Shown here one piece after another: positions 1-64,000 of a stretch of 64,000 nucleotides of DNA; positions within the stretch are counted from its first letter, which is position 1, and each line of letters begins with the position of its first letter. The notes beneath the pieces were generated by a model, which saw nothing but the letters and a program-made list of their open reading frames with translations, searched no databases and had not been told where the DNA came from. Location of the stretch: the NCBI RefSeq assembly GCF_000425365.1, contig NZ_AUDH01000004.1, positions 62,001 to 126,000 on the forward strand, written 5' to 3'. Origin of the DNA: Rubritepida flocculans DSM 14296 (lineage in GTDB: Bacteria; Pseudomonadota; Alphaproteobacteria; Acetobacterales; Acetobacteraceae). The position numbers and the translations under genes are program-made.

Positions 1-1068
1 GAGCGCCGCCCCCAGCAGCGCGCCCAGCCCGAACTGCAGCGTGCCCAGCAGCGCCGAGGCCGTGCCCGCCATCTGCCCATGCGGCTGGATGGCGAGCACC
101 GTGCCGATGGGCAGCACGAGGCCGAGCGCGGCCGTATAGGCCAGGATGGGCAGGTAGAGCGCCCAGAACCCCGCCGCCAGCGCCCCCGCCAGCGCCACGG
201 CGCCCCCGGCGAGCGCGAGCGCGAGCAGCGCGAGGCCGAAGAGCCGCGGCCGCCCGATGCGCTCCGCAAGCGGCCCCGAGAGCTGCCCGCAGCCGATCAC
301 CCCCGCCGCCGCCGCGCCGAAATACCAGCCATACTGCTCGGGCGGGATGCCGTGCAGCCGGATGAACACGAAGGGCGAGCCCGCGATGTAGGCGAACATC
401 CCCGCCAGCGCGAAGCCGCTCGCCAGCGCCGTGCCGAGGAAGCGGCGGTCGCGCAGCAGCCCGGCATAGGCGCCGAGCACCTGTGCGGCCGGCGCGCGGC
501 GGCGCCGCTCGGGCGGCAGCGTCTCGGGCAGGCCGCGCCAGCAGGCCAGCATGGCCGCGAGCCCGGTGAGGGCGAGGAACCAGAACACGCCGCGCCAGCC
601 CAGCGCCCAGGCCACCCAGCCGCCCAGCAGCGGCGCGAGGATGGGCGCGGCCCCCATCACCAGCATCAGCCGCGCCATCATCCGCACCGGGTCGAAGCGG
701 TCGGCGAGGTCGCGCACCACGGCGCGCGCGATCACCATGCCCGCGCAGGCGCCCAGCGCCTGCAGCAGCCTGAGCGCCACAAGCGCCTCGATGGCGGTGG
801 CGAGCGCGCAGAGCGCCGAGGCCGCGGTATAGAGGATCAGCGCGGCGAAGAGCGGCCGCCGCCGCCCGTAGCGGTCCGCGAGCGGCCCGTGCAGGAGCTG
901 GCCCGCCGCCATGCCCAGGAAGAAGGCCGCGAGCGTGGCCTGCGCGCCCTCCATGCCCCCGCCCAGCGCCTCGCCGATGGCGGGCAGGGCGGGGAGGTAC
1001 ATGTCGATGGAGAGCGGCCCGAAGGCCGCGAGCAGGCCGAGGACGGCGGCCAGCCGCGCGCGGTTCAC
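1..1068 (-). CDS. Bcr/CflA-type MFS drug-resistance transporter, 3' end cut by window edge
   Basis: An inner-membrane, probably proton-driven exporter of the DHA1 family. The minus-strand frame is open from a GTG at 1068 to the window edge, giving 356 residues of a family that usually has about 400. The N-terminus carries IDMYLPALP (residues 21-29), typical of Bcr/CflA proteins, and the MFS loop 2-3 signature GPLADRYGRRRP (61-72). Alternating hydrophobic segments fill the rest. The GTG overlaps the cupin stop in a GTGA overlap, so the two genes are probably translated together. The substrate cannot be told from sequence. The C-terminus lies outside the window. Confidence 0.85.
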   Translation of the reverse strand, partial: MNRARLAAVLGLLAAFGPLSIDMYLPALPAIGEALGGGMEGAQATLAAFFLGMAAGQLLHGPLADRYGRRRPLFAALILYTAASALCALATAIEALVALRLLQALGACAGMVIARAVVRDLADRFDPVRMMARLMLVMGAAPILAPLLGGWVAWALGWRGVFWFLALTGLAAMLACWRGLPETLPPERRRRAPAAQVLGAYAGLLRDRRFLGTALASGFALAGMFAYIAGSPFVFIRLHGIPPEQYGWYFGAAAAGVIGCGQLSGPLAERIGRPRLFGLALLALALAGGAVALAGALAAGFWALYLPILAYTAALGLVLPIGTVLAIQPHGQMAGTASALLGTLQFGLGALLGAAL

Positions 1069-1505
1069 GCCGGCGGCGGCAGGAAGTCCACCTCGCACTC
1101 GGTCGAGATCCTCACCACCGTCTCGGGGTCGGTGACGTTGTGGATGCGGCTGAACAGCTCGTAGAGCTTGCGCGAGGGCGCCACCCAGAACAGCGCGCGC
1201 ACCGGCGCGCCGGACTTGTTGAAGATCCCGTGCGGCAGCCCCATGGGCATGCGGATCAGGTCGCCCGCCTTCGCGTGGAGCGTCTGGCCGTCGAGCATCA
1301 GCTCGAAGGCGCCCTCGAAGATGTGGATGTACTCGTCCTGCGTGGGATGGATGTGCGGGGGCACGAAGGCGCCGGGCGGGAAGAGCGTGTCGAAGGCGAA
1401 GCTCGTCGCCGAATGCTGGCGCGGCTTGTAGGTCTGGCCCAGGATGTTCCAGACGATGCCGCCCAGGCCCTCGCCCGCGGGGGTGATGCCGGCCGTCTCG
1501 TTCAT
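1065..1505 (-). CDS. Small cupin-domain protein
   Basis: A 146-residue single-domain cupin, probably a cytoplasmic metal-binding enzyme or ligand-binding protein. Cupin motif 1 has H51, H53 and E58 (HIHPTQDEY), and motif 2 centres on H92 (MPMGLPHGIFN), so the usual His/Glu metal site looks intact. The ATG at 1505 opens the domain; the frame stays open further upstream, but that part reads as low-complexity Arg/Ser sequence and is not family-like. The gene follows the AceE-like gene by about 70 bases and overlaps the exporter gene, suggesting a three-gene minus-strand unit. Reaction unknown. Confidence 0.8.
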   Translation of the reverse strand: MNETAGITPAGEGLGGIVWNILGQTYKPRQHSATSFAFDTLFPPGAFVPPHIHPTQDEYIHIFEGAFELMLDGQTLHAKAGDLIRMPMGLPHGIFNKSGAPVRALFWVAPSRKLYELFSRIHNVTDPETVVRISTECEVDFLPPPA

Positions 1506-1575
1506 GCGCTCTGTTCCCTTGCTGCGCGATCCGCAGGGGCGAGGCTGCGCGCGCCCCGCGCGGATGGCAAGCGCG

Positions 1576-3969
1576 TCACGCGGCCCCGAGCAGAAGCTCC
1601 GCGCAGGCGTCGAGGATCGCGCTCTCATCGAGCCCGTATTCGGCGTAGAGCGAGGGGATGTCGCCCGCCTGGCCGAAGCGGTCCACGCCGAGGGCGGCCA
1701 CGCGCTGCCCGCGCACCGCGCCCATCCAGTCGAGCGCGGCGGGGTGCCCGTCGAGCACGGTGACGAGGCCCGCGCCGGGCGCCAGCGGCGCGAGCAGCCG
1801 CTCGATGTGCGAGGGATGGGCACCCGGCCCCCGCCGGGCCGCGCGCCGCGCCGCGAGCCAGCCCTGGTGCAGCCGGTCGGGCGAGGTGACGGCGAGCAGC
1901 CCCGCGCGCGGTTCCTCCGCGCGCAGCGCCTCGAAGGCGGCCATGGCCTCGGGCGCCACGGGCCCCTGGTAGGCGATGGCGATGGGCGCGCCCTCGCCGG
2001 GCGGGACCATCCAGTAGCCGCCCGCGATCACCGCCGCCTCGTCCAGCGCGCGCTCGGGCTGGGCGAGGGCGCGGGTGGAGAGGCGCAGCCAGACGCTCGA
2101 GCCGTCCTCGGCCTGCATGTGGGCGAAGGCGTGGCGCATCAGCACCGCGAGCTCGTCGGCGAAGGCGGGCTCGTAGCTCGCGAGACGGTCCTGCGCCATG
2201 CCGATCAGGGGCGTGTTCACGCTCTGGTGCTGCCCGCCCTCGGGCGCGAGGGTCAAGCCCGAGGGCGTGCTGACCAGCAGGAAGCGCGCATCCATGTAGC
2301 AGCCATAGATCAGCGCATCGAGGCCGCGGTTCACGAAGGGATCATAGACCGTGCCGACGGGCAGCAGCCGCGCGCCGTAGAGCCGGTCCGACAGGCCGAG
2401 CGCGGCCAGCACCAGGAACAGGTTCTGCTCGGCGATGCCGAGCTCGATGTGCTGGCCCTCGGGGCTCATGCCCCAGCGCTGGGCGGAGGCGAGCTTGGCG
2501 TCGCGGAACACGTCGTTCTTCAGGTGCCGGTCGAAGATGCCGCGCCGGTTCACCCAGGGGCCGAGATTGGTGCTCACCGTCACGTCGGGGCTGGTGGTGA
2601 CGATGCGCGCGGCGAGTTCGCGGAACTCGCCGTCGCCGCGGCCGATCCCGGCGAGGATCTCGCCGAAGGCGGCCTGGGTGGAGAGCTTGCGCCCCGCCGG
2701 CACGCGCGGCACGGGCAGGCGGGCGGGCACATGGATGGCGGGCGCCTTCAGGCTGCGCCCCGCGGGCGTGAGCGGCGTGGCGAAGGGCACGGAGGCGAGG
2801 AAACCGGCCATCTCCTCGGGCGGGATGTCGAGGCCCTCGAAGGCGTCCCACTCATGGCCCGGGCGGATGTTCATGGCCGCGCGGAAGCCCTCCATCTGCT
2901 CCTTCGTCATCAGCCCGGCGTGGTTGTCCTTGTGGCCGGCGAAGGGCAGCCCCATGCCCTTGATGGTGTAGGCGATGAAGCAGGTGGGCTGGTCGCCCGC
3001 CGCGTCCTGGGCGCGGAAGGCCTCCATCAGCGTCTCGATGTCGTGGCCGCCGAGATTGGTCATCAGCGCCGCGAGCTCCTCGTCGGAGAGCGGGTCGATG
3101 ATGGCGCGCACCCCTTCCTCGCGGCCGAGATCGGCGAGCAGCGCCGCGCGCCAGGCCGCGCCGCCCTGGAAGGTGAGGGCGGCGTAGAGGGAGTTCGGGC
3201 AGTCGTCGATCCAGCGGCGCAGGGATTCGCCGCCCGGCCGGGCGAAGGCGGCCTGCAGGCGGCGGCCGTATTTGAGGGTGACGACGTTCCAGCCCATGTC
3301 GCGGAACAGCCCCTCGATGCGGCCGAAGAGGCGGTCCTGCACCACGGAATCGAGGCTCTGGCGGTTGTAGTCCACCACCCACCAGACGTTGCGGATGTCG
3401 TGCTTCCAGCCCTCGAGCAGCGCCTCGTAGATGTTGCCCTCGTCGAGCTCGGCGTCGCCCACGATGGCGACGTGCCGGCCGGCGGGCAGATCCTTCGGTG
3501 CGAGGCCCTTGAGGCGCACATAGTCCTGCACCAGCGCGCCGAAGGAGGTGAGCGCGACGCCGAGGCCCACGCTGCCCGTGGAGAAATCCACCTCCGCCCC
3601 GTCCTTCACGCGGGAGGGATAGGGCTGGATGCCGCCGAAGGCGCGCAGCGTGGCCAGGCGCTCGGCCTTCTGCCGGCCCAGCAGCAGGTTGATCGCGTGG
3701 AAGACGGGCCCCGCATGGGGCTTCACCGCCACGCGGTCGGCGGGCTTCAGGATGTCGAAATAGAGGGCGGTCATGATGGAGATGACCGAGGCGCAGGAGG
3801 CCTGGTGCCCGCCCACCTTCAGCCCGTCGCGGTTCGGGCGGATGTGGTTCGCGTGGTGGATCATCCACGCCGAGAGCCAGAGCAGCTTGCGCTCGATCGC
3901 GTGCAGCAGGGAGAGGCGGCGCGCCTCCTCCGGCGGTGCGGCGCGCGGCGGTATGCCCTGGATGGTCAT
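1576..3969 (-). CDS. AceE-like/transketolase-like ThDP enzyme (797 aa)
   Basis: A cytoplasmic thiamine-diphosphate enzyme resembling the homodimeric E1 component of 2-oxoacid dehydrogenase complexes; similar proteins are often annotated simply as transketolase. The ThDP/Mg motif runs from GDAELDEGN (171-179) to N202. The N-terminus has the conserved KVGGHQASCAS stretch (51-61), and the C-terminal domain ends in DRFGQAGDIPSLYAEYG, like the E1 C-terminal domain. It is about 90 residues shorter than classical AceE, and no E2 or E3 gene is nearby, so pyruvate dehydrogenase activity is not established. GGAGGAG just upstream of the ATG is a good ribosome-binding site. Substrate uncertain. Confidence 0.8.
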   Translation of the reverse strand: MTIQGIPPRAAPPEEARRLSLLHAIERKLLWLSAWMIHHANHIRPNRDGLKVGGHQASCASVISIMTALYFDILKPADRVAVKPHAGPVFHAINLLLGRQKAERLATLRAFGGIQPYPSRVKDGAEVDFSTGSVGLGVALTSFGALVQDYVRLKGLAPKDLPAGRHVAIVGDAELDEGNIYEALLEGWKHDIRNVWWVVDYNRQSLDSVVQDRLFGRIEGLFRDMGWNVVTLKYGRRLQAAFARPGGESLRRWIDDCPNSLYAALTFQGGAAWRAALLADLGREEGVRAIIDPLSDEELAALMTNLGGHDIETLMEAFRAQDAAGDQPTCFIAYTIKGMGLPFAGHKDNHAGLMTKEQMEGFRAAMNIRPGHEWDAFEGLDIPPEEMAGFLASVPFATPLTPAGRSLKAPAIHVPARLPVPRVPAGRKLSTQAAFGEILAGIGRGDGEFRELAARIVTTSPDVTVSTNLGPWVNRRGIFDRHLKNDVFRDAKLASAQRWGMSPEGQHIELGIAEQNLFLVLAALGLSDRLYGARLLPVGTVYDPFVNRGLDALIYGCYMDARFLLVSTPSGLTLAPEGGQHQSVNTPLIGMAQDRLASYEPAFADELAVLMRHAFAHMQAEDGSSVWLRLSTRALAQPERALDEAAVIAGGYWMVPPGEGAPIAIAYQGPVAPEAMAAFEALRAEEPRAGLLAVTSPDRLHQGWLAARRAARRGPGAHPSHIERLLAPLAPGAGLVTVLDGHPAALDWMGAVRGQRVAALGVDRFGQAGDIPSLYAEYGLDESAILDACAELLLGAA

Positions 3970-4067
3970 GGCTCGGCTCCTCCAGCCCCTGCGGGCAGGG
4001 TAGGGCGGGCGCGCGCGCCCTCCAAGCGGGCTGGACGCGGGGCCCGGGGCGGCGGAAGCTCCCGCCC

Positions 4068-4856
4068 ATGGAAGAGCCGCCCCTGCTGGTCGCGCGCGAT
4101 GCGCGCGGCGTCGTCACCGCCACGCTGAACCGCCCCGCGCTCGGCAACGCCTACAACGGCGCGATGCTGGAGGCGCTGATCGAGGGGCTCGCGACCCTGG
4201 CGCGGGATGCGACGGTGCGCGCCCTCGTGATCCGCGGCGCGGGGCGGCATTTCCAGGCCGGGGCCGACATCGGCTGGCTGAGCGCGGCCTCCGCGGCCCC
4301 GCCGGCTGAGGCGCACGCCGCCTCGCTGCTCACCACCCGGGCCATGGCCGCGCTCAACGAGTTCCCGCGCCCGACGCTGGCCGTGATCCATGGCGCCTGC
4401 TTCGGCGGCGGGGTGGGCATCGCCTGCTGCGTGGATGTGGCGCTGGCCAGCACGGGCGCGAGCTTCGGCATCACCGAGGTGCGGGTGGGTGTCGCGCCCT
4501 CGCCCATCTCCACGCACATGGTCCACGCCATGGGGCTGCGCCAGGCGCGGCGCTACGCCATCACCGGCGAGCGCTTCGGCGCGGAGGAGGCGCGGCGCAT
4601 CGGCCTCGTGCACGAGGTGCACCCGCCCGAGGCCCTCGAGGCGCGGCTTGCGGAGATCCTGGACGAGACGCTGCTCTCCTCGCCCGCCGCCGTGGCCGTG
4701 ACGAAGGCGAGCCTGCTCGGCGCGAACGGACTGACCCTGACCGCGCGGGAGATGGAGGAACTGGCGCGCGAGAGCTGGATGCAGCGCGCCTCGGCCGAAG
4801 GGCGCGAGGGGTTGGCGGCCTTCCGCGAAAAGCGGCGGCCCCGCTGGGCGCCCTGA
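4068..4856 (+). CDS. Enoyl-CoA hydratase, methylglutaconyl-CoA hydratase (LiuC) type
   Basis: A 262-residue crotonase-fold protein. The oxyanion-hole segments are AGADI (64-68) and FGGGVGI (112-118). One catalytic glutamate is present, E137 in TEVRVGVAP. The position of the other classical glutamate (Glu144 of rat enoyl-CoA hydratase) is G117. That pattern, with CCVDVALA and the APSPIS segment, resembles bacterial LiuC methylglutaconyl-CoA hydratases as I know them. It starts at the ATG after GGAAGC; the frame is open further upstream, but that part overlaps the divergent promoter region and has no family match. Role in leucine breakdown is inferred. It could instead be another acyl-CoA hydratase. 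Confidence 0.8.
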   Translation: MEEPPLLVARDARGVVTATLNRPALGNAYNGAMLEALIEGLATLARDATVRALVIRGAGRHFQAGADIGWLSAASAAPPAEAHAASLLTTRAMAALNEFPRPTLAVIHGACFGGGVGIACCVDVALASTGASFGITEVRVGVAPSPISTHMVHAMGLRQARRYAITGERFGAEEARRIGLVHEVHPPEALEARLAEILDETLLSSPAAVAVTKASLLGANGLTLTAREMEELARESWMQRASAEGREGLAAFREKRRPRWAP

Positions 4857-4866
4857 CCCCGGGCGG

Positions 4867-5415
4867 CTATTCCGCCGCCTGCCGCCCGCCCGCCGCGATG
4901 GCGCGGATGCAGGCCTCGAAGAGCGTGAGGTCGTTCCAGGGAAGCGGCGCCTCGGGGCGCAGCAGCACGCCCCCGGAGGCGGCGATGGCGCCCTCGATCA
5001 TCAGGTTCTCTGCCAGGCCGAACTCCTCGACCTCCAGCCCATCGGCGTCGCGCCAGACTTCTCCGTCGAAGCGCGCCTCGGGCACGCGGGCGCGGTGCGG
5101 GCGCGGGTCATGGGTGTAGCCGTGCACGGGCCGCCCCAGGCCCCGCATGTAGCCGAGCTCATAGACCGTGCCCGGATCCGCGCCCGCGCCGCGGAAGGGG
5201 GTGAGGTTGGCCACCAGCGCCTCGCAGCCGGCGAGATGGAGCTTGTTGGCGGCGAAGATGCGCCGCCACTCGGGCGGGCCGGAGGGCATGGGGGCGGGCG
5301 GGTCGAGCGGGAAGACGCCCGTCAGGCCGTGGCGGGCGCAGATCGCCTTCTTCGCGGCGCCGATCGCCGCCGCATCGGGGAGGAAGACCTCCGGCCCGGC
5401 CAGGTAGATTCGCAT
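4867..5415 (-). CDS. Nucleoside 2-deoxyribosyltransferase-like protein
   Basis: A 182-residue cytoplasmic protein of the nucleoside 2-deoxyribosyltransferase fold, which cleaves N-glycosidic bonds or exchanges bases in deoxynucleosides. YLAGPEVF (4-11) is the family N-terminal nucleotide-binding motif. GAGADPGTVYELGYMRGLGR (76-95) contains the expected catalytic glutamate, E86. The start at 5415 places the first strand right at the N-terminus; an in-frame ATG 34 codons upstream would overlap the divergent hydrolase gene and adds nothing conserved. It is convergent with the hydratase gene. Whether it acts on purines, pyrimidines or a modified nucleotide is not visible. Confidence 0.82.
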   Translation of the reverse strand: MRIYLAGPEVFLPDAAAIGAAKKAICARHGLTGVFPLDPPAPMPSGPPEWRRIFAANKLHLAGCEALVANLTPFRGAGADPGTVYELGYMRGLGRPVHGYTHDPRPHRARVPEARFDGEVWRDADGLEVEEFGLAENLMIEGAIAASGGVLLRPEAPLPWNDLTLFEACIRAIAAGGRQAAE

Positions 5416-5452
5416 GCGCCCATCCTGCCCCCTCGCCGAGGAAGCGCCTAAC

Positions 5453-6259
5453 ATGATCGGCATGGACGCCGAAGCGGAATACAACAATCGCGCCCGGGTG
5501 CCCGAGCACCCCGCCATCCTCGCGCGATGGATGCGCGCGGCGGAAATGTTCCGCGCCGCCGTGCCGCCAGAGACCCTCGCCTACGGCCCCGGCCCACGCG
5601 AGGCGATGGACCTCTTCCTCCCGCGCGGGGTGGAGCGGCCGCCGGTCGCGCTGTTCTTCCATGGCGGCTACTGGCAGGCGCTGGACCGCAGGGCGGTGAG
5701 CCATGTCGCGGCGGGGCTGCTGGCGCTCGGGGTGGCGGTGGCGCTGCCCTCCTATGACCTCTGCCCCGAGGTGCCGCTCGCGCGCATCTGCGAACAGGCC
5801 GAGGCGGCGGCGCGCGCCCTGCACGCGCGCATGGGCGTGCCCATGCTGGTGGCCGGCCATTCGGCGGGGGGGCATCTGGCGGCTTGGCTGCTCGCGCGGC
5901 TTCCGGAGGAGGTGGCGGCGGCGGCGCTGCCCGTCTCCGGCCTGTTCTGGCTGGAGCCGCTGCTGCCCACCTCCATCAACGCCGCGCTCGGGCTGGATGC
6001 CGAGACGGCGCGCGCCCTCTCGCCCGCCTTGCTGCCTGCGCCGGGCCGGCCGCTGGTGGCGGCGGTGGGCGGCGAGGAGAGCGCCGAGTTCCTTCGCCAG
6101 AGCCGCGAGTTCGCCGCGCTCTGGGGCGGGCGCTGCGAGGTGCTGGAGGGGCTGAACCACTTCACCGTGCTCGGCCCGCTCTCGGAACCGCGCCACCCGC
6201 TCACGCTGCGGGCGGCGGCGCTTGCGCGGGCCGCGCGGGGCGGGTTATCGCCCGTCTGA
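5453..6259 (+). CDS. Alpha/beta hydrolase, kynurenine formamidase-like
   Basis: A 268-residue cytoplasmic alpha/beta hydrolase. It has the oxyanion motif HGGYW (70-74) and the nucleophile elbow GHSAGGH with S137. A C-terminal GLNHFT supplies the likely catalytic histidine. The HGGxW form is shared with arylformamidases and related carboxylesterases. GAGGAAG at 5438-5444, eight bases before the ATG, supports the 5453 start; ATG 5462 is an alternative. It is divergent from the deoxyribosyltransferase-like gene, with under 40 bases between the starts. No other tryptophan or kynurenine genes are nearby, so formamidase activity is only a possibility. Confidence 0.75.
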   Translation: MIGMDAEAEYNNRARVPEHPAILARWMRAAEMFRAAVPPETLAYGPGPREAMDLFLPRGVERPPVALFFHGGYWQALDRRAVSHVAAGLLALGVAVALPSYDLCPEVPLARICEQAEAAARALHARMGVPMLVAGHSAGGHLAAWLLARLPEEVAAAALPVSGLFWLEPLLPTSINAALGLDAETARALSPALLPAPGRPLVAAVGGEESAEFLRQSREFAALWGGRCEVLEGLNHFTVLGPLSEPRHPLTLRAAALARAARGGLSPV

Positions 6260-6310
6260 CACATTCCACGGCGGCGCGGCGCGCCGAATCAGGGCAGGGG
6301 GAGAGAGCGG

Positions 6311-7510
6311 ATGGGCATCGAGACCAAGCCGGCGCTGGCGCGCCGCGGCATCCTGGCCGGCGGCGCGGCGCTGCTGGCCGCCCCGGCCCTGCGCGCGCAG
6401 GGCGCGCCGATCAAGGTGGGGCTGGTCGCGGTGCTGACCGGGCCGCAGGCGGCCCTGGGAACCCAGCTCCGCGACGGCTGGACGCTCGGGCTGCGCCATC
6501 TCGAGAACCGGCTCGGCGGCCGCCCGGTCGAGACCATCGTGATCGACGACGAGCTGCGCCCCGATGTGGCCGTGACCAAGGTCCGCGCCGCGCTGGAGCG
6601 CGACCGGGTGGATTTCGTGGTGGGCGTGGTGTTCTCCAACATCCTGCAGGCGATCATGCGCCCGGTGACGGAGGCCAACACCTTCCTGATCTCCACCAAT
6701 GCGGGGCCCTCCACCTTCGCCGGGCGCGGCTGCAACCCCTTCTTCTTCGCCACCAGCTACAACAACGACCAGGTGCACAGCGTCATGGGCCAGGCGGCGC
6801 AGGATGCGGGCTATCGCCGCGTCTTCCTGCTCACGCCCAACTACCAGGCGGGGCGCGACGCCATGGCGGGCTTCAAGTCCCGCTTCCAGGGCCAGGTGGT
6901 GGACGAGGTCTATGTGCCGCTGACGCATGTGGACTTCTCGGCCGAGCTCGCGCGCATCGCCGCGCTGCGGCCGGACGCGGTCTTCACCTTCATGCCGGGC
7001 GGGCTGGGCGTGAACCTGGTGCGGCAGTACCGCCAGGCGGGGCTGCAGAACATCCCCTTCCTCTCCACCTTCACGGTGGACGAGGCGACGCTGCCCGCCC
7101 AGGGCGAGGCGGCGCTGGGCTTCTTCAGCGGCGCCAACTGGGCGCCCAACATGGAGAACGAGCAGAACCGCCGCTTCGTGCGCGACATGGAGGCGCAGTT
7201 CAACTACGTCCCCGCCACCTACGCGGCGCAGAGCTACGACACGGCGATGCTGCTCGATTCCGCCGTGCGGCGCGTCGGCGGCAACCTCGCCGACAAGAAC
7301 GCGCTGCGCCAGGCCATCGCGGCGGCGGATTTCCGGTCGGTGCGCGGGGCCTTCCGCTTCGGCGCGAACCAGTATCCCGTGCAGGATTTCTGGCTCTGCC
7401 AGGTGGTCCGCCGCCCCGATGGGCGCTTCCAGACCCAGACGGTGCGCCGGGTGCTGGAGGCGAATGTGGACCCCTGGGCGGGCGAGTGCCGCATGCCGGG
7501 GCGGGTGTAG
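6311..7510 (+). CDS. Branched-chain amino-acid-type ABC transporter substrate-binding protein
   Basis: A 399-residue periplasmic binding protein of the Leu/Ile/Val (type I, Peripla_BP_6) family. The N-terminus has a twin-arginine-containing leader (ARRGILAGGAALLAAPALRAQ), with likely cleavage after the AQ region near residue 30. The mature part begins IKVGLVAVLTGPQAALG, the family's first strand and ligand loop. AGGGGGAGAG lies just upstream of the ATG. It heads an importer operon with LivH, LivM, LivG and LivF. Family members bind amino acids, amides, urea or aromatic acids, so the ligand should not be assumed to be leucine. Confidence 0.88.
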   Translation: MGIETKPALARRGILAGGAALLAAPALRAQGAPIKVGLVAVLTGPQAALGTQLRDGWTLGLRHLENRLGGRPVETIVIDDELRPDVAVTKVRAALERDRVDFVVGVVFSNILQAIMRPVTEANTFLISTNAGPSTFAGRGCNPFFFATSYNNDQVHSVMGQAAQDAGYRRVFLLTPNYQAGRDAMAGFKSRFQGQVVDEVYVPLTHVDFSAELARIAALRPDAVFTFMPGGLGVNLVRQYRQAGLQNIPFLSTFTVDEATLPAQGEAALGFFSGANWAPNMENEQNRRFVRDMEAQFNYVPATYAAQSYDTAMLLDSAVRRVGGNLADKNALRQAIAAADFRSVRGAFRFGANQYPVQDFWLCQVVRRPDGRFQTQTVRRVLEANVDPWAGECRMPGRV

Positions 7511-7591
7511 GCCGCGCCCAAGTCTCGCTGCGCAGGAGCCTGCCGGGGGCCGCGTTCATGATCCGTGTCGCTGGTGTGACGGCGCCCCCTT

Positions 7592-7634
7592 CGCGGGCCA
7601 GGCCCGCGGGGCCTTCCGGGGCGCGGAGGAAGGC
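7592..7634 (+). promoter_or_regulatory. Tandem hairpins in the binding-protein/livH gap
   Basis: The 154-base gap between the binding-protein gene and livH has a near-perfect palindrome at 7592-7608 (CGCGGGCC, A, GGCCCGCG). A second stem follows, GCCTTCC at 7611-7617 with GGAAGGC at 7628-7634. Neither is followed by a T-run. Such structures after binding-protein genes often stabilise the upstream mRNA or partly end transcription, so that binding protein is made in excess over the permease. That role is inferred here. Confidence 0.4.
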
Positions 7635-7664
7635 GCGGGCCGGCGCCTTGCGGAGGGGCCTCGC

Positions 7665-8585
7665 GTGACCGCCACGCTGTTGCTGGTGCAGGTGCTGAAC
7701 GGGCTGCAGTTCGGCATCCTGCTCTTCCTCGTCGCGGCGGGGCTGACGCTGGTGTTCGGGGTGATGGACTTCATCAACCTCGCCCACGGCGTGCAGTACA
7801 TGATCGGCGCCTATCTGGGCGCGACGCTCGCGGCGCTGACCGGCTCCTTCTGGTTCGGGCTGCTGCTCGCCCTGCCGGCGGCGCTGGTCTTCGGGCTGCT
7901 GCTCGAGGTTCTGGTCTTCCGCCACTTCTACGAGCGCGACCACCTCTCCCAGGTGCTCGCCACCTTCGGCGTGATCCTGGTGCTGAACCAGGGGGTGAAG
8001 GCGGTGTTCGGCGCGGCGCCCATGCAGATGCCGCTGCCCGAGGCGCTCTCGGGCGGGGTGCGGATCATGGAGGGGCTGCTCTATCCCAGCTACCGCCTCG
8101 CCATCCTGGCGGCGGGCCTCGTCACCGCGGGGCTGCTGTGGTTCCTCGTCGAGCGGACGAAGCTCGGCATGCTGGTGCGCGCGGGCGCCTCCAACGCGCC
8201 CATGCTCTCCGCCCTCGGGGTGGATGTGCGGCGGCTGTTCATGATGGTGTTCGGCTTCGGCGCCATGCTGGCGGGCTTCGCGGGGGCGATGGCCGCGCCC
8301 ATCCTCTCGGTGGAGCCAGGGATGGGGGACAATCTGCTCATCCTCGCCTTCGTGGTGATCGTGATCGGCGGCATCGGCTCCATCCGCGGCGCCTTCCTCG
8401 CGGCGCTGATCGTGGGCCTGGTCGAGACCATCGGCCGGAGCATGATGCCGGACCTGATGCGCCTTTTCCTCGACCCCTCCGCAGCGCGGCAGACGGGGGC
8501 GGCGCTCGCCTCCATGCTGATCTACATCGTGATGGCCGCGATCCTCGCCTTCCGCCCGGCCGGCCTCTTCCCGGTGCGGACGTGA
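7665..8585 (+). CDS. livH: Branched-chain amino-acid ABC transporter permease LivH
   Basis: A 306-residue inner-membrane permease with about eight hydrophobic segments. It begins with the family pattern LNGLQFGILLFLVAAGLTLVFGVMDFINLAHG, shown here only as a description of residues 10-43. A GVVIGGIGS-like stretch (VIVIGGIGSIRGAF) sits in the last third. It pairs with LivM to form the pore of the importer. The GTG at 7665 is preceded by GGAGGGG at a seven-base spacing, which decides this start over upstream in-frame codons in the structured intergenic region. Its TGA overlaps the livM GTG. Confidence 0.9.
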   Translation: MTATLLLVQVLNGLQFGILLFLVAAGLTLVFGVMDFINLAHGVQYMIGAYLGATLAALTGSFWFGLLLALPAALVFGLLLEVLVFRHFYERDHLSQVLATFGVILVLNQGVKAVFGAAPMQMPLPEALSGGVRIMEGLLYPSYRLAILAAGLVTAGLLWFLVERTKLGMLVRAGASNAPMLSALGVDVRRLFMMVFGFGAMLAGFAGAMAAPILSVEPGMGDNLLILAFVVIVIGGIGSIRGAFLAALIVGLVETIGRSMMPDLMRLFLDPSAARQTGAALASMLIYIVMAAILAFRPAGLFPVRT

Positions 8586-9505
8586 CCTGGCGCGACGCGG
8601 CCCTGCCGGCGGGCGTCTTCGCGGCGCTGGCGCTGGCGCCCTTCCTGGGCTTCGGGCAGAGCCACAGCCTCACCCTGCTCGCGCGCGCCATGATCTTCGC
8701 CATGGCCGCCATCTCGCTGATGCTGCTGGTGGGGGGCGCGGGGCTCGTCTCGCTCGGGCATGCGGCGATGATGGGGGTGGGCGCCTATGCGGTGGTGGTG
8801 CTGGACCATGCGCGCATCACCGAGGCCTGGGCGGTGCTGCCCGCGGGGGTGGGGGCGACCGCGCTCTTCGCGCTGGCGACGGGGGCCATCGCCATCCGCA
8901 CCTCGGGCGTGCACTTCATCATGATCACCCTCGCCTTCGGGCAGATGGCCTTCTTCACCGCCTCCTCGCTCGCGCTCTTCGGGGGGGATGACGGCTACAC
9001 CCTCTACGGCCGCACCGAGATCTTCGGCGCGCGGCTGCTCGAGGACCGGCTCGCCTTCCACTTCGCCTGCCTGTTCTGCCTCGTCGCCGCCTGGGCGCTG
9101 GTGCGGGCGCTGCTCGCCAGCCGCTTCGGGCGGGTGCTGCGCGCGGCGCGGGAGAACGAGACGCGGGTGCGCGCGCTGGGCCTCGAGCCCTATCCCTATC
9201 GCCTCGCCGCCTATGTCATCGCGGGGGCGATCGGCGGGCTTGCGGGCGTGCTGCTCGCCAACGCCACCGAGTTCGTCGCGCCCGCCTATCTCGCCTGGCA
9301 GCGCAGCGGGGATCTGCTGTTCATGGTGATCCTGGGCGGGCTCGCGGGGCCGCACGGGGCGCTGCTGGGCGCGCTCGCCTTCGTGCTGGTCGAGGAATGG
9401 CTCGCCACGCTGACCGAGCATTGGCGGCTCATCTTCGGGCCGCTGCTCATCCTCTGCGTGCTGTTCCTGCGCGGCGGGATCGCGGGGCTGCTCGGCCGTG
9501 GCTGA
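8582..9505 (+). CDS. livM: Branched-chain amino-acid ABC transporter permease LivM
   Basis: A 307-residue inner-membrane permease, the partner of LivH. It shows the LivM patterns GGAGLVSLGHAAMMGVGAYA (51-70), TLAFGQMAF, RVRALGL and LGGLAGPHG. It starts with GTG in a GTGA overlap with the livH stop, so translational coupling is likely. Its end overlaps the livG start by eight bases. Length and motif order are normal for the family and I see no disruption. Confidence 0.9.
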   Translation: MTWRDAALPAGVFAALALAPFLGFGQSHSLTLLARAMIFAMAAISLMLLVGGAGLVSLGHAAMMGVGAYAVVVLDHARITEAWAVLPAGVGATALFALATGAIAIRTSGVHFIMITLAFGQMAFFTASSLALFGGDDGYTLYGRTEIFGARLLEDRLAFHFACLFCLVAAWALVRALLASRFGRVLRAARENETRVRALGLEPYPYRLAAYVIAGAIGGLAGVLLANATEFVAPAYLAWQRSGDLLFMVILGGLAGPHGALLGALAFVLVEEWLATLTEHWRLIFGPLLILCVLFLRGGIAGLLGRG

Positions 9506-10256
9506 ACCGCTGCTGGAGCTGCGCGGGCTGAACAAGAGCTTCGGCGGGCTGCGCGTGACGGAGAACGTCTCCCTCACCCTGGAGGCGGGCGAGATCCATG
9601 CGCTGATCGGCCCCAATGGCGCGGGCAAGACGACGCTGATCCAGCAGATCAGCGGGGCGCTCGCCCCGGATTCGGGAGAAATCCGCTTCCTCGGCGAGGA
9701 CGTCACGCGGCTGTCCATGGCGCGGCGGGCGCGGCGCGGGCTCGCGCGCAGCTTCCAGATCACGAGCGTGATCCCCTCCTTCTCGGCGCTGGAGAACGCG
9801 GCGCTGGCGGTGCAGGCGCGCAGCGGCTCCTCCTTCCGCTTCTTCCGCCCCGCGGCCCGCGAGGCCGCATTGAACGAGGCGGCCATGGCGGCGCTGGAGG
9901 AGGTGGGGCTTGCGCCGCGCGCGCATCTGCCCGCCGCCGCCCTCAGCCACGGCGAGCGGCGGCAGCTCGAACTCGCCATCGCGCTGGCCATGCGCCCGCG
10001 CGCCCTGCTGCTGGACGAGCCGCTGGCCGGCACGGGGCCGGAGGAGGCCGAGCGGCTGATCCGCATCCTGCGCGGGCTCGGCGCGCGCTACGGCATCCTG
10101 CTGGTCGAGCACGACATGCGGGCCGTCTTCGCCCTGGCGCAGCGCGTCTCGGTGCTCGCCCAGGGGCGGGTGATCGCGACCGGCAGCCCCGCCGGCATCC
10201 GCGCCGATCCCGTGGTGCGCGCGGCCTATCTGGGCGAGGAAGAGGGGGAGGGCTGA
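9498..10256 (+). CDS. livG: Branched-chain amino-acid ABC transporter ATP-binding protein LivG
   Basis: A 252-residue cytoplasmic ATPase of the importer. Walker A is GPNGAGKTT (38-46), the ABC signature reads LSHGERR (149-155), where many LivG proteins have LSYGQ, and Walker B is ALLLDEP (169-175) followed by LAGTGPEE. The switch histidine lies in VEHDMRAVF. It starts with GTG eight bases before the end of livM and ends in a TGATG overlap with livF, so all four transporter genes from livH on are coupled. The small signature change is within family variation as far as I can judge. Confidence 0.9.
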   Translation: MAEPLLELRGLNKSFGGLRVTENVSLTLEAGEIHALIGPNGAGKTTLIQQISGALAPDSGEIRFLGEDVTRLSMARRARRGLARSFQITSVIPSFSALENAALAVQARSGSSFRFFRPAAREAALNEAAMAALEEVGLAPRAHLPAAALSHGERRQLELAIALAMRPRALLLDEPLAGTGPEEAERLIRILRGLGARYGILLVEHDMRAVFALAQRVSVLAQGRVIATGSPAGIRADPVVRAAYLGEEEGEG

Positions 10257-10957
10257 TGCTCCTCGTCGAGGGCCTCGCCGCGCAGTATGGCGCCTCCCAG
10301 GCGCTCTTCGACGTGAGCCTCGCGGTGGGGGCGGGCGAGGTGGTGACGCTGCTCGGCCGCAACGGCATGGGCAAGACCACCACGGTGCGCGCCATCATGG
10401 GGCTGCTGCCGAGCCAGGGCGGGCGGATCACCGGCGGGGCGCTGCGCTTCGAGGGCGCCTCGCTGCTGGGCGCGCCGCCCTTCGCCATCGCGCGGCGGGG
10501 GCTCGGGCTGGTGCCGGAGGGGCGGCAGGTCTTCCCCACCCTGAGCGTGGAGGAGAACCTGATCGCGACCGCCCGGCCCGGGCGCTGGACGCTCGCCTCG
10601 GTCCATGCGCTCTTCCCGCGCCTTGCGGAGCGCCGGCGCAGCCTGGGGCGCACCCTCTCGGGCGGCGAGCAGCAGATGCTCGCCATCGGCCGGGCGCTGA
10701 TGACCAATCCGCGCCTGTTGATCCTGGACGAGGCGACGGAGGGGCTCGCCCCCCTGATCCGCGCCGAGATCTGGGAGGTGCTGGGCCGCCTCAAGGCGGA
10801 GGGGCAGGCGATCCTGCTCATCGACAAGAACCTCGCGGCCGTGATGCGCCTTGCGGACCGGCATGTGGTGATCGAGCGCGGGCGCACGGTCTGGACGGGG
10901 GATTCGGCGGCGCTGGCCGCGGCGCCCGAGGTGCGGGAGCGGTATCTGCACGTGTGA
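10256..10957 (+). CDS. livF: Branched-chain amino-acid ABC transporter ATP-binding protein LivF
   Basis: A 233-residue second ATPase of the importer. Walker A is GRNGMGKTT (34-42), the signature LSGGEQQ (134-140) and Walker B LLILDEATEGLAP (154-166). LGLVPEGRQVFPTLSVEENL is the typical LivF Q-loop region. The family usually reads VEQN at the H-loop; here it is LIDKNLAAVM, so the switch-histidine region looks atypical. The stop codon lies inside a perfect 14-bp hairpin that ends the operon. Confidence 0.9.
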   Translation: MLLVEGLAAQYGASQALFDVSLAVGAGEVVTLLGRNGMGKTTTVRAIMGLLPSQGGRITGGALRFEGASLLGAPPFAIARRGLGLVPEGRQVFPTLSVEENLIATARPGRWTLASVHALFPRLAERRRSLGRTLSGGEQQMLAIGRALMTNPRLLILDEATEGLAPLIRAEIWEVLGRLKAEGQAILLIDKNLAAVMRLADRHVVIERGRTVWTGDSAALAAAPEVRERYLHV

Positions 10958-10986
10958 TACGGTCGGCATGAGATGCCGACCGTATC
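10956..10986 (+). terminator. Perfect 14-bp hairpin at the end of livF
   Basis: GATACGGTCGGCAT (10956-10969), a GAG loop, and its exact reverse complement (10973-10986). The left arm includes two bases of the livF stop codon. No T-run follows on either strand, so it may be a Rho-dependent or bidirectional terminator, or an mRNA 3'-end stabiliser between convergent livF and the DUF1643 gene. Confidence 0.5.
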
Positions 10987-11024
10987 GCGCGCAGGGTTGG
11001 CGTGGCGGCTGCGCGCCAAAACAA

Positions 11025-11081
11025 GGTCATACCAGCGGCCGCAGCGGCTTCTCAGAAGTCGAAATCAGCGGCCGCTGGTAT
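11025..11081. repeat. 57-bp palindromic element with nested hairpin
   Basis: The outer arms TCATACCAGCGGCCGC (11025-11040) and GCGGCCGCTGGTATGA (11066-11081) are perfect 16-bp reverse complements. The 25-base loop contains a second small stem, CTTCT with AGAAG. It lies in the convergent gap between livF and the DUF1643 gene, next to the hairpin at 10956-10986. Shape and placement are like a REP/MITE-type dispersed palindrome, but no second copy was noticed in this window. Confidence 0.55.
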
Positions 11082-11109
11082 GATGCGGCCGGCGGTCAGG
11101 CGGGCCCGA

Positions 11110-11661
11110 TCAGCCCGGCGCGAAAGGCTGCAGCGGCGCGTCCTTGCGCTGATAGAGCGGGTGCTTGGGGCTGCCATCGGCGTTGCGGCCGAAGCAGAGC
11201 AGGGGCACCCCCTCCGCCGCCAGCGTGGCCGCCACCGCCGGCCCCCGCCCCGCGAGGGGGCGCGGCGGCTGGCCCCAGGCCGCCACCACCAGCGGCGCGC
11301 CGCGGCAGAAGCGCCGGATGGCCGCGTCGTTCTCCGCTCCCACCGGGTCCTCCACCTCCAGCAGCCGCGCCTTGTCGGTGGCGCGATAGGCGAAGATGTT
11401 GAGCATGGTGAGCCCCGGCAGCCCCCAGAGGTGGCGGGCGCGCCACATCACCCCGGCCACGGTCGGGTCGTCGGCGGTTTCATCGGCGGTGGAGGGGTTC
11501 ATCCCGATCACCACGCCGCAGCCCGGCGCGTCCATGGGCGCGCCGTCCCAGCGGCGGGTGAGCCACCAGCGCCAGCGGCGGCAGGGCGAGAAGGCGGCGG
11601 CGGAGGCGACATCGGGCGCCAGCGCCCGGCGCACCCGCCCGCCCGGGTCATGGGTCTGCAT
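11110..11661 (-). CDS. DUF1643 family protein
   Basis: A 183-residue protein matching the DUF1643 pattern. The recognisable parts are CGVVIGMNPSTADETADDPTV (around 48-68), LTMLNIFAYRATDKARL, and the C-terminal CFGRNADGSPKHPLYQRKDAPL. No signal peptide or membrane segment is visible, so it should be cytoplasmic. The biochemical function of the family is not known to me. It is transcribed away from tRNA-Leu and toward livF, and stands alone. Full length for the family. Confidence 0.8.
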   Translation of the reverse strand: MQTHDPGGRVRRALAPDVASAAAFSPCRRWRWWLTRRWDGAPMDAPGCGVVIGMNPSTADETADDPTVAGVMWRARHLWGLPGLTMLNIFAYRATDKARLLEVEDPVGAENDAAIRRFCRGAPLVVAAWGQPPRPLAGRGPAVAATLAAEGVPLLCFGRNADGSPKHPLYQRKDAPLQPFAPG

Positions 11662-11671
11662 GGCGCGAGTA

Positions 11672-11699
11672 TTGGCGCGGGCGGGGGTTTCGGCTACAC
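11672..11699 (+). promoter_or_regulatory. Candidate promoter of tRNA-Leu
   Basis: TTGGCG (11672-11677), 16 bases, then CTACAC (11694-11699), about 28 bases before the mature tRNA 5' end. The match to alphaproteobacterial housekeeping promoters is only fair. Confidence 0.35.
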
Positions 11700-11727
11700 G
11701 CCGCGCTTCCAGCCGGCGCCGGCGGCC

Positions 11728-11812
11728 GCGGGCGTGGTGGAATTGGCAGACACGCTGGATTTAGGTTCCAGTGGCGCAAGCCGTGGGGGTTCAAGTCCCT
11801 CCGCCCGCACCA
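11728..11812 (+). tRNA. tRNA-Leu (anticodon TAG)
   Basis: An 85-base cloverleaf. The acceptor GCGGGCG (11728-11734) pairs with CGCCCGC (11802-11808), followed by discriminator A and an encoded CCA (11810-11812). The anticodon stem is CTGGA/TCCAG with loop TTTAGGT, so the anticodon is TAG at 11762-11764. A long variable arm, as in leucine tRNAs, and GGTTCAAGTCC in the T arm complete it. It reads CUA (and probably CUG by wobble). Confidence 0.97.
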
Positions 11813-11862
11813 CTCGGAACCCGTGAACCGGCTCTCAACCCAGTGGGATTGGATTGCGCGCG

Positions 11863-13185
11863 ATGCAGGTGACCGAGGTTGCGAACGAGGGTCTGAAGCG
11901 GGCCTACACGGTGGTGGTGCCCGCGGCCGAGATCGCCGCGAAGAAGGAAAAGCGCCTCGCCGAGCTTGCCAAGACCATGTCCATCCCGGGCTTCCGCCCC
12001 GGCAAGGTGCCGCAGAAGATCGTCCAGGCGCGCTACGGCCAGGCCGTGATCGGCGAGGTGCTGGAGGCCTCGGTGCAGGACGCCACCGGCAAGGTGGTCG
12101 AGGAACGCGGCCTGCGCCCCGCCCAGCAGCCGAAGATCGAGCTGGTGAACTTCGCCGACGGCGCCGATCTCGAGTTCCGCGTGGACCTGGAGGTGCTGCC
12201 CGAAATCCCGATGCCCGATTTCTCCGGCATCGCGCTCACCCGCTACAAGGCCGTGCCCGCCGAGAAGGAGGTGGCCGAGGCGCTGGAGAACATCCAGCGC
12301 CGCCAGGCGAAGCTCGAGGAGGTCGCGCCGCGCCCCGCCGCCAAGGGCGAGGTGCTGGTCTGCGATTTCGAGGGCCGCATCGGCGGCGAGGCCTTCCAGG
12401 GCGGCAGCGCCACCGACATGCCCATCGAGGTGGCGGGCCCGGGCTTCATCCCCGGCTTCACCGAGCAGCTCGAGGGGCTGTCGCCCGGGGAGGAGCGCGT
12501 GATCGCCGTCACCTTCCCCGCCGACTACGGCGCGGCGGATCTGGCCGGCAAGGAGGCGCAGTTCACCGTCAAGGCCAAGGCGCTCAAGGTCTATTCGAAG
12601 CCCGCGCTGGACGACGAGCTGGCGAAGACGCTCGGCTTCGAGAATCTCGGGAAGCTGCGCGAGATGGTCACCGAGATGCTGCAGCGGGAGTATGACGGGC
12701 TCTCGCGCCTCGGGGTGAAGCGCAAGCTGCTCGACGCGCTGGCCGAGCGCGCCGCCTTCCCGGTGCCCGAGGGGATGGTGGAGGCCGAGTTCGCGCAGAT
12801 CTGGCAGCGCGTGGAGGCCGATCTCAAGGCCGGCCGGCTGGACGGCGAGGACGCCGGCAAGGACGAGGCGACGCTCAAGGCCGACTACCGCGCCATCGCC
12901 GAGCGGCGCATCCGGCTGGGGCTGCTGCTCTCCGAGATCGGGCGGACCAACAACATCCAGGTCAGCCGGGAGGAGCTGCAGCGGGCCCTGATGGCCGAGG
13001 TGCAGCGCTATCCGGGCCAGGAGAAGCAGGTCATCGAGTTCTTCACGAAGAACCCGCAGGCGATGGAGAACCTGCGCAGCCCGATCTTCGAGGAGAAGGT
13101 GGTGGATTTCCTGCTCGAGCTCGCCAAGGTCACCGAGGAACAGGTGGACGCCGAGGCGCTCGCCAAGGCCGCCCAGGCGGCCTGA
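11863..13185 (+). CDS. tig: Trigger factor
   Basis: A ribosome-bound chaperone and peptidyl-prolyl isomerase of 440 residues. The N-terminal ribosome-docking motif GFRPGKVP is at 43-50. The FKBP-like PPIase domain lies around 150-240 (GEVLVCDFEGRIGGEAF onward), followed by the helical C-terminal arms. MQVTEVANEG matches the usual trigger-factor N-terminus, which decides the ATG at 11863 over an in-frame TTG three codons earlier. Placed before clpP, clpX and lon, the order common in bacteria, it feeds nascent chains into folding next to the degradation machinery. No oddities seen. Confidence 0.97.
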   Translation: MQVTEVANEGLKRAYTVVVPAAEIAAKKEKRLAELAKTMSIPGFRPGKVPQKIVQARYGQAVIGEVLEASVQDATGKVVEERGLRPAQQPKIELVNFADGADLEFRVDLEVLPEIPMPDFSGIALTRYKAVPAEKEVAEALENIQRRQAKLEEVAPRPAAKGEVLVCDFEGRIGGEAFQGGSATDMPIEVAGPGFIPGFTEQLEGLSPGEERVIAVTFPADYGAADLAGKEAQFTVKAKALKVYSKPALDDELAKTLGFENLGKLREMVTEMLQREYDGLSRLGVKRKLLDALAERAAFPVPEGMVEAEFAQIWQRVEADLKAGRLDGEDAGKDEATLKADYRAIAERRIRLGLLLSEIGRTNNIQVSREELQRALMAEVQRYPGQEKQVIEFFTKNPQAMENLRSPIFEEKVVDFLLELAKVTEEQVDAEALAKAAQAA

Positions 13186-13327
13186 GCGGGCGGCGGGGCA
13201 GGGGGGGCTTCCCCCGGCGGCCCCTCGCCCCACATGCTGTGCAGCGAATGAGGGGCCGGGCGGCCGAGTCGCCGGCCCCCTCCGCCCGCGCCCATCCCGG
13301 GGCGGGCCTTGATGGGGATTCCAAGCC

Positions 13328-13969
<642 letters not shown>

Positions 13970-14036
13970 GCCCGGGGCTTGACGGCCCGTTAGGCTTTCC
14001 CCGCGCAGGCTGTCCCGGATGAGGAAGGCCGCGCTT

Positions 14037-14055
14037 CCCCCCCGGACGGGGGGGG
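14037..14055 (+). terminator. Homopolymeric C7/G8 hairpin between clpP and clpX
   Basis: Seven C (14037-14043), GGAC, then eight G (14048-14055) form a very stable stem, followed by TCTATG with no real T-run. It may weaken read-through from clpP to clpX or act in the clpX 5' leader. Function is inferred only from shape and position. Confidence 0.3.
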
Positions 14056-14119
14056 TCTATGTTTCGCCGACGCGCCCGTGGCCGGCCGAGCCGGGTCCGG
14101 CAGGGAGCGAGGAGTGCGC

Positions 14120-15376
<1,257 letters not shown>

Positions 15377-15418
15377 TGGCCGTGCGGGGCTGCCCCGCCC
15401 CCGGCTCGGGGGTTCCGG

Positions 15419-15446
15419 CTTGTCCCGGGGCGGCGCGTGACCATCT
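15419..15446 (+). promoter_or_regulatory. Candidate heat-shock (sigma-32-type) promoter of lon
   Basis: CTTGTCC (15419-15425), about 13 bases, then GACCATCT (15439-15446), compared with the known sigma-32 pattern CTTGAA-N11-16-CCCCATNT. The position, about 75 bases before the lon start, is reasonable. The match is partial. Confidence 0.35.
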
Positions 15447-15523
15447 GTCAAGGCAAACCGTGGTGACATCCCGCGTGCCGAATCCGGGCGCGGCGATCAC
15501 CGACTGTCCGAAGTGAGGTCCAG

Positions 15524-17920
<2,397 letters not shown>

Positions 17921-17938
17921 TGGAGGCGGCATGACGGG

Positions 17939-17973
17939 AAGGGGGCGTGCGCGGCGCGCCCCCTTCGTCTTTT
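17939..17973 (+). terminator. Rho-independent terminator of lon
   Basis: An 11-bp stem (AAGGGGGCGTG at 17939-17949 with CGCGCCCCCTT at 17955-17965, one G-T pair), a five-base loop, then CGTCTTTT. It begins 18 bases after the lon stop. Confidence 0.8.
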
Positions 17974-18052
17974 GCGCGGCCCGCGACAAGGGTTTTCGCC
18001 GACTATCCCCAGGAAACCGAGGGAAAACGCCGCGAATCGGGCCATGCTTCGA

Positions 18053-18081
18053 TTGACGCGGCGAAAATCCGCCCCCTAGTC
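18053..18081 (+). promoter_or_regulatory. Candidate promoter of the HU gene
   Basis: TTGACG (18053-18058), exactly 17 bases, then CTAGTC (18076-18081). The -35 is strong and the -10 moderate. It lies 66 bases before the HU start, directly after the lon terminator, so HU probably has its own transcription unit. Confidence 0.5.
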
Positions 18082-18146
18082 TCGCCGCCGGTTCGCGCGC
18101 GGAGAATCGGCTTCCGCGCCGCCGTCTCACGGAAGGGGGTCATCCC

Positions 18147-18419
18147 ATGAACAAGCAGGATCTGGTCGCGGTCGTGGCCGAGGCGGGCGAGCTCTCGAAG
18201 GCGAAGGCTGGCGAGGTGCTCGATGCGGTGTTCGACGCGATCACCAAGGCGCTGAAGAAGAAGCAGGATGTCCGGCTCGTCGGCTTCGGCACCTTCAGCA
18301 CCAGCAAGCGCAAGGCGGGCAAGGGCCGCAACCCGCGCACGGGCGAGGAGATCAAGATTCCCGCCTCCACGACGGTGCGCTTCAAGGCCGGCAAGGGCCT
18401 GAAGGACGCGGTGAACTGA
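18147..18419 (+). CDS. hup: DNA-binding protein HU
   Basis: A 90-residue histone-like nucleoid protein, full length for the family. The N-terminus is MNKQDLVAVVAEAGELSKAK. The conserved arm region reads GFGTFSTSKRKAGKGRNPRTGEEI, with the RNPRTG motif and the usual proline that intercalates into DNA. It acts as a dimer that bends and compacts DNA. The location after lon is a common bacterial arrangement. AAGGGGG upstream is the ribosome-binding site, and an intrinsic terminator follows. Confidence 0.97.
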   Translation: MNKQDLVAVVAEAGELSKAKAGEVLDAVFDAITKALKKKQDVRLVGFGTFSTSKRKAGKGRNPRTGEEIKIPASTTVRFKAGKGLKDAVN

Positions 18420-18449
18420 GCGCCGGCTCCCGTCCGGGAGCGCGAGGGG

Positions 18450-18489
18450 AGGGGCCGGCACCGCGAGGTGCTGGCCCTTTTCCGTTTGT
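18450..18489 (+). terminator. Rho-independent terminator of the HU gene
   Basis: A 13-bp stem (AGGGGCCGGCACC at 18450-18462 with GGTGCTGGCCCTT at 18467-18479, two G-T pairs), a GCGA tetraloop and a T-rich tail (TTTTCCGTTTG). It starts 30 bases after the HU stop. Confidence 0.8.
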
Positions 18490-18515
18490 GCGGACGGCGC
18501 GATAAGCGGCACGCG

Positions 18516-18587
18516 GGGCGCTTAGCTCAGCGGTAGAGCGCCTGTCTTACACACAGGATGTCGGCGGTTCGAACCCGTCAGCGCCCA
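18516..18587 (+). tRNA. tRNA-Val (anticodon TAC)
   Basis: The acceptor GGGCGCT (18516-18522) pairs with AGCGCCC (18580-18586), with discriminator A at 18587. The anticodon stem CCTGT/ACAGG encloses loop CTTACAC, giving anticodon TAC at 18548-18550. The T arm is GGCGG-TTCGAAC-CCGTC. No CCA is encoded: the discriminator is followed at once by TTTTTCCC, unlike the other two tRNAs here. Confidence 0.95.
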
Positions 18588-18618
18588 TTTTTCCCTGGCG
18601 CGCAGCGCCAGGGAAAAA
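18588..18618 (+). terminator. Perfect 14-bp hairpin directly after tRNA-Val
   Basis: TTTTTCCCTGGCGC (18588-18601), loop GCA, and the exact reverse complement ending in AAAAA (18605-18618). The flanking T and A runs make it look like a terminator for minus-strand transcription, and possibly a processing or ending signal for tRNA-Val on the plus strand. Its right arm is the first part of a direct repeat. Confidence 0.45.
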
Positions 18619-18743
18619 TCCCCCGGAGGGAGCGGGAGGCGACCCGCGACGCGCAGGCGTCGCGGCGCGGCGTCGGGGTTCTGGGGCGCATGCGCGCGGC
18701 GCCAGGGAAAAATCCCCCGGAGGGAGCGGGAAGCGACCCGCGA
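18605..18743. repeat. Two 45-bp direct repeats between tRNA-Val and tRNA-Asp
   Basis: Copies at 18605-18649 and 18699-18743 begin GCGCCAGGGAAAAATCCCCC and differ at a single base (position 34, G against A). About 49 bases separate them. Open frames through this area on either strand are artefacts of the repeats and of reverse-complemented tRNAs. The unit could be a dispersed element that uses tRNA spacers. Confidence 0.75.
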
Positions 18744-18776
18744 TACATGGCGGCGGTCTTCGATCGGTCACTGCGC

Positions 18777-18805
18777 TTGACACCCCGGCGCATGCCCCGT
18801 ATTGC
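18777..18805 (+). promoter_or_regulatory. Promoter of tRNA-Asp
   Basis: TTGACA (18777-18782), exactly 17 bases, then TATTGC (18800-18805). This is a near-consensus housekeeping promoter placed 15 bases before the mature tRNA 5' end. Confidence 0.7.
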
Positions 18806-18820
18806 CCCGGTCCACGCTGC

Positions 18821-18897
18821 GCGGGTGTAGCTCAGTCGGTTAGAGCGCCGGCCTGTCACGCCGGAGGTCGCGGGTTCGAGCCCCGTCACTCGCGCCA
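18821..18897 (+). tRNA. tRNA-Asp (anticodon GTC)
   Basis: A 77-base cloverleaf. The acceptor GCGGGTG (18821-18827) pairs with CACTCGC (18887-18893 region, one G-T pair), then discriminator G and encoded CCA (18895-18897). The anticodon stem CCGGC/GCCGG encloses CTGTCAC, so the anticodon is GTC at 18855-18857. Confidence 0.97.
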
Positions 18898-19088
18898 CTT
18901 TCCTCACCACATCGTCATCCGTTCCGCCCGGAAAACCGGCGCTTTTCGCCCCGCGCCCCTATGGCGGAGAGGGGGTGGCTCCGGTATGGTGCGCCGCGTC
19001 AGGACGCCGCCTCGCCGCGGCGCCTGGCCAAGCGCGGCCCATGAGGCGCGCGCCGATGTTGAGGCAAAGTGGAAGGCCAGGCCGGACG

Positions 19089-19457
19089 ATGAACCAGCCG
19101 ATGCTCGCCGCCTATTTCCCGATCCTGGTGTTCCTCGGGATCGCGGGCGTGATCGCCCTCGCCATGGTGGGCGGGAGCCTGCTGCTGGCGCGTCAGAAGC
19201 CCGATGCGGAGAAGCTCTCGGCCTATGAGTGCGGCTTCGCCCCCTTCGACGACACGCGCCGGCGCTTCGACGTGCGGTTCTACCTGGTCGCCATCCTCTT
19301 CATCATCTTCGACCTCGAGGTGGCCTTCCTGTTCCCCTGGGCGGTGACGCTGGGCGAGATCGGCTGGCTGGGCTTCGGCTCGATGATGGGCTTCCTTTTC
19401 GTGCTGACGGTGGGCTTCCTCTACGAGTGGCGCAAGGGCGCGCTGGACTGGGAGTGA
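19089..19457 (+). CDS. nuoA: NADH-quinone oxidoreductase subunit A
   Basis: A 122-residue membrane subunit of respiratory complex I with three hydrophobic segments. The family signature [21 protein letters not shown] is at about 47-67, covering the loop near the quinone site. [13 protein letters not shown] is a normal NuoA start. Further in-frame codons upstream exist but add Arg-rich sequence with no similarity. It is the first of fourteen nuo genes. The 191 bases between tRNA-Asp and this gene should contain the operon promoter, but I could not pick out a convincing one. Confidence 0.95.
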
Positions 19458-19462
19458 GCGCG

Positions 19463-20008
19463 ATGAGCGAGGTCGCCTGGAACAAGGAGGCGCTGGGCCC
19501 CGGCGCCCAGCAGGACGCGGTGATCAGGGCCGTCACCGGCGAGATCGAGGAGAAGGGCTTCGTCGTCGCGCAGCTCGACAAGGTGGTGAACTGGGCGCGC
19601 ACCGGCTCGCTCTGGCCGATGACCTTCGGCCTCGCCTGCTGCGCCGTGCCGATGATCCACGCCTACATGGCGCGCTACGACCTCGACCGGTTCGGCATCA
19701 TCCCGCGCGGCTCGCCGCGGCAGAGCGACGTGATGATCGTGGCCGGCACGCTCACCAACAAGATGGCCCCCGCGCTGCGCAAGGTCTATGACCAGATGAG
19801 CGAGCCGCGCTGGGTGATCTCCATGGGCTCCTGCGCCAATGGCGGGGGCTACTACCACTACAGCTACTCGGTTGTGCGCGGCTGCGACCGCATCGTGCCG
19901 GTGGACATCTACGTGCCCGGCTGCCCGCCGACCGCCGAGGCGCTGGTCTATGGCATCCTGCAGTTGCAGAAGAAGATCCGCCGGACGGGAACCATCCTCC
20001 GTGGCTGA
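19463..20008 (+). CDS. nuoB: NADH-quinone oxidoreductase subunit B
   Basis: A 181-residue peripheral-arm subunit carrying the terminal [4Fe-4S] cluster N2, which passes electrons to quinone. All four cluster cysteines are visible: C59 and C60 (GLACCAVPM), C124 ([11 protein letters not shown]) and C154 (VPGCPP). GGGAG eight bases upstream supports the ATG at 19463. A GTG at 19454, overlapping the nuoA stop, is an in-frame alternative three codons earlier. The end overlaps nuoC by eight bases. Confidence 0.96.
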
Positions 20009-20639
20009 CGCGCTCGAAACCGCCATCCGCGCCGCGGTGGCCGACCGCTTCCCGGTGTCCTATTCCCGCGCCCGCTTCGGGCATGAGCTGGTGCTGCGCA
20101 CGCCGCGCGAGGCGCTGCTGCCGCTGATGCTGCTGCTGCGCGACACGCCGGAGCTCGACTTCGCGCAGTGCATGGACATCTGCGGCGTGGACTGGCCCGA
20201 CCGGCCCGAGCGCTTCGAGGTGGTGTACAACCTGCTCAGCCTCACGCGGAACGCGCGCGTGACGGTGATCGTCGCCACCGACGAGTCGCACCCGGTGCCG
20301 AGCGTCTCCGCGCTCTGGCCCTCCGCCACCTGGTTCGAGCGCGAGTGCTGGGACATGTACGGCGTGGTCTTCGCCGGCCAGCCGGATTTGCGGCGCATCC
20401 TCACCGACTACGGCTTCGACGGCCACCCGCTGCGCAAGGATTTCCCGCTCACCGGCTTCGTCGAGCTGCGCTACGACGCCGAGAAGGGCCGGGTGGTGCA
20501 GGAGCCCGTGAGCCTCACCCAGGATTTCCGCAGCTTCGATTTCCTGAGCCCCTGGGAGGCGATGACCACCCTGCCCGGCGACGAGAAGGTGCACCTCAAC
20601 CGCATCGCGGCCGAGGAGAAGAAGGACCTGGCGCCGTGA
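20001..20639 (+). CDS. nuoC: NADH-quinone oxidoreductase subunit C
   Basis: A 212-residue peripheral-arm subunit (30-kDa type). Its signature [20 protein letters not shown] and the following [11 protein letters not shown] lie around 113-152. It is a separate gene rather than the NuoCD fusion seen in enterobacteria, as is usual in alphaproteobacteria. It starts with GTG eight bases inside nuoB and its TGA overlaps the nuoD GTG, so translation of nuoB, C and D is probably coupled. Confidence 0.95.
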
Positions 20640-21844
20640 GCGCGACGACGAACACGGAAACCCGCGTGGTGGAGGCGGACAGCCACACCATCAACTTCGG
20701 CCCGCAGCACCCGGCGGCGCATGGCGTGCTGCGCCTCATCCTCGAGATGAAGGGCGAGGTGGTGGAGCGCGCCGATCCGCACATCGGCCTGCTGCACCGC
20801 GGCACCGAGAAGCTGATCGAGCACAAGACCTACCTCCAGGCGCTGCCCTATTTCGACCGGCTCGACTACGTGAGCCCGATGTGCATGGAGCACGCCTTCG
20901 CGCTGGCCACCGAGCGGCTGCTCGGCATCGAGCAGGAGGTGCCGGAGCGCGCGCAGTACATCCGCGTGCTGTTCAGCGAGATCACGCGCATCGTCAACCA
21001 CCTGCTCAACGTGACGACCTACGCGCTCGACTGCGGCGCCATCACGCCCGCGCTGTGGGGCTTCGAGCAGCGCGAGCATCTGCTCGAGATGTACGAGATG
21101 ACCTCGGGCAGCCATTACCACGCGAACTACTTCCGCCCCGGCGGCGTGGCGAAGGACATTCCGGCCGCCCTGCCCGAGAAGATCCACAACTGGGCGCGCG
21201 CCTTCCCCGCCTTCCTCGACGATCTGGAAGGGCTGCTGACGGAGAACCGCATCTTCAAGCAGCGCACGGTGGACATCGGCGTGATGACGGCCGAACAGGC
21301 GATGGCCTGGGGCTTCTCCGGCCCCTGCCTGCGCGCCTCGGGCGTGCCCTGGGATTTGCGCAAGTCCCAGCCCTACGACGTGTATGACCGGATGGAGTTC
21401 GAGGTGCCGGTCGGCCGCCACGGCGACTGCTACGACCGCTACCTGGTGCGCATGCAGGAGATGCGCCAGAGCCTGCGGATCATCGCCCAGTGCCTGGAGC
21501 AGATGAAGCCAGGCCCCATCAAGGTGCAGGACAACAAGATCGCCCCGCCCAGGCGCGGCGAGATGAAGCGCTCGATGGAGGCGCTGATCCACCACTTCAA
21601 GCTCTACACCGAGGGCTATCACGTGCCCGCGGGCGCGACCTACACGGTGGTCGAGGCGCCGAAGGGCGAGTTCGGCGTCTATCTCGTGGCGGACGGCACG
21701 AACAAGCCCTATCGCTGCAAGATCCGCGCGCCGGGCTATGCGCATCTGCAGGCCATGGAGGCGCTCTCCAAGGGGCATATGCTGGCCGATGCGGTGGCGA
21801 TCATCGGCAGCCTCGACATCGTCTTCGGGGAGATCGACCGGTGA
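20636..21844 (+). CDS. nuoD: NADH-quinone oxidoreductase subunit D
   Basis: A 402-residue peripheral-arm subunit (49-kDa type) that forms most of the quinone-binding cavity with Nuo[15 protein letters not shown] (22-35) holds the conserved histidines at the quinone site, and [20 protein letters not shown] follows. The C-terminal DIVFGEIDR is the family's normal end. GTG start in a GTGA overlap with nuoC, and its TGA again overlaps the nuoE GTG. Confidence 0.96.
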
Positions 21845-22449
21845 CGCACGAAGAACCGGCCTCCTTCGCCTTCGACGCCGAGAGCGAGGCGAAGATCGCG
21901 ACCATCCTGCCGCGCTATCCGGCCGACCGCCAGGCCAGCGCCGTCATCCCGCTGCTCTACGTCGCGCAGCGGCAGATGGGCCGCACGACGGGCAGCGCCT
22001 GGGTGCCGCGCGCGGCGATGGACGCGATCGCGGCACGGCTCGGCATGCCGCCGATGCGCGTCTATGAGGTGGCCAGCTTCTACTTCATGTTCAACACGAA
22101 GCCGATCGGGCGTCACCACCTGCAGGTCTGCGGCACCACGCCATGCTGGCTGCGCGGCTCGGACGAGGTGAAGCGCGCCTGCCAGGACGCGACCGGCATC
22201 GCCGATTATGGCCAGACGAGCGCGGACGGGCTGTTCACGCTCACCGAGGTGGAGTGCCTGGGCGGCTGCGTGAACGCGCCGATCCTGCAGGTGGACGACG
22301 ACTATTACGAGGATCTCGACTACGAGAGCACGCTGCGCATCATCGAGGCGCTGAAGCGCGGCGAACGGCCGAAGCCGGGCAGCGCGCTCGGCCGGCAGGG
22401 CAGCGCGCCGCTGGGCGGGCCCAGGGTGCTGACGGGCGCGGAGGACTGA
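21841..22449 (+). CDS. nuoE: NADH-quinone oxidoreductase subunit E
   Basis: A 202-residue subunit (24-kDa type) carrying the [2Fe-2S] cluster N1a. The four cysteines are C97 and C102 (VCGTTPCW), and C139 and C143 ([10 protein letters not shown]). The N-terminal helical domain spans about 15-85. The C-terminal tail, from about 175, is longer than the thioredoxin-like core needs and is rich in Gly/Pro/Arg, as in many alphaproteobacterial homologues. GTG start in a GTGA overlap with nuoD. Confidence 0.95.
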
Positions 22450-22452
22450 GCG

Positions 22453-23754
22453 ATGGCCCTGCACGACCGCGACCGCATCTTCACCAACCTCTACGGCACC
22501 CGGCCCTGGAACCTGCCCGACGCGCGCCGCCGCGGCGACTGGGACGGCACGAAGGAGATCCTCGCGCGCGGGCGGGATGCGATCATCGAGGAGGTGAAGA
22601 ACTCGGGCCTGCGCGGGCGCGGCGGCGCGGGATTCCCGACGGGCATGAAGTGGTCCTTCATGCCGAAATCCTCGCCGGATGGGCGGCCCTCCTACCTCGT
22701 CGTGAACGCCGACGAATCCGAGCCGGGCACCTGCAAGGACCGCGACATCATCCGCCACGATCCGCACAAGCTGATCGAGGGCTGCCTGATCGCGGGTTTC
22801 GCGATGGGGGCGAGCGCGGGCTACATCTACATCCGCGGCGAATACTACAACGAGAGCCTGGTGCTGGAGGCCGCGATCGCCGAGGCCTATGAGGCGGGGC
22901 TTCTCGGCCGGAACGCCTGCGGCTCGGGCTACGACTTCGAACTCTACGTGCATCGCGGCGCGGGCGCCTACATCTGCGGCGAGGAGACGGCGCTCATCGA
23001 GAGCCTGGAAGGCAAGAAGGGCATGCCGCGCCTCAAGCCGCCCTTTCCGGCGGCGGTCGGCCTCTATGGCTGCCCGACCACGGTGAACAATGTCGAGACC
23101 ATCGCGGTGGTGCCGGCCATCATGCGGCGCGGCGCGGCCTGGTTCGCCTCCTTCGGCCGGCCGAAGAACTCCGGCACCAAGATCTTCTGCATCCAGGGGC
23201 ACGTGAACAGGCCGTGCAACGTGGAGGAGGAGATGAGCATCCCGCTGCGCGAACTCATCGAGCGGCACGCGGGCGGGGTGCGCGGCGGCTGGGACAATCT
23301 GCTGGCGGTGATCCCGGGCGGCAGCTCCACGCCGATGATCCCGAAATCCGTGTGCGACGACGTGCTGATGGATTTCGACGCGCTGCGCGAGCACAAGACG
23401 GGCCTCGGCACGGCGGGCGTGATCGTGATGGACAAGTCCACCGATCTGATCAAGGCGATCCAACGCCTCTCGGCCTTCTACAAGCATGAGAGCTGCGGCC
23501 AGTGCACGCCCTGCCGCGAGGGCATGGGCTGGGTGAACCGCGTGATGCTGCGCATGGTGGAAGGCCGCGCCGAGATCGAGGAGATCGACGTGCTGGAGCA
23601 GGTGACGCGCCAGATCGAGGGACACACCATCTGTGCGCTGGCCGATGGCGGCGTTTGGCCCGTGCAGGGGTTGATCCGCCACTTCCGCCCGATGATGGAA
23701 GAGCGCATCGCAGCGTACAAGGCGCGGCAGATGCAGCGCATGGCGGCGGAGTGA
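22453..23754 (+). CDS. nuoF: NADH-quinone oxidoreductase subunit F
   Basis: A 433-residue NADH-oxidising subunit (51-kDa type) with FMN and the [4Fe-4S] cluster N3. [13 protein letters not shown] (52-64) is the nucleotide-binding signature, and [14 protein letters not shown] the FMN region. [19 protein letters not shown] is also typical. [12 protein letters not shown] near 346-357 gives three of the cluster cysteines, with the fourth in the following helical domain (HTICALADG). It starts three bases after nuoE. Confidence 0.97.
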
Positions 23755-23759
23755 CGCGC

Positions 23760-25775
23760 ATGGCCAAGGTCACCGTGGACGGCATCGAGGTCGAGGTTCC
23801 CAACGGCGCCTCGGTGCTCCAGGCCTGCGAGGCGGCGGGCAAGGAAATCCCGCGCTTCTGCTACCATGAGCGCCTCAGCGTGGCGGGCAACTGCCGCATG
23901 TGCCTCGTGGAGGTGGAGAAGGCGCCCAAGCCCGTGGCTTCCTGCGCCTATCCCGTGATGGACGGGATGAAGGTGTTCACCGACACGCCGATGGTGCGCA
24001 ACGCACGGCGCGGCGTGATGGAGTTCCTGCTGATCAACCACCCGCTCGACTGCCCGATCTGCGACCAGGGCGGCGAGTGCGACCTGCAGGACCAGGCGAT
24101 GGCCTATGGCCGCGACCTCTCGCGCTACGACGAGGGCAAGCGCGCCGTGAAGGACAAATACGTCGGCCCGCTCATCAAGACGGTGATGAACCGCTGCATC
24201 CACTGCACCCGCTGCGTGCGCTTCGCCGCAGAGGTGGCGGGCGTGCCGGAGATGGGCGCGACGGGCCGCGGCGAGAACATGGAGATCGGCACCTATGTCG
24301 AGAAGGCGCTGACCTCGGAGCTCTCCGGCAACCTGATCGACATCTGCCCCGTGGGCGCGCTCACCTCGCGCCCCTACGCCTTCGTCTCGCGCCCCTGGGA
24401 GCTCTCCAAGACCGACAGCGTGGACGTGCTGGACGCGGTGGGCGCCAACATCCGCGTGGACACGCGCGGCGGCGAGGTGCTGCGCATCCTCCCGCGCCTC
24501 CATGAGGAGGTGAACGAGGAATGGCTGGCCGATCGCGGCCGCTTCTCCTTCGACGGGCTGAAGCGCCGCCGCCTCGACCGCCCCTGGGTGCGGCAGGACG
24601 GCACGCTCAAGCCCGCCAGCTGGGCCGAGGCCTTCCAGGCCATCGCGCGCGCGCTGCCCGGGCGGCGGCTCGGTGCCATCCTCGGCGACACGATGGACGC
24701 GGAGGCGATCTTCGCGCTGAAGGGGCTGATGACGGCGCTCGGCGCGGTCGGTCTCGACTGCCGGCAGGACGGCGCGAAGCTCGATCTCTCGCGCCCGGAT
24801 TTCTACCTGTTCAACACGGGCATCGCGCGCATCGAGGAGGCCGATGCGCTGGTTATCATCGGCGCCGATCCGCGGCGCGAGGCCCCGGTGCTGAACGCGC
24901 GCATCCGCAAGCGCTGGGCCCAGGGCGGCTTCCGCGCCGGCGTGATCGGCACGGCCCGCGATCTCACCTATCCCGCCACCGTGCTGGGCGCCGCGCCGAC
25001 GGACATCGCCGGCGCCGCCGCTTTCCTCGCGGGTGCGCAGCGGCCGATGGTGGTGCTGGGCCGTTCGGCTCTGGCGCGCGAGGATGGCGCAGGCGTGCTC
25101 GCCGCCGCCTGGGAGCTGGCGCGCGCGGCGGGCGGGCTGCGCGAGGACTGGCACGGCTTCAACCTGCTGCACCGCTTCGGCGGGCAGGTGGGCGCGCTCG
25201 ATCTGGGCTTCGTCCAGGGTCTGGACATGGCGGCGATGCTGGCCGGCGGCGCGGATGCGCTATGGCTGCTCGGCGCGGACGGCTTCGACGCTGCGCGCAT
25301 CCCGGCCCACGCCTTCGTGATCTACCAGGGCCATCATGGCGAGGCGGCCGCGGCGCGCGCCGATGTGATCCTGCCCGGGGCGGCCTACACCGAGAAGGAA
25401 GGCAGCTACGTCAACACCGAGGGCCGGGTGCAGCGCGGGCGCATGGCCGTGCCGCCGCCCGGCGAGGCGCGCGAGGACTGGGCCATCATCCGCGCCGCCT
25501 CGGAGTTCCTCGGCCAGACGCTGCCCTTCGACACGCTGGAGGCGCTGCGCGCCGAGATGGCCGCCGCGCACCCCGTCTTCGCGCGTCTCGACCAGGGGCC
25601 GCTGCCTGGCTGCACCGATCCGAGCGGCCCCGCGCCCGCACCCGTCACCGCCACGCCCTTCGCCGTGCCGGTGGAGAACTACTGGCAGGTAGAGCCGATC
25701 ACGCGCGCGAGCGAGACCATGGCGGCCTGCGCGGCCACCTACCTGAACCCGCAACCCCTGCTGGCGGCGGAGTGA
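23760..25775 (+). CDS. nuoG: NADH-quinone oxidoreductase subunit G
   Basis: A 671-residue subunit that wires electrons from NuoF toward NuoB through several clusters. [2Fe-2S] ligands: C34, C45, C48 and C62. The His-ligated [4Fe-4S] cluster has H94, C98, C101 and C107 ([14 protein letters not shown]). The third set begins C146, C149 and C152 (CIHCTRC), with the fourth in [10 protein letters not shown]. The rest is the molybdopterin-oxidoreductase-like domain without an obvious catalytic role. The ATG is five bases after nuoF. The frame is open upstream inside nuoF but is not family-like. Confidence 0.97.
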
Positions 25776-25779
25776 GACG

Positions 25780-26790
25780 ATGAGCGAGTTCCTCGCCTCG
25801 CCGCTTGGCGTGCTGGCGCTGACGGTCGCGCAGGCGCTGGCGCTGCTCGTGCCGGTGCTGGTGGCGGTGGCCTACCTCACCTGGGCCGAGCGCAAGGTGC
25901 TGGCCGCGATGCAGCTCCGCAAGGGGCCGAACGTGGTGGGCCCCTTCGGCCTGCTGCAGCCCTTCGCCGACGCGATCAAGATGCTGATGAAGGAGACGAT
26001 CATCCCCTCCGGGGCGTCGCGCCTTCTCTTCCTGGCCGCGCCGATGCTGACCTTCGTGCTGGCGATGCTGGCCTGGGCCGTGATCCCGGTGAACGACGGC
26101 TGGGCGATCGCCGACATCAACGTGGGCATTCTCTACCTCTTCGCGATCTCCTCGCTCGGCGTCTATGGCATCATCATCGCGGGCTGGGCGTCGAACTCGA
26201 AATACGCCTTCCTCGGCGCGCTGCGCTCGGCGGCGCAGATGGTGAGCTACGAGGTCTCCATCGGCTTCGTGATCGTGACGGTGCTGCTCTGCGTCGGCTC
26301 TCTCAACCTCACCGAGATCGTGCGGGCGCAGGAGACGGTGTGGTTCGCCATCCCGCTGCTGCCGATGTTCGTGATCTTCTTCATCAGCGCGCTGGCGGAA
26401 ACGAACCGCGCGCCCTTCGACCTGCCTGAGGGCGAGAGCGAGCTGGTGGCGGGCTTCTTCGTCGAATACAGCTCGATGAGCTTCGCGCTGTTCTTCCTCG
26501 GCGAATACGCCAACATGATCCTGATGAGCGCGCTGACCACCATCCTCTTCCTGGGTGGATGGCTGCCGCCGCTCGACATCGCGCCCTTCACCTGGATCCC
26601 CGGGCCGGTGTGGTTCGCGCTCAAGGTCGCCGCCTGCCTGTTCGTGTTCCTCTGGGTGCGCGCGACCTTCCCGCGCTACCGCTACGACCAGCTCATGCGG
26701 CTGGGCTGGAAGGTGTTCCTGCCCTTCAGCCTGCTGTGGCTGGTGCTGACCGCGGCGGTGCTCAAGCTCACGGGGTGGCTGCCGGCATGA
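25780..26790 (+). CDS. nuoH: NADH-quinone oxidoreductase subunit H
   Basis: A 336-residue membrane subunit with about eight transmembrane helices, at the junction of the two arms and near the quinone tunnel. Family signatures: [21 protein letters not shown] (about 31-51) and [21 protein letters not shown] (about 208-228), which carry the conserved charged residues. It ends in an ATGA overlap with nuoI. Length and order are normal. Confidence 0.96.
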
Positions 26791-27275
26791 CGACGCTCGA
26801 CCGCTTCGCGCGATCCTTCCTGCTGGCGGAGCTCGTCAGCGGCATGGCGCTGACGCTGAAGTACTTCTTCAAGCGCAAGGCGACCATCAACTACCCCTAC
26901 GAGAAGACGCCCCTCTCGGCGCGCTTCAAGGGCGAGCATGCGCTGCGCCGCTATCCCAACGGCGAGGAGCGCTGCATCGCCTGCAAGCTGTGCGAGGCGG
27001 TCTGCCCCGCCCAGGCCATCACCATCGAGGCCGAGCCCCGTGCGGATGGCAGCCGCCGCACCACGCGCTACGACATCGACATGACGAAGTGCATCTACTG
27101 CGGCCTGTGCGAGGAGGCCTGCCCGGTGGACGCGATCGTCGAAGGGCCGAACTTCGAGTTCGCGACCGAGACGCGCGAGGAGCTGATGTACGACAAGGAG
27201 CGCCTGCTCGCGAACGGCGACCGCTGGGAAAGCGAGATCGCCAAGCGGCTGGAGCTGGACGCGCCCTATCGCTGA
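26787..27275 (+). CDS. nuoI: NADH-quinone oxidoreductase subunit I
   Basis: A 162-residue ferredoxin-like subunit (TYKY type) with two [4Fe-4S] clusters, N6a and N6b. The ligands are C63, C66, C69 and C73 ([11 protein letters not shown]), and C102, C105, C108 and C112 ([11 protein letters not shown]). The N-terminal amphipathic helix region (1-30) anchors it to the membrane arm. The ATG overlaps the nuoH stop. A 79-base gap follows before nuoJ, the largest inside the operon, with no promoter that I can see. Confidence 0.96.
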
Positions 27276-27354
27276 GGATCACGCCGGCCGCGGCGGTTCC
27301 GCGGCCCAACGCAAGGTGGGTTGAGATGGCCCGGTTCGAGGAAGGAGGCAGCCG

Positions 27355-28035
27355 ATGATCGCGGCACTCGCCTTCTATGTGTTCGCCTTCATCCTGATCG
27401 CCTCGGCCGTGATGGTCGTGACCGCGCGCAACCCGGTGCACTCGGTGCTGTGGCTGATCCTCGCCTTCTTCAACGCGGCCGCGCTGTTCCTCATCGCGGG
27501 GGCGGAGTTCCTGGCGATGATCCTGGTCATCGTCTATGTCGGCGCGGTCGCGGTGCTGTTCCTGTTCGTGGTGATGATGCTGGACGTGGATTTCGCGCAG
27601 CTCCGCGAAGGCTTCCAGCGCTATGCGCCGCTCGGCGCCGTGATCGGCGGCATCCTGTTCCTGGAGCTGGTGCTGGTCCTGGGCGCGTGGCGCTTCGCCT
27701 CCGACGCCGCAGACCTGCGCCTCGCGCCGGTCCCCGCGGGGGTGACGAACACCGAGGCGCTGGGCCGCATCCTCTACACCGACCACATCTACCTGTTTCA
27801 GCTCTCGGGCCTGATCCTGCTGGTGGCGATGATCGGCGCCATCGTCCTCACCCTGCGCGACCGCCCGGGGACGAAGCGGCAGAACGTGGCCGAGCAGATC
27901 GCGCGCAGCAGCGCGGTGGCGATGACGCGGCCCGAGCCCCGCGCCGGCATCCGGCGCGAAGACATCCTCCGCCCGCTGCCGCCGACCGAGCCGGCCGCCC
28001 CGCAGCGGATCGAGCAGCACGGGGGGCACCACTGA
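27355..28035 (+). CDS. nuoJ: NADH-quinone oxidoreductase subunit J
   Basis: A 226-residue membrane subunit with five hydrophobic segments. [28 protein letters not shown] (about 49-76, given here as a description) contains the pi-bulge helix region important for coupling. The last 50 residues form a hydrophilic tail rich in Arg/Pro/His, ending in GGHH, which is longer than in some homologues. GAAGGAGGC before the ATG is a strong ribosome-binding site, fitting re-initiation after the 79-base gap. It ends in a TGATG overlap with nuoK. Confidence 0.94.
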
Positions 28036-28346
28036 TGCTGACCATCGGTCTCGCGCACTACCTGATCGTGGGCGCGATCCTTTTCGTTCTCGGCGTGTTC
28101 GGGATCTTCATGAACCGCAAGAACGTCATCGTGATCCTGATGAGCGTGGAGCTGATCCTGCTCTCGGTGAACCTCAACCTCGTGGCGTTCTCGGCCCGGC
28201 TCGGCGATCTCGCCGGGCAGGTCTTCGCCATGTTCATCCTGACGGTGGCGGCGGCCGAGGCGGCCATCGGGCTCGCCATCGTCGTCATCTACTTCCGCAA
28301 CCGGGGCAGCATCGAGGTCGAGGATGTCTCGGCCCTGAAGGGTTAG
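28035..28346 (+). CDS. nuoK: NADH-quinone oxidoreductase subunit K
   Basis: A 103-residue three-helix membrane subunit. It has the family's [22 protein letters not shown] stretch with the conserved helix-2 glutamate (E in SVELIL), and the second conserved glutamate in [15 protein letters not shown]. Both belong to the proton pathway. The start shares one base with the nuoJ stop. Full length. Confidence 0.95.
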
Positions 28347-28350
28347 CGCG

Positions 28351-30261
28351 ATGTTCGTGGGCGCCGTCTTCTTTCCGCTTCTCGGGGCGTGCATCAGCGG
28401 CTTCCTCGGCCGCTGGATCGGCGACCGCGCGGCCATGTGGGCGACCGTGGTCTGCATGGCGCTGGCCGCCGGCTGCGGGCTGCTGGCCTTCTGGCAGGTC
28501 GCCTTCGGCGGGCAGCCGCAGACAGTGCCGCTCGTCACCTGGATGGATGTGGGCGAGCTCGAGTTCGCCTGGGCGCTGCGCTACGACACGCTCAGCGCGG
28601 TGATGGTGGGGATGGTGACGCTGATCTCCACCCTCATCCATCTCTACTCCATCGGCTACATGTCGCACGACGCGACGCCGAGCCGCTTCTTCGCCTATCT
28701 CAGCCTGTTCACCTTCATGATGCTGATGCTGGTGACGGCGGACAACCTCGTGCAGCTCTTCTTCGGCTGGGAGGGGGTCGGTCTCGCGAGCTATCTGCTG
28801 ATCGGCTACTGGTACGAGAAGGAGAGCGCGAACGCCGCGGCGATGAAGGCCTTCATCGTGAACCGCGTGGGCGACCTCTTCTTCATGCTGGGCATGGCGC
28901 TGACCTTCCATGTCTTCGGCTCGGTGGAGTTCGACACCATCTTCTCCGCCGCGGCCGCCAAGGCCGACGAGAGCTTCCTCGGCCTGCCCGCGCTGGAGCT
29001 GATCGGGGTGCTGCTGTTCCTGGGCGCCTGCGGCAAGTCGGCGCAGCTCGGCCTGCACACGTGGCTGCCGGATGCCATGGAGGGGCCGACGCCCGTCTCT
29101 GCGCTGATCCACGCCGCGACCATGGTGACAGCGGGCGTGTTCCTCATCTGCCGCATGTCGCCGGTGATGGAGTATGCGCCGCTCGCGCTGGCGATCGTGA
29201 CGGTGGTGGGCGCCTCCACAGCGCTCTTCGCGGCCACCATCGGCTGCGTGCAGAACGACATCAAGCGCATCATCGCCTACTCCACCTGCTCGCAGCTCGG
29301 CTACATGTTCTTCGCGGCGGGCGTGGGCCTCTACCAGGCGGCGATGTTCCACCTCTTCACCCACGCCTTCTTCAAGGCGCTTCTCTTCCTCGGCGCAGGC
29401 AGCGTGATCCACGCGATGTCCGACGAGCAGGACATCCGGCGCATGGGCGGTATCTGGAAGAAGGTTCCGGTGACTTACGCGGTGATGTGGATCGGCTCGC
29501 TCGCGCTCGCCGGCATCCCCATCTTCGCGGGCTACTACTCGAAGGACGCGATCCTGGAGGGCGCCATCGCCGCGCACAGCGCGGCGGGCAGCTACGCCTT
29601 CGCCTGCGGCATCCTCGCCGCCTTCCTCACGGCCTTCTATTCCTGGCGCCTGCTGATCCTCACCTTCCATGGCGCGCCGCGGGCGGACCACCACGTAATG
29701 GAGCACGTGCATGAGAGCCCGGCCGTGATGCTGGTTCCGCTGCTGCTGCTCTCGGTGGGCGCGGTCACCACGGGCTTCGTCTTCGCGCCCTATTTCATCG
29801 GCGATCTGCAGGCGGAGTTCTGGAACGGGGCGATCTTCAACCTTCCGGCGAAGCACATGATGGAGGCCTTGCACCACGCGCCCGACTGGGTGCCGACGCT
29901 GGCGAAGGCCACGGCGCTCGGCGGCATCGCGCTCGCCATCCTTCTCTACGGGGTCATGCCGCGCGTGCCGGGGATACTCGCCGAGCGCGCGGGTGGGCTG
30001 TACCGCTTCCTGCTGAACAAGTGGTACTTCGACGAGCTCTATGACCGCCTCTTCGTGCAGCCCGCACGCCGGCTTGCGGTGCGGCTGTGGAGGGTGGGCG
30101 ATGCGCGCATCATCGACGGGCTGCCGAACGGCGCGGCCAGCCTCGCCGCCGGCGCCGGCCAGGGCGCGGTGCGTCTGCAGACGGGGCGCGTGGCGAGCTA
30201 CGCCTTCGCCATGATCATCGGCCTCACCCTCTTCGTCACCCTCTTCCTGCTGGGGCGCTGA
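28351..30261 (+). CDS. nuoL: NADH-quinone oxidoreductase subunit L
   Basis: A 636-residue antiporter-like membrane subunit at the distal end of the membrane arm. FFGWEGVGLASYLLIGYWYEKESA carries the conserved glutamate of the proton channel. The later lysine/histidine helices are in HTWLPDAMEGPTPVSALIHAATMV and FHLFTHAFFKALLFLGAG. The C-terminal lateral-helix region (LNKWYFDELYD onward) is complete. About 14-16 hydrophobic segments are visible. It starts four bases after nuoK. Confidence 0.96.
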   Translation: MFVGAVFFPLLGACISGFLGRWIGDRAAMWATVVCMALAAGCGLLAFWQVAFGGQPQTVPLVTWMDVGELEFAWALRYDTLSAVMVGMVTLISTLIHLYSIGYMSHDATPSRFFAYLSLFTFMMLMLVTADNLVQLFFGWEGVGLASYLLIGYWYEKESANAAAMKAFIVNRVGDLFFMLGMALTFHVFGSVEFDTIFSAAAAKADESFLGLPALELIGVLLFLGACGKSAQLGLHTWLPDAMEGPTPVSALIHAATMVTAGVFLICRMSPVMEYAPLALAIVTVVGASTALFAATIGCVQNDIKRIIAYSTCSQLGYMFFAAGVGLYQAAMFHLFTHAFFKALLFLGAGSVIHAMSDEQDIRRMGGIWKKVPVTYAVMWIGSLALAGIPIFAGYYSKDAILEGAIAAHSAAGSYAFACGILAAFLTAFYSWRLLILTFHGAPRADHHVMEHVHESPAVMLVPLLLLSVGAVTTGFVFAPYFIGDLQAEFWNGAIFNLPAKHMMEALHHAPDWVPTLAKATALGGIALAILLYGVMPRVPGILAERAGGLYRFLLNKWYFDELYDRLFVQPARRLAVRLWRVGDARIIDGLPNGAASLAAGAGQGAVRLQTGRVASYAFAMIIGLTLFVTLFLLGR

Positions 30262-30264
30262 GCG

Positions 30265-31779
30265 ATGAACGCCGCGGGCTTCCCGATCCTCTCGCTCATC
30301 ACCTTCCTGCCGCTGGTGGGGGTGCTCGTCATCCTCTCCGTGCGCGGAGAGGAGGCGGTGGTGGCCTCCAACGCGCGCTGGACCGCGCTCTGGACGAGCC
30401 TGATCACCTTCGCCCTCTCGCTCGTGCTCTGGGCGCGCTTCGACAAGTCGAGCCCGGAGTTCCAGTTCATCGAGCAGGCCTCCTGGCTGCCGGAGTTCGG
30501 CATCGCCTACATCATGGGCGTGGACGGCGTCTCGGTGCTCTTCGTGCTGCTCTCCACCGCGCTGACGCCGCTGTGCATCCTCGCCTCCTGGGAGGCCGTC
30601 CAGTCCCGCGTGCGGGAGTACATGATCGCCTTCCTCGTCCTCGAGACGATGATGGTCGGCATGTTCTGCGCGCTGGACCTCGTGCTGTTCTACATCTTCT
30701 TCGAGGCCGTGCTGATCCCGATGTTCCTTATCATCGGCGTCTGGGGCGGGGCGCGGCGGGTCTATGCGGCCTACAAGTTCTTCCTCTACACGCTGCTCGG
30801 CTCGGTGCTGATGCTGCTGGCCGTCATCGTGCTGTGGTACCAGGCCGGCACGACGAGCATTCCCGAGCTCTACGAGTTCGACATCCCCTTCGCCATGCAG
30901 CTCTGGCTGTTCCTGGCCTTCTTCGCCTCCTTCGCGGTGAAGGTGCCCATGTGGCCGGTGCACACCTGGCTTCCGGACGCGCATGTGGAGGCGCCGACGG
31001 CTGGCTCGGTGATCCTCGCGGGCGTGCTGCTGAAGATGGGCGCCTATGGCTTCCTGCGCTTCAGCCTGCCACTGCTGCCCGAGGCCTCGCAGTATTTCGC
31101 GCCGATGATCTACGCGCTCTCCATCGTGGCGGTGGTCTACACCAGCCTCGTGGCGCTGGCGCAGGAGGACATGAAGAAGCTGATCGCCTACTCCTCGGTG
31201 GCCCACATGGGGATCGTGACGCTCGGCATCTTCAGCTTCAACCAGCAGGGCATCGAGGGCGCGCTGTTCACCATGCTCTCGCACGGCGTGGTCTCGGGCG
31301 CGCTCTTCCTCTGCGTGGGCGTGCTCTACGACCGCGAGCACACGCGCGAGATCGCGCGCTACGGCGGCATCGCGAAGATCATGCCCGCCTATGCGCTGGT
31401 GTTCATGCTCTTCACCATGGCCTCGGTGGCCCTGCCCGGGACTGCGGGCTTCCCGGGCGAGTTCCTGGTCATCCTGGGCGCCTGGGCGGTGAATCCCTGG
31501 GTCGCTTTCGGTGCGGCGCTGGGCATGATCCTGGGCGCGGCCTACATGCTGCTGCTCTACCGGCGCGTGGCCTTCGGGCGCGTCACGCGGGACTCGCTGA
31601 AGGGACTGCTCGACCTCAGCCCGCGCGAGCATGCGGTCTTCGCCCCGCTGATCCTTCTCACCTTGTGGATGGGCGTGCATCCGCAATCCTTCCTCTCCTT
31701 CTTCTCGGCGACGGTGGCGGAGCTGGTGCAGCAGCATCAGGCCGCGATCTCGGCCGGATCGCGCTTCGCGGGGCTGTGA
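30265..31779 (+). CDS. nuoM: NADH-quinone oxidoreductase subunit M
   Basis: A 504-residue antiporter-like membrane subunit. [22 protein letters not shown] carries the key glutamate, [23 protein letters not shown] the lysine/histidine channel motif, and [18 protein letters not shown] the next conserved helix. Fourteen or so transmembrane segments are expected and plausible. It starts three bases after nuoL and ends four bases before nuoN. Confidence 0.96.
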
Positions 31780-31783
31780 GACG

Positions 31784-33205
31784 ATGAACTGGACCCTCGC
31801 CCTCCCGGAGATCGTGCTGGCGGTGGCCGGCCTCGGCATCCTCGTGGCCGGCGTGCTGCCGCGTCGCGACATGACCTTCCCCTGCACCATGCTGGTGCTG
31901 GGCGCCTTCGTGCTGGCGGGCGTGCTGGTGCTGGCCCAGGGCGAGGGGACCGCCTTCGGCGGCCAGTATGTGGCGGACGCCTACTCCGCCTTCATGAAGC
32001 TGCTCGCGCTGGCGGGGGCGGCGCTCGGACTCGTGCTCGCCCTCGACTGGAACCGGGCCGAGGGGCTGGCGCGCTTCGAGTTTCCGGTGCTGGTGCTCTT
32101 CGCCACGCTCGGCATGCTGGTGATGATCTCGGCGAACGACCTGATGAGCCTCTATCTCGGGCTCGAACTGCTGTCGCTGCCGCTCTACGTCATCGCCGCC
32201 TTCGCGCGCGACAACGCGCGCAGCGCCGAGGCGGGGCTGAAATACTTCGTCCTGGGCGCGCTCGCCTCCGGCCTTCTGCTCTACGGCGCCTCGCTGGTGT
32301 ATGGCTTCGCCGGCACCACGAATTTCGACCGGCTGGCCGATGCGCTCTCCTCCCCGCAGGAGGTCTCGGCCGGCGTGGTGGTGGGGATCGTCTTCGTCAT
32401 CGCCGCGCTGGCCTTCAAGGTGGCCGCCGTTCCCTTCCACATGTGGACGCCCGATGTGTACGAGGGCGCGCCCACCCCCGTCACCGCCTTCTTCGCCACC
32501 GCGCCCAAGGTGGCGGCGGTCGCGCTCATGGTGCGGGTGCTGGCCGGCCCCTTCGGCGAGATCCACGGACAGTGGCAGCAGGTGGTCGTGCTCGCCTCGC
32601 TCGGCTCCATGGTGCTGGGCGCGCTGGCCGCCATCGGGCAGGCGAACATCAAGCGGCTGATGGCCTATTCCTCCATCGGGCACATCGGCTTCGTGCTGAT
32701 GGGCCTCGCCGTGGGCGGCGAGAGCGGGCTGCGCGGCGTGCTCGTGTACATGGCCATCTACCTGTTCATGAACCTCGGCGCCTTCGCCGTGCTGGTGGCG
32801 ATGCGGCGCGAGGGCCGTGCGGTGGAGGGCGTGGCGGATCTCGCAGGGCTCGGCCGCACCGATCCGGCCATGGCGCTGGCCATGGCCGTCTTCATGTTCT
32901 CCATGGCCGGCATCCCGCCGCTCGCGGGCTTCTTCGCCAAGCTCTACGTGCTGCTGCCGGCGGTGGAGCAGGGATTCTGGATTCTCGCCGTGGTGGCGGT
33001 GCTCTCCTCCGTCGTCTCGGCCTACTACTACCTGCGCATCGTGAAGGTGATGTATTTCGACGCGCCGCTGCCCGGCTTCGCGCCGCGGCCCATGGGCGTC
33101 TCGCTGGTGCTGGCGGGCACGGGCGCTTTCACCCTCTTCTTCTTCCTGCTGCCCGCGCCGCTGCTCGCGGCCGCGCGCAAGGCGGTGGCGGCGCTGATCG
33201 GGTGA
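31784..33205 (+). CDS. nuoN: NADH-quinone oxidoreductase subunit N
   Basis: A 473-residue antiporter-like membrane subunit that closes the nuo set. DLMSLYLGLELLSLPLYVIAAF holds the conserved glutamate. AFKVAAVPFHMWTPDVYEGAPTPV gives the channel lysine and histidine. The C-terminus ends in a hydrophobic helix (FTLFFFLLPAPLLAAARKAV). Its TGA overlaps the birA GTG, so the biotin ligase gene is a true continuation of the operon. Confidence 0.96.
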   Translation: MNWTLALPEIVLAVAGLGILVAGVLPRRDMTFPCTMLVLGAFVLAGVLVLAQGEGTAFGGQYVADAYSAFMKLLALAGAALGLVLALDWNRAEGLARFEFPVLVLFATLGMLVMISANDLMSLYLGLELLSLPLYVIAAFARDNARSAEAGLKYFVLGALASGLLLYGASLVYGFAGTTNFDRLADALSSPQEVSAGVVVGIVFVIAALAFKVAAVPFHMWTPDVYEGAPTPVTAFFATAPKVAAVALMVRVLAGPFGEIHGQWQQVVVLASLGSMVLGALAAIGQANIKRLMAYSSIGHIGFVLMGLAVGGESGLRGVLVYMAIYLFMNLGAFAVLVAMRREGRAVEGVADLAGLGRTDPAMALAMAVFMFSMAGIPPLAGFFAKLYVLLPAVEQGFWILAVVAVLSSVVSAYYYLRIVKVMYFDAPLPGFAPRPMGVSLVLAGTGAFTLFFFLLPAPLLAAARKAVAALIG

Positions 33206-33912
33206 GCGCGCCGCCCTGGCGGATCGAGATCGCCGAGGAGGTTCCGAGCAGCCAGACCCTCGTGGCCGCGCGCGCCGAGGCGGGCGAGGCGGCGGGGCTG
33301 GCTCTGCTCGCGCGGCGGCAGAGCGCGGGACGCGGGCGCGAGGGGCGCGCCTGGCGCTCGCCCGCGGGCAACCTGCATCTCTCGGTGCTGCTGCGGCCTG
33401 CCGTCCCGGCCCGCGCCCTGCCGCAACTCGCCCTCCTCGCCGCCGTGGCGCTGCACGAAGCCGCCCGTCCGCGCGCGCCCGTGCGCCTCAAATGGCCCAA
33501 TGACCTGATGCTGGGCGAGGCGAAGGTGGCCGGCATACTGGCCGAGGCGGCGTTGGACGCGGCGGGCGGGGTGCGGCACCTCGTGCTCGGCGTCGGCGTC
33601 AATCTCGCCACGGCGCCGCCGCTGCCCGACCGCGCGACCGCCGCCCTGGGGGCCGAGCCGCCGGAGCGTTTCGCATGGCGGTTCCTGTCCTGCCTCGGCG
33701 CCTGGCTCGACCGCCACGCGGCCGAGGGCTTCGCGCCCGTGCGCGCGGCCTGGATGGCGGCCGGCCCGGCGCCCGGCGCGCCGGTCGCCCTCCGCCGGGG
33801 CGACAGGCGGATCGAGGGGCGCTACCAAGGGCTGGCCGAGGACGGGGCGCTGCGCCTCGAACTCGACGGGCGCGTCCTCGAGCTGCACGCGGGCGAGCTG
33901 GAGGGGAATTGA
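33202..33912 (+). CDS. birA: Biotin--[acetyl-CoA-carboxylase] ligase
   Basis: A 236-residue cytoplasmic enzyme that activates biotin as biotinyl-AMP and attaches it to carboxylase lysines. The adenylate-binding loop is GRGREGRAW (43-51) and the KWPND motif is at 97-101. There is no N-terminal helix-turn-helix, so this is a catalytic-only (class I) ligase and not a repressor. The methylcrotonyl-CoA carboxylase at 52626-54587 is a likely substrate. GTG start in a GTGA overlap with nuoN; coaX follows directly after its stop. Confidence 0.93.
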   Translation: MSAPPWRIEIAEEVPSSQTLVAARAEAGEAAGLALLARRQSAGRGREGRAWRSPAGNLHLSVLLRPAVPARALPQLALLAAVALHEAARPRAPVRLKWPNDLMLGEAKVAGILAEAALDAAGGVRHLVLGVGVNLATAPPLPDRATAALGAEPPERFAWRFLSCLGAWLDRHAAEGFAPVRAAWMAAGPAPGAPVALRRGDRRIEGRYQGLAEDGALRLELDGRVLELHAGELEGN

Positions 33913-34707
33913 ATGCTTCTCGCGGTGGATGCGGGCAACACCAATGTCGTCTTCGCCGTGCATGACGGGCGGGAGTGGCGCGGGCGCTGGCGCATCGCCA
34001 CCGAGGCGCAGCGCACCAGCGACGAGTATGCGGTGTGGCTGCTCGCGCTCATGCAGCACGCGGGGCTGCGCCCGGCCGAAATCTCGCGCGCGGTGATCGG
34101 CACCGTGGTGCCGGCCGCGCTCTACAACCTGCGCCGCCTCTGCCGGGACTGGTTCGACGTGGAGCCGCTCGTGGCGCGCTCCACGCTCGACTGGGGCTTC
34201 GCCATCATGGTCGAGCGCCCGCAGGAGGTGGGGGCGGACCGTCTGCTGAACGCGCTCGCCGCACACCACCATTACGGGGGGCCGCTCGTCGTCATCGACT
34301 TCGGCACCGCCACCACCTTCGACGTGGTGGACAGGGAGGGGAACTACCAGGGGGGCGTGATCGCGCCGGGCATCAACCTCTCCATCGAGGCGCTGCACAA
34401 GGCGGCGGCGCGGCTGCCGCGCATCGGCATCGGCCGGCCGCAGGCCGCCATTGGCCGCGACACGGTCTCGGCGATGCAGTCGGGCATCTTCTGGGGCTAT
34501 GTCGGGCTGATCGAGGGCATCGTCGGCCGCATCCGCGCCGAGGCGGAGATGCCGGGCATGAAGGTGGTGGCCACCGGCGGCCTCGCCCCGCTGCTCGCCG
34601 AGGGAACGAGCGTGATCGAGCGCGTGGACCCCGACATCACGCTGGAGGGGCTGCGCCTGTTGGCAGCGCGCAACCCCGTTCCCATCTCGGGCAGGGACGC
34701 AACGTGA
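33913..34707 (+). CDS. coaX: Type III pantothenate kinase
   Basis: A 264-residue cytoplasmic kinase for the first step of coenzyme A synthesis. The phosphate-binding motif [16 protein letters not shown] (4-19) carries the catalytic aspartate region. [11 protein letters not shown] and [15 protein letters not shown] follow in the order of the CoaX family, and TGGLAPLL near the C-terminus closes the actin-like fold. It is adjacent to birA, as in many alphaproteobacteria. It overlaps the RNase J start (GTGA). Confidence 0.95.
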
Positions 34708-36356
34708 CCTCACCCCCCGACATGAACGACCTCGCCTTCATCCCCCTCGGCGGCGCCGGGGAGATCGGGATGAACCTCAACGTCTATCGCTGCGACGGGC
34801 GCCTGCTGGCCGTGGATTGCGGCATCGGCTTCGGCGGGCCCGAGAATCCGGCCGTCGAGATCATGGTGCCCGATCCCGCCTGGCTGGCGGAGCGGCGGGA
34901 CGCGCTGGAGGCGCTCGTCATCACCCACGCCCATGAGGACCATGTGGGGGCGGTCGCGCATCTCTGGCCCGCGCTGCGCTGCCCTGTGATCGCGGGGCCC
35001 TTCGTCTCGGCGGTGCTGCGGCGCAAGCTGGCCGAGGCCGGGCTCTCCCAGGAGGTGGAGCTCATCACCCTGCCGCGCCGCACCCGCCGCGCGCTCGGCC
35101 CCTTCGAGATCGAGTTCCTGCACGTCACCCATTCCGTGCCAGAGGCGAGCGCGCTGGTGCTGCGCACCCGTCACGGCACGGTGCTGCACACGGGCGACTG
35201 GAAGCTCGACCCGCACCCGCTGATCGGCCCGCCGACGGATGAGGCCGCCTTCGCCCGGCTGGGCGAGGAGGGGGTGCTCGCCATGGTCTGCGACAGCACC
35301 AACGCGCTGGTGGAGGGCCATTCGGGCAGCGAGGGCGAGGTGCGGCGCAACCTCGCCGCGCTGATTCGCGGCCTCAAGGGGCGCGTCGCCGTCACCTGCT
35401 TCGCCACCAACCTCGCGCGGGTGGAGAGCATCGCGCTCGCCGGCATGGCGGCGGGGCGGGAGGTGGCGCTGTTCGGCCGCAGCCTGCGCAACGCGGTGCA
35501 GGCGGCGCGCGAATGCGGCTACCTCGAGGCCGTGCCCGATTTCGTGAGCGAGGAGGAGGCGGGCTTCATCCCCGACGACAACCTGCTGCTCATCTGCACC
35601 GGCAGCCAGGGCGAGGAGCGCAGCGCGCTGGCGAAGATCGCCGCCGACACCCATCCCAACATCTCGCTCGGCCGGGGCGATACGGTGATCTTCTCCTCGC
35701 GCATGATCCCGGGCAACGAGCGCGCCATCCTGCGCCTGCAGGACGAGCTCTCGCGCCGCGGCTGCCGGGTGATGACGGCGGAGGACCATGCCGTGCACGT
35801 CTCCGGCCATCCGGCGCGGGACGAGCTGAAGCGCCTCTACGAACTGGTGCGGCCGCGCTTCGCCATCCCCGTGCATGGCGAGTGGCGGCACCTCTCGGAA
35901 CATGCCGCCCTGGCGCGCGAATGGGGCGCGCGGCCCATCCTGGTGGAGGATGGCGACGTGGTGCGCCTCAGCGGGCAGGAACCCGGGGTGGAGGGCAGCG
36001 TGCCCACGGGCCGCCTGGCGGTGGACGGCAACCGGCTCCTGCCGCTGCAGGGCGGGCTGATCGGGGCGCGCAAGCGCATGCTGTTCAACGGCATCGTCGT
36101 GGCCTCGCTCGCGGTGGACGGGGAGGGGAGGGTGCTCGGCCGCCCGCGAGTCTCCGCCCCCGGGCTCTTCGAGGCGGAGGGGCCGGAGCCGCAGCAGCTC
36201 GCCGATGAGCTGGCCCGCGGCGTGAACGAACTGCCAAAAGGGCTGCGCCGCGAGGACGAGGCGCTGGCCGAGGCGGCCCGGGGCGTGCTGCGCAAGGCGG
36301 TGGGGCGGCGGCTGCGCAAGCGCCCCAATGTCGAGGTGCATCTGCTGCGCGTGTGA
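34704..36356 (+). CDS. rnj: Ribonuclease J family protein
   Basis: A 550-residue metallo-beta-lactamase/beta-CASP ribonuclease for mRNA decay and rRNA processing. [16 protein letters not shown] is at 13-28, the metal motif HAHEDH at 75-80, HTGDWKLD next, and the beta-CASP/C-terminal stretch [21 protein letters not shown] with PVHGEW completes the active site. It starts with GTG overlapping coaX. ATG 34722 is an alternative six codons in, closer to some homologues. Located after nuo-birA-coaX, a conserved alphaproteobacterial order. Confidence 0.94.
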
Positions 36357-36362
36357 GGTGTC

Positions 36363-36626
36363 GTGAACTGGTTCCTCTCCCTCGTCGTCTTCGCCCTGGT
36401 GTGGTGGACGGTGCTGTTCTGCGTGCTGCCGGTGGGTGTCAGGCCCGACCCGCAGGGCGACATCGAGGCCGGCGGCTGGCGCGGCGCCCCCACCCGGCCC
36501 ATGCTCGGGCGCAAGCTGCTCTGGACCACCGCCATCTCGGTGGTGATCTGGGCGGGGATCTACGCCTTCGTGGAGAGCGGCGTGGTCAGCTTCCGCGACG
36601 AGTGGCTGGCCATCCCCGACCGCTGA
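36363..36626 (+). CDS. DUF1467 family small membrane protein
   Basis: An 87-residue protein with two hydrophobic segments, about 1-25 and 50-70. The pattern MNWFLSLVVFALVWWTVLFCVLPVGVR and the later GAPTRPMLGRKLLWTT match the DUF1467 family, which in alphaproteobacteria often follows the RNase J gene. Inner-membrane location is expected. Function unknown. GTG start, six bases after rnj. Confidence 0.88.
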   Translation: MNWFLSLVVFALVWWTVLFCVLPVGVRPDPQGDIEAGGWRGAPTRPMLGRKLLWTTAISVVIWAGIYAFVESGVVSFRDEWLAIPDR

Positions 36627-36691
36627 CCCGCCCGTCGGGGGAGGCGATCCGGCGGTTTCCCGCAACGCGAAATCCGGCTAGCTTCCCACCT

Positions 36692-38128
36692 ATGCGCGCA
36701 TGGATCGAGCGGAAGGGGCGGGCCGCCGCCCCGGCGAAATGGATGTTCGGCGCCCTTGTGGCGCTGGCGCCGCTGGGCGGGGCTTCGGGGCAGACGCTGC
36801 AGGAGGCGCTGGCCCGCGCCTACAGCAACAACCCCACGCTGCTCGCGGCGCGGGCGCAGCTCCGCGCCACCGACGAGGGGGTGCCCCAGGCGCTCTCGGG
36901 CTGGCGCCCCACGGTGACCATCACCGGCTCCTATGGCGTGATCGATGCGCGGAACACGCGCACGAACACCGGCTTCGATACGGCCACCAACACGCAGCGC
37001 TCGCCGGCCAACGTCACGGCCATCATCACCCAGCCGATCTTCCGCGGCGGGCGCACCGCGGCGCAGACGCGCCAGGCGGAGAACGCCGTGCTGGCGCAGC
37101 GGGCGCGGCTTCTCGCCACCGAGCAGCAGGTGCTGGCGGACGCCGTCTCCGCCTATGTGGGCGTGATCCAGAACGCCGAGCTGGTGCGGCTCAACACCAA
37201 CAACGAGCAGGTGCTGCGCCGCCAGCTCCAGGCCACCAACGAGCGGTTCCGGGTGGGCGAGATCACCCGCACCGACGTGGCGCAGGCGGAAAGCCGCCTC
37301 GCGGGCGCGGGCACGGCGCGGGTGCAGGCGGAGGGCAATCTGCAGGTGGCGCGCGCGGTGTTCCAGCGCGTGATCGGCGAACCGCCGGGCCGGCTCGCCA
37401 CGCCGCAGCCGCTGCGCACCCCCGTGCGCAGCGCCGCCGAGGCCCAGCAGATGGCCTCCACCAGCAACCCGACGGTGGTGGCGGCGCTGTTCGCCGCCGC
37501 GGCGGCGCGGGACAACATCGACGTGCAGATGGCCGCGCTGATGCCGCAACTCAGCGCCTCGGCCCAGGCCTTCCGGCAGGACAACCAGCTCGGCCGCAAT
37601 ACCCGGCAGACGGCGGGGCAGGCCACCATCAACCTCTCCGTGCCGATCTATCAGGGCGGGGCGGAACACTCGCAGGTGCGCCAGGCGCGCCAGGTGGCGC
37701 AGCAGCAGCTCGCAGCGGTGGACGAGGCGCGCCGCACCGCCGCCCAGCAGGCCGCCGCCGCGTGGGAGAACCTGCGCAGCGCCCGCGCCGCGGTGGAGAG
37801 CGTGCGCGCCCAGATCCGCGCCGCCGAGATCGCGCTGGACGGCGTGCAGCGCGAGGCCATCGTGGGCAGCCGCACCACCCTCGACGTGCTGAACGCCGAG
37901 CAGGAGCTGCTGAACGCGCGCACCAGCCTCGTCAACGCGATCGCAACGGTGATTACGGCCTCCTACGCGCTGGCCGGGACGGTGGGGCGGCTCACCGCGC
38001 AGGATCTCGGCCTGCCCGTGGAGGTCTATGACATGACGGCCTACTACAACGCGGTGCGCAACCGGTGGGCGGGGGTGGGCGACCTCTCCGGCGTCGCCCT
38101 GCGCCCCGCCGCGGCCGAGGGGCGCTGA
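36692..38128 (+). CDS. TolC family outer-membrane efflux protein
   Basis: A 478-residue outer-membrane channel protein for type I secretion or tripartite efflux. An N-terminal signal peptide (about 1-34, ending near GGASGQ) is followed by TLQEALARAYSNNPTLLAARAQL, the standard start of the mature TolC fold. Two outer-membrane-efflux repeats with long coiled-coil helices run about 35-230 and 245-450. No membrane-fusion or ABC/RND partner is adjacent, so the transport partner is unknown. The frame is open upstream through the DUF1467 gene but is not family-like there. A CTAGCTT close to the start could be a -10, with no clear -35. Confidence 0.92.
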   Translation: MRAWIERKGRAAAPAKWMFGALVALAPLGGASGQTLQEALARAYSNNPTLLAARAQLRATDEGVPQALSGWRPTVTITGSYGVIDARNTRTNTGFDTATNTQRSPANVTAIITQPIFRGGRTAAQTRQAENAVLAQRARLLATEQQVLADAVSAYVGVIQNAELVRLNTNNEQVLRRQLQATNERFRVGEITRTDVAQAESRLAGAGTARVQAEGNLQVARAVFQRVIGEPPGRLATPQPLRTPVRSAAEAQQMASTSNPTVVAALFAAAAARDNIDVQMAALMPQLSASAQAFRQDNQLGRNTRQTAGQATINLSVPIYQGGAEHSQVRQARQVAQQQLAAVDEARRTAAQQAAAAWENLRSARAAVESVRAQIRAAEIALDGVQREAIVGSRTTLDVLNAEQELLNARTSLVNAIATVITASYALAGTVGRLTAQDLGLPVEVYDMTAYYNAVRNRWAGVGDLSGVALRPAAAEGR

Positions 38129-38130
38129 CC

Positions 38131-38616
38131 ATGAGCGGCACGCCCCCCGCGAGCGACCCCTCGATGGACGACATCCTCGCCTCCATCCGCAAGATCCTGA
38201 ACGAGGACGATCCGCCCCCCTCTGCCGCGCCGCCGCCCGCCGCGCCGGAGGCGGAGGAGCCCCTCGTGCTGACCTCCGAGATGATGATCGCCCCGCCGCC
38301 CGTCACGGCCGCTGTCGCGCCGGAGCCCGCGCCCATGCCTGCCCCCATGCCCGCGCCCCTCGCGGCCCCGGCCGCCCCCAGCCTCGTCGCGCCTGCCGCC
38401 GCGGCCGCCGCGGCCGCCGCGCTGGGCGAACTCTCCCGCGCCGTGGGGCAGGAGCGCGCGACGCCCATCGCGCGCACCCCGGGCATCACCCTCGAGGAGA
38501 TGGTGCGCGAGGAGCTGCGCCCCATGCTCAAGCAGTGGCTCGACGAGAATCTCGCCCCGATGGTGGAACGGCTGGTCCGCGCCGAGATCGAGCGCGTGAT
38601 GGCGCAGGCGCGCTGA
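38131..38616 (+). CDS. popZ: PopZ-like polar organizing protein (DUF2497)
   Basis: A 161-residue protein with the two-ended PopZ layout. A short conserved N-terminal helix (DPSMDDILASIRKILNEDD, 9-27) is followed by a Pro/Ala-rich disordered linker (about 28-110) and the C-terminal oligomerising helices (LEEMVREELRPMLKQWLDENL onward). In Caulobacter PopZ forms polar condensates that anchor chromosome origins and recruit cell-cycle regulators; the same role is inferred here. It begins two bases after the TolC-like gene. valS follows, an order found in related genomes. Confidence 0.9.
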   Translation: MSGTPPASDPSMDDILASIRKILNEDDPPPSAAPPPAAPEAEEPLVLTSEMMIAPPPVTAAVAPEPAPMPAPMPAPLAAPAAPSLVAPAAAAAAAAALGELSRAVGQERATPIARTPGITLEEMVREELRPMLKQWLDENLAPMVERLVRAEIERVMAQAR

Positions 38617-38673
38617 GCCGCCCCGCGCCCGCGCCCCCTTGACGGGGCGCGGCGCGCAGTGGACCTCTGCGCC

Positions 38674-41364
38674 ATGCTCGACAAGGCCTTCGACCCCGCG
38701 GCGATGGAGGCGCGGCTCTACGCCGCCGCCGAGGCCGCCGGCGTCTTCTCCGCCGATCCCGCCCGCCCCGCCGCGCCCTTCACCATCGTCATCCCGCCGC
38801 CCAACGTCACGGGCAGCCTGCACATCGGCCATGCGCTGAACAACACGCTGCAGGATGTGCTGGTGCGCTGGCGCCGCATGCAGGGGCGCGATGCGCTCTG
38901 GATGCCCGGGACCGACCACGCGGGCATCGCGACGCAGATGGTGGTGGAGCGGCTGCTTGCCGCCCAGGGCCAGGAGCGCCGCGCCATGGGGCGCGAGGCC
39001 TTCCTCAGGCGCGTCTGGGAATGGAAGGCGGAGAGCGGCGGCGCCATCACCCGGCAGCTTCGCCGCCTCGGCGCCTCGCTCGACTGGCCGCGCGAGCGCT
39101 TCACCATGGATGAGGGGCTCTCGCGCGCCGTCATCGAGGTCTTCGTCACGCTGCACAAGCAGGGGCTGATCTATCGCGACCGCCGGCTGGTGAACTGGGA
39201 CCCCAAGCTGCTCACCGCCATCTCCGACCTCGAGGTGGAAAGCCGCGAGGTGAAGGGCACGCTCTGGACGCTGCGTTACCCCATCGAGGGCGCGCCGGGC
39301 CGCTTCATCCAGGTCGCCACCACGCGGCCCGAGACGATGCTGGGCGACACGGCCGTGGCCGTGCACCCCGATGATCCGCGCTTCGCCGACCTGGTCGGCC
39401 GGTTCGCCATCCTGCCGCTGACGGGCCGGCGCATTCCCATCATCGCCGACGCCTACTCCGACCCCGAGAAGGGCACGGGCGCGGTGAAGATCACCCCCGC
39501 GCACGATTTCAACGACTTCGAGGTGGGCCGCCGCCATGGCCTGCCCATGCCGAACGTCCTCGACCCCGAGGCGCGCATCTGCCTCGAGGAGATCGCGGGC
39601 GAGCTGGCGGAGATTCCGGGCGTGGCGGAGCCCGACTTCGTGCGCGCGCTGGCCGGGCAGGAGCGCTTCGCCGCGCGCAAGGCGATCCTCGAGAAGCTGG
39701 AGGCGCTGGGCCTTCTGGAGAAGGCCGAGCCGCACACCCACCAGGTTCCGCATGGCGACCGCGGCGGCGTGCCGCTCGAGCCGCGCCTGACCTGGCAGTG
39801 GTATTGCGACGCGGCGACGCTGGCCAGGCCCGCCATCGAGGCGGTGGAGACGGGCCGCACCGTCTTCGTGCCCAAGCAGTGGGAGAACACCTTCTTCGCC
39901 TGGATGCGCGACATCCAGCCCTGGTGCATCTCGCGCCAGCTCTGGTGGGGCCACCAGATCCCCGCCTGGTACGGCCCCGACGGGCACATCTTCGTCGAGC
40001 GCACGCAGCAGGAGGCGGAGGCCGCCGCCCGCGCCCATTACGGGCGGGAGGTGGCGCTGCGCCGCGACGAGGACGTGCTGGACACCTGGTTCAGCTCCGC
40101 GCTCTGGCCCTTCTCCACCCTCGGCTGGCCCGAGCGCACGCCGGAACTCGCGAAGCACTACCCCACGGATGTGCTGGTCACGGGCTTCGACATCATCTTC
40201 TTCTGGGTGGCCCGGATGATGATGATGGGCCTGCACTTCATGGGCGAGGTTCCGTTCCGACACGTCGTCATCCACGGGCTGGTGCGCGACGAGCGCGGGC
40301 AGAAGATGTCCAAGTCCAAGGGGAACGTGATGGACCCCCTGGAGCTGATCGACGCCTATGGCGCGGATGCGGTGCGCTTCACGCTCTGCGCGCTGGCTTC
40401 GCCGGGGCGGGACATCAAGCTCTCGAAGCAGCGGATGGAAGGCTACCGCGCCTTCGCCACCAAGCTGTGGAACGCGGCGCGCTTCCTCGAGATGAACGGG
40501 GTGCGCCCCGATCCGGCCTGGAAGCCCGCGGACGCCAAGGGCATGCTCGCGCGCTGGCTGCTGGAGAAGGCGGATGCGGCGGCCTTCGAGGCGAACCGCT
40601 CGCTCGAGGCCTTCCGCTTCGACGACTACGCCTCCGGCCTCTACGCCTTCCTCTGGAACACCTATTGCGACTGGTTCATCGAGTTCGCCAAGCCCGTGCT
40701 GAACGGGCCCGACGGGCCGGAGAAGGAGGAGGTGCGGGGGGTGGCGCAGCATGTGCTGGGCCTCGCGCTGCGCCTGCTGCATCCGGTGATGCCCTTCGTC
40801 ACGGCGGAGCTGTGGGAGAAGCTGGGCTACGGGGATGCGGTGGCGCTGACCACGACTCCCTATCCGGAGGGGCGCGAGGCCGCCGCGGAGGCCGGCGCCG
40901 CGCTGGTGGACCAGGCCATCGAGGCGATCAGCGCCATCCGCTCGGCGCGCTCCACGCTGAACGTGCCCGCATCGGCCGTGCTGCCGCTGCGCGTGAGCGG
41001 GGCGCAGACGCAGGGCATCCGCGCCTTCGCGCCGCAGATCATGCGCCTCGCGCGCGTCGCCGAGCCGGAGTTCGTGGCCGCCGCCGCCGAGGGCGCGGGC
41101 CCCGGCGCCTTCTGCGCCGCGATGGGGGCGGAGCTGTTCCTGCCGCTCGCGGGCGTGGTGGACCTCGCCGCCGAGCGCGCGCGCCTCGGAAAGGAGCGCG
41201 CGCGCGCGGAGGCCGAGCGCGCCAAGCTCGAAGCCAAGCTCGCCAACCCCGGCTTCCGGGCCAAGGCCGAGGAGGCCGTGGTGGCCGAGACCGAGGAACG
41301 GCTGCAGGATGCCGCGGCCGAGATCGCCCGCCTCGACGCCGCGCTCACGCGCATCGCCAACTGA
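38674..41364 (+). CDS. valS: Valyl-tRNA synthetase
   Basis: An 896-residue class Ia aminoacyl-tRNA synthetase. The HIGH motif is at 50-53 (TGSLHIGHALNN) and KMSKS at 544-548. The connective editing domain lies between, with TTRPETMLGDTAVAVHP typical of ValRS. The C-terminal coiled coil is visible from about 820 (ERARLGKERARAEAERAKLEAKL). The ATG at 38674 gives MLDKAFDPAAMEARLY, the usual family start. A GTG at 38659 is possible; neither has a good ribosome-binding site. ilvD follows 22 bases later. Confidence 0.97.
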   Translation: MLDKAFDPAAMEARLYAAAEAAGVFSADPARPAAPFTIVIPPPNVTGSLHIGHALNNTLQDVLVRWRRMQGRDALWMPGTDHAGIATQMVVERLLAAQGQERRAMGREAFLRRVWEWKAESGGAITRQLRRLGASLDWPRERFTMDEGLSRAVIEVFVTLHKQGLIYRDRRLVNWDPKLLTAISDLEVESREVKGTLWTLRYPIEGAPGRFIQVATTRPETMLGDTAVAVHPDDPRFADLVGRFAILPLTGRRIPIIADAYSDPEKGTGAVKITPAHDFNDFEVGRRHGLPMPNVLDPEARICLEEIAGELAEIPGVAEPDFVRALAGQERFAARKAILEKLEALGLLEKAEPHTHQVPHGDRGGVPLEPRLTWQWYCDAATLARPAIEAVETGRTVFVPKQWENTFFAWMRDIQPWCISRQLWWGHQIPAWYGPDGHIFVERTQQEAEAAARAHYGREVALRRDEDVLDTWFSSALWPFSTLGWPERTPELAKHYPTDVLVTGFDIIFFWVARMMMMGLHFMGEVPFRHVVIHGLVRDERGQKMSKSKGNVMDPLELIDAYGADAVRFTLCALASPGRDIKLSKQRMEGYRAFATKLWNAARFLEMNGVRPDPAWKPADAKGMLARWLLEKADAAAFEANRSLEAFRFDDYASGLYAFLWNTYCDWFIEFAKPVLNGPDGPEKEEVRGVAQHVLGLALRLLHPVMPFVTAELWEKLGYGDAVALTTTPYPEGREAAAEAGAALVDQAIEAISAIRSARSTLNVPASAVLPLRVSGAQTQGIRAFAPQIMRLARVAEPEFVAAAAEGAGPGAFCAAMGAELFLPLAGVVDLAAERARLGKERARAEAERAKLEAKLANPGFRAKAEEAVVAETEERLQDAAAEIARLDAALTRIAN

Positions 41365-41386
41365 ACCAGCCTCGAAGGAAACGCCG

Positions 41387-43105
41387 ATGACCCAGTGGGA
41401 CAAGTCCAGGCTGCCGAGCCGCCATGTGAGCGTGGGGCCGGAGCGCGCGCCGCACCGCAGCTACTACTACGCGATGGGCATGACGAAGGAGGAGATCGCC
41501 TCGCCGCTGGTCGGCGTCGTCTCCTGCTGGAACGAGGCCGCGCCCTGCAACATCGCCCTCAGCCGCCAGGCGCAGGCCGCCAAGCGCGGCGTGAAGGAGG
41601 CCGGCGCGGCGCCGCGCGAGTTCACCACCATCACGGTGACCGACGGCATCGCCATGGGCCATCAGGGGATGAAATCCTCCCTCGTCTCGCGCGAGGTGAT
41701 CGCGGATTCCATCGAGCTGACCATGCGCGGCCACTGCTACGACGCGCTGGTGGGGCTCGCGGGCTGCGACAAGTCGCTGCCGGGCGTGATGATGGTGATG
41801 CTGCGCCTGAACGTGCCCTCCGTGTTCATGTATGGCGGCTCGATCATGCCCGGGAAGTTCCGCGGCAAGGACGTGACGGTGCTGGACGTGTTCGAGGCGG
41901 TGGGCACCCACGCCGCGGGCCGGATGAGCGATGCGGAGCTGGAGGAGCTGGAGCAGCACGCCTGCCCCGGCGCCGGCGCCTGCGGCGGGCAGTTCACCGC
42001 CAACACCATGGCCTGCATCAGCGAGGTGATCGGCCTCGCGCTGCCCTATTCGGCCGGCGCGCCCGCGCCGGACGAGGAGCGCGACGCCTACGCCTACCGC
42101 TCCGGCCGGGCGGTGGTGGAGCTGCTGCGCGCCAACATCCGCCCGCGCGACATCGTGACCCGGAAGGCGCTGGAGAATGCGGCGCGCATCGTGGGCGCGA
42201 CGGGCGGCTCGACCAATGCGGCGCTGCACCTGCCCGCCATCGCGCACGAAGCGGGCATCGACTTCCCGCTGGAAGAGGTGGCGCGGCTGATGCGCGACAC
42301 GCCCCACATCGCCGACCTCAAGCCCGGCGGGCGCTATGTGGCGATGGACGTGCACCGCATCGGCGGCGTGCCCGTGATCATCAAGTCGCTGCTGGAGGGC
42401 GGGCTGCTGCACGGTGACTGCCTGACCGTGACGGGCAAGACGCTCGCGGAGAACCACAAGGACGTGGTGTTCCCCACCAACCAGGACGTGGTGCGCCCCG
42501 TCTCCAAACCCATCTCGAAGATCGGCGGCGTGGTGAGCCTGTTCGGCAACCTCGCCCCCGATGGCGCGATCGTGAAGATCGCAGGCATGCAGAACCTGCG
42601 CTTCGAGGGCACGGCGCTGTGCTTCGACTGCGAGGAGGACGCCTTCGCCGCCGTGGAGGCGCGCGCCTACAAGCCCGGCGACGTGATCGTGATCCGCTAC
42701 GAGGGGCCCAAGGGCGGGCCCGGCATGCGCGAGATGCTCTCCACCACCAGCGCGATCTACGGCCAGGGCATGGGCGACAAGGTGGCGCTGATCACCGATG
42801 GCCGCTTCTCGGGCGCCACGCGCGGCTTCTGCATCGGCCATGTGGGGCCGGAGGCCGCGGTGGGCGGGCCCATCGGGCTGCTGAAGAACGGCGACCGCAT
42901 CGTGATAGACGCCGAGAAGGGCACGATCGACGTGCTGCTGAGCGAGGAGGAACTCGCGAAGCGCCGGGCGGAGTGGACGCCGCGCGGGCACGACTTCAAC
43001 TCCGGCGCGCTCTGGAAATACGCGCAGACCGTGGGCCCCGCCCGCTATGGCGCGGTGACGCATCCGGGCGCGAAGGCGGAGACGCACACCTACGCCGATA
43101 TCTGA
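41387..43105 (+). CDS. ilvD: Dihydroxy-acid dehydratase
   Basis: A 572-residue iron-sulfur dehydratase for isoleucine/valine and pantothenate precursor synthesis. It converts 2,3-dihydroxy-acids to 2-oxo-acids. Cluster-region motifs are [23 protein letters not shown] and [16 protein letters not shown]. The C-terminal [19 protein letters not shown] is the ILVD signature. GAAGGA before the ATG supports the start. It stands directly after valS, so a valine-linked pairing is possible, but no other ilv genes are here. Confidence 0.95.
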
Positions 43106-43144
43106 TGCGGCGCGCCCGGCGTTGACCGGGCGTTAACCTCGCTT

Positions 43145-43181
43145 CGGCATCCTGCGCGCGACAACGCCCGACAGGATGCCG
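43145..43181 (+). promoter_or_regulatory. 10-bp inverted repeat covering the ribosome-binding site of the next gene
   Basis: CGGCATCCTG (43145-43154) and CAGGATGCCG (43172-43181) are perfect reverse complements with a 17-base loop. The right arm includes the AGGAT that should serve as ribosome-binding site for the ATG at 43186. It could be an RNA switch of translation or an operator. TTGACC at 43122-43127 may be the -35 of a promoter just upstream. Confidence 0.45.
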
Positions 43182-43185
43182 GACG

Positions 43186-43773
43186 ATGACTGAACCCGCC
43201 GTGGCGGAGGCGCTCGCGCCCGCCATGACCCCCGCCGAAATCCGCCTGCTGCGGGAAGCCGCTTCGCGCGCCGCTTCGGCGGTCGAGTTCGGCGCGGGCG
43301 GCAGCACCATCCTGCTTCTCGAGGCGGTGGAGGGGCCGCTCGTCTCCGTGGAGAGCGACTCCGCCTGGCTCGCGCGGCTCGGCGCGCATCCCCTCTGCCG
43401 CACCGCCCGGGATTCAGGGCGCTGGTTCCCGCTGCACGCCGATCTCGGCCCGGTCGGGGCCTGGGGCTATCCGGCCGACCCGCGCCGACATGCGGACGGG
43501 CATCTCTACTGGAACGCGCCCTGGGATCTCTGCACCGAGCCCGGCCTCGTGCTGGTGGACGGGCGCTTCCGCGTGGCCTGCGCGCTGGCCGCGCTGGCGC
43601 GCGTCGCGCCGGGCGGCTTCGTCGCGGTGCATGATTTCTGGGGCCGCAACGCCTACCGCGTTCTGCTCGACCATGCGGAGCTGGCCGCGACGGCGGCCAG
43701 TCTCGTGCTGCTGCAGCGCCGGCCCGGCGCGCCGCCGCCATCGCCGGAGGCCTTCGGGCGCGATCCGCGATGA
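43186..43773 (+). CDS. Putative class I SAM methyltransferase-fold protein next to flagellin
   Basis: A 195-residue protein of uncertain function. EFGAGGSTILLLEAVEG (about 34-50) looks like the glycine-rich SAM-binding loop of Rossmann methyltransferases, with VSVESD as the acidic strand after it. LVLVDGRFRVACALAALARVAPGGFVAVHDFWGR (about 122-155) resembles motifs IV-VI. The substrate is not evident. The gene ends 94 bases before flagellin and runs the same way, so a part in flagellin or cell-surface modification is an inference from position. No signal peptide. Confidence 0.6.
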   Translation: MTEPAVAEALAPAMTPAEIRLLREAASRAASAVEFGAGGSTILLLEAVEGPLVSVESDSAWLARLGAHPLCRTARDSGRWFPLHADLGPVGAWGYPADPRRHADGHLYWNAPWDLCTEPGLVLVDGRFRVACALAALARVAPGGFVAVHDFWGRNAYRVLLDHAELAATAASLVLLQRRPGAPPPSPEAFGRDPR

Positions 43774-43867
43774 CGCCGCGCGCCGCGCAACCCTTCCTTA
43801 ACCCGCCGCCGGCGATGATCGCCCCGGCCCGCAATCCGCGAGCCTGATCGGCAAAGGAAAAACACCG

Positions 43868-44773
43868 ATGTCCCTCAACTCGGTCAACACCAACATCGGC
43901 GCCATGGTGGCGCTTCAGTCGCTGAACCGCACCAACGAGGAAATGGCGGCGACGCAGAAGCGGATTTCGACCGGCTTCCGCGTGGCGGACGCGCGCGACG
44001 ACGGCGCCGCCTTCGCGGTGGCGGAGCGCATCCGCGGCGACCTCGCGGCCACGGCCTCGGCCAACCAGCAGCTTGGCGGCGTGAAGGGCCTGCTCGACAC
44101 GACCCGCACCGGCCTCGAGAACATCTCGAAGGCGCTGCAGAGCGTGAAGGCCACGGTGGTGAAGCTGGCGGACTCGAACATCACTCCGGGCCAGCGTCAG
44201 CAGTACATGGCGGCCCTGAAGGAGCAGTTCGCGCAGATCGCCAACTTCATCTCCGACACCACCTACAACGGCCAGTCCATGCTCAACACGACCGCAACCG
44301 CGGGCGACACGGGCACGACGCTGGGCCAGATCCGCACCGTCCGCAACGGGGAGGGCGCGACCTACGCCTTCGCGAAGATCGCCACCGCCGGGATCAACGG
44401 GCAGGCCGGCTTCACGGGGCTGACCAACCTCGGCATGACGACGAGCGGCGTTGCCTCCGGCACCACGCTTCTCGCGGCGATCAGCAGCTTCGCTGCGGCG
44501 CTGACCACGGGCGGCGCGGTGAACCAGGCGATCAACACCACGCTGACGGCGCTGAACAACCTCGGCAGCTACAGCCGCTACGTGGACAGCCAGATCAACT
44601 TCAACAAGGCGAAGATGGACGCGCAGGAGGCGGGCATGGGCGCGCTGATCGACGCGGACCTGGCCAAGGAGTCGGCGCGGCTGCAGTCGCTGCAGATCCG
44701 CCAGCAGCTCGGCACCCAGGCGCTCAGCATCGCGAACCAGGCGCCGCAGGCGCTGCTCTCGCTGTTCCGCTGA
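43868..44773 (+). CDS. Flagellin
   Basis: A 301-residue filament protein. The N-terminal D0/D1 helix SLNSVNTNIGAMVALQSLNR with ARDDGAAFAVAERIRGD, and the C-terminal helix ending QALSIANQAPQALLSLFR, are standard. The middle (about 135-215) is short and rich in Thr, Ala, Gly and Ser, offering many possible O-glycosylation sites. AAAGGAAA precedes the ATG. I see no sigma-54 or sigma-28 promoter in the 94 bases upstream. Exported by the flagellar type III system; no hook or basal-body genes lie in the window. Confidence 0.95.
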   Translation: MSLNSVNTNIGAMVALQSLNRTNEEMAATQKRISTGFRVADARDDGAAFAVAERIRGDLAATASANQQLGGVKGLLDTTRTGLENISKALQSVKATVVKLADSNITPGQRQQYMAALKEQFAQIANFISDTTYNGQSMLNTTATAGDTGTTLGQIRTVRNGEGATYAFAKIATAGINGQAGFTGLTNLGMTTSGVASGTTLLAAISSFAAALTTGGAVNQAINTTLTALNNLGSYSRYVDSQINFNKAKMDAQEAGMGALIDADLAKESARLQSLQIRQQLGTQALSIANQAPQALLSLFR

Positions 44774-44808
44774 TGCGTTCCTGACCAACAGAAAGGAGGG
44801 CTGGCAGG

Positions 44809-44940
44809 ATGCCGCCTTTCCCTCTTTCCGCCGCCGCGCTCGCCGCACCTGCCGGCTCGCCGCGCGCCGCTTTCCCGCCCACCGCGAGCTCGCCGCGCGG
44901 ATGGCGCGCCGCGCTGGGCTTTCTTCCGGAGGCCCGCTGA
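44809..44940 (+). CDS. Candidate 43-residue small protein between flagellin and flaF
   Basis: A short open frame with an ATG at 44809, preceded by AAGGAGG at 44793-44799 with a nine-base spacer. This is one of the best ribosome-binding sites in the window. The predicted peptide starts MPPFPLSAAALAAPAGSPRA and ends in FLPEAR; it is rich in Ala, Pro and Arg, with no membrane helix or known motif. Its stop is three bases before the flaF ATG, so it could be a real small flagellar protein or a leader that couples translation to flaF. I do not recognise it. Confidence 0.45.
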   Translation: MPPFPLSAAALAAPAGSPRAAFPPTASSPRGWRAALGFLPEAR

Positions 44941-44943
44941 TCC

Positions 44944-45282
44944 ATGTCACTCGCCACGAGCGCCGGCGCCAGCCGCTACCGCCGCCACCTCACGCCCAAG
45001 CAGATGGAGGCCGAGGTGTTCAGCCGCGTCGTGCGCGGCCTGCGCGAGACGATGGACCAGCCAGGCAGCATCGCGCAGGCGCGCGCCATCGCCGACACCC
45101 GCCGCCTCTGGGACGCGGTGCTGAGCTGCGTGCTCGATCCCGCCAACCAGCTTCCCGCGCCCCTGCGCGCCCAGATCGCCGGTCTGGCGCGCGTCGTGCT
45201 GCGCGAATGCGAGGCCGAGGCGCCCGACGCCGCCTTCCTGATCGAGATCAACGAACAGATGGCCGCGGCCCTCTGGAGCTGA
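44944..45282 (+). CDS. flaF: Flagellar biosynthesis regulator FlaF
   Basis: A 112-residue cytoplasmic protein matching FlaF. ADTRRLWDAVLSCVLDPANQLP (about 50-71) and FLIEINEQMAAALWS near the end are the recognisable parts. In Caulobacter FlaF is needed for flagellin synthesis and assembly and works with the repressor FlbT. No flbT gene is present on either side. GGAGG lies 11 bases before the ATG. Confidence 0.85.
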   Translation: MSLATSAGASRYRRHLTPKQMEAEVFSRVVRGLRETMDQPGSIAQARAIADTRRLWDAVLSCVLDPANQLPAPLRAQIAGLARVVLRECEAEAPDAAFLIEINEQMAAALWS

Positions 45283-45295
45283 GGAGAACCTCCCG

Positions 45296-46738
45296 ATGCT
45301 GGCTTCCGCTGCCGAAACCGCCCCCGTCGCCGCGCTGGCGCGGCTGATGGAGCGGGGCACGACGCTGCTGCAACAGGGCCGTGCCGCGGAATCCGTCGAG
45401 CTTTTCCGCCGCGCCGCCGCCGTCCCTGATGCGCCGGCCCTCGCCCATGGGCTGCTCGCCGAGGCGTTGGAGGCCAGCGGCAAGCTGCCCGAGGCGCTGG
45501 ACGCGGCCGACCGCGCGGTGAGCGCCGCCGGGGCCGATCCTGCATGGCTGCGCGCCCGGGCGCGCATCCGCCGCGCGCTCGGCCAGCACCTCGCCGGGCT
45601 GGACGACGCCGCCGCGGCCGTGATGGCCGATCCCTCCGACATCGAATCCAAGTCCTTGCTCGGCATCTGCCTTTCGGAGGCCGGCCGGCACGACGAGGCG
45701 CTGCTGCTGCTGCATCAGGCCTTCTCGGCCGAGCCGCACTCCGCGCAGCGGGCGGCCCTGCTCGCCTTCGCCTTCCTGCGCGCCGGCCGCTATGCCGCGG
45801 CGGAGGAGGTCTTCGCGCTGGCCGAGGCGATGGCCCCGCAGGCGCCCGGGATCGCGGCGCTGCGCGCACAGAACGCGCTGGCCGCCGGGGAGCCCGAGCG
45901 CGCGGCCGCCATCGCGGAGGCCGCCGTGGCCCGCTGCCCCGGCGATGCGCCGCTGCTCTCCGTGCTCGGGCAGGCGCGCCAGCGCCTGGGCCAGCACGCG
46001 GCCGCGCTTGACGCCTATGCCGAGGCGCTGCGCCTCGATCCGGCCAGCGGCTACCTGCGCCACCTGGTCGCCGCGCTCGGCGGCGAGCCCCCGCCCGCCC
46101 GGGCCGACAGCCGCTACGTCGCCGACGTGTTCGACGGCTATGCGAGCCGCTTCGAGGCCTCCCTCTTCGCGCTCGGCTATCGCGTGCCCGGGATGATGCT
46201 GCGCATGGTCGAGCGCGCGCGGCCCGAGGTCGCGGCGGGGCGGGCGAAGCTCGGCCCCGTGCTCGATCTGGGCTGCGGCACCGGGCTGATGGGCGCCACC
46301 CTGCACGACCTGCTGGGCGATGCTCTCGTCGGCGTGGACATGTCGCCGCGCATGATCGAGGAGGCGCGGGCCAAGGGCGTCTACACGCGGCTCGACTGCC
46401 GCGACATCGAGGCCGCGCTGCGCGAGGAGCAGGGCCTCTACGACGTGATCCTGCTGGCCGATGTGCTCTGCTATTTCGGCGATCTGGACGGCGTTCTGCC
46501 CGCGCTTCGCGCGCGCCTCGCGCCCGGCGGGCTGCTGCTGCTCAGCGTGGAGGCCGCGGCCCCCGAGGCGCGCTGGGTGCTGGCCCGCACCGGCCGCTAC
46601 GCGCATGGCGAGGCCTATTTGCGGGAGGCGCTGCGCAGCGCCGGCCTCGCCCCGCGCGAGTTCCGCTCCGAACCGATCCGCTGGGAGGGCGAGAACCCGG
46701 TGCAGGGCCACGTTGTCTGCGCGACGTCGGAGGGCTGA
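45296..46738 (+). CDS. TPR-repeat protein with C-terminal SAM methyltransferase domain
   Basis: A 480-residue two-part protein. Residues 1 to about 255 form tetratricopeptide-like helical pairs (for example LAFAFLRAGRYAAAEEVFALAEAMAP shown by pattern near 155-180). RYVADVFDGYASRFEASL (about 277-294) opens the methyltransferase half, with SAM motif VLDLGCGTG at 322-330 and VGVDMSPRMIEEAR next. Similar TPR-methyltransferases are annotated as predicted methyltransferases of unknown target. It follows flaF by 13 bases with GAGGAG upstream, and touches the glycosyltransferase gene. A role in modifying flagellin or its glycan is inferred. Confidence 0.8.
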   Translation: MLASAAETAPVAALARLMERGTTLLQQGRAAESVELFRRAAAVPDAPALAHGLLAEALEASGKLPEALDAADRAVSAAGADPAWLRARARIRRALGQHLAGLDDAAAAVMADPSDIESKSLLGICLSEAGRHDEALLLLHQAFSAEPHSAQRAALLAFAFLRAGRYAAAEEVFALAEAMAPQAPGIAALRAQNALAAGEPERAAAIAEAAVARCPGDAPLLSVLGQARQRLGQHAAALDAYAEALRLDPASGYLRHLVAALGGEPPPARADSRYVADVFDGYASRFEASLFALGYRVPGMMLRMVERARPEVAAGRAKLGPVLDLGCGTGLMGATLHDLLGDALVGVDMSPRMIEEARAKGVYTRLDCRDIEAALREEQGLYDVILLADVLCYFGDLDGVLPALRARLAPGGLLLLSVEAAAPEARWVLARTGRYAHGEAYLREALRSAGLAPREFRSEPIRWEGENPVQGHVVCATSEG

Positions 46739-46739
46739 G

Positions 46740-49007
46740 ATGGACGGGCTGCCCAGCCGCGAGGCGCTGGCCGCCGCGCTGGCCGAGATGGCGGCGGGCC
46801 GCCCCGCCCGGGCCCTGCCCACGCTGCGCGCGCTGGCCGCCGCCTCGCCGGGGGATGCGGCGGTGCAGCTCAACCTCGGCATGGCGCTGATGGATGCCGG
46901 CCACCTGGCGGAGGCCGAGGCGCCGCTGCTGGCCGCCGCACAGGCCGCGCCCCAGCACCCGGAACCCTGTTTCCGGCTCGCGCGGCTGCGGCATCTGCGC
47001 GGCGATCCGCTGGCCGCCGAAAGCTTCTATCGCGGCGCGCTGGCGCGGGCTCCGGGCCATGTCGCCTCGCTCGCCGGGCTTGCCGAGGTGGCGCGCAGCC
47101 TCGCCCGGCCCGAAGAGGCTGTCTCGCTGCTGCGCGAGGCGCTGCTGCACGCGCCGCAGGATGCGGGCATGCGCCTTGCGCTCGCACGCGCCCTCGTCCA
47201 GTCGGGGCAGGCCGCAAAGGCGCTTGAGGAGCTCGCGCTGCCGCTGCGCGTGGGTGGCCCCGCGGGGCGTCTCGGGGCCGTCTGGGCGGAGGCGCTGCGG
47301 GCGCGGCACGGCGTCGAGGAGGCCCGCGCGCGCGCCGAGGAGGAAGCGCGCGCCCACCCGCTCTGCGCCGCGCGCGCCGCCGGCCTCGCCGCGCTGTGCG
47401 AGGCGGAGGGGCGCGGGGGGGCGGCGCTCTCGGCCTGGAGGGCCGCCGAGGCCCTCGCCCCCGAGGATCCCGATATCCTGGCCGGCCTCGCCCAGTCGCT
47501 GGCGCGCCACCGCGACCATGCCGCCGCCCTCGACGCCTTCGAACGCGCCCTCGCCCTCGCGCCGGATGAACCCGGCCTGCGGGTCGGCCGGGGAGAGCAG
47601 CTCTGGCGGCTGCACCGGCTCTCCGAAGCGGCCGAGGCGCTGCGCGCCGCGCTGCGCGACTTCGGCCCCGATGAGCGCACCCGCGCCACGCTGGCCCTCG
47701 TGCTCGTCTCCCAGGGGCTGCAGGAGGAGGCGATGGAGGAGGCGGAGGCCGCAGGCGGCGAGAACGCGCTGCTGCTCGGCCTCACCAGTGTCGGGCCGTA
47801 TCACCCGGAGGCGGGCCGCGCCGAGGCGCTGGCCGGCCGCGCGCGCGCCCTTCACCAACGCCTTTCGGAGGGTCTGCTGCCCTACACCGCGCCGCCGCCG
47901 CGGGCGGAGGGGCCGTTGCGGCTCGGCCTGCTCTCGGCCCATTTCGGCAAGCATCCGGTGGGCTGGCTCACCGTCGCCGGCATCGAGAACCTGCCGCGCG
48001 ACGCCTTCGAGGTTGACGTCTTCAGCCTGGGGGACCGGCCGGGCGACATCGCCGCCCGCTTCCGCGCCCGCGCCGATGCCTGGCACCTGATCGAGCCCGG
48101 CACGCCCGATGCCGTGCTGCTGGAGCGGCTGCGCGCGGCGCAGCTCGACATCCTCATCGAGCTCGGCGGGCACGGGCAGGGAGGGCGGGTGCGGCTGCTG
48201 CGCCATCGCGCCGCGCCGGTGCAGATCAAGTGGGTGGGCTCCCAGGCCTCCACCACCGGCACGCCCAACATCGACTGGATGCTCACCGACCGCTGGGAGA
48301 CGCCGGAGGGCTTCGAGCCCTTCTACACGGAGCGGCTGCTGCGCATGCCCGATGGCTATGTGTGCTACGCCCCGCCGCCGGCCGCGCCGCCGGTCGCCCC
48401 CACGCCGGCCGGCTTCTCCGGCGCGGTCACCTTCGGCTGCTACAACAACCTCGCCAAGGTCACGCCGCGCGTGCTCGCGGTCTGGGCGCGCATCCTGCGG
48501 GCGCTGCCCGAAGCCCGGCTCGTGCTGCGCACCCATGCGCTGGGTGACGGCCCGACGCGCGAGGGCTTCACCGCGCGGGCGCGCGCCGCGGGGCTCGACC
48601 TCGCGCGGGTGGAGATGCACGGGGCGGTGCCGCATGACCAGCTCCTCGCCGCCTATGGCGAGATCGACATCTCCCTCGATCCCTTCCCCTACACGGGCGG
48701 GCTCACCGTCTGCGAATCGCTCTGGATGGGCGTGCCGGTGCTGACGCTGGTGGGCAGCTCCTTCGCCGGGCGGCACGCCTTCTCGCACCTCTCCAACGTG
48801 GGCCTCGCGGACTGGGCTGTGTTCTCCGAGGAGGAGTATGTGGCCGAGGCGATCCGGCGCGCCAGCGACATCCCGGCGCTGGCGGCGCTGCGCGCGGGCA
48901 TGCGCGCGCGCGTGGCCGCCTCGCCGCTCTGCGACGGGCCGCGCTTCGGGTCCAATCTCGCGGCCGTGCTGCGCCAGGCCTGGGAAGGGCGCGACGGCCC
49001 GGCTTGA
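46740..49007 (+). CDS. TPR-GT41 glycosyltransferase, FlmG-like (candidate flagellin glycosyltransferase)
   Basis: A 755-residue protein with N-terminal TPR repeats (about 1-370) and a C-terminal OGT/SPINDLY-like GT41 domain (about 390-755). The catalytic half begins LRLGLLSAHFGKHPVGW near 395. CYNNLAKVTPRVLAVWARIL is near 567-586, and HDQLLAAYGEIDISLDPFPYTGG near 630-652, with the sugar-nucleotide-binding CESLWMGVPVLTL after it. In Caulobacter, FlmG of the same architecture glycosylates flagellins. Its place in the flagellin/flaF unit supports that role here. The sugar donor is unknown; no nonulosonic-acid synthesis genes lie in the window. One base separates it from the previous stop. Confidence 0.82.
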   Translation: MDGLPSREALAAALAEMAAGRPARALPTLRALAAASPGDAAVQLNLGMALMDAGHLAEAEAPLLAAAQAAPQHPEPCFRLARLRHLRGDPLAAESFYRGALARAPGHVASLAGLAEVARSLARPEEAVSLLREALLHAPQDAGMRLALARALVQSGQAAKALEELALPLRVGGPAGRLGAVWAEALRARHGVEEARARAEEEARAHPLCAARAAGLAALCEAEGRGGAALSAWRAAEALAPEDPDILAGLAQSLARHRDHAAALDAFERALALAPDEPGLRVGRGEQLWRLHRLSEAAEALRAALRDFGPDERTRATLALVLVSQGLQEEAMEEAEAAGGENALLLGLTSVGPYHPEAGRAEALAGRARALHQRLSEGLLPYTAPPPRAEGPLRLGLLSAHFGKHPVGWLTVAGIENLPRDAFEVDVFSLGDRPGDIAARFRARADAWHLIEPGTPDAVLLERLRAAQLDILIELGGHGQGGRVRLLRHRAAPVQIKWVGSQASTTGTPNIDWMLTDRWETPEGFEPFYTERLLRMPDGYVCYAPPPAAPPVAPTPAGFSGAVTFGCYNNLAKVTPRVLAVWARILRALPEARLVLRTHALGDGPTREGFTARARAAGLDLARVEMHGAVPHDQLLAAYGEIDISLDPFPYTGGLTVCESLWMGVPVLTLVGSSFAGRHAFSHLSNVGLADWAVFSEEEYVAEAIRRASDIPALAALRAGMRARVAASPLCDGPRFGSNLAAVLRQAWEGRDGPA

Positions 49008-49039
49008 CCGAGGGGCCGCGCCGCGCGCACCAAGCGGGC

Positions 49040-49789
49040 ATGACGCACCGCACCGCCATCGCCAGCCACCGCGGCGGCGCCTTCCTCTGGCCGGAGAACA
49101 GCCTCGCGGCCATCCGCGGCGCCCTCTCCCTGCCGGCCGAGCAGGTGGAGATCGACATCCACGCCAGCGCCGATGGCGAGCCAGTGGTGATGCACGACGC
49201 CACGCTCGATCGCATGACCGACGGCCAGGGCCCGGTGCGCGCCCTCTCCTGGGAGGCGCTCTCGCGGCTGCGGGTGCGCGGAACGGGAGGCGAGCCCGTG
49301 CCGCATCTGAGCGAGGCGCTGGGCCTCGTCGCCGCCGCGGGCCGGGTGCTGCGGCTGGAGATCAAGGCCGACGCCTCGGGCGCGCCTTATCCGGGCCTGG
49401 TCGCGCGCAGCCTCGCCGTGCTCGACGCGGCCGGCTGGCGCGCCCGCACCGTGCTGATGAGCTTCGAACCCGCCACCGTCGCCGAGGCGGCGGCAGCAGG
49501 GGGCTTCGATCAGCTTGTCTGGCTGGCCGATGGCCGGCGACTGCGCGGCATGCGCCCGCAGGATCTGATCGCCCAATGCCGGGCCTGCGGCGCGACCGAA
49601 CTCGGCGTGCACGAGGCCCAGGCGAGCGAAGCCCTGCGGGACGCGCTGCGCGCGGCGGGTCTGCGCCTCTCCGTCTGGGCGGCCAACCATGCCCCGAGCA
49701 TCGCCCGCGCCCTGCGGCTCGGCGTGGACGCCATGGCGACTGACGACCCGCCCCTCGCCCTGCGCCTGCGCGAGAGCGGGCCCGGCTGA
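49040..49789 (+). CDS. Glycerophosphodiester phosphodiesterase family protein
   Basis: A 249-residue GDPD-fold hydrolase, which cleaves deacylated phospholipids into glycerol-3-phosphate and an alcohol. Active-site pieces are ASHRGG (8-13, H10 and R11), PENS (18-21), EIDIH (38-42) and the second histidine in VMHDATLDR (around 51-59). LEIKAD carries the conserved lysine. No signal peptide is seen, so it is probably cytoplasmic. A TTG at 49004 would add 12 residues; the ATG at 49040 fits the family. It could co-transcribe with the glycosyltransferase but is probably unrelated in function. Confidence 0.88.
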   Translation: MTHRTAIASHRGGAFLWPENSLAAIRGALSLPAEQVEIDIHASADGEPVVMHDATLDRMTDGQGPVRALSWEALSRLRVRGTGGEPVPHLSEALGLVAAAGRVLRLEIKADASGAPYPGLVARSLAVLDAAGWRARTVLMSFEPATVAEAAAAGGFDQLVWLADGRRLRGMRPQDLIAQCRACGATELGVHEAQASEALRDALRAAGLRLSVWAANHAPSIARALRLGVDAMATDDPPLALRLRESGPG

Positions 49790-49808
49790 GGGCGTTCCGG
49801 CCCGCTCT
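49773..49808 (+). terminator. Hairpin at the end of the GDPD gene
   Basis: AGAGCGGGCC (49773-49782) and GGCCCGCTCT (49799-49808), a perfect 10-bp stem with a 16-base loop that includes the stop codon. Only GCTTTC follows, so the T-run is weak. Confidence 0.4.
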
Positions 49809-49841
49809 GCTTTCGGCTAGCCTCGGGGCGGGAGGAACCCG

Positions 49842-51017
49842 ATGCCCGGCAATAACCCGCTGCCCCTGCTCGACTTCGGCCTGGGCCCCGAGATCGACGC
49901 GCTGCGCGAGACGGTGCGCAACTTCGCCGAGGCGCGCATCGCCCCGCTCGCGGCCGAAATCGACCGCACGGACGAGTTCCCCCGCCATCTCTGGCCCGAA
50001 CTCGGCGCGCTCGGCCTGCACGGGATCACGGTGGCCGAGGAGCGCGGGGGCTCCGCCATGGGCTACCTCGCGCATTGCGTGGCCATGGAGGAGGTGAGCC
50101 GCGCCAGCGCCAGCGTCGGCCTCTCCTATGGGGCGCACTCCAACCTCTGCGTGAACCAGATCGAGCGCAACGGCACGCCGGGGCAGAAGGCGCGCTACCT
50201 GCCCCCGCTCATCAGCGGCGCGCATCTGGGCGCGCTGGCGATGAGCGAGCCGGGCGCGGGCAGCGACGTGGTGAGCATGAAGCTGCGCGCCGAGAAGCGC
50301 GGCGACCGCTATGTGCTGAACGGCACCAAGCTCTGGATCACCAACGCGCACTACGCCGAGACGATCATCGTCTACGCCAAGACCGCGCCGGAGGCGGGGC
50401 CCAAGGGCATCACCGCCTTCATCGTCGAGCGGGGCTTCAAGGGGTTCACCCCCGCGCAGAAGCTCGACAAGCTCGGCATGCGCGGCTCGCCCACCTCGGA
50501 GCTCGTCTTCGAGGAGTGCGAGGTGCCGGAGGAGAATGTGCTGGGCGAGGTCAATGGCGGTGTGCGCGTGCTCATGTCGGGCCTCGACTACGAGCGCGCG
50601 GTGCTGGCCGCCGGGCCCTTGGGCATCATGCAGGCCTGCCTCGACGTGGTGGTGCCCTACATCCACGAGCGCAGGCAGTTCGGCCAGCCGATCGGCGAGT
50701 TCCAGTTCATCCAGGGCAAGGTCGCGGACATGTACACGCGGCTGAATGCCGCGCGCGCCTATGTCTATGCCGTGGCGCGCGCCTGCGACGCGGGCAAGAC
50801 GACGCGCAAGGACGCGGCCGGCGCCATCCTCTTCGCCGCCGAGGAAGCCACCAGGGCGGCGCTGGACGCCATCCAGATCCTGGGCGGCAACGGCTACATC
50901 AACGACTACCCGACGGGCCGGCTGCTGCGCGACGCCAAGCTCTACGAGATCGGCGCGGGCACGAGCGAAATCCGCCGGCTGCTGATCGGGCGCGAACTCT
51001 TCCGCGAGACGGCGTGA
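49842..51017 (+). CDS. liuA: Isovaleryl-CoA dehydrogenase
   Basis: A 391-residue FAD acyl-CoA dehydrogenase that oxidises isovaleryl-CoA to 3-methylcrotonyl-CoA in leucine breakdown, passing electrons to ETF. The catalytic glutamate is E251 in the isovaleryl-type context [34 protein letters not shown] and the C-terminal [33 protein letters not shown] are family signatures. GGGAGGAACCC precedes the ATG. The carboxylase beta gene begins one base after its stop. Substrate assignment rests on both the E251 position and the neighbours. Confidence 0.93.
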
Positions 51018-51018
51018 C

Positions 51019-52620
51019 GTGAAGCTCGCCTCCAGCCTCGACACGCGAAGCGCGGCTTTCCGCGCGAACGCCGAACACACGGCGGGGCTGCTCGCGCAGC
51101 TCGCCGCGCGCACCGCCGCCGCCGCCGAGGGCGGGCCGCCTGCGGCGCGCGAGAAGCACCTCGCCCGCGGCAAGCTTCTGCCGCGCCAGCGTGTCGAACG
51201 GCTGCTCGACCCCGGAGCGCCCTTCCTCGAGCTCTCGCCGCTGGCCGCGCACGGCATGTATGGCGGGGAGGTGCCGGGGGCGGGGCTCATCACCGGCATC
51301 GGGCGCGTCTCCGGCCGGCTCTGCGTGATCGTCGCCAATGACGCGACGGTGAAGGGCGGCAGCTACTACCCGCTCACCGTCAAGAAGCACCTGCGCGCGC
51401 AGGAGATCGCGCAGCAGAACCGGCTGCCCTGCCTCTACCTCGTGGATTCGGGCGGCGCGAACCTGCCCAACCAGGACGAAATCTTCCCCGACCGCGAGCA
51501 TTTCGGCCGCATCTTCTTCAACCAGGCGAACATGAGCGCGGCCGGCATCGCGCAGATCGCCGCCGTCATGGGCTCCTGCACGGCGGGCGGCGCCTATGTG
51601 CCCGCGATGTGCGACGAGGCGGTGATCGTGAAGAACCAGGGCACCATCTTCCTGGGCGGCCCGCCGCTGGTGAAGGCCGCCACCGGCGAGGTGGTGAGCG
51701 CGGAGGATCTTGGCGGCGGCGACGTGCACACGCGCCTCTCGGGGGTGGCGGATCACCTCGCGCATGACGACATGCACGCGCTCGGCCTGCTGCGCCGGAT
51801 CGTCGCCACGCTGAACCTGCCCGCCCCGCCCGCGCCGCCGCATCCGCCCGAGCCGCCGGCCCATGATCCGGCGGAACTGCACGGCCTCATCCCGCGCGAC
51901 GTGCGCGAGCCCTTCGAGGTGCGCGAGGTGATCGCGCGCATCGTGGACGGCAGCGTGCTGGACGAGTTCAAGCCGCGCTACGGCAGCACGCTCGTCACCG
52001 GCTTCGCGCGCATCTGGGGCATGCCGGTGGGCGTGATCGCGAACAACGGCATCCTGTTCAGCGAGAGCGCGCAGAAGGGCGCGCATTTCATCGAGCTGTG
52101 CTGCCAGCGCGGCATCCCGCTGCTCTTCCTGCAGAACATCGCGGGCTTCATGGTCGGCCGGAAATACGAGGCGGGCGGCATCGCCAAGGATGGCGCGAAG
52201 CTCGTCACCGCGGTCGCCACCGCGCAGGTGCCCAAGCTCACGGTGCTGATCGGCGGCAGCTTTGGCGCGGGCAATTACGGCATGTGCGGCCGCGCCTACT
52301 CCCCGCGCTTCCTGTTCACCTGGCCCAACGCGCGCATCAGCGTGATGGGCGGCGAACAGGCGGCGAGCGTGCTCGCCACGCTCCGGCGCGACAATCTCGA
52401 AGCCGCGGGCAAGGCCTGGAGCGCTGATGAGGAGGAGGCCTTCAAGGCCCCCATCCGCGAGAAGTACGAACGCGAGGGCGATCCCTACTACGCCACCGCC
52501 CGGCTGTGGGACGACGGCATCATCCCGCCGGCCATGACGCGCGACGTGCTCGGCCTCGCCCTGCAGGCCGCGCTGCACGCGCCCATTCCGCCCACGCGCT
52601 TCGGCGTGTTCAGGATGTGA
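51019..52620 (+). CDS. liuB: Methylcrotonyl-CoA carboxylase, carboxyltransferase (beta) subunit
   Basis: A 533-residue carboxyltransferase that moves CO2 from biotin to 3-methylcrotonyl-CoA. Family stretches include [36 protein letters not shown]-like [19 protein letters not shown], and [16 protein letters not shown] with [10 protein letters not shown] in the C-terminal half, all typical of the MCC beta subunit. It starts with GTG one base after the dehydrogenase stop and ends five bases before the alpha subunit. In the liu operon of Pseudomonas the hydratase gene liuC normally sits between these two; it is missing here. Confidence 0.94.
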
Positions 52621-52625
52621 GCCGC

Positions 52626-54587
52626 ATGTTCCGCAAGCTCCTCATCGCCAACCGCGGCGAGATCGCGCTGCGCATCGCCCGCACCGCGCGGCGGCTGGGC
52701 ATCCTGCCCGTCGCCGTGTTCAGCGAGGCGGACCGCGACGCGCTGCATGTGCGCACGGCCGAGGAAGCGCACTTCATCGGCCCCGCGCCGGCGCGCGAGA
52801 GCTACCTGCGCGGCGACGTGATCCTCGACGTCGCGCGCCGCTGCGGGGCGGAGGCGATCCATCCCGGCTACGGCTTCCTCTCCGAGAACGCGGAGTTCGC
52901 CGAGGCCTGCCTTGATGCGGGCATCGCCTTCATCGGCCCCACGCCGCACGCCATCCGCGCCATGGGCAGCAAGGCGGAGTCGAAGCGCCTGATGGTGGCC
53001 GCCGGGGTGCCCACCGTTCCCGGCTATCACGGCGAGGCGCAGGACGACGCGCATCTCGCCGCCGAAGCGGGGCGCATCGGCTTTCCCGTGCTGATCAAGG
53101 CGAGCGCCGGCGGGGGCGGGAAGGGGATGCGCCCCGTCCATGACCCCGCGCGCTTCCTCGAGGAGCTGCACGGCGCGCGGCGCGAGGCGCTGGCCGCCTT
53201 CGGCGATGACCGGGTGCTGATCGAGAAATACCTCACCCGGCCCCGCCACGTCGAAGTGCAGGTGATGGGCGATTCGCACGGCCGCATCGTGCATCTGCAT
53301 ACGCGCGACTGCTCGATCCAGCGCCGCCACCAGAAGGTGCTGGAGGAGGCGCCAGCCCCCGCGCTGTCGCCCGCGCTGCGCGCGCGGCTGCACGAGTCCG
53401 CGGTGAACGCTGCCCGCGCGGTGGGCTATGTGAACGCCGGCACGGTCGAGTTCGTGGTGGAGGGCGAGGAGGCCTTCTTCCTCGAGATGAACACCCGCCT
53501 TCAGGTGGAGCACCCGGTGACGGAAATGGTCACCGGGCTCGACCTGGTGGAGTGGCAGCTCCGCGTCGCGGCCGGCGAGGCGCTGCCCGAACACTGGCCG
53601 CCCGCGCCGCGGGGGCATGCGGTGGAGGTGCGTCTCTACGCCGAGGAACCCGAGCAGGGTTTCCGCCCGGCCACCGGCCGGCTGCGGAAATTCCACCTCG
53701 CACCGCAGGGCGGGGATCTGCGCCTGGATGCGGGGGTGGCGGCGGGCGATGCGGTCAGCGCCTTCTACGACCCCATGCTCGCCAAGCTCATCGCCTGGGG
53801 CGAGGACCGGGAGGCGGCGCTGCGGCATCTCGCGCAAGGGCTGGCGGGGCTCGAGATCGAGGGGGTGGGCAACAACCTGCTCTTCCTTCGGCGACTGCTG
53901 GCGCATGAGGCGCTGCACGCCGCGGCGCTGGACACCGGCTTCCTCGCCCGGCACGGCGAGGCGCTGCTGGCCCCGCCCCAGCCGGCGCCGGCCGAGGCGG
54001 TCCTTGCTGCGGCGCTGGGCGATGCGGCGGATGAGGAGGAGGGGGCTGGGCCCTGGCAGGCGCTGCGCCACTGGCGGCTGCAGGGGCCGGCGGAGACCGT
54101 CGAACTCTGGGACGACGGGCTGCGGCCGCGCCGCGTCACGCTGCGCCGCCACGCCGACGGCGTCGTGGAGGCGCAGGTGGAGGGCGATGCGCCGCGCCGC
54201 CTCGCGCTGCGGCGCAGCGCGGGCACGCTCGCTTTGGAGGAGGGCGGGGTGCGACGCGCCGTCGCCGTCATCCCCGAGCAGGGGGGCTGCACCATCCGTC
54301 TCGGCGCCGAGAGCTGGCGGCTGTGGCGGCGCGACGCGCATGCGCCGGCGGCGGGAGAGGCGGCGTCGGAGAACCGGCTTTCCGCGCCGATTCCCGGTCG
54401 GGTTGTGCAGCTTCTCGTGCAGGTTGGGGATCAGGTCGAGCCTGGTCAGTTGCTTGCGGTTCTCGAGGCCATGAAGACCGAGATCAAATTGACTGCACCA
54501 CGCGCGGGGGTTGTGGCCCATGTCGGCGCCTATCCGGGCGAGACGGTGGAAGAAGGCACGGAGATCGTCACGCTCGCCGATACATGA
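52626..54587 (+). CDS. liuD: Methylcrotonyl-CoA carboxylase, biotin carboxylase (alpha) subunit
   Basis: A 653-residue subunit with an N-terminal biotin carboxylase (1 to about 450) and a C-terminal biotinyl domain. KLLIANRGEIALRIARTA opens it. The ATP-grasp loop SAGGGGKGM is near 160-168, and EMNTRLQVEHPVTE near 287-300. The biotin lysine is K617 in EAMKT; most carboxylases have AMKM, so the residue after the lysine is unusual. Region 450-570 is the variable BT linker domain. An in-frame GTG three codons earlier is possible. Assignment to methylcrotonyl rather than another acyl-CoA rests on the adjacent liuA- and liuB-type genes. Confidence 0.92.
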   Translation: MFRKLLIANRGEIALRIARTARRLGILPVAVFSEADRDALHVRTAEEAHFIGPAPARESYLRGDVILDVARRCGAEAIHPGYGFLSENAEFAEACLDAGIAFIGPTPHAIRAMGSKAESKRLMVAAGVPTVPGYHGEAQDDAHLAAEAGRIGFPVLIKASAGGGGKGMRPVHDPARFLEELHGARREALAAFGDDRVLIEKYLTRPRHVEVQVMGDSHGRIVHLHTRDCSIQRRHQKVLEEAPAPALSPALRARLHESAVNAARAVGYVNAGTVEFVVEGEEAFFLEMNTRLQVEHPVTEMVTGLDLVEWQLRVAAGEALPEHWPPAPRGHAVEVRLYAEEPEQGFRPATGRLRKFHLAPQGGDLRLDAGVAAGDAVSAFYDPMLAKLIAWGEDREAALRHLAQGLAGLEIEGVGNNLLFLRRLLAHEALHAAALDTGFLARHGEALLAPPQPAPAEAVLAAALGDAADEEEGAGPWQALRHWRLQGPAETVELWDDGLRPRRVTLRRHADGVVEAQVEGDAPRRLALRRSAGTLALEEGGVRRAVAVIPEQGGCTIRLGAESWRLWRRDAHAPAAGEAASENRLSAPIPGRVVQLLVQVGDQVEPGQLLAVLEAMKTEIKLTAPRAGVVAHVGAYPGETVEEGTEIVTLADT

Positions 54588-54615
54588 TTTCCACGGCGAG
54601 ATTGCTCTTCTTCAC

Positions 54616-54641
54616 TTGACAAAGATGGAGTCGATTTAAAT
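54616..54641 (+). promoter_or_regulatory. Candidate promoter in a locally AT-rich gap
   Basis: A perfect -35 TTGACA (54616-54621) is followed by the only AT-rich stretch nearby, ATTTAAAT (54634-54641). The spacing to TTAAAT is 14 bases, shorter than ideal. It lies about 95 bases before the small membrane-protein gene. Confidence 0.35.
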
Positions 54642-54736
54642 CCGTGGCGATGGTGGAGCGTCCCATTCTGGAACTCTCGGCCAAGGGAGCGGCCGACAGG
54701 GCCTGCCCCGTCGCTGTTTTGCAAGGGAGGTGAGCA

Positions 54737-54922
54737 ATGACCAATGGTTTCCTGGGCGTGGACCCCGCGGGGCGCGAGAGCAGCGATCCGCTTCCCCCCG
54801 TGGTCCTCTACAGCACCGCCAAGCCCGAGGAAGGCGGGGCGGGCGGTGAGGTCTGGGCGGTGCTGCGCGCGCTGCTGCTCGTCGTCTCGGTCGTGCTCGT
54901 GCTGGGCTGGCTGGTGGCCTGA
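54737..54922 (+). CDS. Small single-pass membrane protein, unknown function
   Basis: A 61-residue protein. The first 40 residues are hydrophilic (MTNGFLGVDPAGRESSDPL onward), and 42-61 are one hydrophobic helix ending LVLGWLVA at the very C-terminus, which looks like a tail-anchored membrane segment. GGGAGGTGA just before the ATG is an excellent ribosome-binding site, and the gene has its own upstream gap with a TTGACA. I do not recognise the family. It stands alone between the carboxylase gene and a convergent aminotransferase gene. Confidence 0.6.
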   Translation: MTNGFLGVDPAGRESSDPLPPVVLYSTAKPEEGGAGGEVWAVLRALLLVVSVVLVLGWLVA

Positions 54923-54941
54923 TCTCCGCCCTGTTCAGGCC

Positions 54942-56264
54942 TCAGCCGAGCAGCGGCGCCCGCGTGGCCAGGAACTCCCGCAGCGCGGCCAGCAGCGCCG
55001 CGTCGTCCTCGGGCCCTTGCGGGAGGGAGAGGCAGATCATCCCGCGCCGGGCGAGGTAGATCCCGGCCTGCAGCATGTCGAGGAAGAAGAGTTCCCGCCG
55101 CTGCTCCTCCTCCGCCGTCGCGGCGGAGGGGGCGGCGATGGGACCGCGCCGGAAATGCGCGGCCATCATGCTGCCCCGCCCGGTGAATTGCATGGCTGCG
55201 CCGGCTTTGGCGCAGGCGGCGTTGAGCCCGGCGCGCAGCGCCTCGCCGCGGGCGTAGAGCGCCTCCGCCTCTGCGGGCCCGAAGATCTCGCCCAGCGCCA
55301 CGCAGCCCGCGGCCATGGACCAGACATTGTTGTTGAAGGTGCCCGCATGGGGCAGCGCGCGCGGGCGGTGCCCGTCGAAGAGCTCCATCACCTCCGCCCG
55401 CCCGCCAAAGGCGCCGGCGTTGAAGCCGCCGGCGATGTATTTGCCGAGGGTGGTGAGGTCCGGCCGCACGCCCATGCGCCCCTGCAGGCCCGCGGGGCCG
55501 TGGCGGCTTGTCATCACCTCGTCGAGGATGAGCAGCGCGCCCGTCTCGTCGCAGGCCTCGCGCAGCGCGGCGAGGAACTCCGGCGTGGCCGGAATGCAGC
55601 CGCCCGAGCCGAGCATGGGCTCGACCAGCACGGCGGCGAGCGCCTGGCCGGCGGCGCGGATGGCGGCGCGCGCCCCTTCCGCATCGTTGTAGTCGAGGAA
55701 GCGCGTGGGCACCGGCAGGTTCACCGGATTGTCCTCGCGCGCGAAGGTCAGCACGCCGCCATGGTAGCCGCCGCGGGCCACCATGATCTCCGTCCGGCCG
55801 GTGAAGGCGCGGGCGGCGGCCAGCGCCATGATGTTCGCCTCGGTGCCGGAGTTGGTGAAGCGCACCCGCTCGATGGAGGGGAAGCGGCCGCAGATCAGCG
55901 CGGCGAAGCGCGCCTCGTCCTGCCCCGCGGCGGCGAGATTGATGCCCCGCGCCATGGCCGCCTGCGCCGCGGCGAGGATACGCGGTTCCGAGTGGCCGAA
56001 CAGCCCGGCCGAGTATTCGCCCAGGAAGTCGCGATAGGCGTGCCCGTCCAGATCCCACAGCATCGCACCCTCGCCGCGCGCCATGACGATGGGAAAGGGC
56101 GTCCAGAACAGCACGCTGCGGGTGCTGCCGCCCGGCATCACCGCGCGCGCCGCGGCGTGGGCGGCCGCGCTGGCCGGGCGGGCGGCGGCGTAGCGCGCGC
56201 GGGCCTCCTCCAGCGCGGCCGGAAGGGCGCTGTTGCGGCGGGCAGGCGTGTCGAGAGGGCTCAT
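54942..56264 (-). CDS. Class III aminotransferase, glutamate-1-semialdehyde aminotransferase-like
   Basis: A 440-residue PLP enzyme. The PLP lysine is K275 in TTLGKYIAGGF, the pyridine-binding aspartate D248 in LLILDEV, and NSGTEAN (138-144) binds the phosphate. The opening MPGGSTRSVLFWTPFPIVMARGEG is like glutamate-1-semialdehyde 2,1-aminomutases, but many paralogues with this opening are amino-acid or amine transaminases. Its location beside flavin oxidoreductase genes and not heme genes makes a catabolic role more likely. The ATG at 56264 is chosen because upstream codons enter the divergent promoter region. It is divergent from the DadA-like gene by 100 bases. Confidence 0.82.
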   Translation of the reverse strand: MSPLDTPARRNSALPAALEEARARYAAARPASAAAHAAARAVMPGGSTRSVLFWTPFPIVMARGEGAMLWDLDGHAYRDFLGEYSAGLFGHSEPRILAAAQAAMARGINLAAAGQDEARFAALICGRFPSIERVRFTNSGTEANIMALAAARAFTGRTEIMVARGGYHGGVLTFAREDNPVNLPVPTRFLDYNDAEGARAAIRAAGQALAAVLVEPMLGSGGCIPATPEFLAALREACDETGALLILDEVMTSRHGPAGLQGRMGVRPDLTTLGKYIAGGFNAGAFGGRAEVMELFDGHRPRALPHAGTFNNNVWSMAAGCVALGEIFGPAEAEALYARGEALRAGLNAACAKAGAAMQFTGRGSMMAAHFRRGPIAAPSAATAEEEQRRELFFLDMLQAGIYLARRGMICLSLPQGPEDDAALLAALREFLATRAPLLG

Positions 56265-56364
56265 GACGGGGCAGGCTCGCGCGCGCCTCGGCCCCGCGTC
56301 AACGCCGCCCTTGCGCGGCGTGCCCGCCCGGTGCTTCCTGCCTCGCGCGCGGAGGGGAGAGCCG

Positions 56365-57486
56365 ATGGCGGACGCGATCGTGGTGGGCGGGGGCCTCGTG
56401 GGCGCCGCCATCGCCTATGGGCTGCAGCGCGAGGGGCTGGCCACCACGCTGCTCGACGAGGGCGATGTGGCGCTGCGCGCCTCGCGCGGGAATTTCGGGC
56501 TGGTCTGGGTGCAGTCCAAGGGTCTCGGCGCGCCGCACTACCAGCGCTGGACCCGCGCCTCGGCCGAGGGCTGGGCGGGGCTGGCGGGCGATCTCGCCGC
56601 CGCGACGGGGCTCGACTGCGGCCTCAGCCAGCCGGGCGGCCTGCACCTCTGCCTCTCGGACGCCGAGATGCAGGAGCGCGCGGACCGGATGGCGCGGATG
56701 AAGGCCGAGGCCGGCAACCACGGCTACGAGTACCGCATGCTCGATCGCCGGGAGCTGGCGGAGATGCTCCCCGGCCTGGGGCCCGAGGTGGCGGGCGGCT
56801 CCTTCACCCCCTATGACGGCCACGCCAACCCGCTGAACCTGCTGCACGCGCTGCACAAGGCCTTCACCGGGCTCGGCGGGCGCTACGTCCCCCATGCGGG
56901 GGTGACGGGGGGCCGCGCCGCCCCGCACGACTTCCACGTGGAGACGCCCGCGGGCGCCTTCCGCGCGGGGGTGATCGTGCTGGCCGCGGGGCTCGGCAAC
57001 GCGGCGCTCGCGCCGCTCTTCGGCCTCTCGGCGCCGGTGCGGCCGCAGCGCGGGCAGATCCTCGTCACCGAGCGCGCGCGGGAGGTGCTGCCGCTGCCCA
57101 CCACCACCATCCGCCAGACGCCGGAGGGCACGCTGATGATCGGCGATTCCCACGAGGAGGCGGGCTTCGACCTCTCGCAGAAGACCGAGGTGATGGCTGC
57201 CATCGCCGATCGCGCCGTGCGCTGCTTTCCCTGGATCGCGCGGTTGAACATCGTGCGCGCCTGGTCGGCGCTGCGGGTGATGGCGCCCGACGGGCTTCCG
57301 GTCTATGACGCTTCGGAGCGGTTCCCCGGGGCCTTCACCGCGAACTGCCATTCCGGGGTGACGCTCGCGGCCGCCCATGCGCGGCTGCTCGCCCCGATGA
57401 TCGCGCGCGGCGCGCTGGATGCCGCGCTCGAGCCCTTCTCGGCCCGCCGCTTCGGGCCGGGATTCCCCGGCAGGGCGGCCGCCTGA
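56365..57486 (+). CDS. FAD-dependent oxidoreductase, DadA/HcnC-like
   Basis: A 373-residue flavoprotein of the glycine/D-amino-acid oxidase (DAO) family. The dinucleotide-binding loop GGGLVGAAIAYGL is at residues 8-20, with acidic LLDEGD at the end of the second strand. RASRGNFGLVWVQSKG and the C-terminal NCHSGVTLAAAHARLLAPMI fit the beta subunit of HcnABC- or opine-oxidase-type complexes. GGAGGGGAGA precedes the ATG. The matching HcnA- and HcnB-like genes are 2.2 kb downstream, after two peptidoglycan-enzyme genes. The substrate is probably an amino acid or a related amine; which one is not visible. Confidence 0.82.
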   Translation: MADAIVVGGGLVGAAIAYGLQREGLATTLLDEGDVALRASRGNFGLVWVQSKGLGAPHYQRWTRASAEGWAGLAGDLAAATGLDCGLSQPGGLHLCLSDAEMQERADRMARMKAEAGNHGYEYRMLDRRELAEMLPGLGPEVAGGSFTPYDGHANPLNLLHALHKAFTGLGGRYVPHAGVTGGRAAPHDFHVETPAGAFRAGVIVLAAGLGNAALAPLFGLSAPVRPQRGQILVTERAREVLPLPTTTIRQTPEGTLMIGDSHEEAGFDLSQKTEVMAAIADRAVRCFPWIARLNIVRAWSALRVMAPDGLPVYDASERFPGAFTANCHSGVTLAAAHARLLAPMIARGALDAALEPFSARRFGPGFPGRAAA

Positions 57487-57550
57487 GTCCTTGGCGACGC
57501 GGCGCGCGCCTGTGTAGAGAAGCCAGGAAGGCTGGAACAGAGACCTGCGC

Positions 57551-59056
57551 ATGGATCGCCGTGTTGTCCTCGGGGGCCTCCTCGCCCTCGCCGCCGCGCC
57601 GGGTGTGGCCCGCGCCCAGGCGTCCGCGCCGGCCGCTCCCGCGCCCACGCGCACCCTGGCCGCCGGGCCCGAAGCTCTGCGCCGGCTGGGCGAGCGCCTG
57701 CTCCGGCTGGAGGAGGATGGGCTCGATCCGCGCTGGTATGGCCTCACCCCGGGCGCCACGCCCGATCCGCAGCAGATCGCCTCCGCCGCCGCTGGCGCGC
57801 TCACCGATCTGGTGCAGGGCCGCGCCGGGGTTCCCGCGGGCCGCGTGGACATCCGGCGCGAGTCCAACCCCGCCCTTCTGATGCGCTGGTTCGAGCAGAT
57901 CATCGAGGCCGCCGAGCCCGCCGAGGTGATCGAGCGCGCCGCGCTGCATCATCCCGACATGGCCCCGCTGAAGGCGGCGCTGGCCGCCGCCAGGGCCCGC
58001 GCGGGCAATGCCTGGCCGCGCGTGCCCGAGATCCAGGGCCGCATCCTGGAGCCCGGCGCGACCGACCCCGCCCGCGTGCCGCCGATGCGCCAGCGCCTGG
58101 CGCTGACCGACCCCGCCTTCGCCGCCAGCCCGGGCGATGGCCCGATCTATGACGAGCGCCTCCAGGCGGCGGTGCGGCGCTTCCAGGCCGAGCGCGGGAT
58201 AGACCCCACGGGCCGGGTGGGCCCCGTGACCTTGGCCGCGCTCAACCGCCCCGTCGAGGCCAGCGTGAACCAGCTCCGCGCCGCGCTCGACATGCGCCGC
58301 GGCCAGGCCGCGCCGGGGCGCGAGCGACGGGTGGAGGTGAACGTCCCCGATTTCCGCTTGGCGGTGATCGAGGAAGGCCGCGTGATCATGGAGATGGCCG
58401 TGGTGGTGGGCCGCCCCGCCCGCGCCACGCCCATGATCGTCACGCGCATGACCTCGGTGCAGTTCAACCCGCCCTGGGGCGTGCCGCAGCGCAACGCGCG
58501 CGAGGATCTCCTGCCGCGCCTGCAGCGCGATCCCACCGCGCTGCAGGCCCGCGGCTTCCGCATCTTCCAGCGCGTGGACGGCCAAGTGGTGGAGGTGGAC
58601 CCCACCACGGTGAACTGGCGCGCGGTGAACCCGGACCGCTTTCCCTTCTTCATCCGGCAGGACGCGGGCGACGCCAACGCGCTCGGCCGGCTCAAGTTCA
58701 ACATGCCCAACAACGACGACATCTTCCTCCACGACACGCCCGAGCGGCATCTGTTCCGCCGGGCGGACCGCGCCTATTCCTCCGGCTGCATCCGCCTCGA
58801 GCGGCCCATGGATTTGCTGATGCTGCTGCTCGAAGGCACGGAGGGCTGGAGCCGCGAGCGGGTGGACCGCACCCTCGCCAGCCGGCAGACCATCACCGCC
58901 GCGCTGCGCCGCCAGCTCCCCATCCGCCTCCATTACGACACGGTGCTGGTGGAGAACGGGCGCGTGCGCTCCCGCCCCGACCTCTACGGACTCGACGACG
59001 CCTATGTGCGCGCCATGGAGGCGCGCAGCCCGCGGGCGGTCGTCGCACGGGCCTGA
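57551..59056 (+). CDS. L,D-transpeptidase with peptidoglycan-binding domain (LdtD/YcbB-like)
   Basis: A 501-residue periplasmic enzyme. The leader is MDRRVVLGGLLALAAAPGVARAQ. A peptidoglycan-binding domain at about 200-240 (LQAAVRRFQAERGIDPTGR) precedes the YkuD catalytic domain (about 260-450). The active-site cysteine is C413 in YSSGCIRLE, with the upstream histidine in FLHDTPERHLF. Such enzymes form 3-3 crosslinks or attach D-amino acids and lipoproteins to murein. It is followed three bases later by a MepK-like gene, the same pair as ycbB-ycbK in E. coli. Confidence 0.9.
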   Translation: MDRRVVLGGLLALAAAPGVARAQASAPAAPAPTRTLAAGPEALRRLGERLLRLEEDGLDPRWYGLTPGATPDPQQIASAAAGALTDLVQGRAGVPAGRVDIRRESNPALLMRWFEQIIEAAEPAEVIERAALHHPDMAPLKAALAAARARAGNAWPRVPEIQGRILEPGATDPARVPPMRQRLALTDPAFAASPGDGPIYDERLQAAVRRFQAERGIDPTGRVGPVTLAALNRPVEASVNQLRAALDMRRGQAAPGRERRVEVNVPDFRLAVIEEGRVIMEMAVVVGRPARATPMIVTRMTSVQFNPPWGVPQRNAREDLLPRLQRDPTALQARGFRIFQRVDGQVVEVDPTTVNWRAVNPDRFPFFIRQDAGDANALGRLKFNMPNNDDIFLHDTPERHLFRRADRAYSSGCIRLERPMDLLMLLLEGTEGWSRERVDRTLASRQTITAALRRQLPIRLHYDTVLVENGRVRSRPDLYGLDDAYVRAMEARSPRAVVARA

Positions 59057-59059
59057 GCG

Positions 59060-59662
59060 ATGCGGCTCTTCGCCCATTCCTGCCCGGCCTGCGAGGGGCT
59101 GGAGGGTTTCTCCTGCCCCGAGGCCGAGATCGCCACGCGCCGCGCCTTCCTGGCCGGCGTCGGGGGGTTCGCCACCACCTTCCTCGCCGCCCCGGCCGTG
59201 GCCCAGGCGCTGACGGGCAGCACCCGGCGCATCGCCATCCGCCGTGTGCAGACGGGCGATTCCTTCGAGGGAATCTACTGGCGCGAGGGCCGCTACGAGC
59301 GCGAGGCGCTGCGCCGGCTGGACGCCATCATGCGCGACCCCGGCATGGACGAGGCGACCCCCATGGACCCCCGCCTCTTCGACGTGCTGGCGTCGGTGCG
59401 CGAGCGCCTCGGGTCCGACGAGGCCTGGCTCGTGATCAGCGGCTACCGCACGCCGGAGACCAACGCCAGCCGCGCGCGCCAGTCGCGCCGCGTCAGCCGC
59501 GCCTCGCTGCACATGTCGGGCATGGCGGCCGATTGCCGCCTGCCGGGGCGCGAGGCGCTGGGCATCGCCCGTGCGGCGGCCGACATGCAGACGGGCGGCG
59601 TGGGGCTGTATCGGCGCGACGGCTTCGTGCATCTCGACTGCGGCCCGGCGCGCCGCTGGTGA
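59060..59662 (+). CDS. DUF882/MepK-like murein endopeptidase (YcbK family)
   Basis: A 200-residue metallopeptidase of the M15 fold. The N-terminal region has a twin-arginine-type leader, TRRAFLAGVGGF (26-37), unusually preceded by a 25-residue stretch with four cysteines in the first 20 residues. The zinc-site residues are H151 and D158 (SLHMSGMAAD) and H191 (VHLDCG). In E. coli MepK cleaves 3-3 crosslinks made by L,D-transpeptidases, so this and the preceding gene form an opposing make-and-cut pair. Its stop overlaps the next gene's region. Confidence 0.87.
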   Translation: MRLFAHSCPACEGLEGFSCPEAEIATRRAFLAGVGGFATTFLAAPAVAQALTGSTRRIAIRRVQTGDSFEGIYWREGRYEREALRRLDAIMRDPGMDEATPMDPRLFDVLASVRERLGSDEAWLVISGYRTPETNASRARQSRRVSRASLHMSGMAADCRLPGREALGIARAAADMQTGGVGLYRRDGFVHLDCGPARRW

Positions 59663-59664
59663 GC

Positions 59665-59949
59665 ATGTTCCGCCGCAGCGGCCCCACCGACTGCACCATT
59701 GCCTGGGAGGGGCGCGAGATTCCCGCCCGGGCGGGCGAGCCGCTCGCCGCCGCGCTGCTGGCCGCGGGCATCGCCGCCTTCCGCGAGACGCCCGTGAGCG
59801 GCGCACCGCGCGGGCCGCTCTGCCTCATGGGCGCCTGCTTCGACTGCCTGGTGGAGGTCGAGGGCGTGCCCAACCGCCAGGCCTGCCTCGTCCCCGTCAC
59901 GCCGGGGATGCGCGCCGCCCCGCAGCGGGGGGCGCGGGGGGCGTTGTGA
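59665..59949 (+). CDS. (2Fe-2S)-binding protein, HcnA/sarcosine oxidase alpha N-terminal-like
   Basis: A 94-residue ferredoxin-like electron-transfer subunit. The cluster cysteines are in PLCLMGACFDCLVEVEG and the following RQAC, in the order of HcnA-type proteins. IAWEGREIPARAGEPLAAALLAAGI is the typical first half. The ATG at 59665 is used; a GTG at 59659 overlapping the MepK-like stop is an in-frame alternative. Its TGA overlaps the GTG of the next flavoprotein gene, so the two are almost certainly made together. Confidence 0.87.
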   Translation: MFRRSGPTDCTIAWEGREIPARAGEPLAAALLAAGIAAFRETPVSGAPRGPLCLMGACFDCLVEVEGVPNRQACLVPVTPGMRAAPQRGARGAL

Positions 59950-61307
59950 GGGAGGTTCCGCTCATCATCCTCGGCGGCGGGCCTGCCGGCATGGCCGCGG
60001 CCCTCGAGGCGCGGGCGCGCGGCATCGAGGTTCTCCTGCTCGACGAGAACCTCGCTCCCGGCGGCCAGGTGCACCGCGCGGTGGGCGGCTTCCATCGGCC
60101 GGAGCCCCGCGCCCCGGGCGCGGCCCAGGCGCGCGAGGGGCTGCGGCTCATTGAGGCCTTCCGCGCCTCAGGCGCCGAGGCCCGCTTCGGCGCCACCCTC
60201 TGGGCGGTGGAGGAGGACCGCACCGTCACCTGGTCCGAGGGCGGGGTGGCGCATCGGGCGCGGGCGGGGGTGCTGCTGCTCTGCCCCGGCGCGATCGAGC
60301 GGCCGTTGCCCATCCCGGGCTGGACCCTGCCCGGCGTGATGGGGGTGGGGGCGGCGCAGATCCTTCTCAAATCCGCGGGGCTGCTGCCCGAGGGGCGGGT
60401 GTGGATGGCGGGGCAGGGGCCGCTGCTCTGGCTCTACGCCGCGCAGATGCTCGCCAAGGGCGGGCGCCTCGCGGGCATCCTGGACCTTTCGCCGCCGGGG
60501 GGCTGGAAGCGGGCCGCGCTCCATCTGCCGGCCGCGCTGACCGCGCCGGGCTATCTGCTGCGGGGGCTGGGCTGGATGGCGCGGGTGCGGCGCGCGGGCG
60601 TGCCGGTGATCCGCGCCCGGGCCCTGGCCGCCGAGGGTGGGGAGCGGCTGACGCACATTGTGTTCGACGGCCGGCGCGAGGCGGCCGAGCTGCTGCTGCT
60701 GCACGATGGCGTCGTGCCCAACACGCAGATCACCCGCGCGCTGCAGGGCTGCGCCCATCTCTGGGACGCCGCCCAGGCCTGCCTGCGGCCCGTGCTGGAT
60801 GGCTGGGGCAACACCACCCGCCCCGGCGTGCTGGTCGCGGGCGATGGCGCGGGGATCGGCGGCGCGCGGGCGGCGGAGTTCTCGGGCCGGATCGCGGCGC
60901 TGGAGGCGGCGCGGCGGCTCGGCACGCTGACCGGCGAGCAGCGCGACGCGCTGGCCGGGCCGCTGCTGCTGCGCCGCCAGGCGGAGCTGGCGCCCCGGCC
61001 CTTCCTCGATGCCCTGTTCCCGCCGCTGCCGGCCGCGGACATCCCTGACGAGACCCTCCTCTGCCGCTGCGAGGAGGTGACGGCCGGGCGGGTGCGCGCC
61101 GCCACCGCGCTGGGCGCGCAGGGGCCCAACCAGCTCAAGGCCTATCTGCGCGCGGGCATGGGGCCCTGCCAGGGGCGCGTCTGCGGCCCGGCGGTTCACG
61201 CGGTGATGGCCGCCGCGCGCGGCGTGCCGCCCGCCGCGCTGGAGGGGCTGCGCACGCGCTTCCCCAGCAAGCCCGTCACGGTTGGGGAGCTGGCCTCGCT
61301 CGCTTGA
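59946..61307 (+). CDS. FAD/NAD(P)-binding oxidoreductase with BFD-like [2Fe-2S] domain, HcnB/OoxA-like
   Basis: A 453-residue flavoprotein. GGGPAGMAAALEA (10-22) binds FAD, and a second dinucleotide-type fold lies mid-protein (VWMAGQGPLLWLYAAQMLA). The C-terminal BFD-like domain has cluster ligands C373, C375, C408 and C413 (LCRCEEVT and GPCQGRVC). This architecture matches the alpha subunit of HcnABC hydrogen cyanide synthase, opine oxidases and related amino-acid dehydrogenases. It starts with GTG in a GTGA overlap with the ferredoxin-like gene. The 3' end overlaps the convergent GlgX-MalQ gene by 32 bases. Confidence 0.87.
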   Translation: MREVPLIILGGGPAGMAAALEARARGIEVLLLDENLAPGGQVHRAVGGFHRPEPRAPGAAQAREGLRLIEAFRASGAEARFGATLWAVEEDRTVTWSEGGVAHRARAGVLLLCPGAIERPLPIPGWTLPGVMGVGAAQILLKSAGLLPEGRVWMAGQGPLLWLYAAQMLAKGGRLAGILDLSPPGGWKRAALHLPAALTAPGYLLRGLGWMARVRRAGVPVIRARALAAEGGERLTHIVFDGRREAAELLLLHDGVVPNTQITRALQGCAHLWDAAQACLRPVLDGWGNTTRPGVLVAGDGAGIGGARAAEFSGRIAALEAARRLGTLTGEQRDALAGPLLLRRQAELAPRPFLDALFPPLPAADIPDETLLCRCEEVTAGRVRAATALGAQGPNQLKAYLRAGMGPCQGRVCGPAVHAVMAAARGVPPAALEGLRTRFPSKPVTVGELASLA

Positions 61308-64000
61308 CGGCGGAGAGGATGGCCTGGGCCAGCGGCCCGGCCATCAGGGCCTGGGCGGCGCAGGGCAGGCGGCGGCGCCAGTTGGGGCGCTCGCGGTCCG
61401 TGCCGGGGAGGTTCACCGAGACGCGCTCCCCGGCCAGATCCTCGGCCTGGATCAGCAGCATGAGCGAGGGGGTGGCGGCCAGATGCGCGTGCAGCGCGGC
61501 GGCCAGGGCCTCCGTGAAGGGGCCCTCGGCGGCGTCCTCGGGCAGGGGCTGGCCCGCTTCCCGCAGGGCGGCGAGGATCTCCCGCCGCTCGGCGGCGCGC
61601 CCGGCGCGGGCGGTCTCGGCGGCGCCGGGCGGCATCAGGCCCAGCGCCTCGCGCTCGGCGATGTCCTCGCCCGCCCACCAGCCGGCGAGGGTGGGCAGGT
61701 CATGGGTGGCGAGGCAGGCCACCGCCTCGCGCGGCCAGCGCGCGGGGGGCGTGAAGCGGCCCTCCTCGCGCTCGAACCAGAGCACGCGATAGGAGAGAAG
61801 CCCGGCCTCGCCCAGGCGCTCCCGCAGCCCATCGGGCACCGTGCCCAGATCCTCGCCCACCACGGCGCAGCGGGCGCGGTGGCTTTCCAGCCGGATGGCG
61901 GCGAGCAGCCCCTCCATGTCCTGCGCCAGGTAGGCACCCTCGGCGGCGGGTGCGCCCTCGGGGACCAGGAAGAGGCGCCTGAGGCCGAGCACATGGTCGA
62001 TCCGCAGCGCGGCGGCGTGGCGCATGTTGGCGCGGATCAGCGCGGCGAAGCCCGCATGGCCCTCGGCCGCCGAGGCGAGCGGATCGGGCGGCGGCACGCC
62101 CCAGACCTGGCCGAGCGGGCCGAGCGGGTCGGGCGGCGCGCCGATGGAGAAGCCCTCCAGGAAGGGCAGGGCGCGCGTCCAGGCCTCGGCGCCGTCGGGC
62201 GCGCTGCCCACCGCGAGGTCGCGGTAGAGCCCCGCGCCGGCGGCCGCGGCCTCGGCGAGCTGCCGATCGGCCAGGAATTGCAGGAAGATGTGGAACTCCG
62301 TCTCCTCCGCCAGCCGGGCGGCGAAGCCGGGCACCGCGCGATCGTCCACATGCGCGAGGCCGGCGGGCCAGCGGCGGTGATCGCCATGGCCGAGATGCTC
62401 CGAGAGCGCGGCGTGCAGCGCGAAGCCGCGCAGCGCCGCCCCGCCGGCGGCGCGGAAGGCCTGGAAGCTAGGGTCGCGCCGGTCGAAGCGCGCCCAGGCG
62501 GCGGCGAGGGTGGCGCGCTTCGCAGCCCAGGCCGCCGGGTAGTCCACCCAAGCCCCGCCCGGCGCGGCGCAGGGGCCGAGGCGGGCCGCGTCGATCAGCA
62601 TGGGGTCGAGGAAGCGGCGGTCGCTGGGCTGGTAGGGGCTCGCGCGGGCGCGGTCCGCGAGGTGCAGCGCGTGCGGCGGCGAGAGGCCGAGCCACAGCGC
62701 GCCCTCGGCCGCGGCGGCGCGCGCGAGCTCCGCCACCGCCGTGAAGTCGCCCATGCCCTGCTCGGCCGCGTGGCGCAGGGCGTAGATCTGCGCGGTGAGG
62801 CCGAAGCGCGGCGCCTCCAGCGCGGAGGGGCGGAAGGCGCGGGCGGGGGCGCAGGTGATCCGGCACAGCGCGCCCGCCGCCTCCAGCCGGTGATGGCCGG
62901 GGGGCAGGGGGGGCAGGCGCAGCATCCCCTCCTCTGGCAGCAGCGAGAGCTCGCGCGTCTCGCCCCCCTCCAGGTGCAGGGTGGCGGAGAGCCGGCGCGT
63001 GGCGGAGCTGGGCAGGCGCGGGGCCACCCCCTCGGTCGCGGCGAGATGGGGCGGCAGCAGCGGCCTCTCCCGCCGTCGCGCCAGGCTGTCGCGCGCCTGG
63101 GCGGCGGTCTCGGCGGGCAGGCCCAGCGCGCCGAGCAGGGCGCGCACCGTGCCTTCGGGGACGCGATGGGCGGCGCCGGTCAGGTCGAACCAGACGGTCT
63201 CGATGCCGGCGGCGGCGGCGAGCGCGCCCAGCAGCGCCCCGTCCGGGGCTTCGGCGCGGCGCGGGGGCAGGGGGGACTCGGCCAGCAGCAGCACGGAGCG
63301 CGGAGCCATGCCCTGGGGGCCCTCCACCGCGCCCTCGCGCTCCGGATCGGCGCTGTCGGCGATCAGCGTCCAGTGATGGCCCCAGCGCGGCGGCGGCAGG
63401 GCGAGCAGCGCCGCGCCCCCGCCCTGGTGGAAGGCGGCGAGAACCCGGTCCTCCCCCTCGTGCAGGAGCATGGCGAGGCTCTCGGCCTGCTCCCAGCCCT
63501 GCATGGGCGCGCCCTCGAGGGTGAGCCAGGCCACGTCGCGCATGCCGGGCGCGACCTCCGCCCCGGTGAGCGGGCGGGTGGCGTGCAGGGCGGGGTGGGC
63601 GCGGCGGGCCGCCACCAGCCGCTGCGCGAAGCCGAGCAGCGCGGCGTCCGCCCCTTCCCAATCCATCCAGGAGAGGGCGTTGTCCTGGCAATAGGCGTTG
63701 TTGTTGCCCCGCTGCGTGCGGCCGATCTCGTCGCCCATGGAGAGCATGGGCGCGCCGCGCGCGATCAGCAGGCTCGCCAGCAGGGCGCGCGCGTCGGCGG
63801 CGCGGCGGGCGAGAATGGCGGGGTCGTCGCTCGGCCCCTCATGGCCGTTGTTCCAGGAGAGGTTCGCGTCGCTGCCGTCGCGGTTCTCCTCGCCATTGGC
63901 CTCGTTGTGCTTGCGCGCATGGGAGACAAGGTCGGCCAGGGTGAAGCCGTCATGGGCGGTGACGAAGTTGATCGAATCGCCCGGCCGCCCCGGCAGCGCG
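61276..64000 (-). CDS. GlgX-MalQ fusion: glycogen debranching enzyme with 4-alpha-glucanotransferase, 5' end cut by window edge
   Basis: The minus-strand frame is open from the window edge to a TGA at 61276, giving over 900 residues without the true start. The first part is the C-terminal third of a GlgX-type debranching enzyme: NFVTAHDGFTLADLVS (with the GH13 histidine-aspartate pair), KHNEANGEENRDG and GDEIGRTQRGNNNAYCQDN. The second part is a complete MalQ amylomaltase of roughly 550 residues. Its nucleophile is in RIDHVLGLRR, the acid/base in GEDLGTVPDGL, and the third acid in ATHDLPTLAGWW. No stop separates the two parts. Together they would debranch glycogen and recycle the short maltodextrins. 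Confidence 0.9.
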   Translation of the reverse strand, partial: ALPGRPGDSINFVTAHDGFTLADLVSHARKHNEANGEENRDGSDANLSWNNGHEGPSDDPAILARRAADARALLASLLIARGAPMLSMGDEIGRTQRGNNNAYCQDNALSWMDWEGADAALLGFAQRLVAARRAHPALHATRPLTGAEVAPGMRDVAWLTLEGAPMQGWEQAESLAMLLHEGEDRVLAAFHQGGGAALLALPPPRWGHHWTLIADSADPEREGAVEGPQGMAPRSVLLLAESPLPPRRAEAPDGALLGALAAAAGIETVWFDLTGAAHRVPEGTVRALLGALGLPAETAAQARDSLARRRERPLLPPHLAATEGVAPRLPSSATRRLSATLHLEGGETRELSLLPEEGMLRLPPLPPGHHRLEAAGALCRITCAPARAFRPSALEAPRFGLTAQIYALRHAAEQGMGDFTAVAELARAAAAEGALWLGLSPPHALHLADRARASPYQPSDRRFLDPMLIDAARLGPCAAPGGAWVDYPAAWAAKRATLAAAWARFDRRDPSFQAFRAAGGAALRGFALHAALSEHLGHGDHRRWPAGLAHVDDRAVPGFAARLAEETEFHIFLQFLADRQLAEAAAAGAGLYRDLAVGSAPDGAEAWTRALPFLEGFSIGAPPDPLGPLGQVWGVPPPDPLASAAEGHAGFAALIRANMRHAAALRIDHVLGLRRLFLVPEGAPAAEGAYLAQDMEGLLAAIRLESHRARCAVVGEDLGTVPDGLRERLGEAGLLSYRVLWFEREEGRFTPPARWPREAVACLATHDLPTLAGWWAGEDIAEREALGLMPPGAAETARAGRAAERREILAALREAGQPLPEDAAEGPFTEALAAALHAHLAATPSLMLLIQAEDLAGERVSVNLPGTDRERPNWRRRLPCAAQALMAGPLAQAILSAVKRARPAPQP

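Follow-up and report, generated by a model that had tools for sequence, protein, structure and literature searches.

A conserved Acetobacteraceae gene cassette predicted to modify flagellin with a TPR-glycosyltransferase and a TPR-methyltransferase

The window analysed here, a stretch of 64,000 nucleotides from Rubritepida flocculans DSM 14296, contains a compact flagellar locus that appears to encode a flagellin-dedicated two-enzyme cassette. According to this reading, to which we assign a probability of roughly 0.6, flagellin would be O-glycosylated in the cytoplasm with a sugar other than a nonulosonate and methylated before its FlaF-assisted export. ORF and domain calls in the window place flagellin, flaF, a TPR-methyltransferase and a TPR-GT41 glycosyltransferase head-to-tail at 43868-49007 on the forward strand. 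The locus and its surroundings comprise the following features:

41309..43105, + strand: ilvD (PF00920/PF24877), left flank, outside the system
43186..43773, + strand: methyltransferase-fold protein, 195 aa, upstream of flagellin; an accessory gene, which some of the cassette loci carry
43868..44773, + strand: flagellin, 301 aa, the proposed substrate (PF00669 84.7 bits, PF00700 49.4)
44799..44815, + strand: conserved 17-nt element GGCTGGCAGRAKGCCGC, between flagellin and flaF
44809..44940, + strand: 43-aa short ORF, probably not a gene (ATG in 3/10 aligned loci)
44944..45282, + strand: flaF, flagellin secretion chaperone/regulator, 112 aa (PF07309 62 bits, cut-off 23.6)
45296..46738, + strand: TPR-methyltransferase, 480 aa, with an N-terminal TPR array (residues ~15-262) and a class I SAM methyltransferase domain (~268-476)
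46740..49007, + strand: TPR-GT41 glycosyltransferase, 755 aa, with a TPR array and a GT41 domain (residues ~390-749); 46461 is a mechanical ORF start only
49040..49789, + strand: GDPD family gene, right flank, outside the system (cluster c2, as is L082:13236-13979, which matches PF03009)

The gaps between flagellin, the 43-aa ORF, flaF, the TPR-methyltransferase and the TPR-GT41 gene measure 35, 3, 13 and 1 bases, in agreement with the sequence-only reading, which had described a head-to-tail order with gaps of 1 to 35 bases. Its proposal that the locus is devoted to flagellin modification and has two TPR enzymes is likewise supported, both by the protein domains and by the neighbourhood counts given below. 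In the mechanism proposed, the TPR-GT41 enzyme would recruit flagellin by its TPR domain and transfer a monosaccharide to Ser/Thr residues, from a donor that is probably not a CMP-nonulosonate and is perhaps GDP-linked. The TPR-methyltransferase may then dock on the same flagellin and methylate it, the freshly attached glycan being the most likely acceptor, after which FlaF would deliver the decorated protein to the export apparatus. An equally conceivable methyl acceptor is the flagellin polypeptide. A more elaborate version can be put forward tentatively, namely a TPR-shared assembly line in which a SPINDLY-like GDP-sugar GT41 is followed by a TPR-docked methyltransferase capping the new glycan; it would have arisen once within Acetobacteraceae and would have comparable pairings, GT41 genes in rows among them, in other families of the Alphaproteobacteria.

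The association with flagellar genes extends across the family. An ortholog of the TPR-methyltransferase, scored at a threshold of at least 340 bits, was found in 76 of the 249 family genomes searched. It is contiguous with flaF in 74 of them (53 with a listed FlaF position, 20 fetched and G250), the other two being interrupted by contig ends. Among the 55 family genomes with a FlaF position listed, 53 have the ortholog at most 1.2 kb from FlaF, on the same strand and with FlaF upstream, while the lower-scoring paralogs lie mostly elsewhere (near FlaF in 2 of the 16 with a listed FlaF position). All 20 further fetched genomes present the order flagellin-flaF-TPR-methyltransferase, and GT41 follows downstream in 19 of these loci, the remaining one reaching a contig end. 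The possibility that the TPR-methyltransferase occurs mostly away from flagellin and GT41 was thus checked, and the opposite holds for the ortholog. In a named set of 45 loci (methyltransferase-domain score of at least 217), which overlaps the 76-genome set, flagellin, FlaF and GT41 are on the same strand in 43, and the other two are at contig ends. The 16 genomes of a first sample with a GT41 above 400 bits were the same 16 that have the TPR-methyltransferase, which in G034 appeared as two pieces in one search and whole in another. In the family loci examined, GT41 is co-inherited with the cassette wherever the contig reached it, and the co-inheritance of the cassette with flagellin and flaF is old and close. 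Cassette-minus congeners retain flagellin-flaF at the same site, and the ilvD left flank is also found in six of them. A GT41 relic with stop codons lies at the site in G011, where there is no flagellin and whose genome gave no flaF match. Outside the family, the TPR-methyltransferase adjoins flagellin in 3 of the 29 loci examined (of 63 matches), as well as in L181 and L188. Its pairing with GT41 is not strict there: G508, from another family, has the order flagellin-TPR-methyltransferase-FlaF with no GT41 within 18 kb, and L184, also from another family, has the enzyme near FlaF/FlbT with no GT41 within 5.5 kb.

With regard to the TPR-methyltransferase (P0005), Pfam matches were obtained to TPR_14, TPR_2 and TPR_19 and to Methyltransf_23, 25, 12 and 11, the methyltransferase models scoring 47-57 bits, over the cut-off. 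The methyltransferase matches listed in the Pfam and NCBIfam scans are generic class I; TylF (PF05711) was not among the families listed for this protein (25 of 32), and PHROGs gave one methyltransferase match. Residues D324, G326, C327, G328, T329, G330, D348 and D389 are invariant in 51 aligned sequences, of which 38 are cassette members. The marks of a class I SAM methyltransferase, a GxGxG motif I and an acidic residue after strand 2, are present in 51/51. In the tree, the 38 cassette enzymes form one group (support 100/99) apart from generic paralogs; the paralogs elsewhere in these genomes are presumably COG4976-like. Indirect support for the methyl step comes from the loci of some relatives, which carry extra genes for a TylF O-methyltransferase, a type found in relatives only, a GT2 or an epimerase. 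A second methyltransferase is also present in some loci.

A rather unlikely alternative to the methylation of a glycan is that the TPR-methyltransferase acts on the flagellin polypeptide, for example on lysines, independently of any sugar. Lysine-methylated flagellins are reported for Salmonella, Shewanella and Aeromonas (FliB, PMC4875605; Shewanella and Aeromonas, PMC9290775), and glycosylation and Lys-methylation can occur together in flagellins (PMC9290775). These systems resemble the one proposed here in having a methylated flagellin, sometimes together with glycosylation, but the available sections of the two papers describe no TPR-methyltransferase. A TPR domain could recruit a protein, and in G508 and L184 the enzyme lies by flagellin or FlaF with no GT41 in the stretch seen. 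Residues K31, K99, K249 and K267 occur in over 80% of the flagellins from cassette loci; however, almost all cassette-minus flagellins of that subfamily have them too, and in this comparison lysine conservation no longer points to a lysine target. Further points against polypeptide methylation are that GT41 adjoins in every family locus examined with enough contig, bar the methyltransferase-less G094, and that the accessory genes in relatives are sugar-related. On the flagellin side, the central region of cassette flagellins presents no Ser/Thr enrichment (0.257 vs 0.246, the 72 'plus' rows including duplicate genomes from two sets and G013). Separately, T213 of flagellin remains as a weak lead after comparison with cassette-minus flagellins.

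It is improbable that the main role of the TPR-methyltransferase is to act as an adaptor in, or to regulate, the traffic of flagellin/FlaF, or that it methylates another flagellar protein, with its methyltransferase activity secondary or lost. FlaF lies directly upstream of it, and in G094 a TPR-only version takes its place, beside GT41 and at a contig end, an indication that the methyl step is dispensable in that genome. Nevertheless, the invariance of the SAM-binding motif and acidic residues in the whole alignment argues for an enzyme that is probably active.

The glycosyltransferase half of the proposed cassette is assigned to GT41 by PF13844, at 111.7 bits against a cut-off of 25, and its best PDB match is SPINDLY (7y4i, 5.1e-73). 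Residues H405, K573, Y651 and E659 are invariant in 16/16 orthologs, K573 and H405 being the equivalents of SPINDLY active-site K665 and H495. SPINDLY K665 corresponds to K842 in human OGT. At the positions of SPINDLY K689, A731 and Y744, the enzyme has R597 (Arg in 10 orthologs, Lys in 5, His in 1), A638 (Ala in 10, Gln in 2, Glu in 3, Gly in 1) and Y651 (16/16), judged by donor-site residue rules taken from the available part of PMC10027727. Like the SPINDLY/GT41 O-glycosyltransferases described there and in PMC9715652, it combines TPR and GT41 domains, keeps the equivalents of K665, Y744, E752 and H495 invariant and has a basic residue at K689. Unlike SPINDLY, it is bacterial and flagellin-linked, and the equivalents of T747/T748 and H728 are not kept in the 16 orthologs. 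The donor-site residues of the cassette GT41 are thus partly SPINDLY-like. GDP-fucose is unlikely as a general donor, since 6 of the 16 cassette genomes have no GDP-mannose dehydratase (gmd) at E<=1e-60.

The sequence-only reading had compared the locus with that of FlmG in Caulobacter, an analogy that holds for the layout, with a TPR N-terminus and a glycosyltransferase C-terminus at a flagellin locus, and finds no support beyond it. FlmG is also said to modify flagellin in the cytoplasm, with FlaF as a later-acting chaperone, and its TPR domain binds flagellins (PMC7591256, in the sections available). It is very improbable, however, that the GT41 enzyme is an ortholog of FlmG using CMP-pseudaminic or legionaminic acid, in spite of the common layout beside flagellin and flaF and of the flagellin binding by the FlmG TPR domain. 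FlmG requires pseudaminic acid made by NeuB, and the same sections describe no methyltransferase partner for it (PMC7591256). NeuB was found in none of the 16 cassette genomes (4 of them less than 90% complete), in a search whose control detected it in Caulobacter vibrioides, and it was not found in 35 of the 36 family genomes of that sample. Since four genomes that have other GT41s linked to flagellin (G036, G037, G439 and G534) carry NeuB, which favours the orthology, its absence is informative for this clade only. Additionally, five proteins at other flagellin loci that are FlmG-like by layout, FlmG itself not among them, have no GT41 match in Pfam, and hhalign gave a probability of 0.2% between the GT41 and their C-terminal domains. 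Orthology with FlmG is disfavoured by this lack of similarity together with the absence of NeuB.

Chance adjacency of generic TPR-methyltransferase and GT41 genes to flagellin, conceivable as such paralogs and GT41s exist elsewhere in many of these genomes, is refuted by the neighbourhood counts (flaF contiguous in 74/76, against 2/16 for the lower-scoring matches) and is hardly credible given the single group that the cassette enzymes form in the tree.

The closest precedent for the proposed cassette appears to be the flagellin glycosylation islands of enterobacteria (PMC4875605, in the part available), themselves a genomic prediction, where a GT41 of the 'SPINDLY family' and methyltransferases are found at the flagellin locus. 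In those islands, which are diverse and bear hallmarks of horizontal transfer, GT41 and methyltransferase are in one protein, the GT41s containing AdoMet_MTase domains except for eight GT41-11 ones. The Acetobacteraceae cassette instead has two separate TPR proteins, in one conserved clade and beside flaF. A search of an open-access collection, from which subscription papers are mostly absent, brought up no publication describing a flagellin-linked pair of TPR-methyltransferase and GT41. If the proposed reading is true, alphaproteobacterial flagellin glycosylation would extend beyond nonulosonic acids, a GDP-sugar GT41 in bacteria would be suggested and a generically named group of TPR-methyltransferases would gain a likely role. 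With this small and conserved set of genes one can test how docking domains direct consecutive modifications of a single protein in the cytoplasm, a point that the FlmG paper raises for O-glycosylation (PMC7591256, sections available). The natural variants of the cassette, namely its presence and absence at one site within a single genus, the TPR-only form and the decayed locus, allow comparative tests.

A methyltransferase-fold protein just before flagellin, also proposed from the sequence, is backed by a match to the solved 'methyltransferase-like protein' 3cvo_A (PDB, 1.2e-17), but its Pfam match stays below threshold (PF13578, 15.1 bits against 26.3). Neither PHROGs nor TylF gave a match for this protein (P0001). 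Homologs lie directly 5' of flagellin in G007, G008, G012 and G018, before flagellin in 6 of the 45 named loci (L112, L113, L114, L118, L119 and L121) and also in L196, L200, L202, L203, L205 and L207; these sets overlap, L112-L114 being G007, G012 and G008, and L121 and L119 being G164 and G214 (L203 and L205).

The 43-aa ORF, which had been counted as a member of the locus, is probably not a gene, since its ATG is present in only 3 of 10 aligned congeneric loci (the window, L082 and L079; the other seven lack it) and lies inside the conserved 17-nt element; its frame is open in G018. In the 10 congeneric loci, 15 of the 17 columns of this element are invariant. It occurs exactly in 29 of 233 loci, representing 10 same-genus genomes: nine with the cassette, and G013, whose contig is cut after flaF so that the cassette cannot be scored there. 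The window copy does not fold more stably than shuffles (170 of 200 fold as well or better), so sequence conservation alone counts for it, and a promoter/terminator scan gave no more matches than shuffles. Once the short ORF is discounted, the gap between flagellin and flaF is 170 bases.

From ilvD to the GDPD gene, the locus lies on the + strand throughout, and the intergenic gaps described in the sequence-only reading are confirmed by ORF and domain coordinates:

41309-43105, +, ilvD, left flank
43186-43773, +, methyltransferase-fold gene, 5' of flagellin
43868-44773, +, flagellin
44944-45282, +, flaF
45296-46738, +, TPR-methyltransferase (TPR-MT)
46740-49007, +, TPR-GT41
49040-49789, +, GDPD gene, right flank

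TPR-GT41 starts at 46740, the ORF opening at 46461 being merely a mechanical extension.

The expectation that TPR-MT would accompany flagellin, flaF and GT41 across the Acetobacteraceae was borne out by a neighbourhood search. In a first sample of 36 family genomes (G000-G035), a TPR-MT ortholog is found in 16, and the order flagellin, flaF, TPR-MT, GT41 in 14 of these, contig ends interrupting it in G001 and G002; in genera other than that of the window, FlbT and/or DUF1217 are inserted within this order. A family-wide profile search of 249 genomes, 193 of which have FlaF, gave TPR-MT matches in 95 at 1e-60 or better and in 76 at a score of at least 340 bits. The position of FlaF was printed for 55 of the 76; it lies upstream of TPR-MT, within 1.2 kb and on the same strand, in 53, and on a different contig in the remaining two. 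Loci were fetched for 20 of the 21 genomes without a printed position, and all 20 contain flagellin, FlaF and TPR-MT, with GT41 as well in 19, the last reaching a contig end. In G250, flagellin, FlaF and TPR-MT share a single contig and the printed FlaF is a second copy; the locus of G146 is divided between two contigs, and that of G176 has its upstream side cut off, with GT41 present. FlaF is contiguous with TPR-MT in 74 of the 76 genomes, a count of FlaF contiguity, GT41 adjacency having been checked in part of the 53. The weaker matches (200-340 bits) behave differently: where the position of FlaF was printed, two of 16 lie close to it, the G082 match on the opposite strand and the G094 match TPR-only. 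At the G094 locus (L217:8579-10971), flagellin-FlbT-FlaF is followed by a TPR-only protein without a methyltransferase domain and by a GT41 start at the contig end, possibly a methyltransferase-less variant.

With regard to a set of named species, with one genome per species and overlapping the genomes already described, the methyltransferase domain scores at least 217 in 45 of the best 80 loci; flagellin, FlaF and GT41 are on the same strand in 43 of the 45, the other two (L130, L165) being contig ends. FlaF is present in four of the 35 lower-scoring loci (L151, L181, L188, L184), of which L151 is a cassette scoring just below the cut. In a maximum-likelihood tree of 63 methyltransferase domains, 38 cassette members form one group (support 100/99), the second TPR-MT of the source genome (contig C1) and its relatives a separate one (100/97), and L181 and L188 join Azospirillum L174 and G082 in a third (98/89). 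Across 15 genomes, TPR-MT and GT41 distances show a correlation of r = 0.98, a value that common ancestry alone would yield. Cassettes from MAGs titled Nitrosovibrio (L122) and Pirellulales (L141) are placed inside the Acetobacteraceae group; these are perhaps misbinned contigs.

In a class-wide search of 289 genomes, no TPR-MT match from other families exceeded 290 bits. The association with flagellin recurs beyond the Acetobacteraceae clade, since the two genes adjoin in three of the 29 other-family loci examined, out of 63, with 1.5 kb flanks: L237 and L247, from one genus (G439, G534), and L250 (G508). G439 and G534 have four consecutive GT41-domain ORFs beside flagellin and TPR-MT (L264, L265) and possess NeuB, a nonulosonate-pathway enzyme. 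The G508 locus (L250/L266) has the order flagellin-TPR-MT-FlaF, with no GT41 seen within 18 kb, and a NeuB search of this genome gave no match. Thus, neither a GT41 partner nor the absence of NeuB is a fixed rule outside the family. In Tagaea sp. (L181) and a Rhodospirillales MAG (L188), several GT41 ORFs surround flagellin-flaF-TPR-MT, and DUF1217 and FlbT are encoded on the other strand.

All 51 aligned TPR-MTs retain the SAM motif and acidic residues without variation. G003, G004 and G010 have additional genes 5' of flagellin, encoding a TylF methyltransferase, a GT2, a further methyltransferase and an epimerase, and the pair named last also occurs in G002 and G013; GT2-methyltransferase-epimerase lies 3' of GT41 in G027, G034 and G176, and GT2 is the only extra gene in L124, L148, L166 and L199. 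The methyltransferase-fold gene of the window, like that of Belnapia, has the same position 5' of flagellin as these extra genes. Extension and O-methylation of the glycan best explain the additional methyltransferase, GT2 and epimerase genes of the relatives' islands. It is possible that the methyl group would instead be placed on the flagellin polypeptide, by analogy with Aeromonas and Shewanella flagellins, in which glycosylation and lysine methylation occur together according to PMC9290775. GT41 and methylation at a flagellin locus have a precedent in enterobacterial flagellin islands, for which PMC4875605 already links the two, as predictions, and reports methyltransferase domains in every GT41 enzyme bar eight GT41-11 ones. 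As far as searches of the open-access literature show, what is new is the TPR enzymes as a split pair, their single clade, the tie to flaF and a clade without NeuB.

The solved structures nearest to the window's GT41 are SPINDLY, a protein O-glycosyltransferase (5.1e-73), then TtOGT and XcOGT. On the SPINDLY alignment, 16 GT41 orthologs all share H405, N569, N570, K573, Y651 and E659; in these orthologs the equivalent of K689, which reads guanosine in SPINDLY, is R, K or H, that of A731 is never R and that of Y744 is Y; T747/T748 correspond to G/L in the orthologs. Under the residue rules in PMC10027727, which also describes mixed patterns in the prokaryotic intermediate GT41 group, the enzyme appears to lean toward a GDP-sugar and away from UDP-GlcNAc. 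GDP-fucose is unlikely as a general donor, as a gmd search at E<=1e-60 was positive for 10 of the 16 cassette genomes (nine above the gmd cut-off) and negative for six, including the 100% complete G012.

Caulobacter FlmG, as described in PMC7591256, requires pseudaminic acid and binds flagellins via its TPR domain. An FlmG identity for the window's GT41 is disfavoured, since NeuB was found in none of the 16 cassette genomes (four <90% complete) and a profile comparison showed no similarity to five FlmG-like proteins, grouped by layout and standing in for FlmG itself. These five flagellin-adjoining proteins (L101, L102, L092, L222, L228) have 26-29% identity to the first of the set and no GT41 match, a weak GT9 match being seen in L092 only. 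In some Acetobacteraceae (L092, L222, L228), such a protein stands beside flagellin instead of the cassette; a NeuB search of G029, which carries L092, gave no match. NeuB occurs in one of the 36 family genomes, the cassette-less G015. Other flagellin GT41s might use nonulosonates, as NeuB is present in G036 and G037, genomes of other families with GT41 genes by flagellin or flaF.

The cassette is missing from seven flaF-bearing congeners: six (G005, G006, G009, G015, G019, G020) have the order ilvD-flagellin-flaF-GDPD, and the contig of G014 shows flaF-GDPD. G013, whose contig ends after flaF, was left out of this scoring, and a flaF search gave no match in G011, G016 and G017. Between ilvD and GDPD, G011 (L106) retains a GT41 relic that is interrupted by stop codons and has 46% identity over residues 348-739; the 4 kb compared at this site gave no flagellin, flaF or TPR-MT match. 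This pattern is consistent with a GT41 that has no use once flagellin is absent.

The 43-aa short ORF (44809-44940) that the sequence-only reading placed after flagellin is probably not a gene. Its frame stays open in the sister genome G018; its ATG is present in only three of 10 aligned congeneric loci (the window, L082 and L079) and falls within a 17-nt element, GGCTGGCAGRAKGCCGC, with 15 columns invariant in these 10 loci. The element recurs without mismatch at 29 of the 233 loci compared, the 29 being overlapping stretches of 10 same-genus genomes, nine cassette-bearing plus G013. This element (44799-44815, just 3' of the flagellin stop) is read as a putative regulatory or RNA element. A hairpin here is equalled or bettered in 170 of 200 shuffles, folding by itself being no proof; the element is possibly an attenuator or an RNA-protein site.
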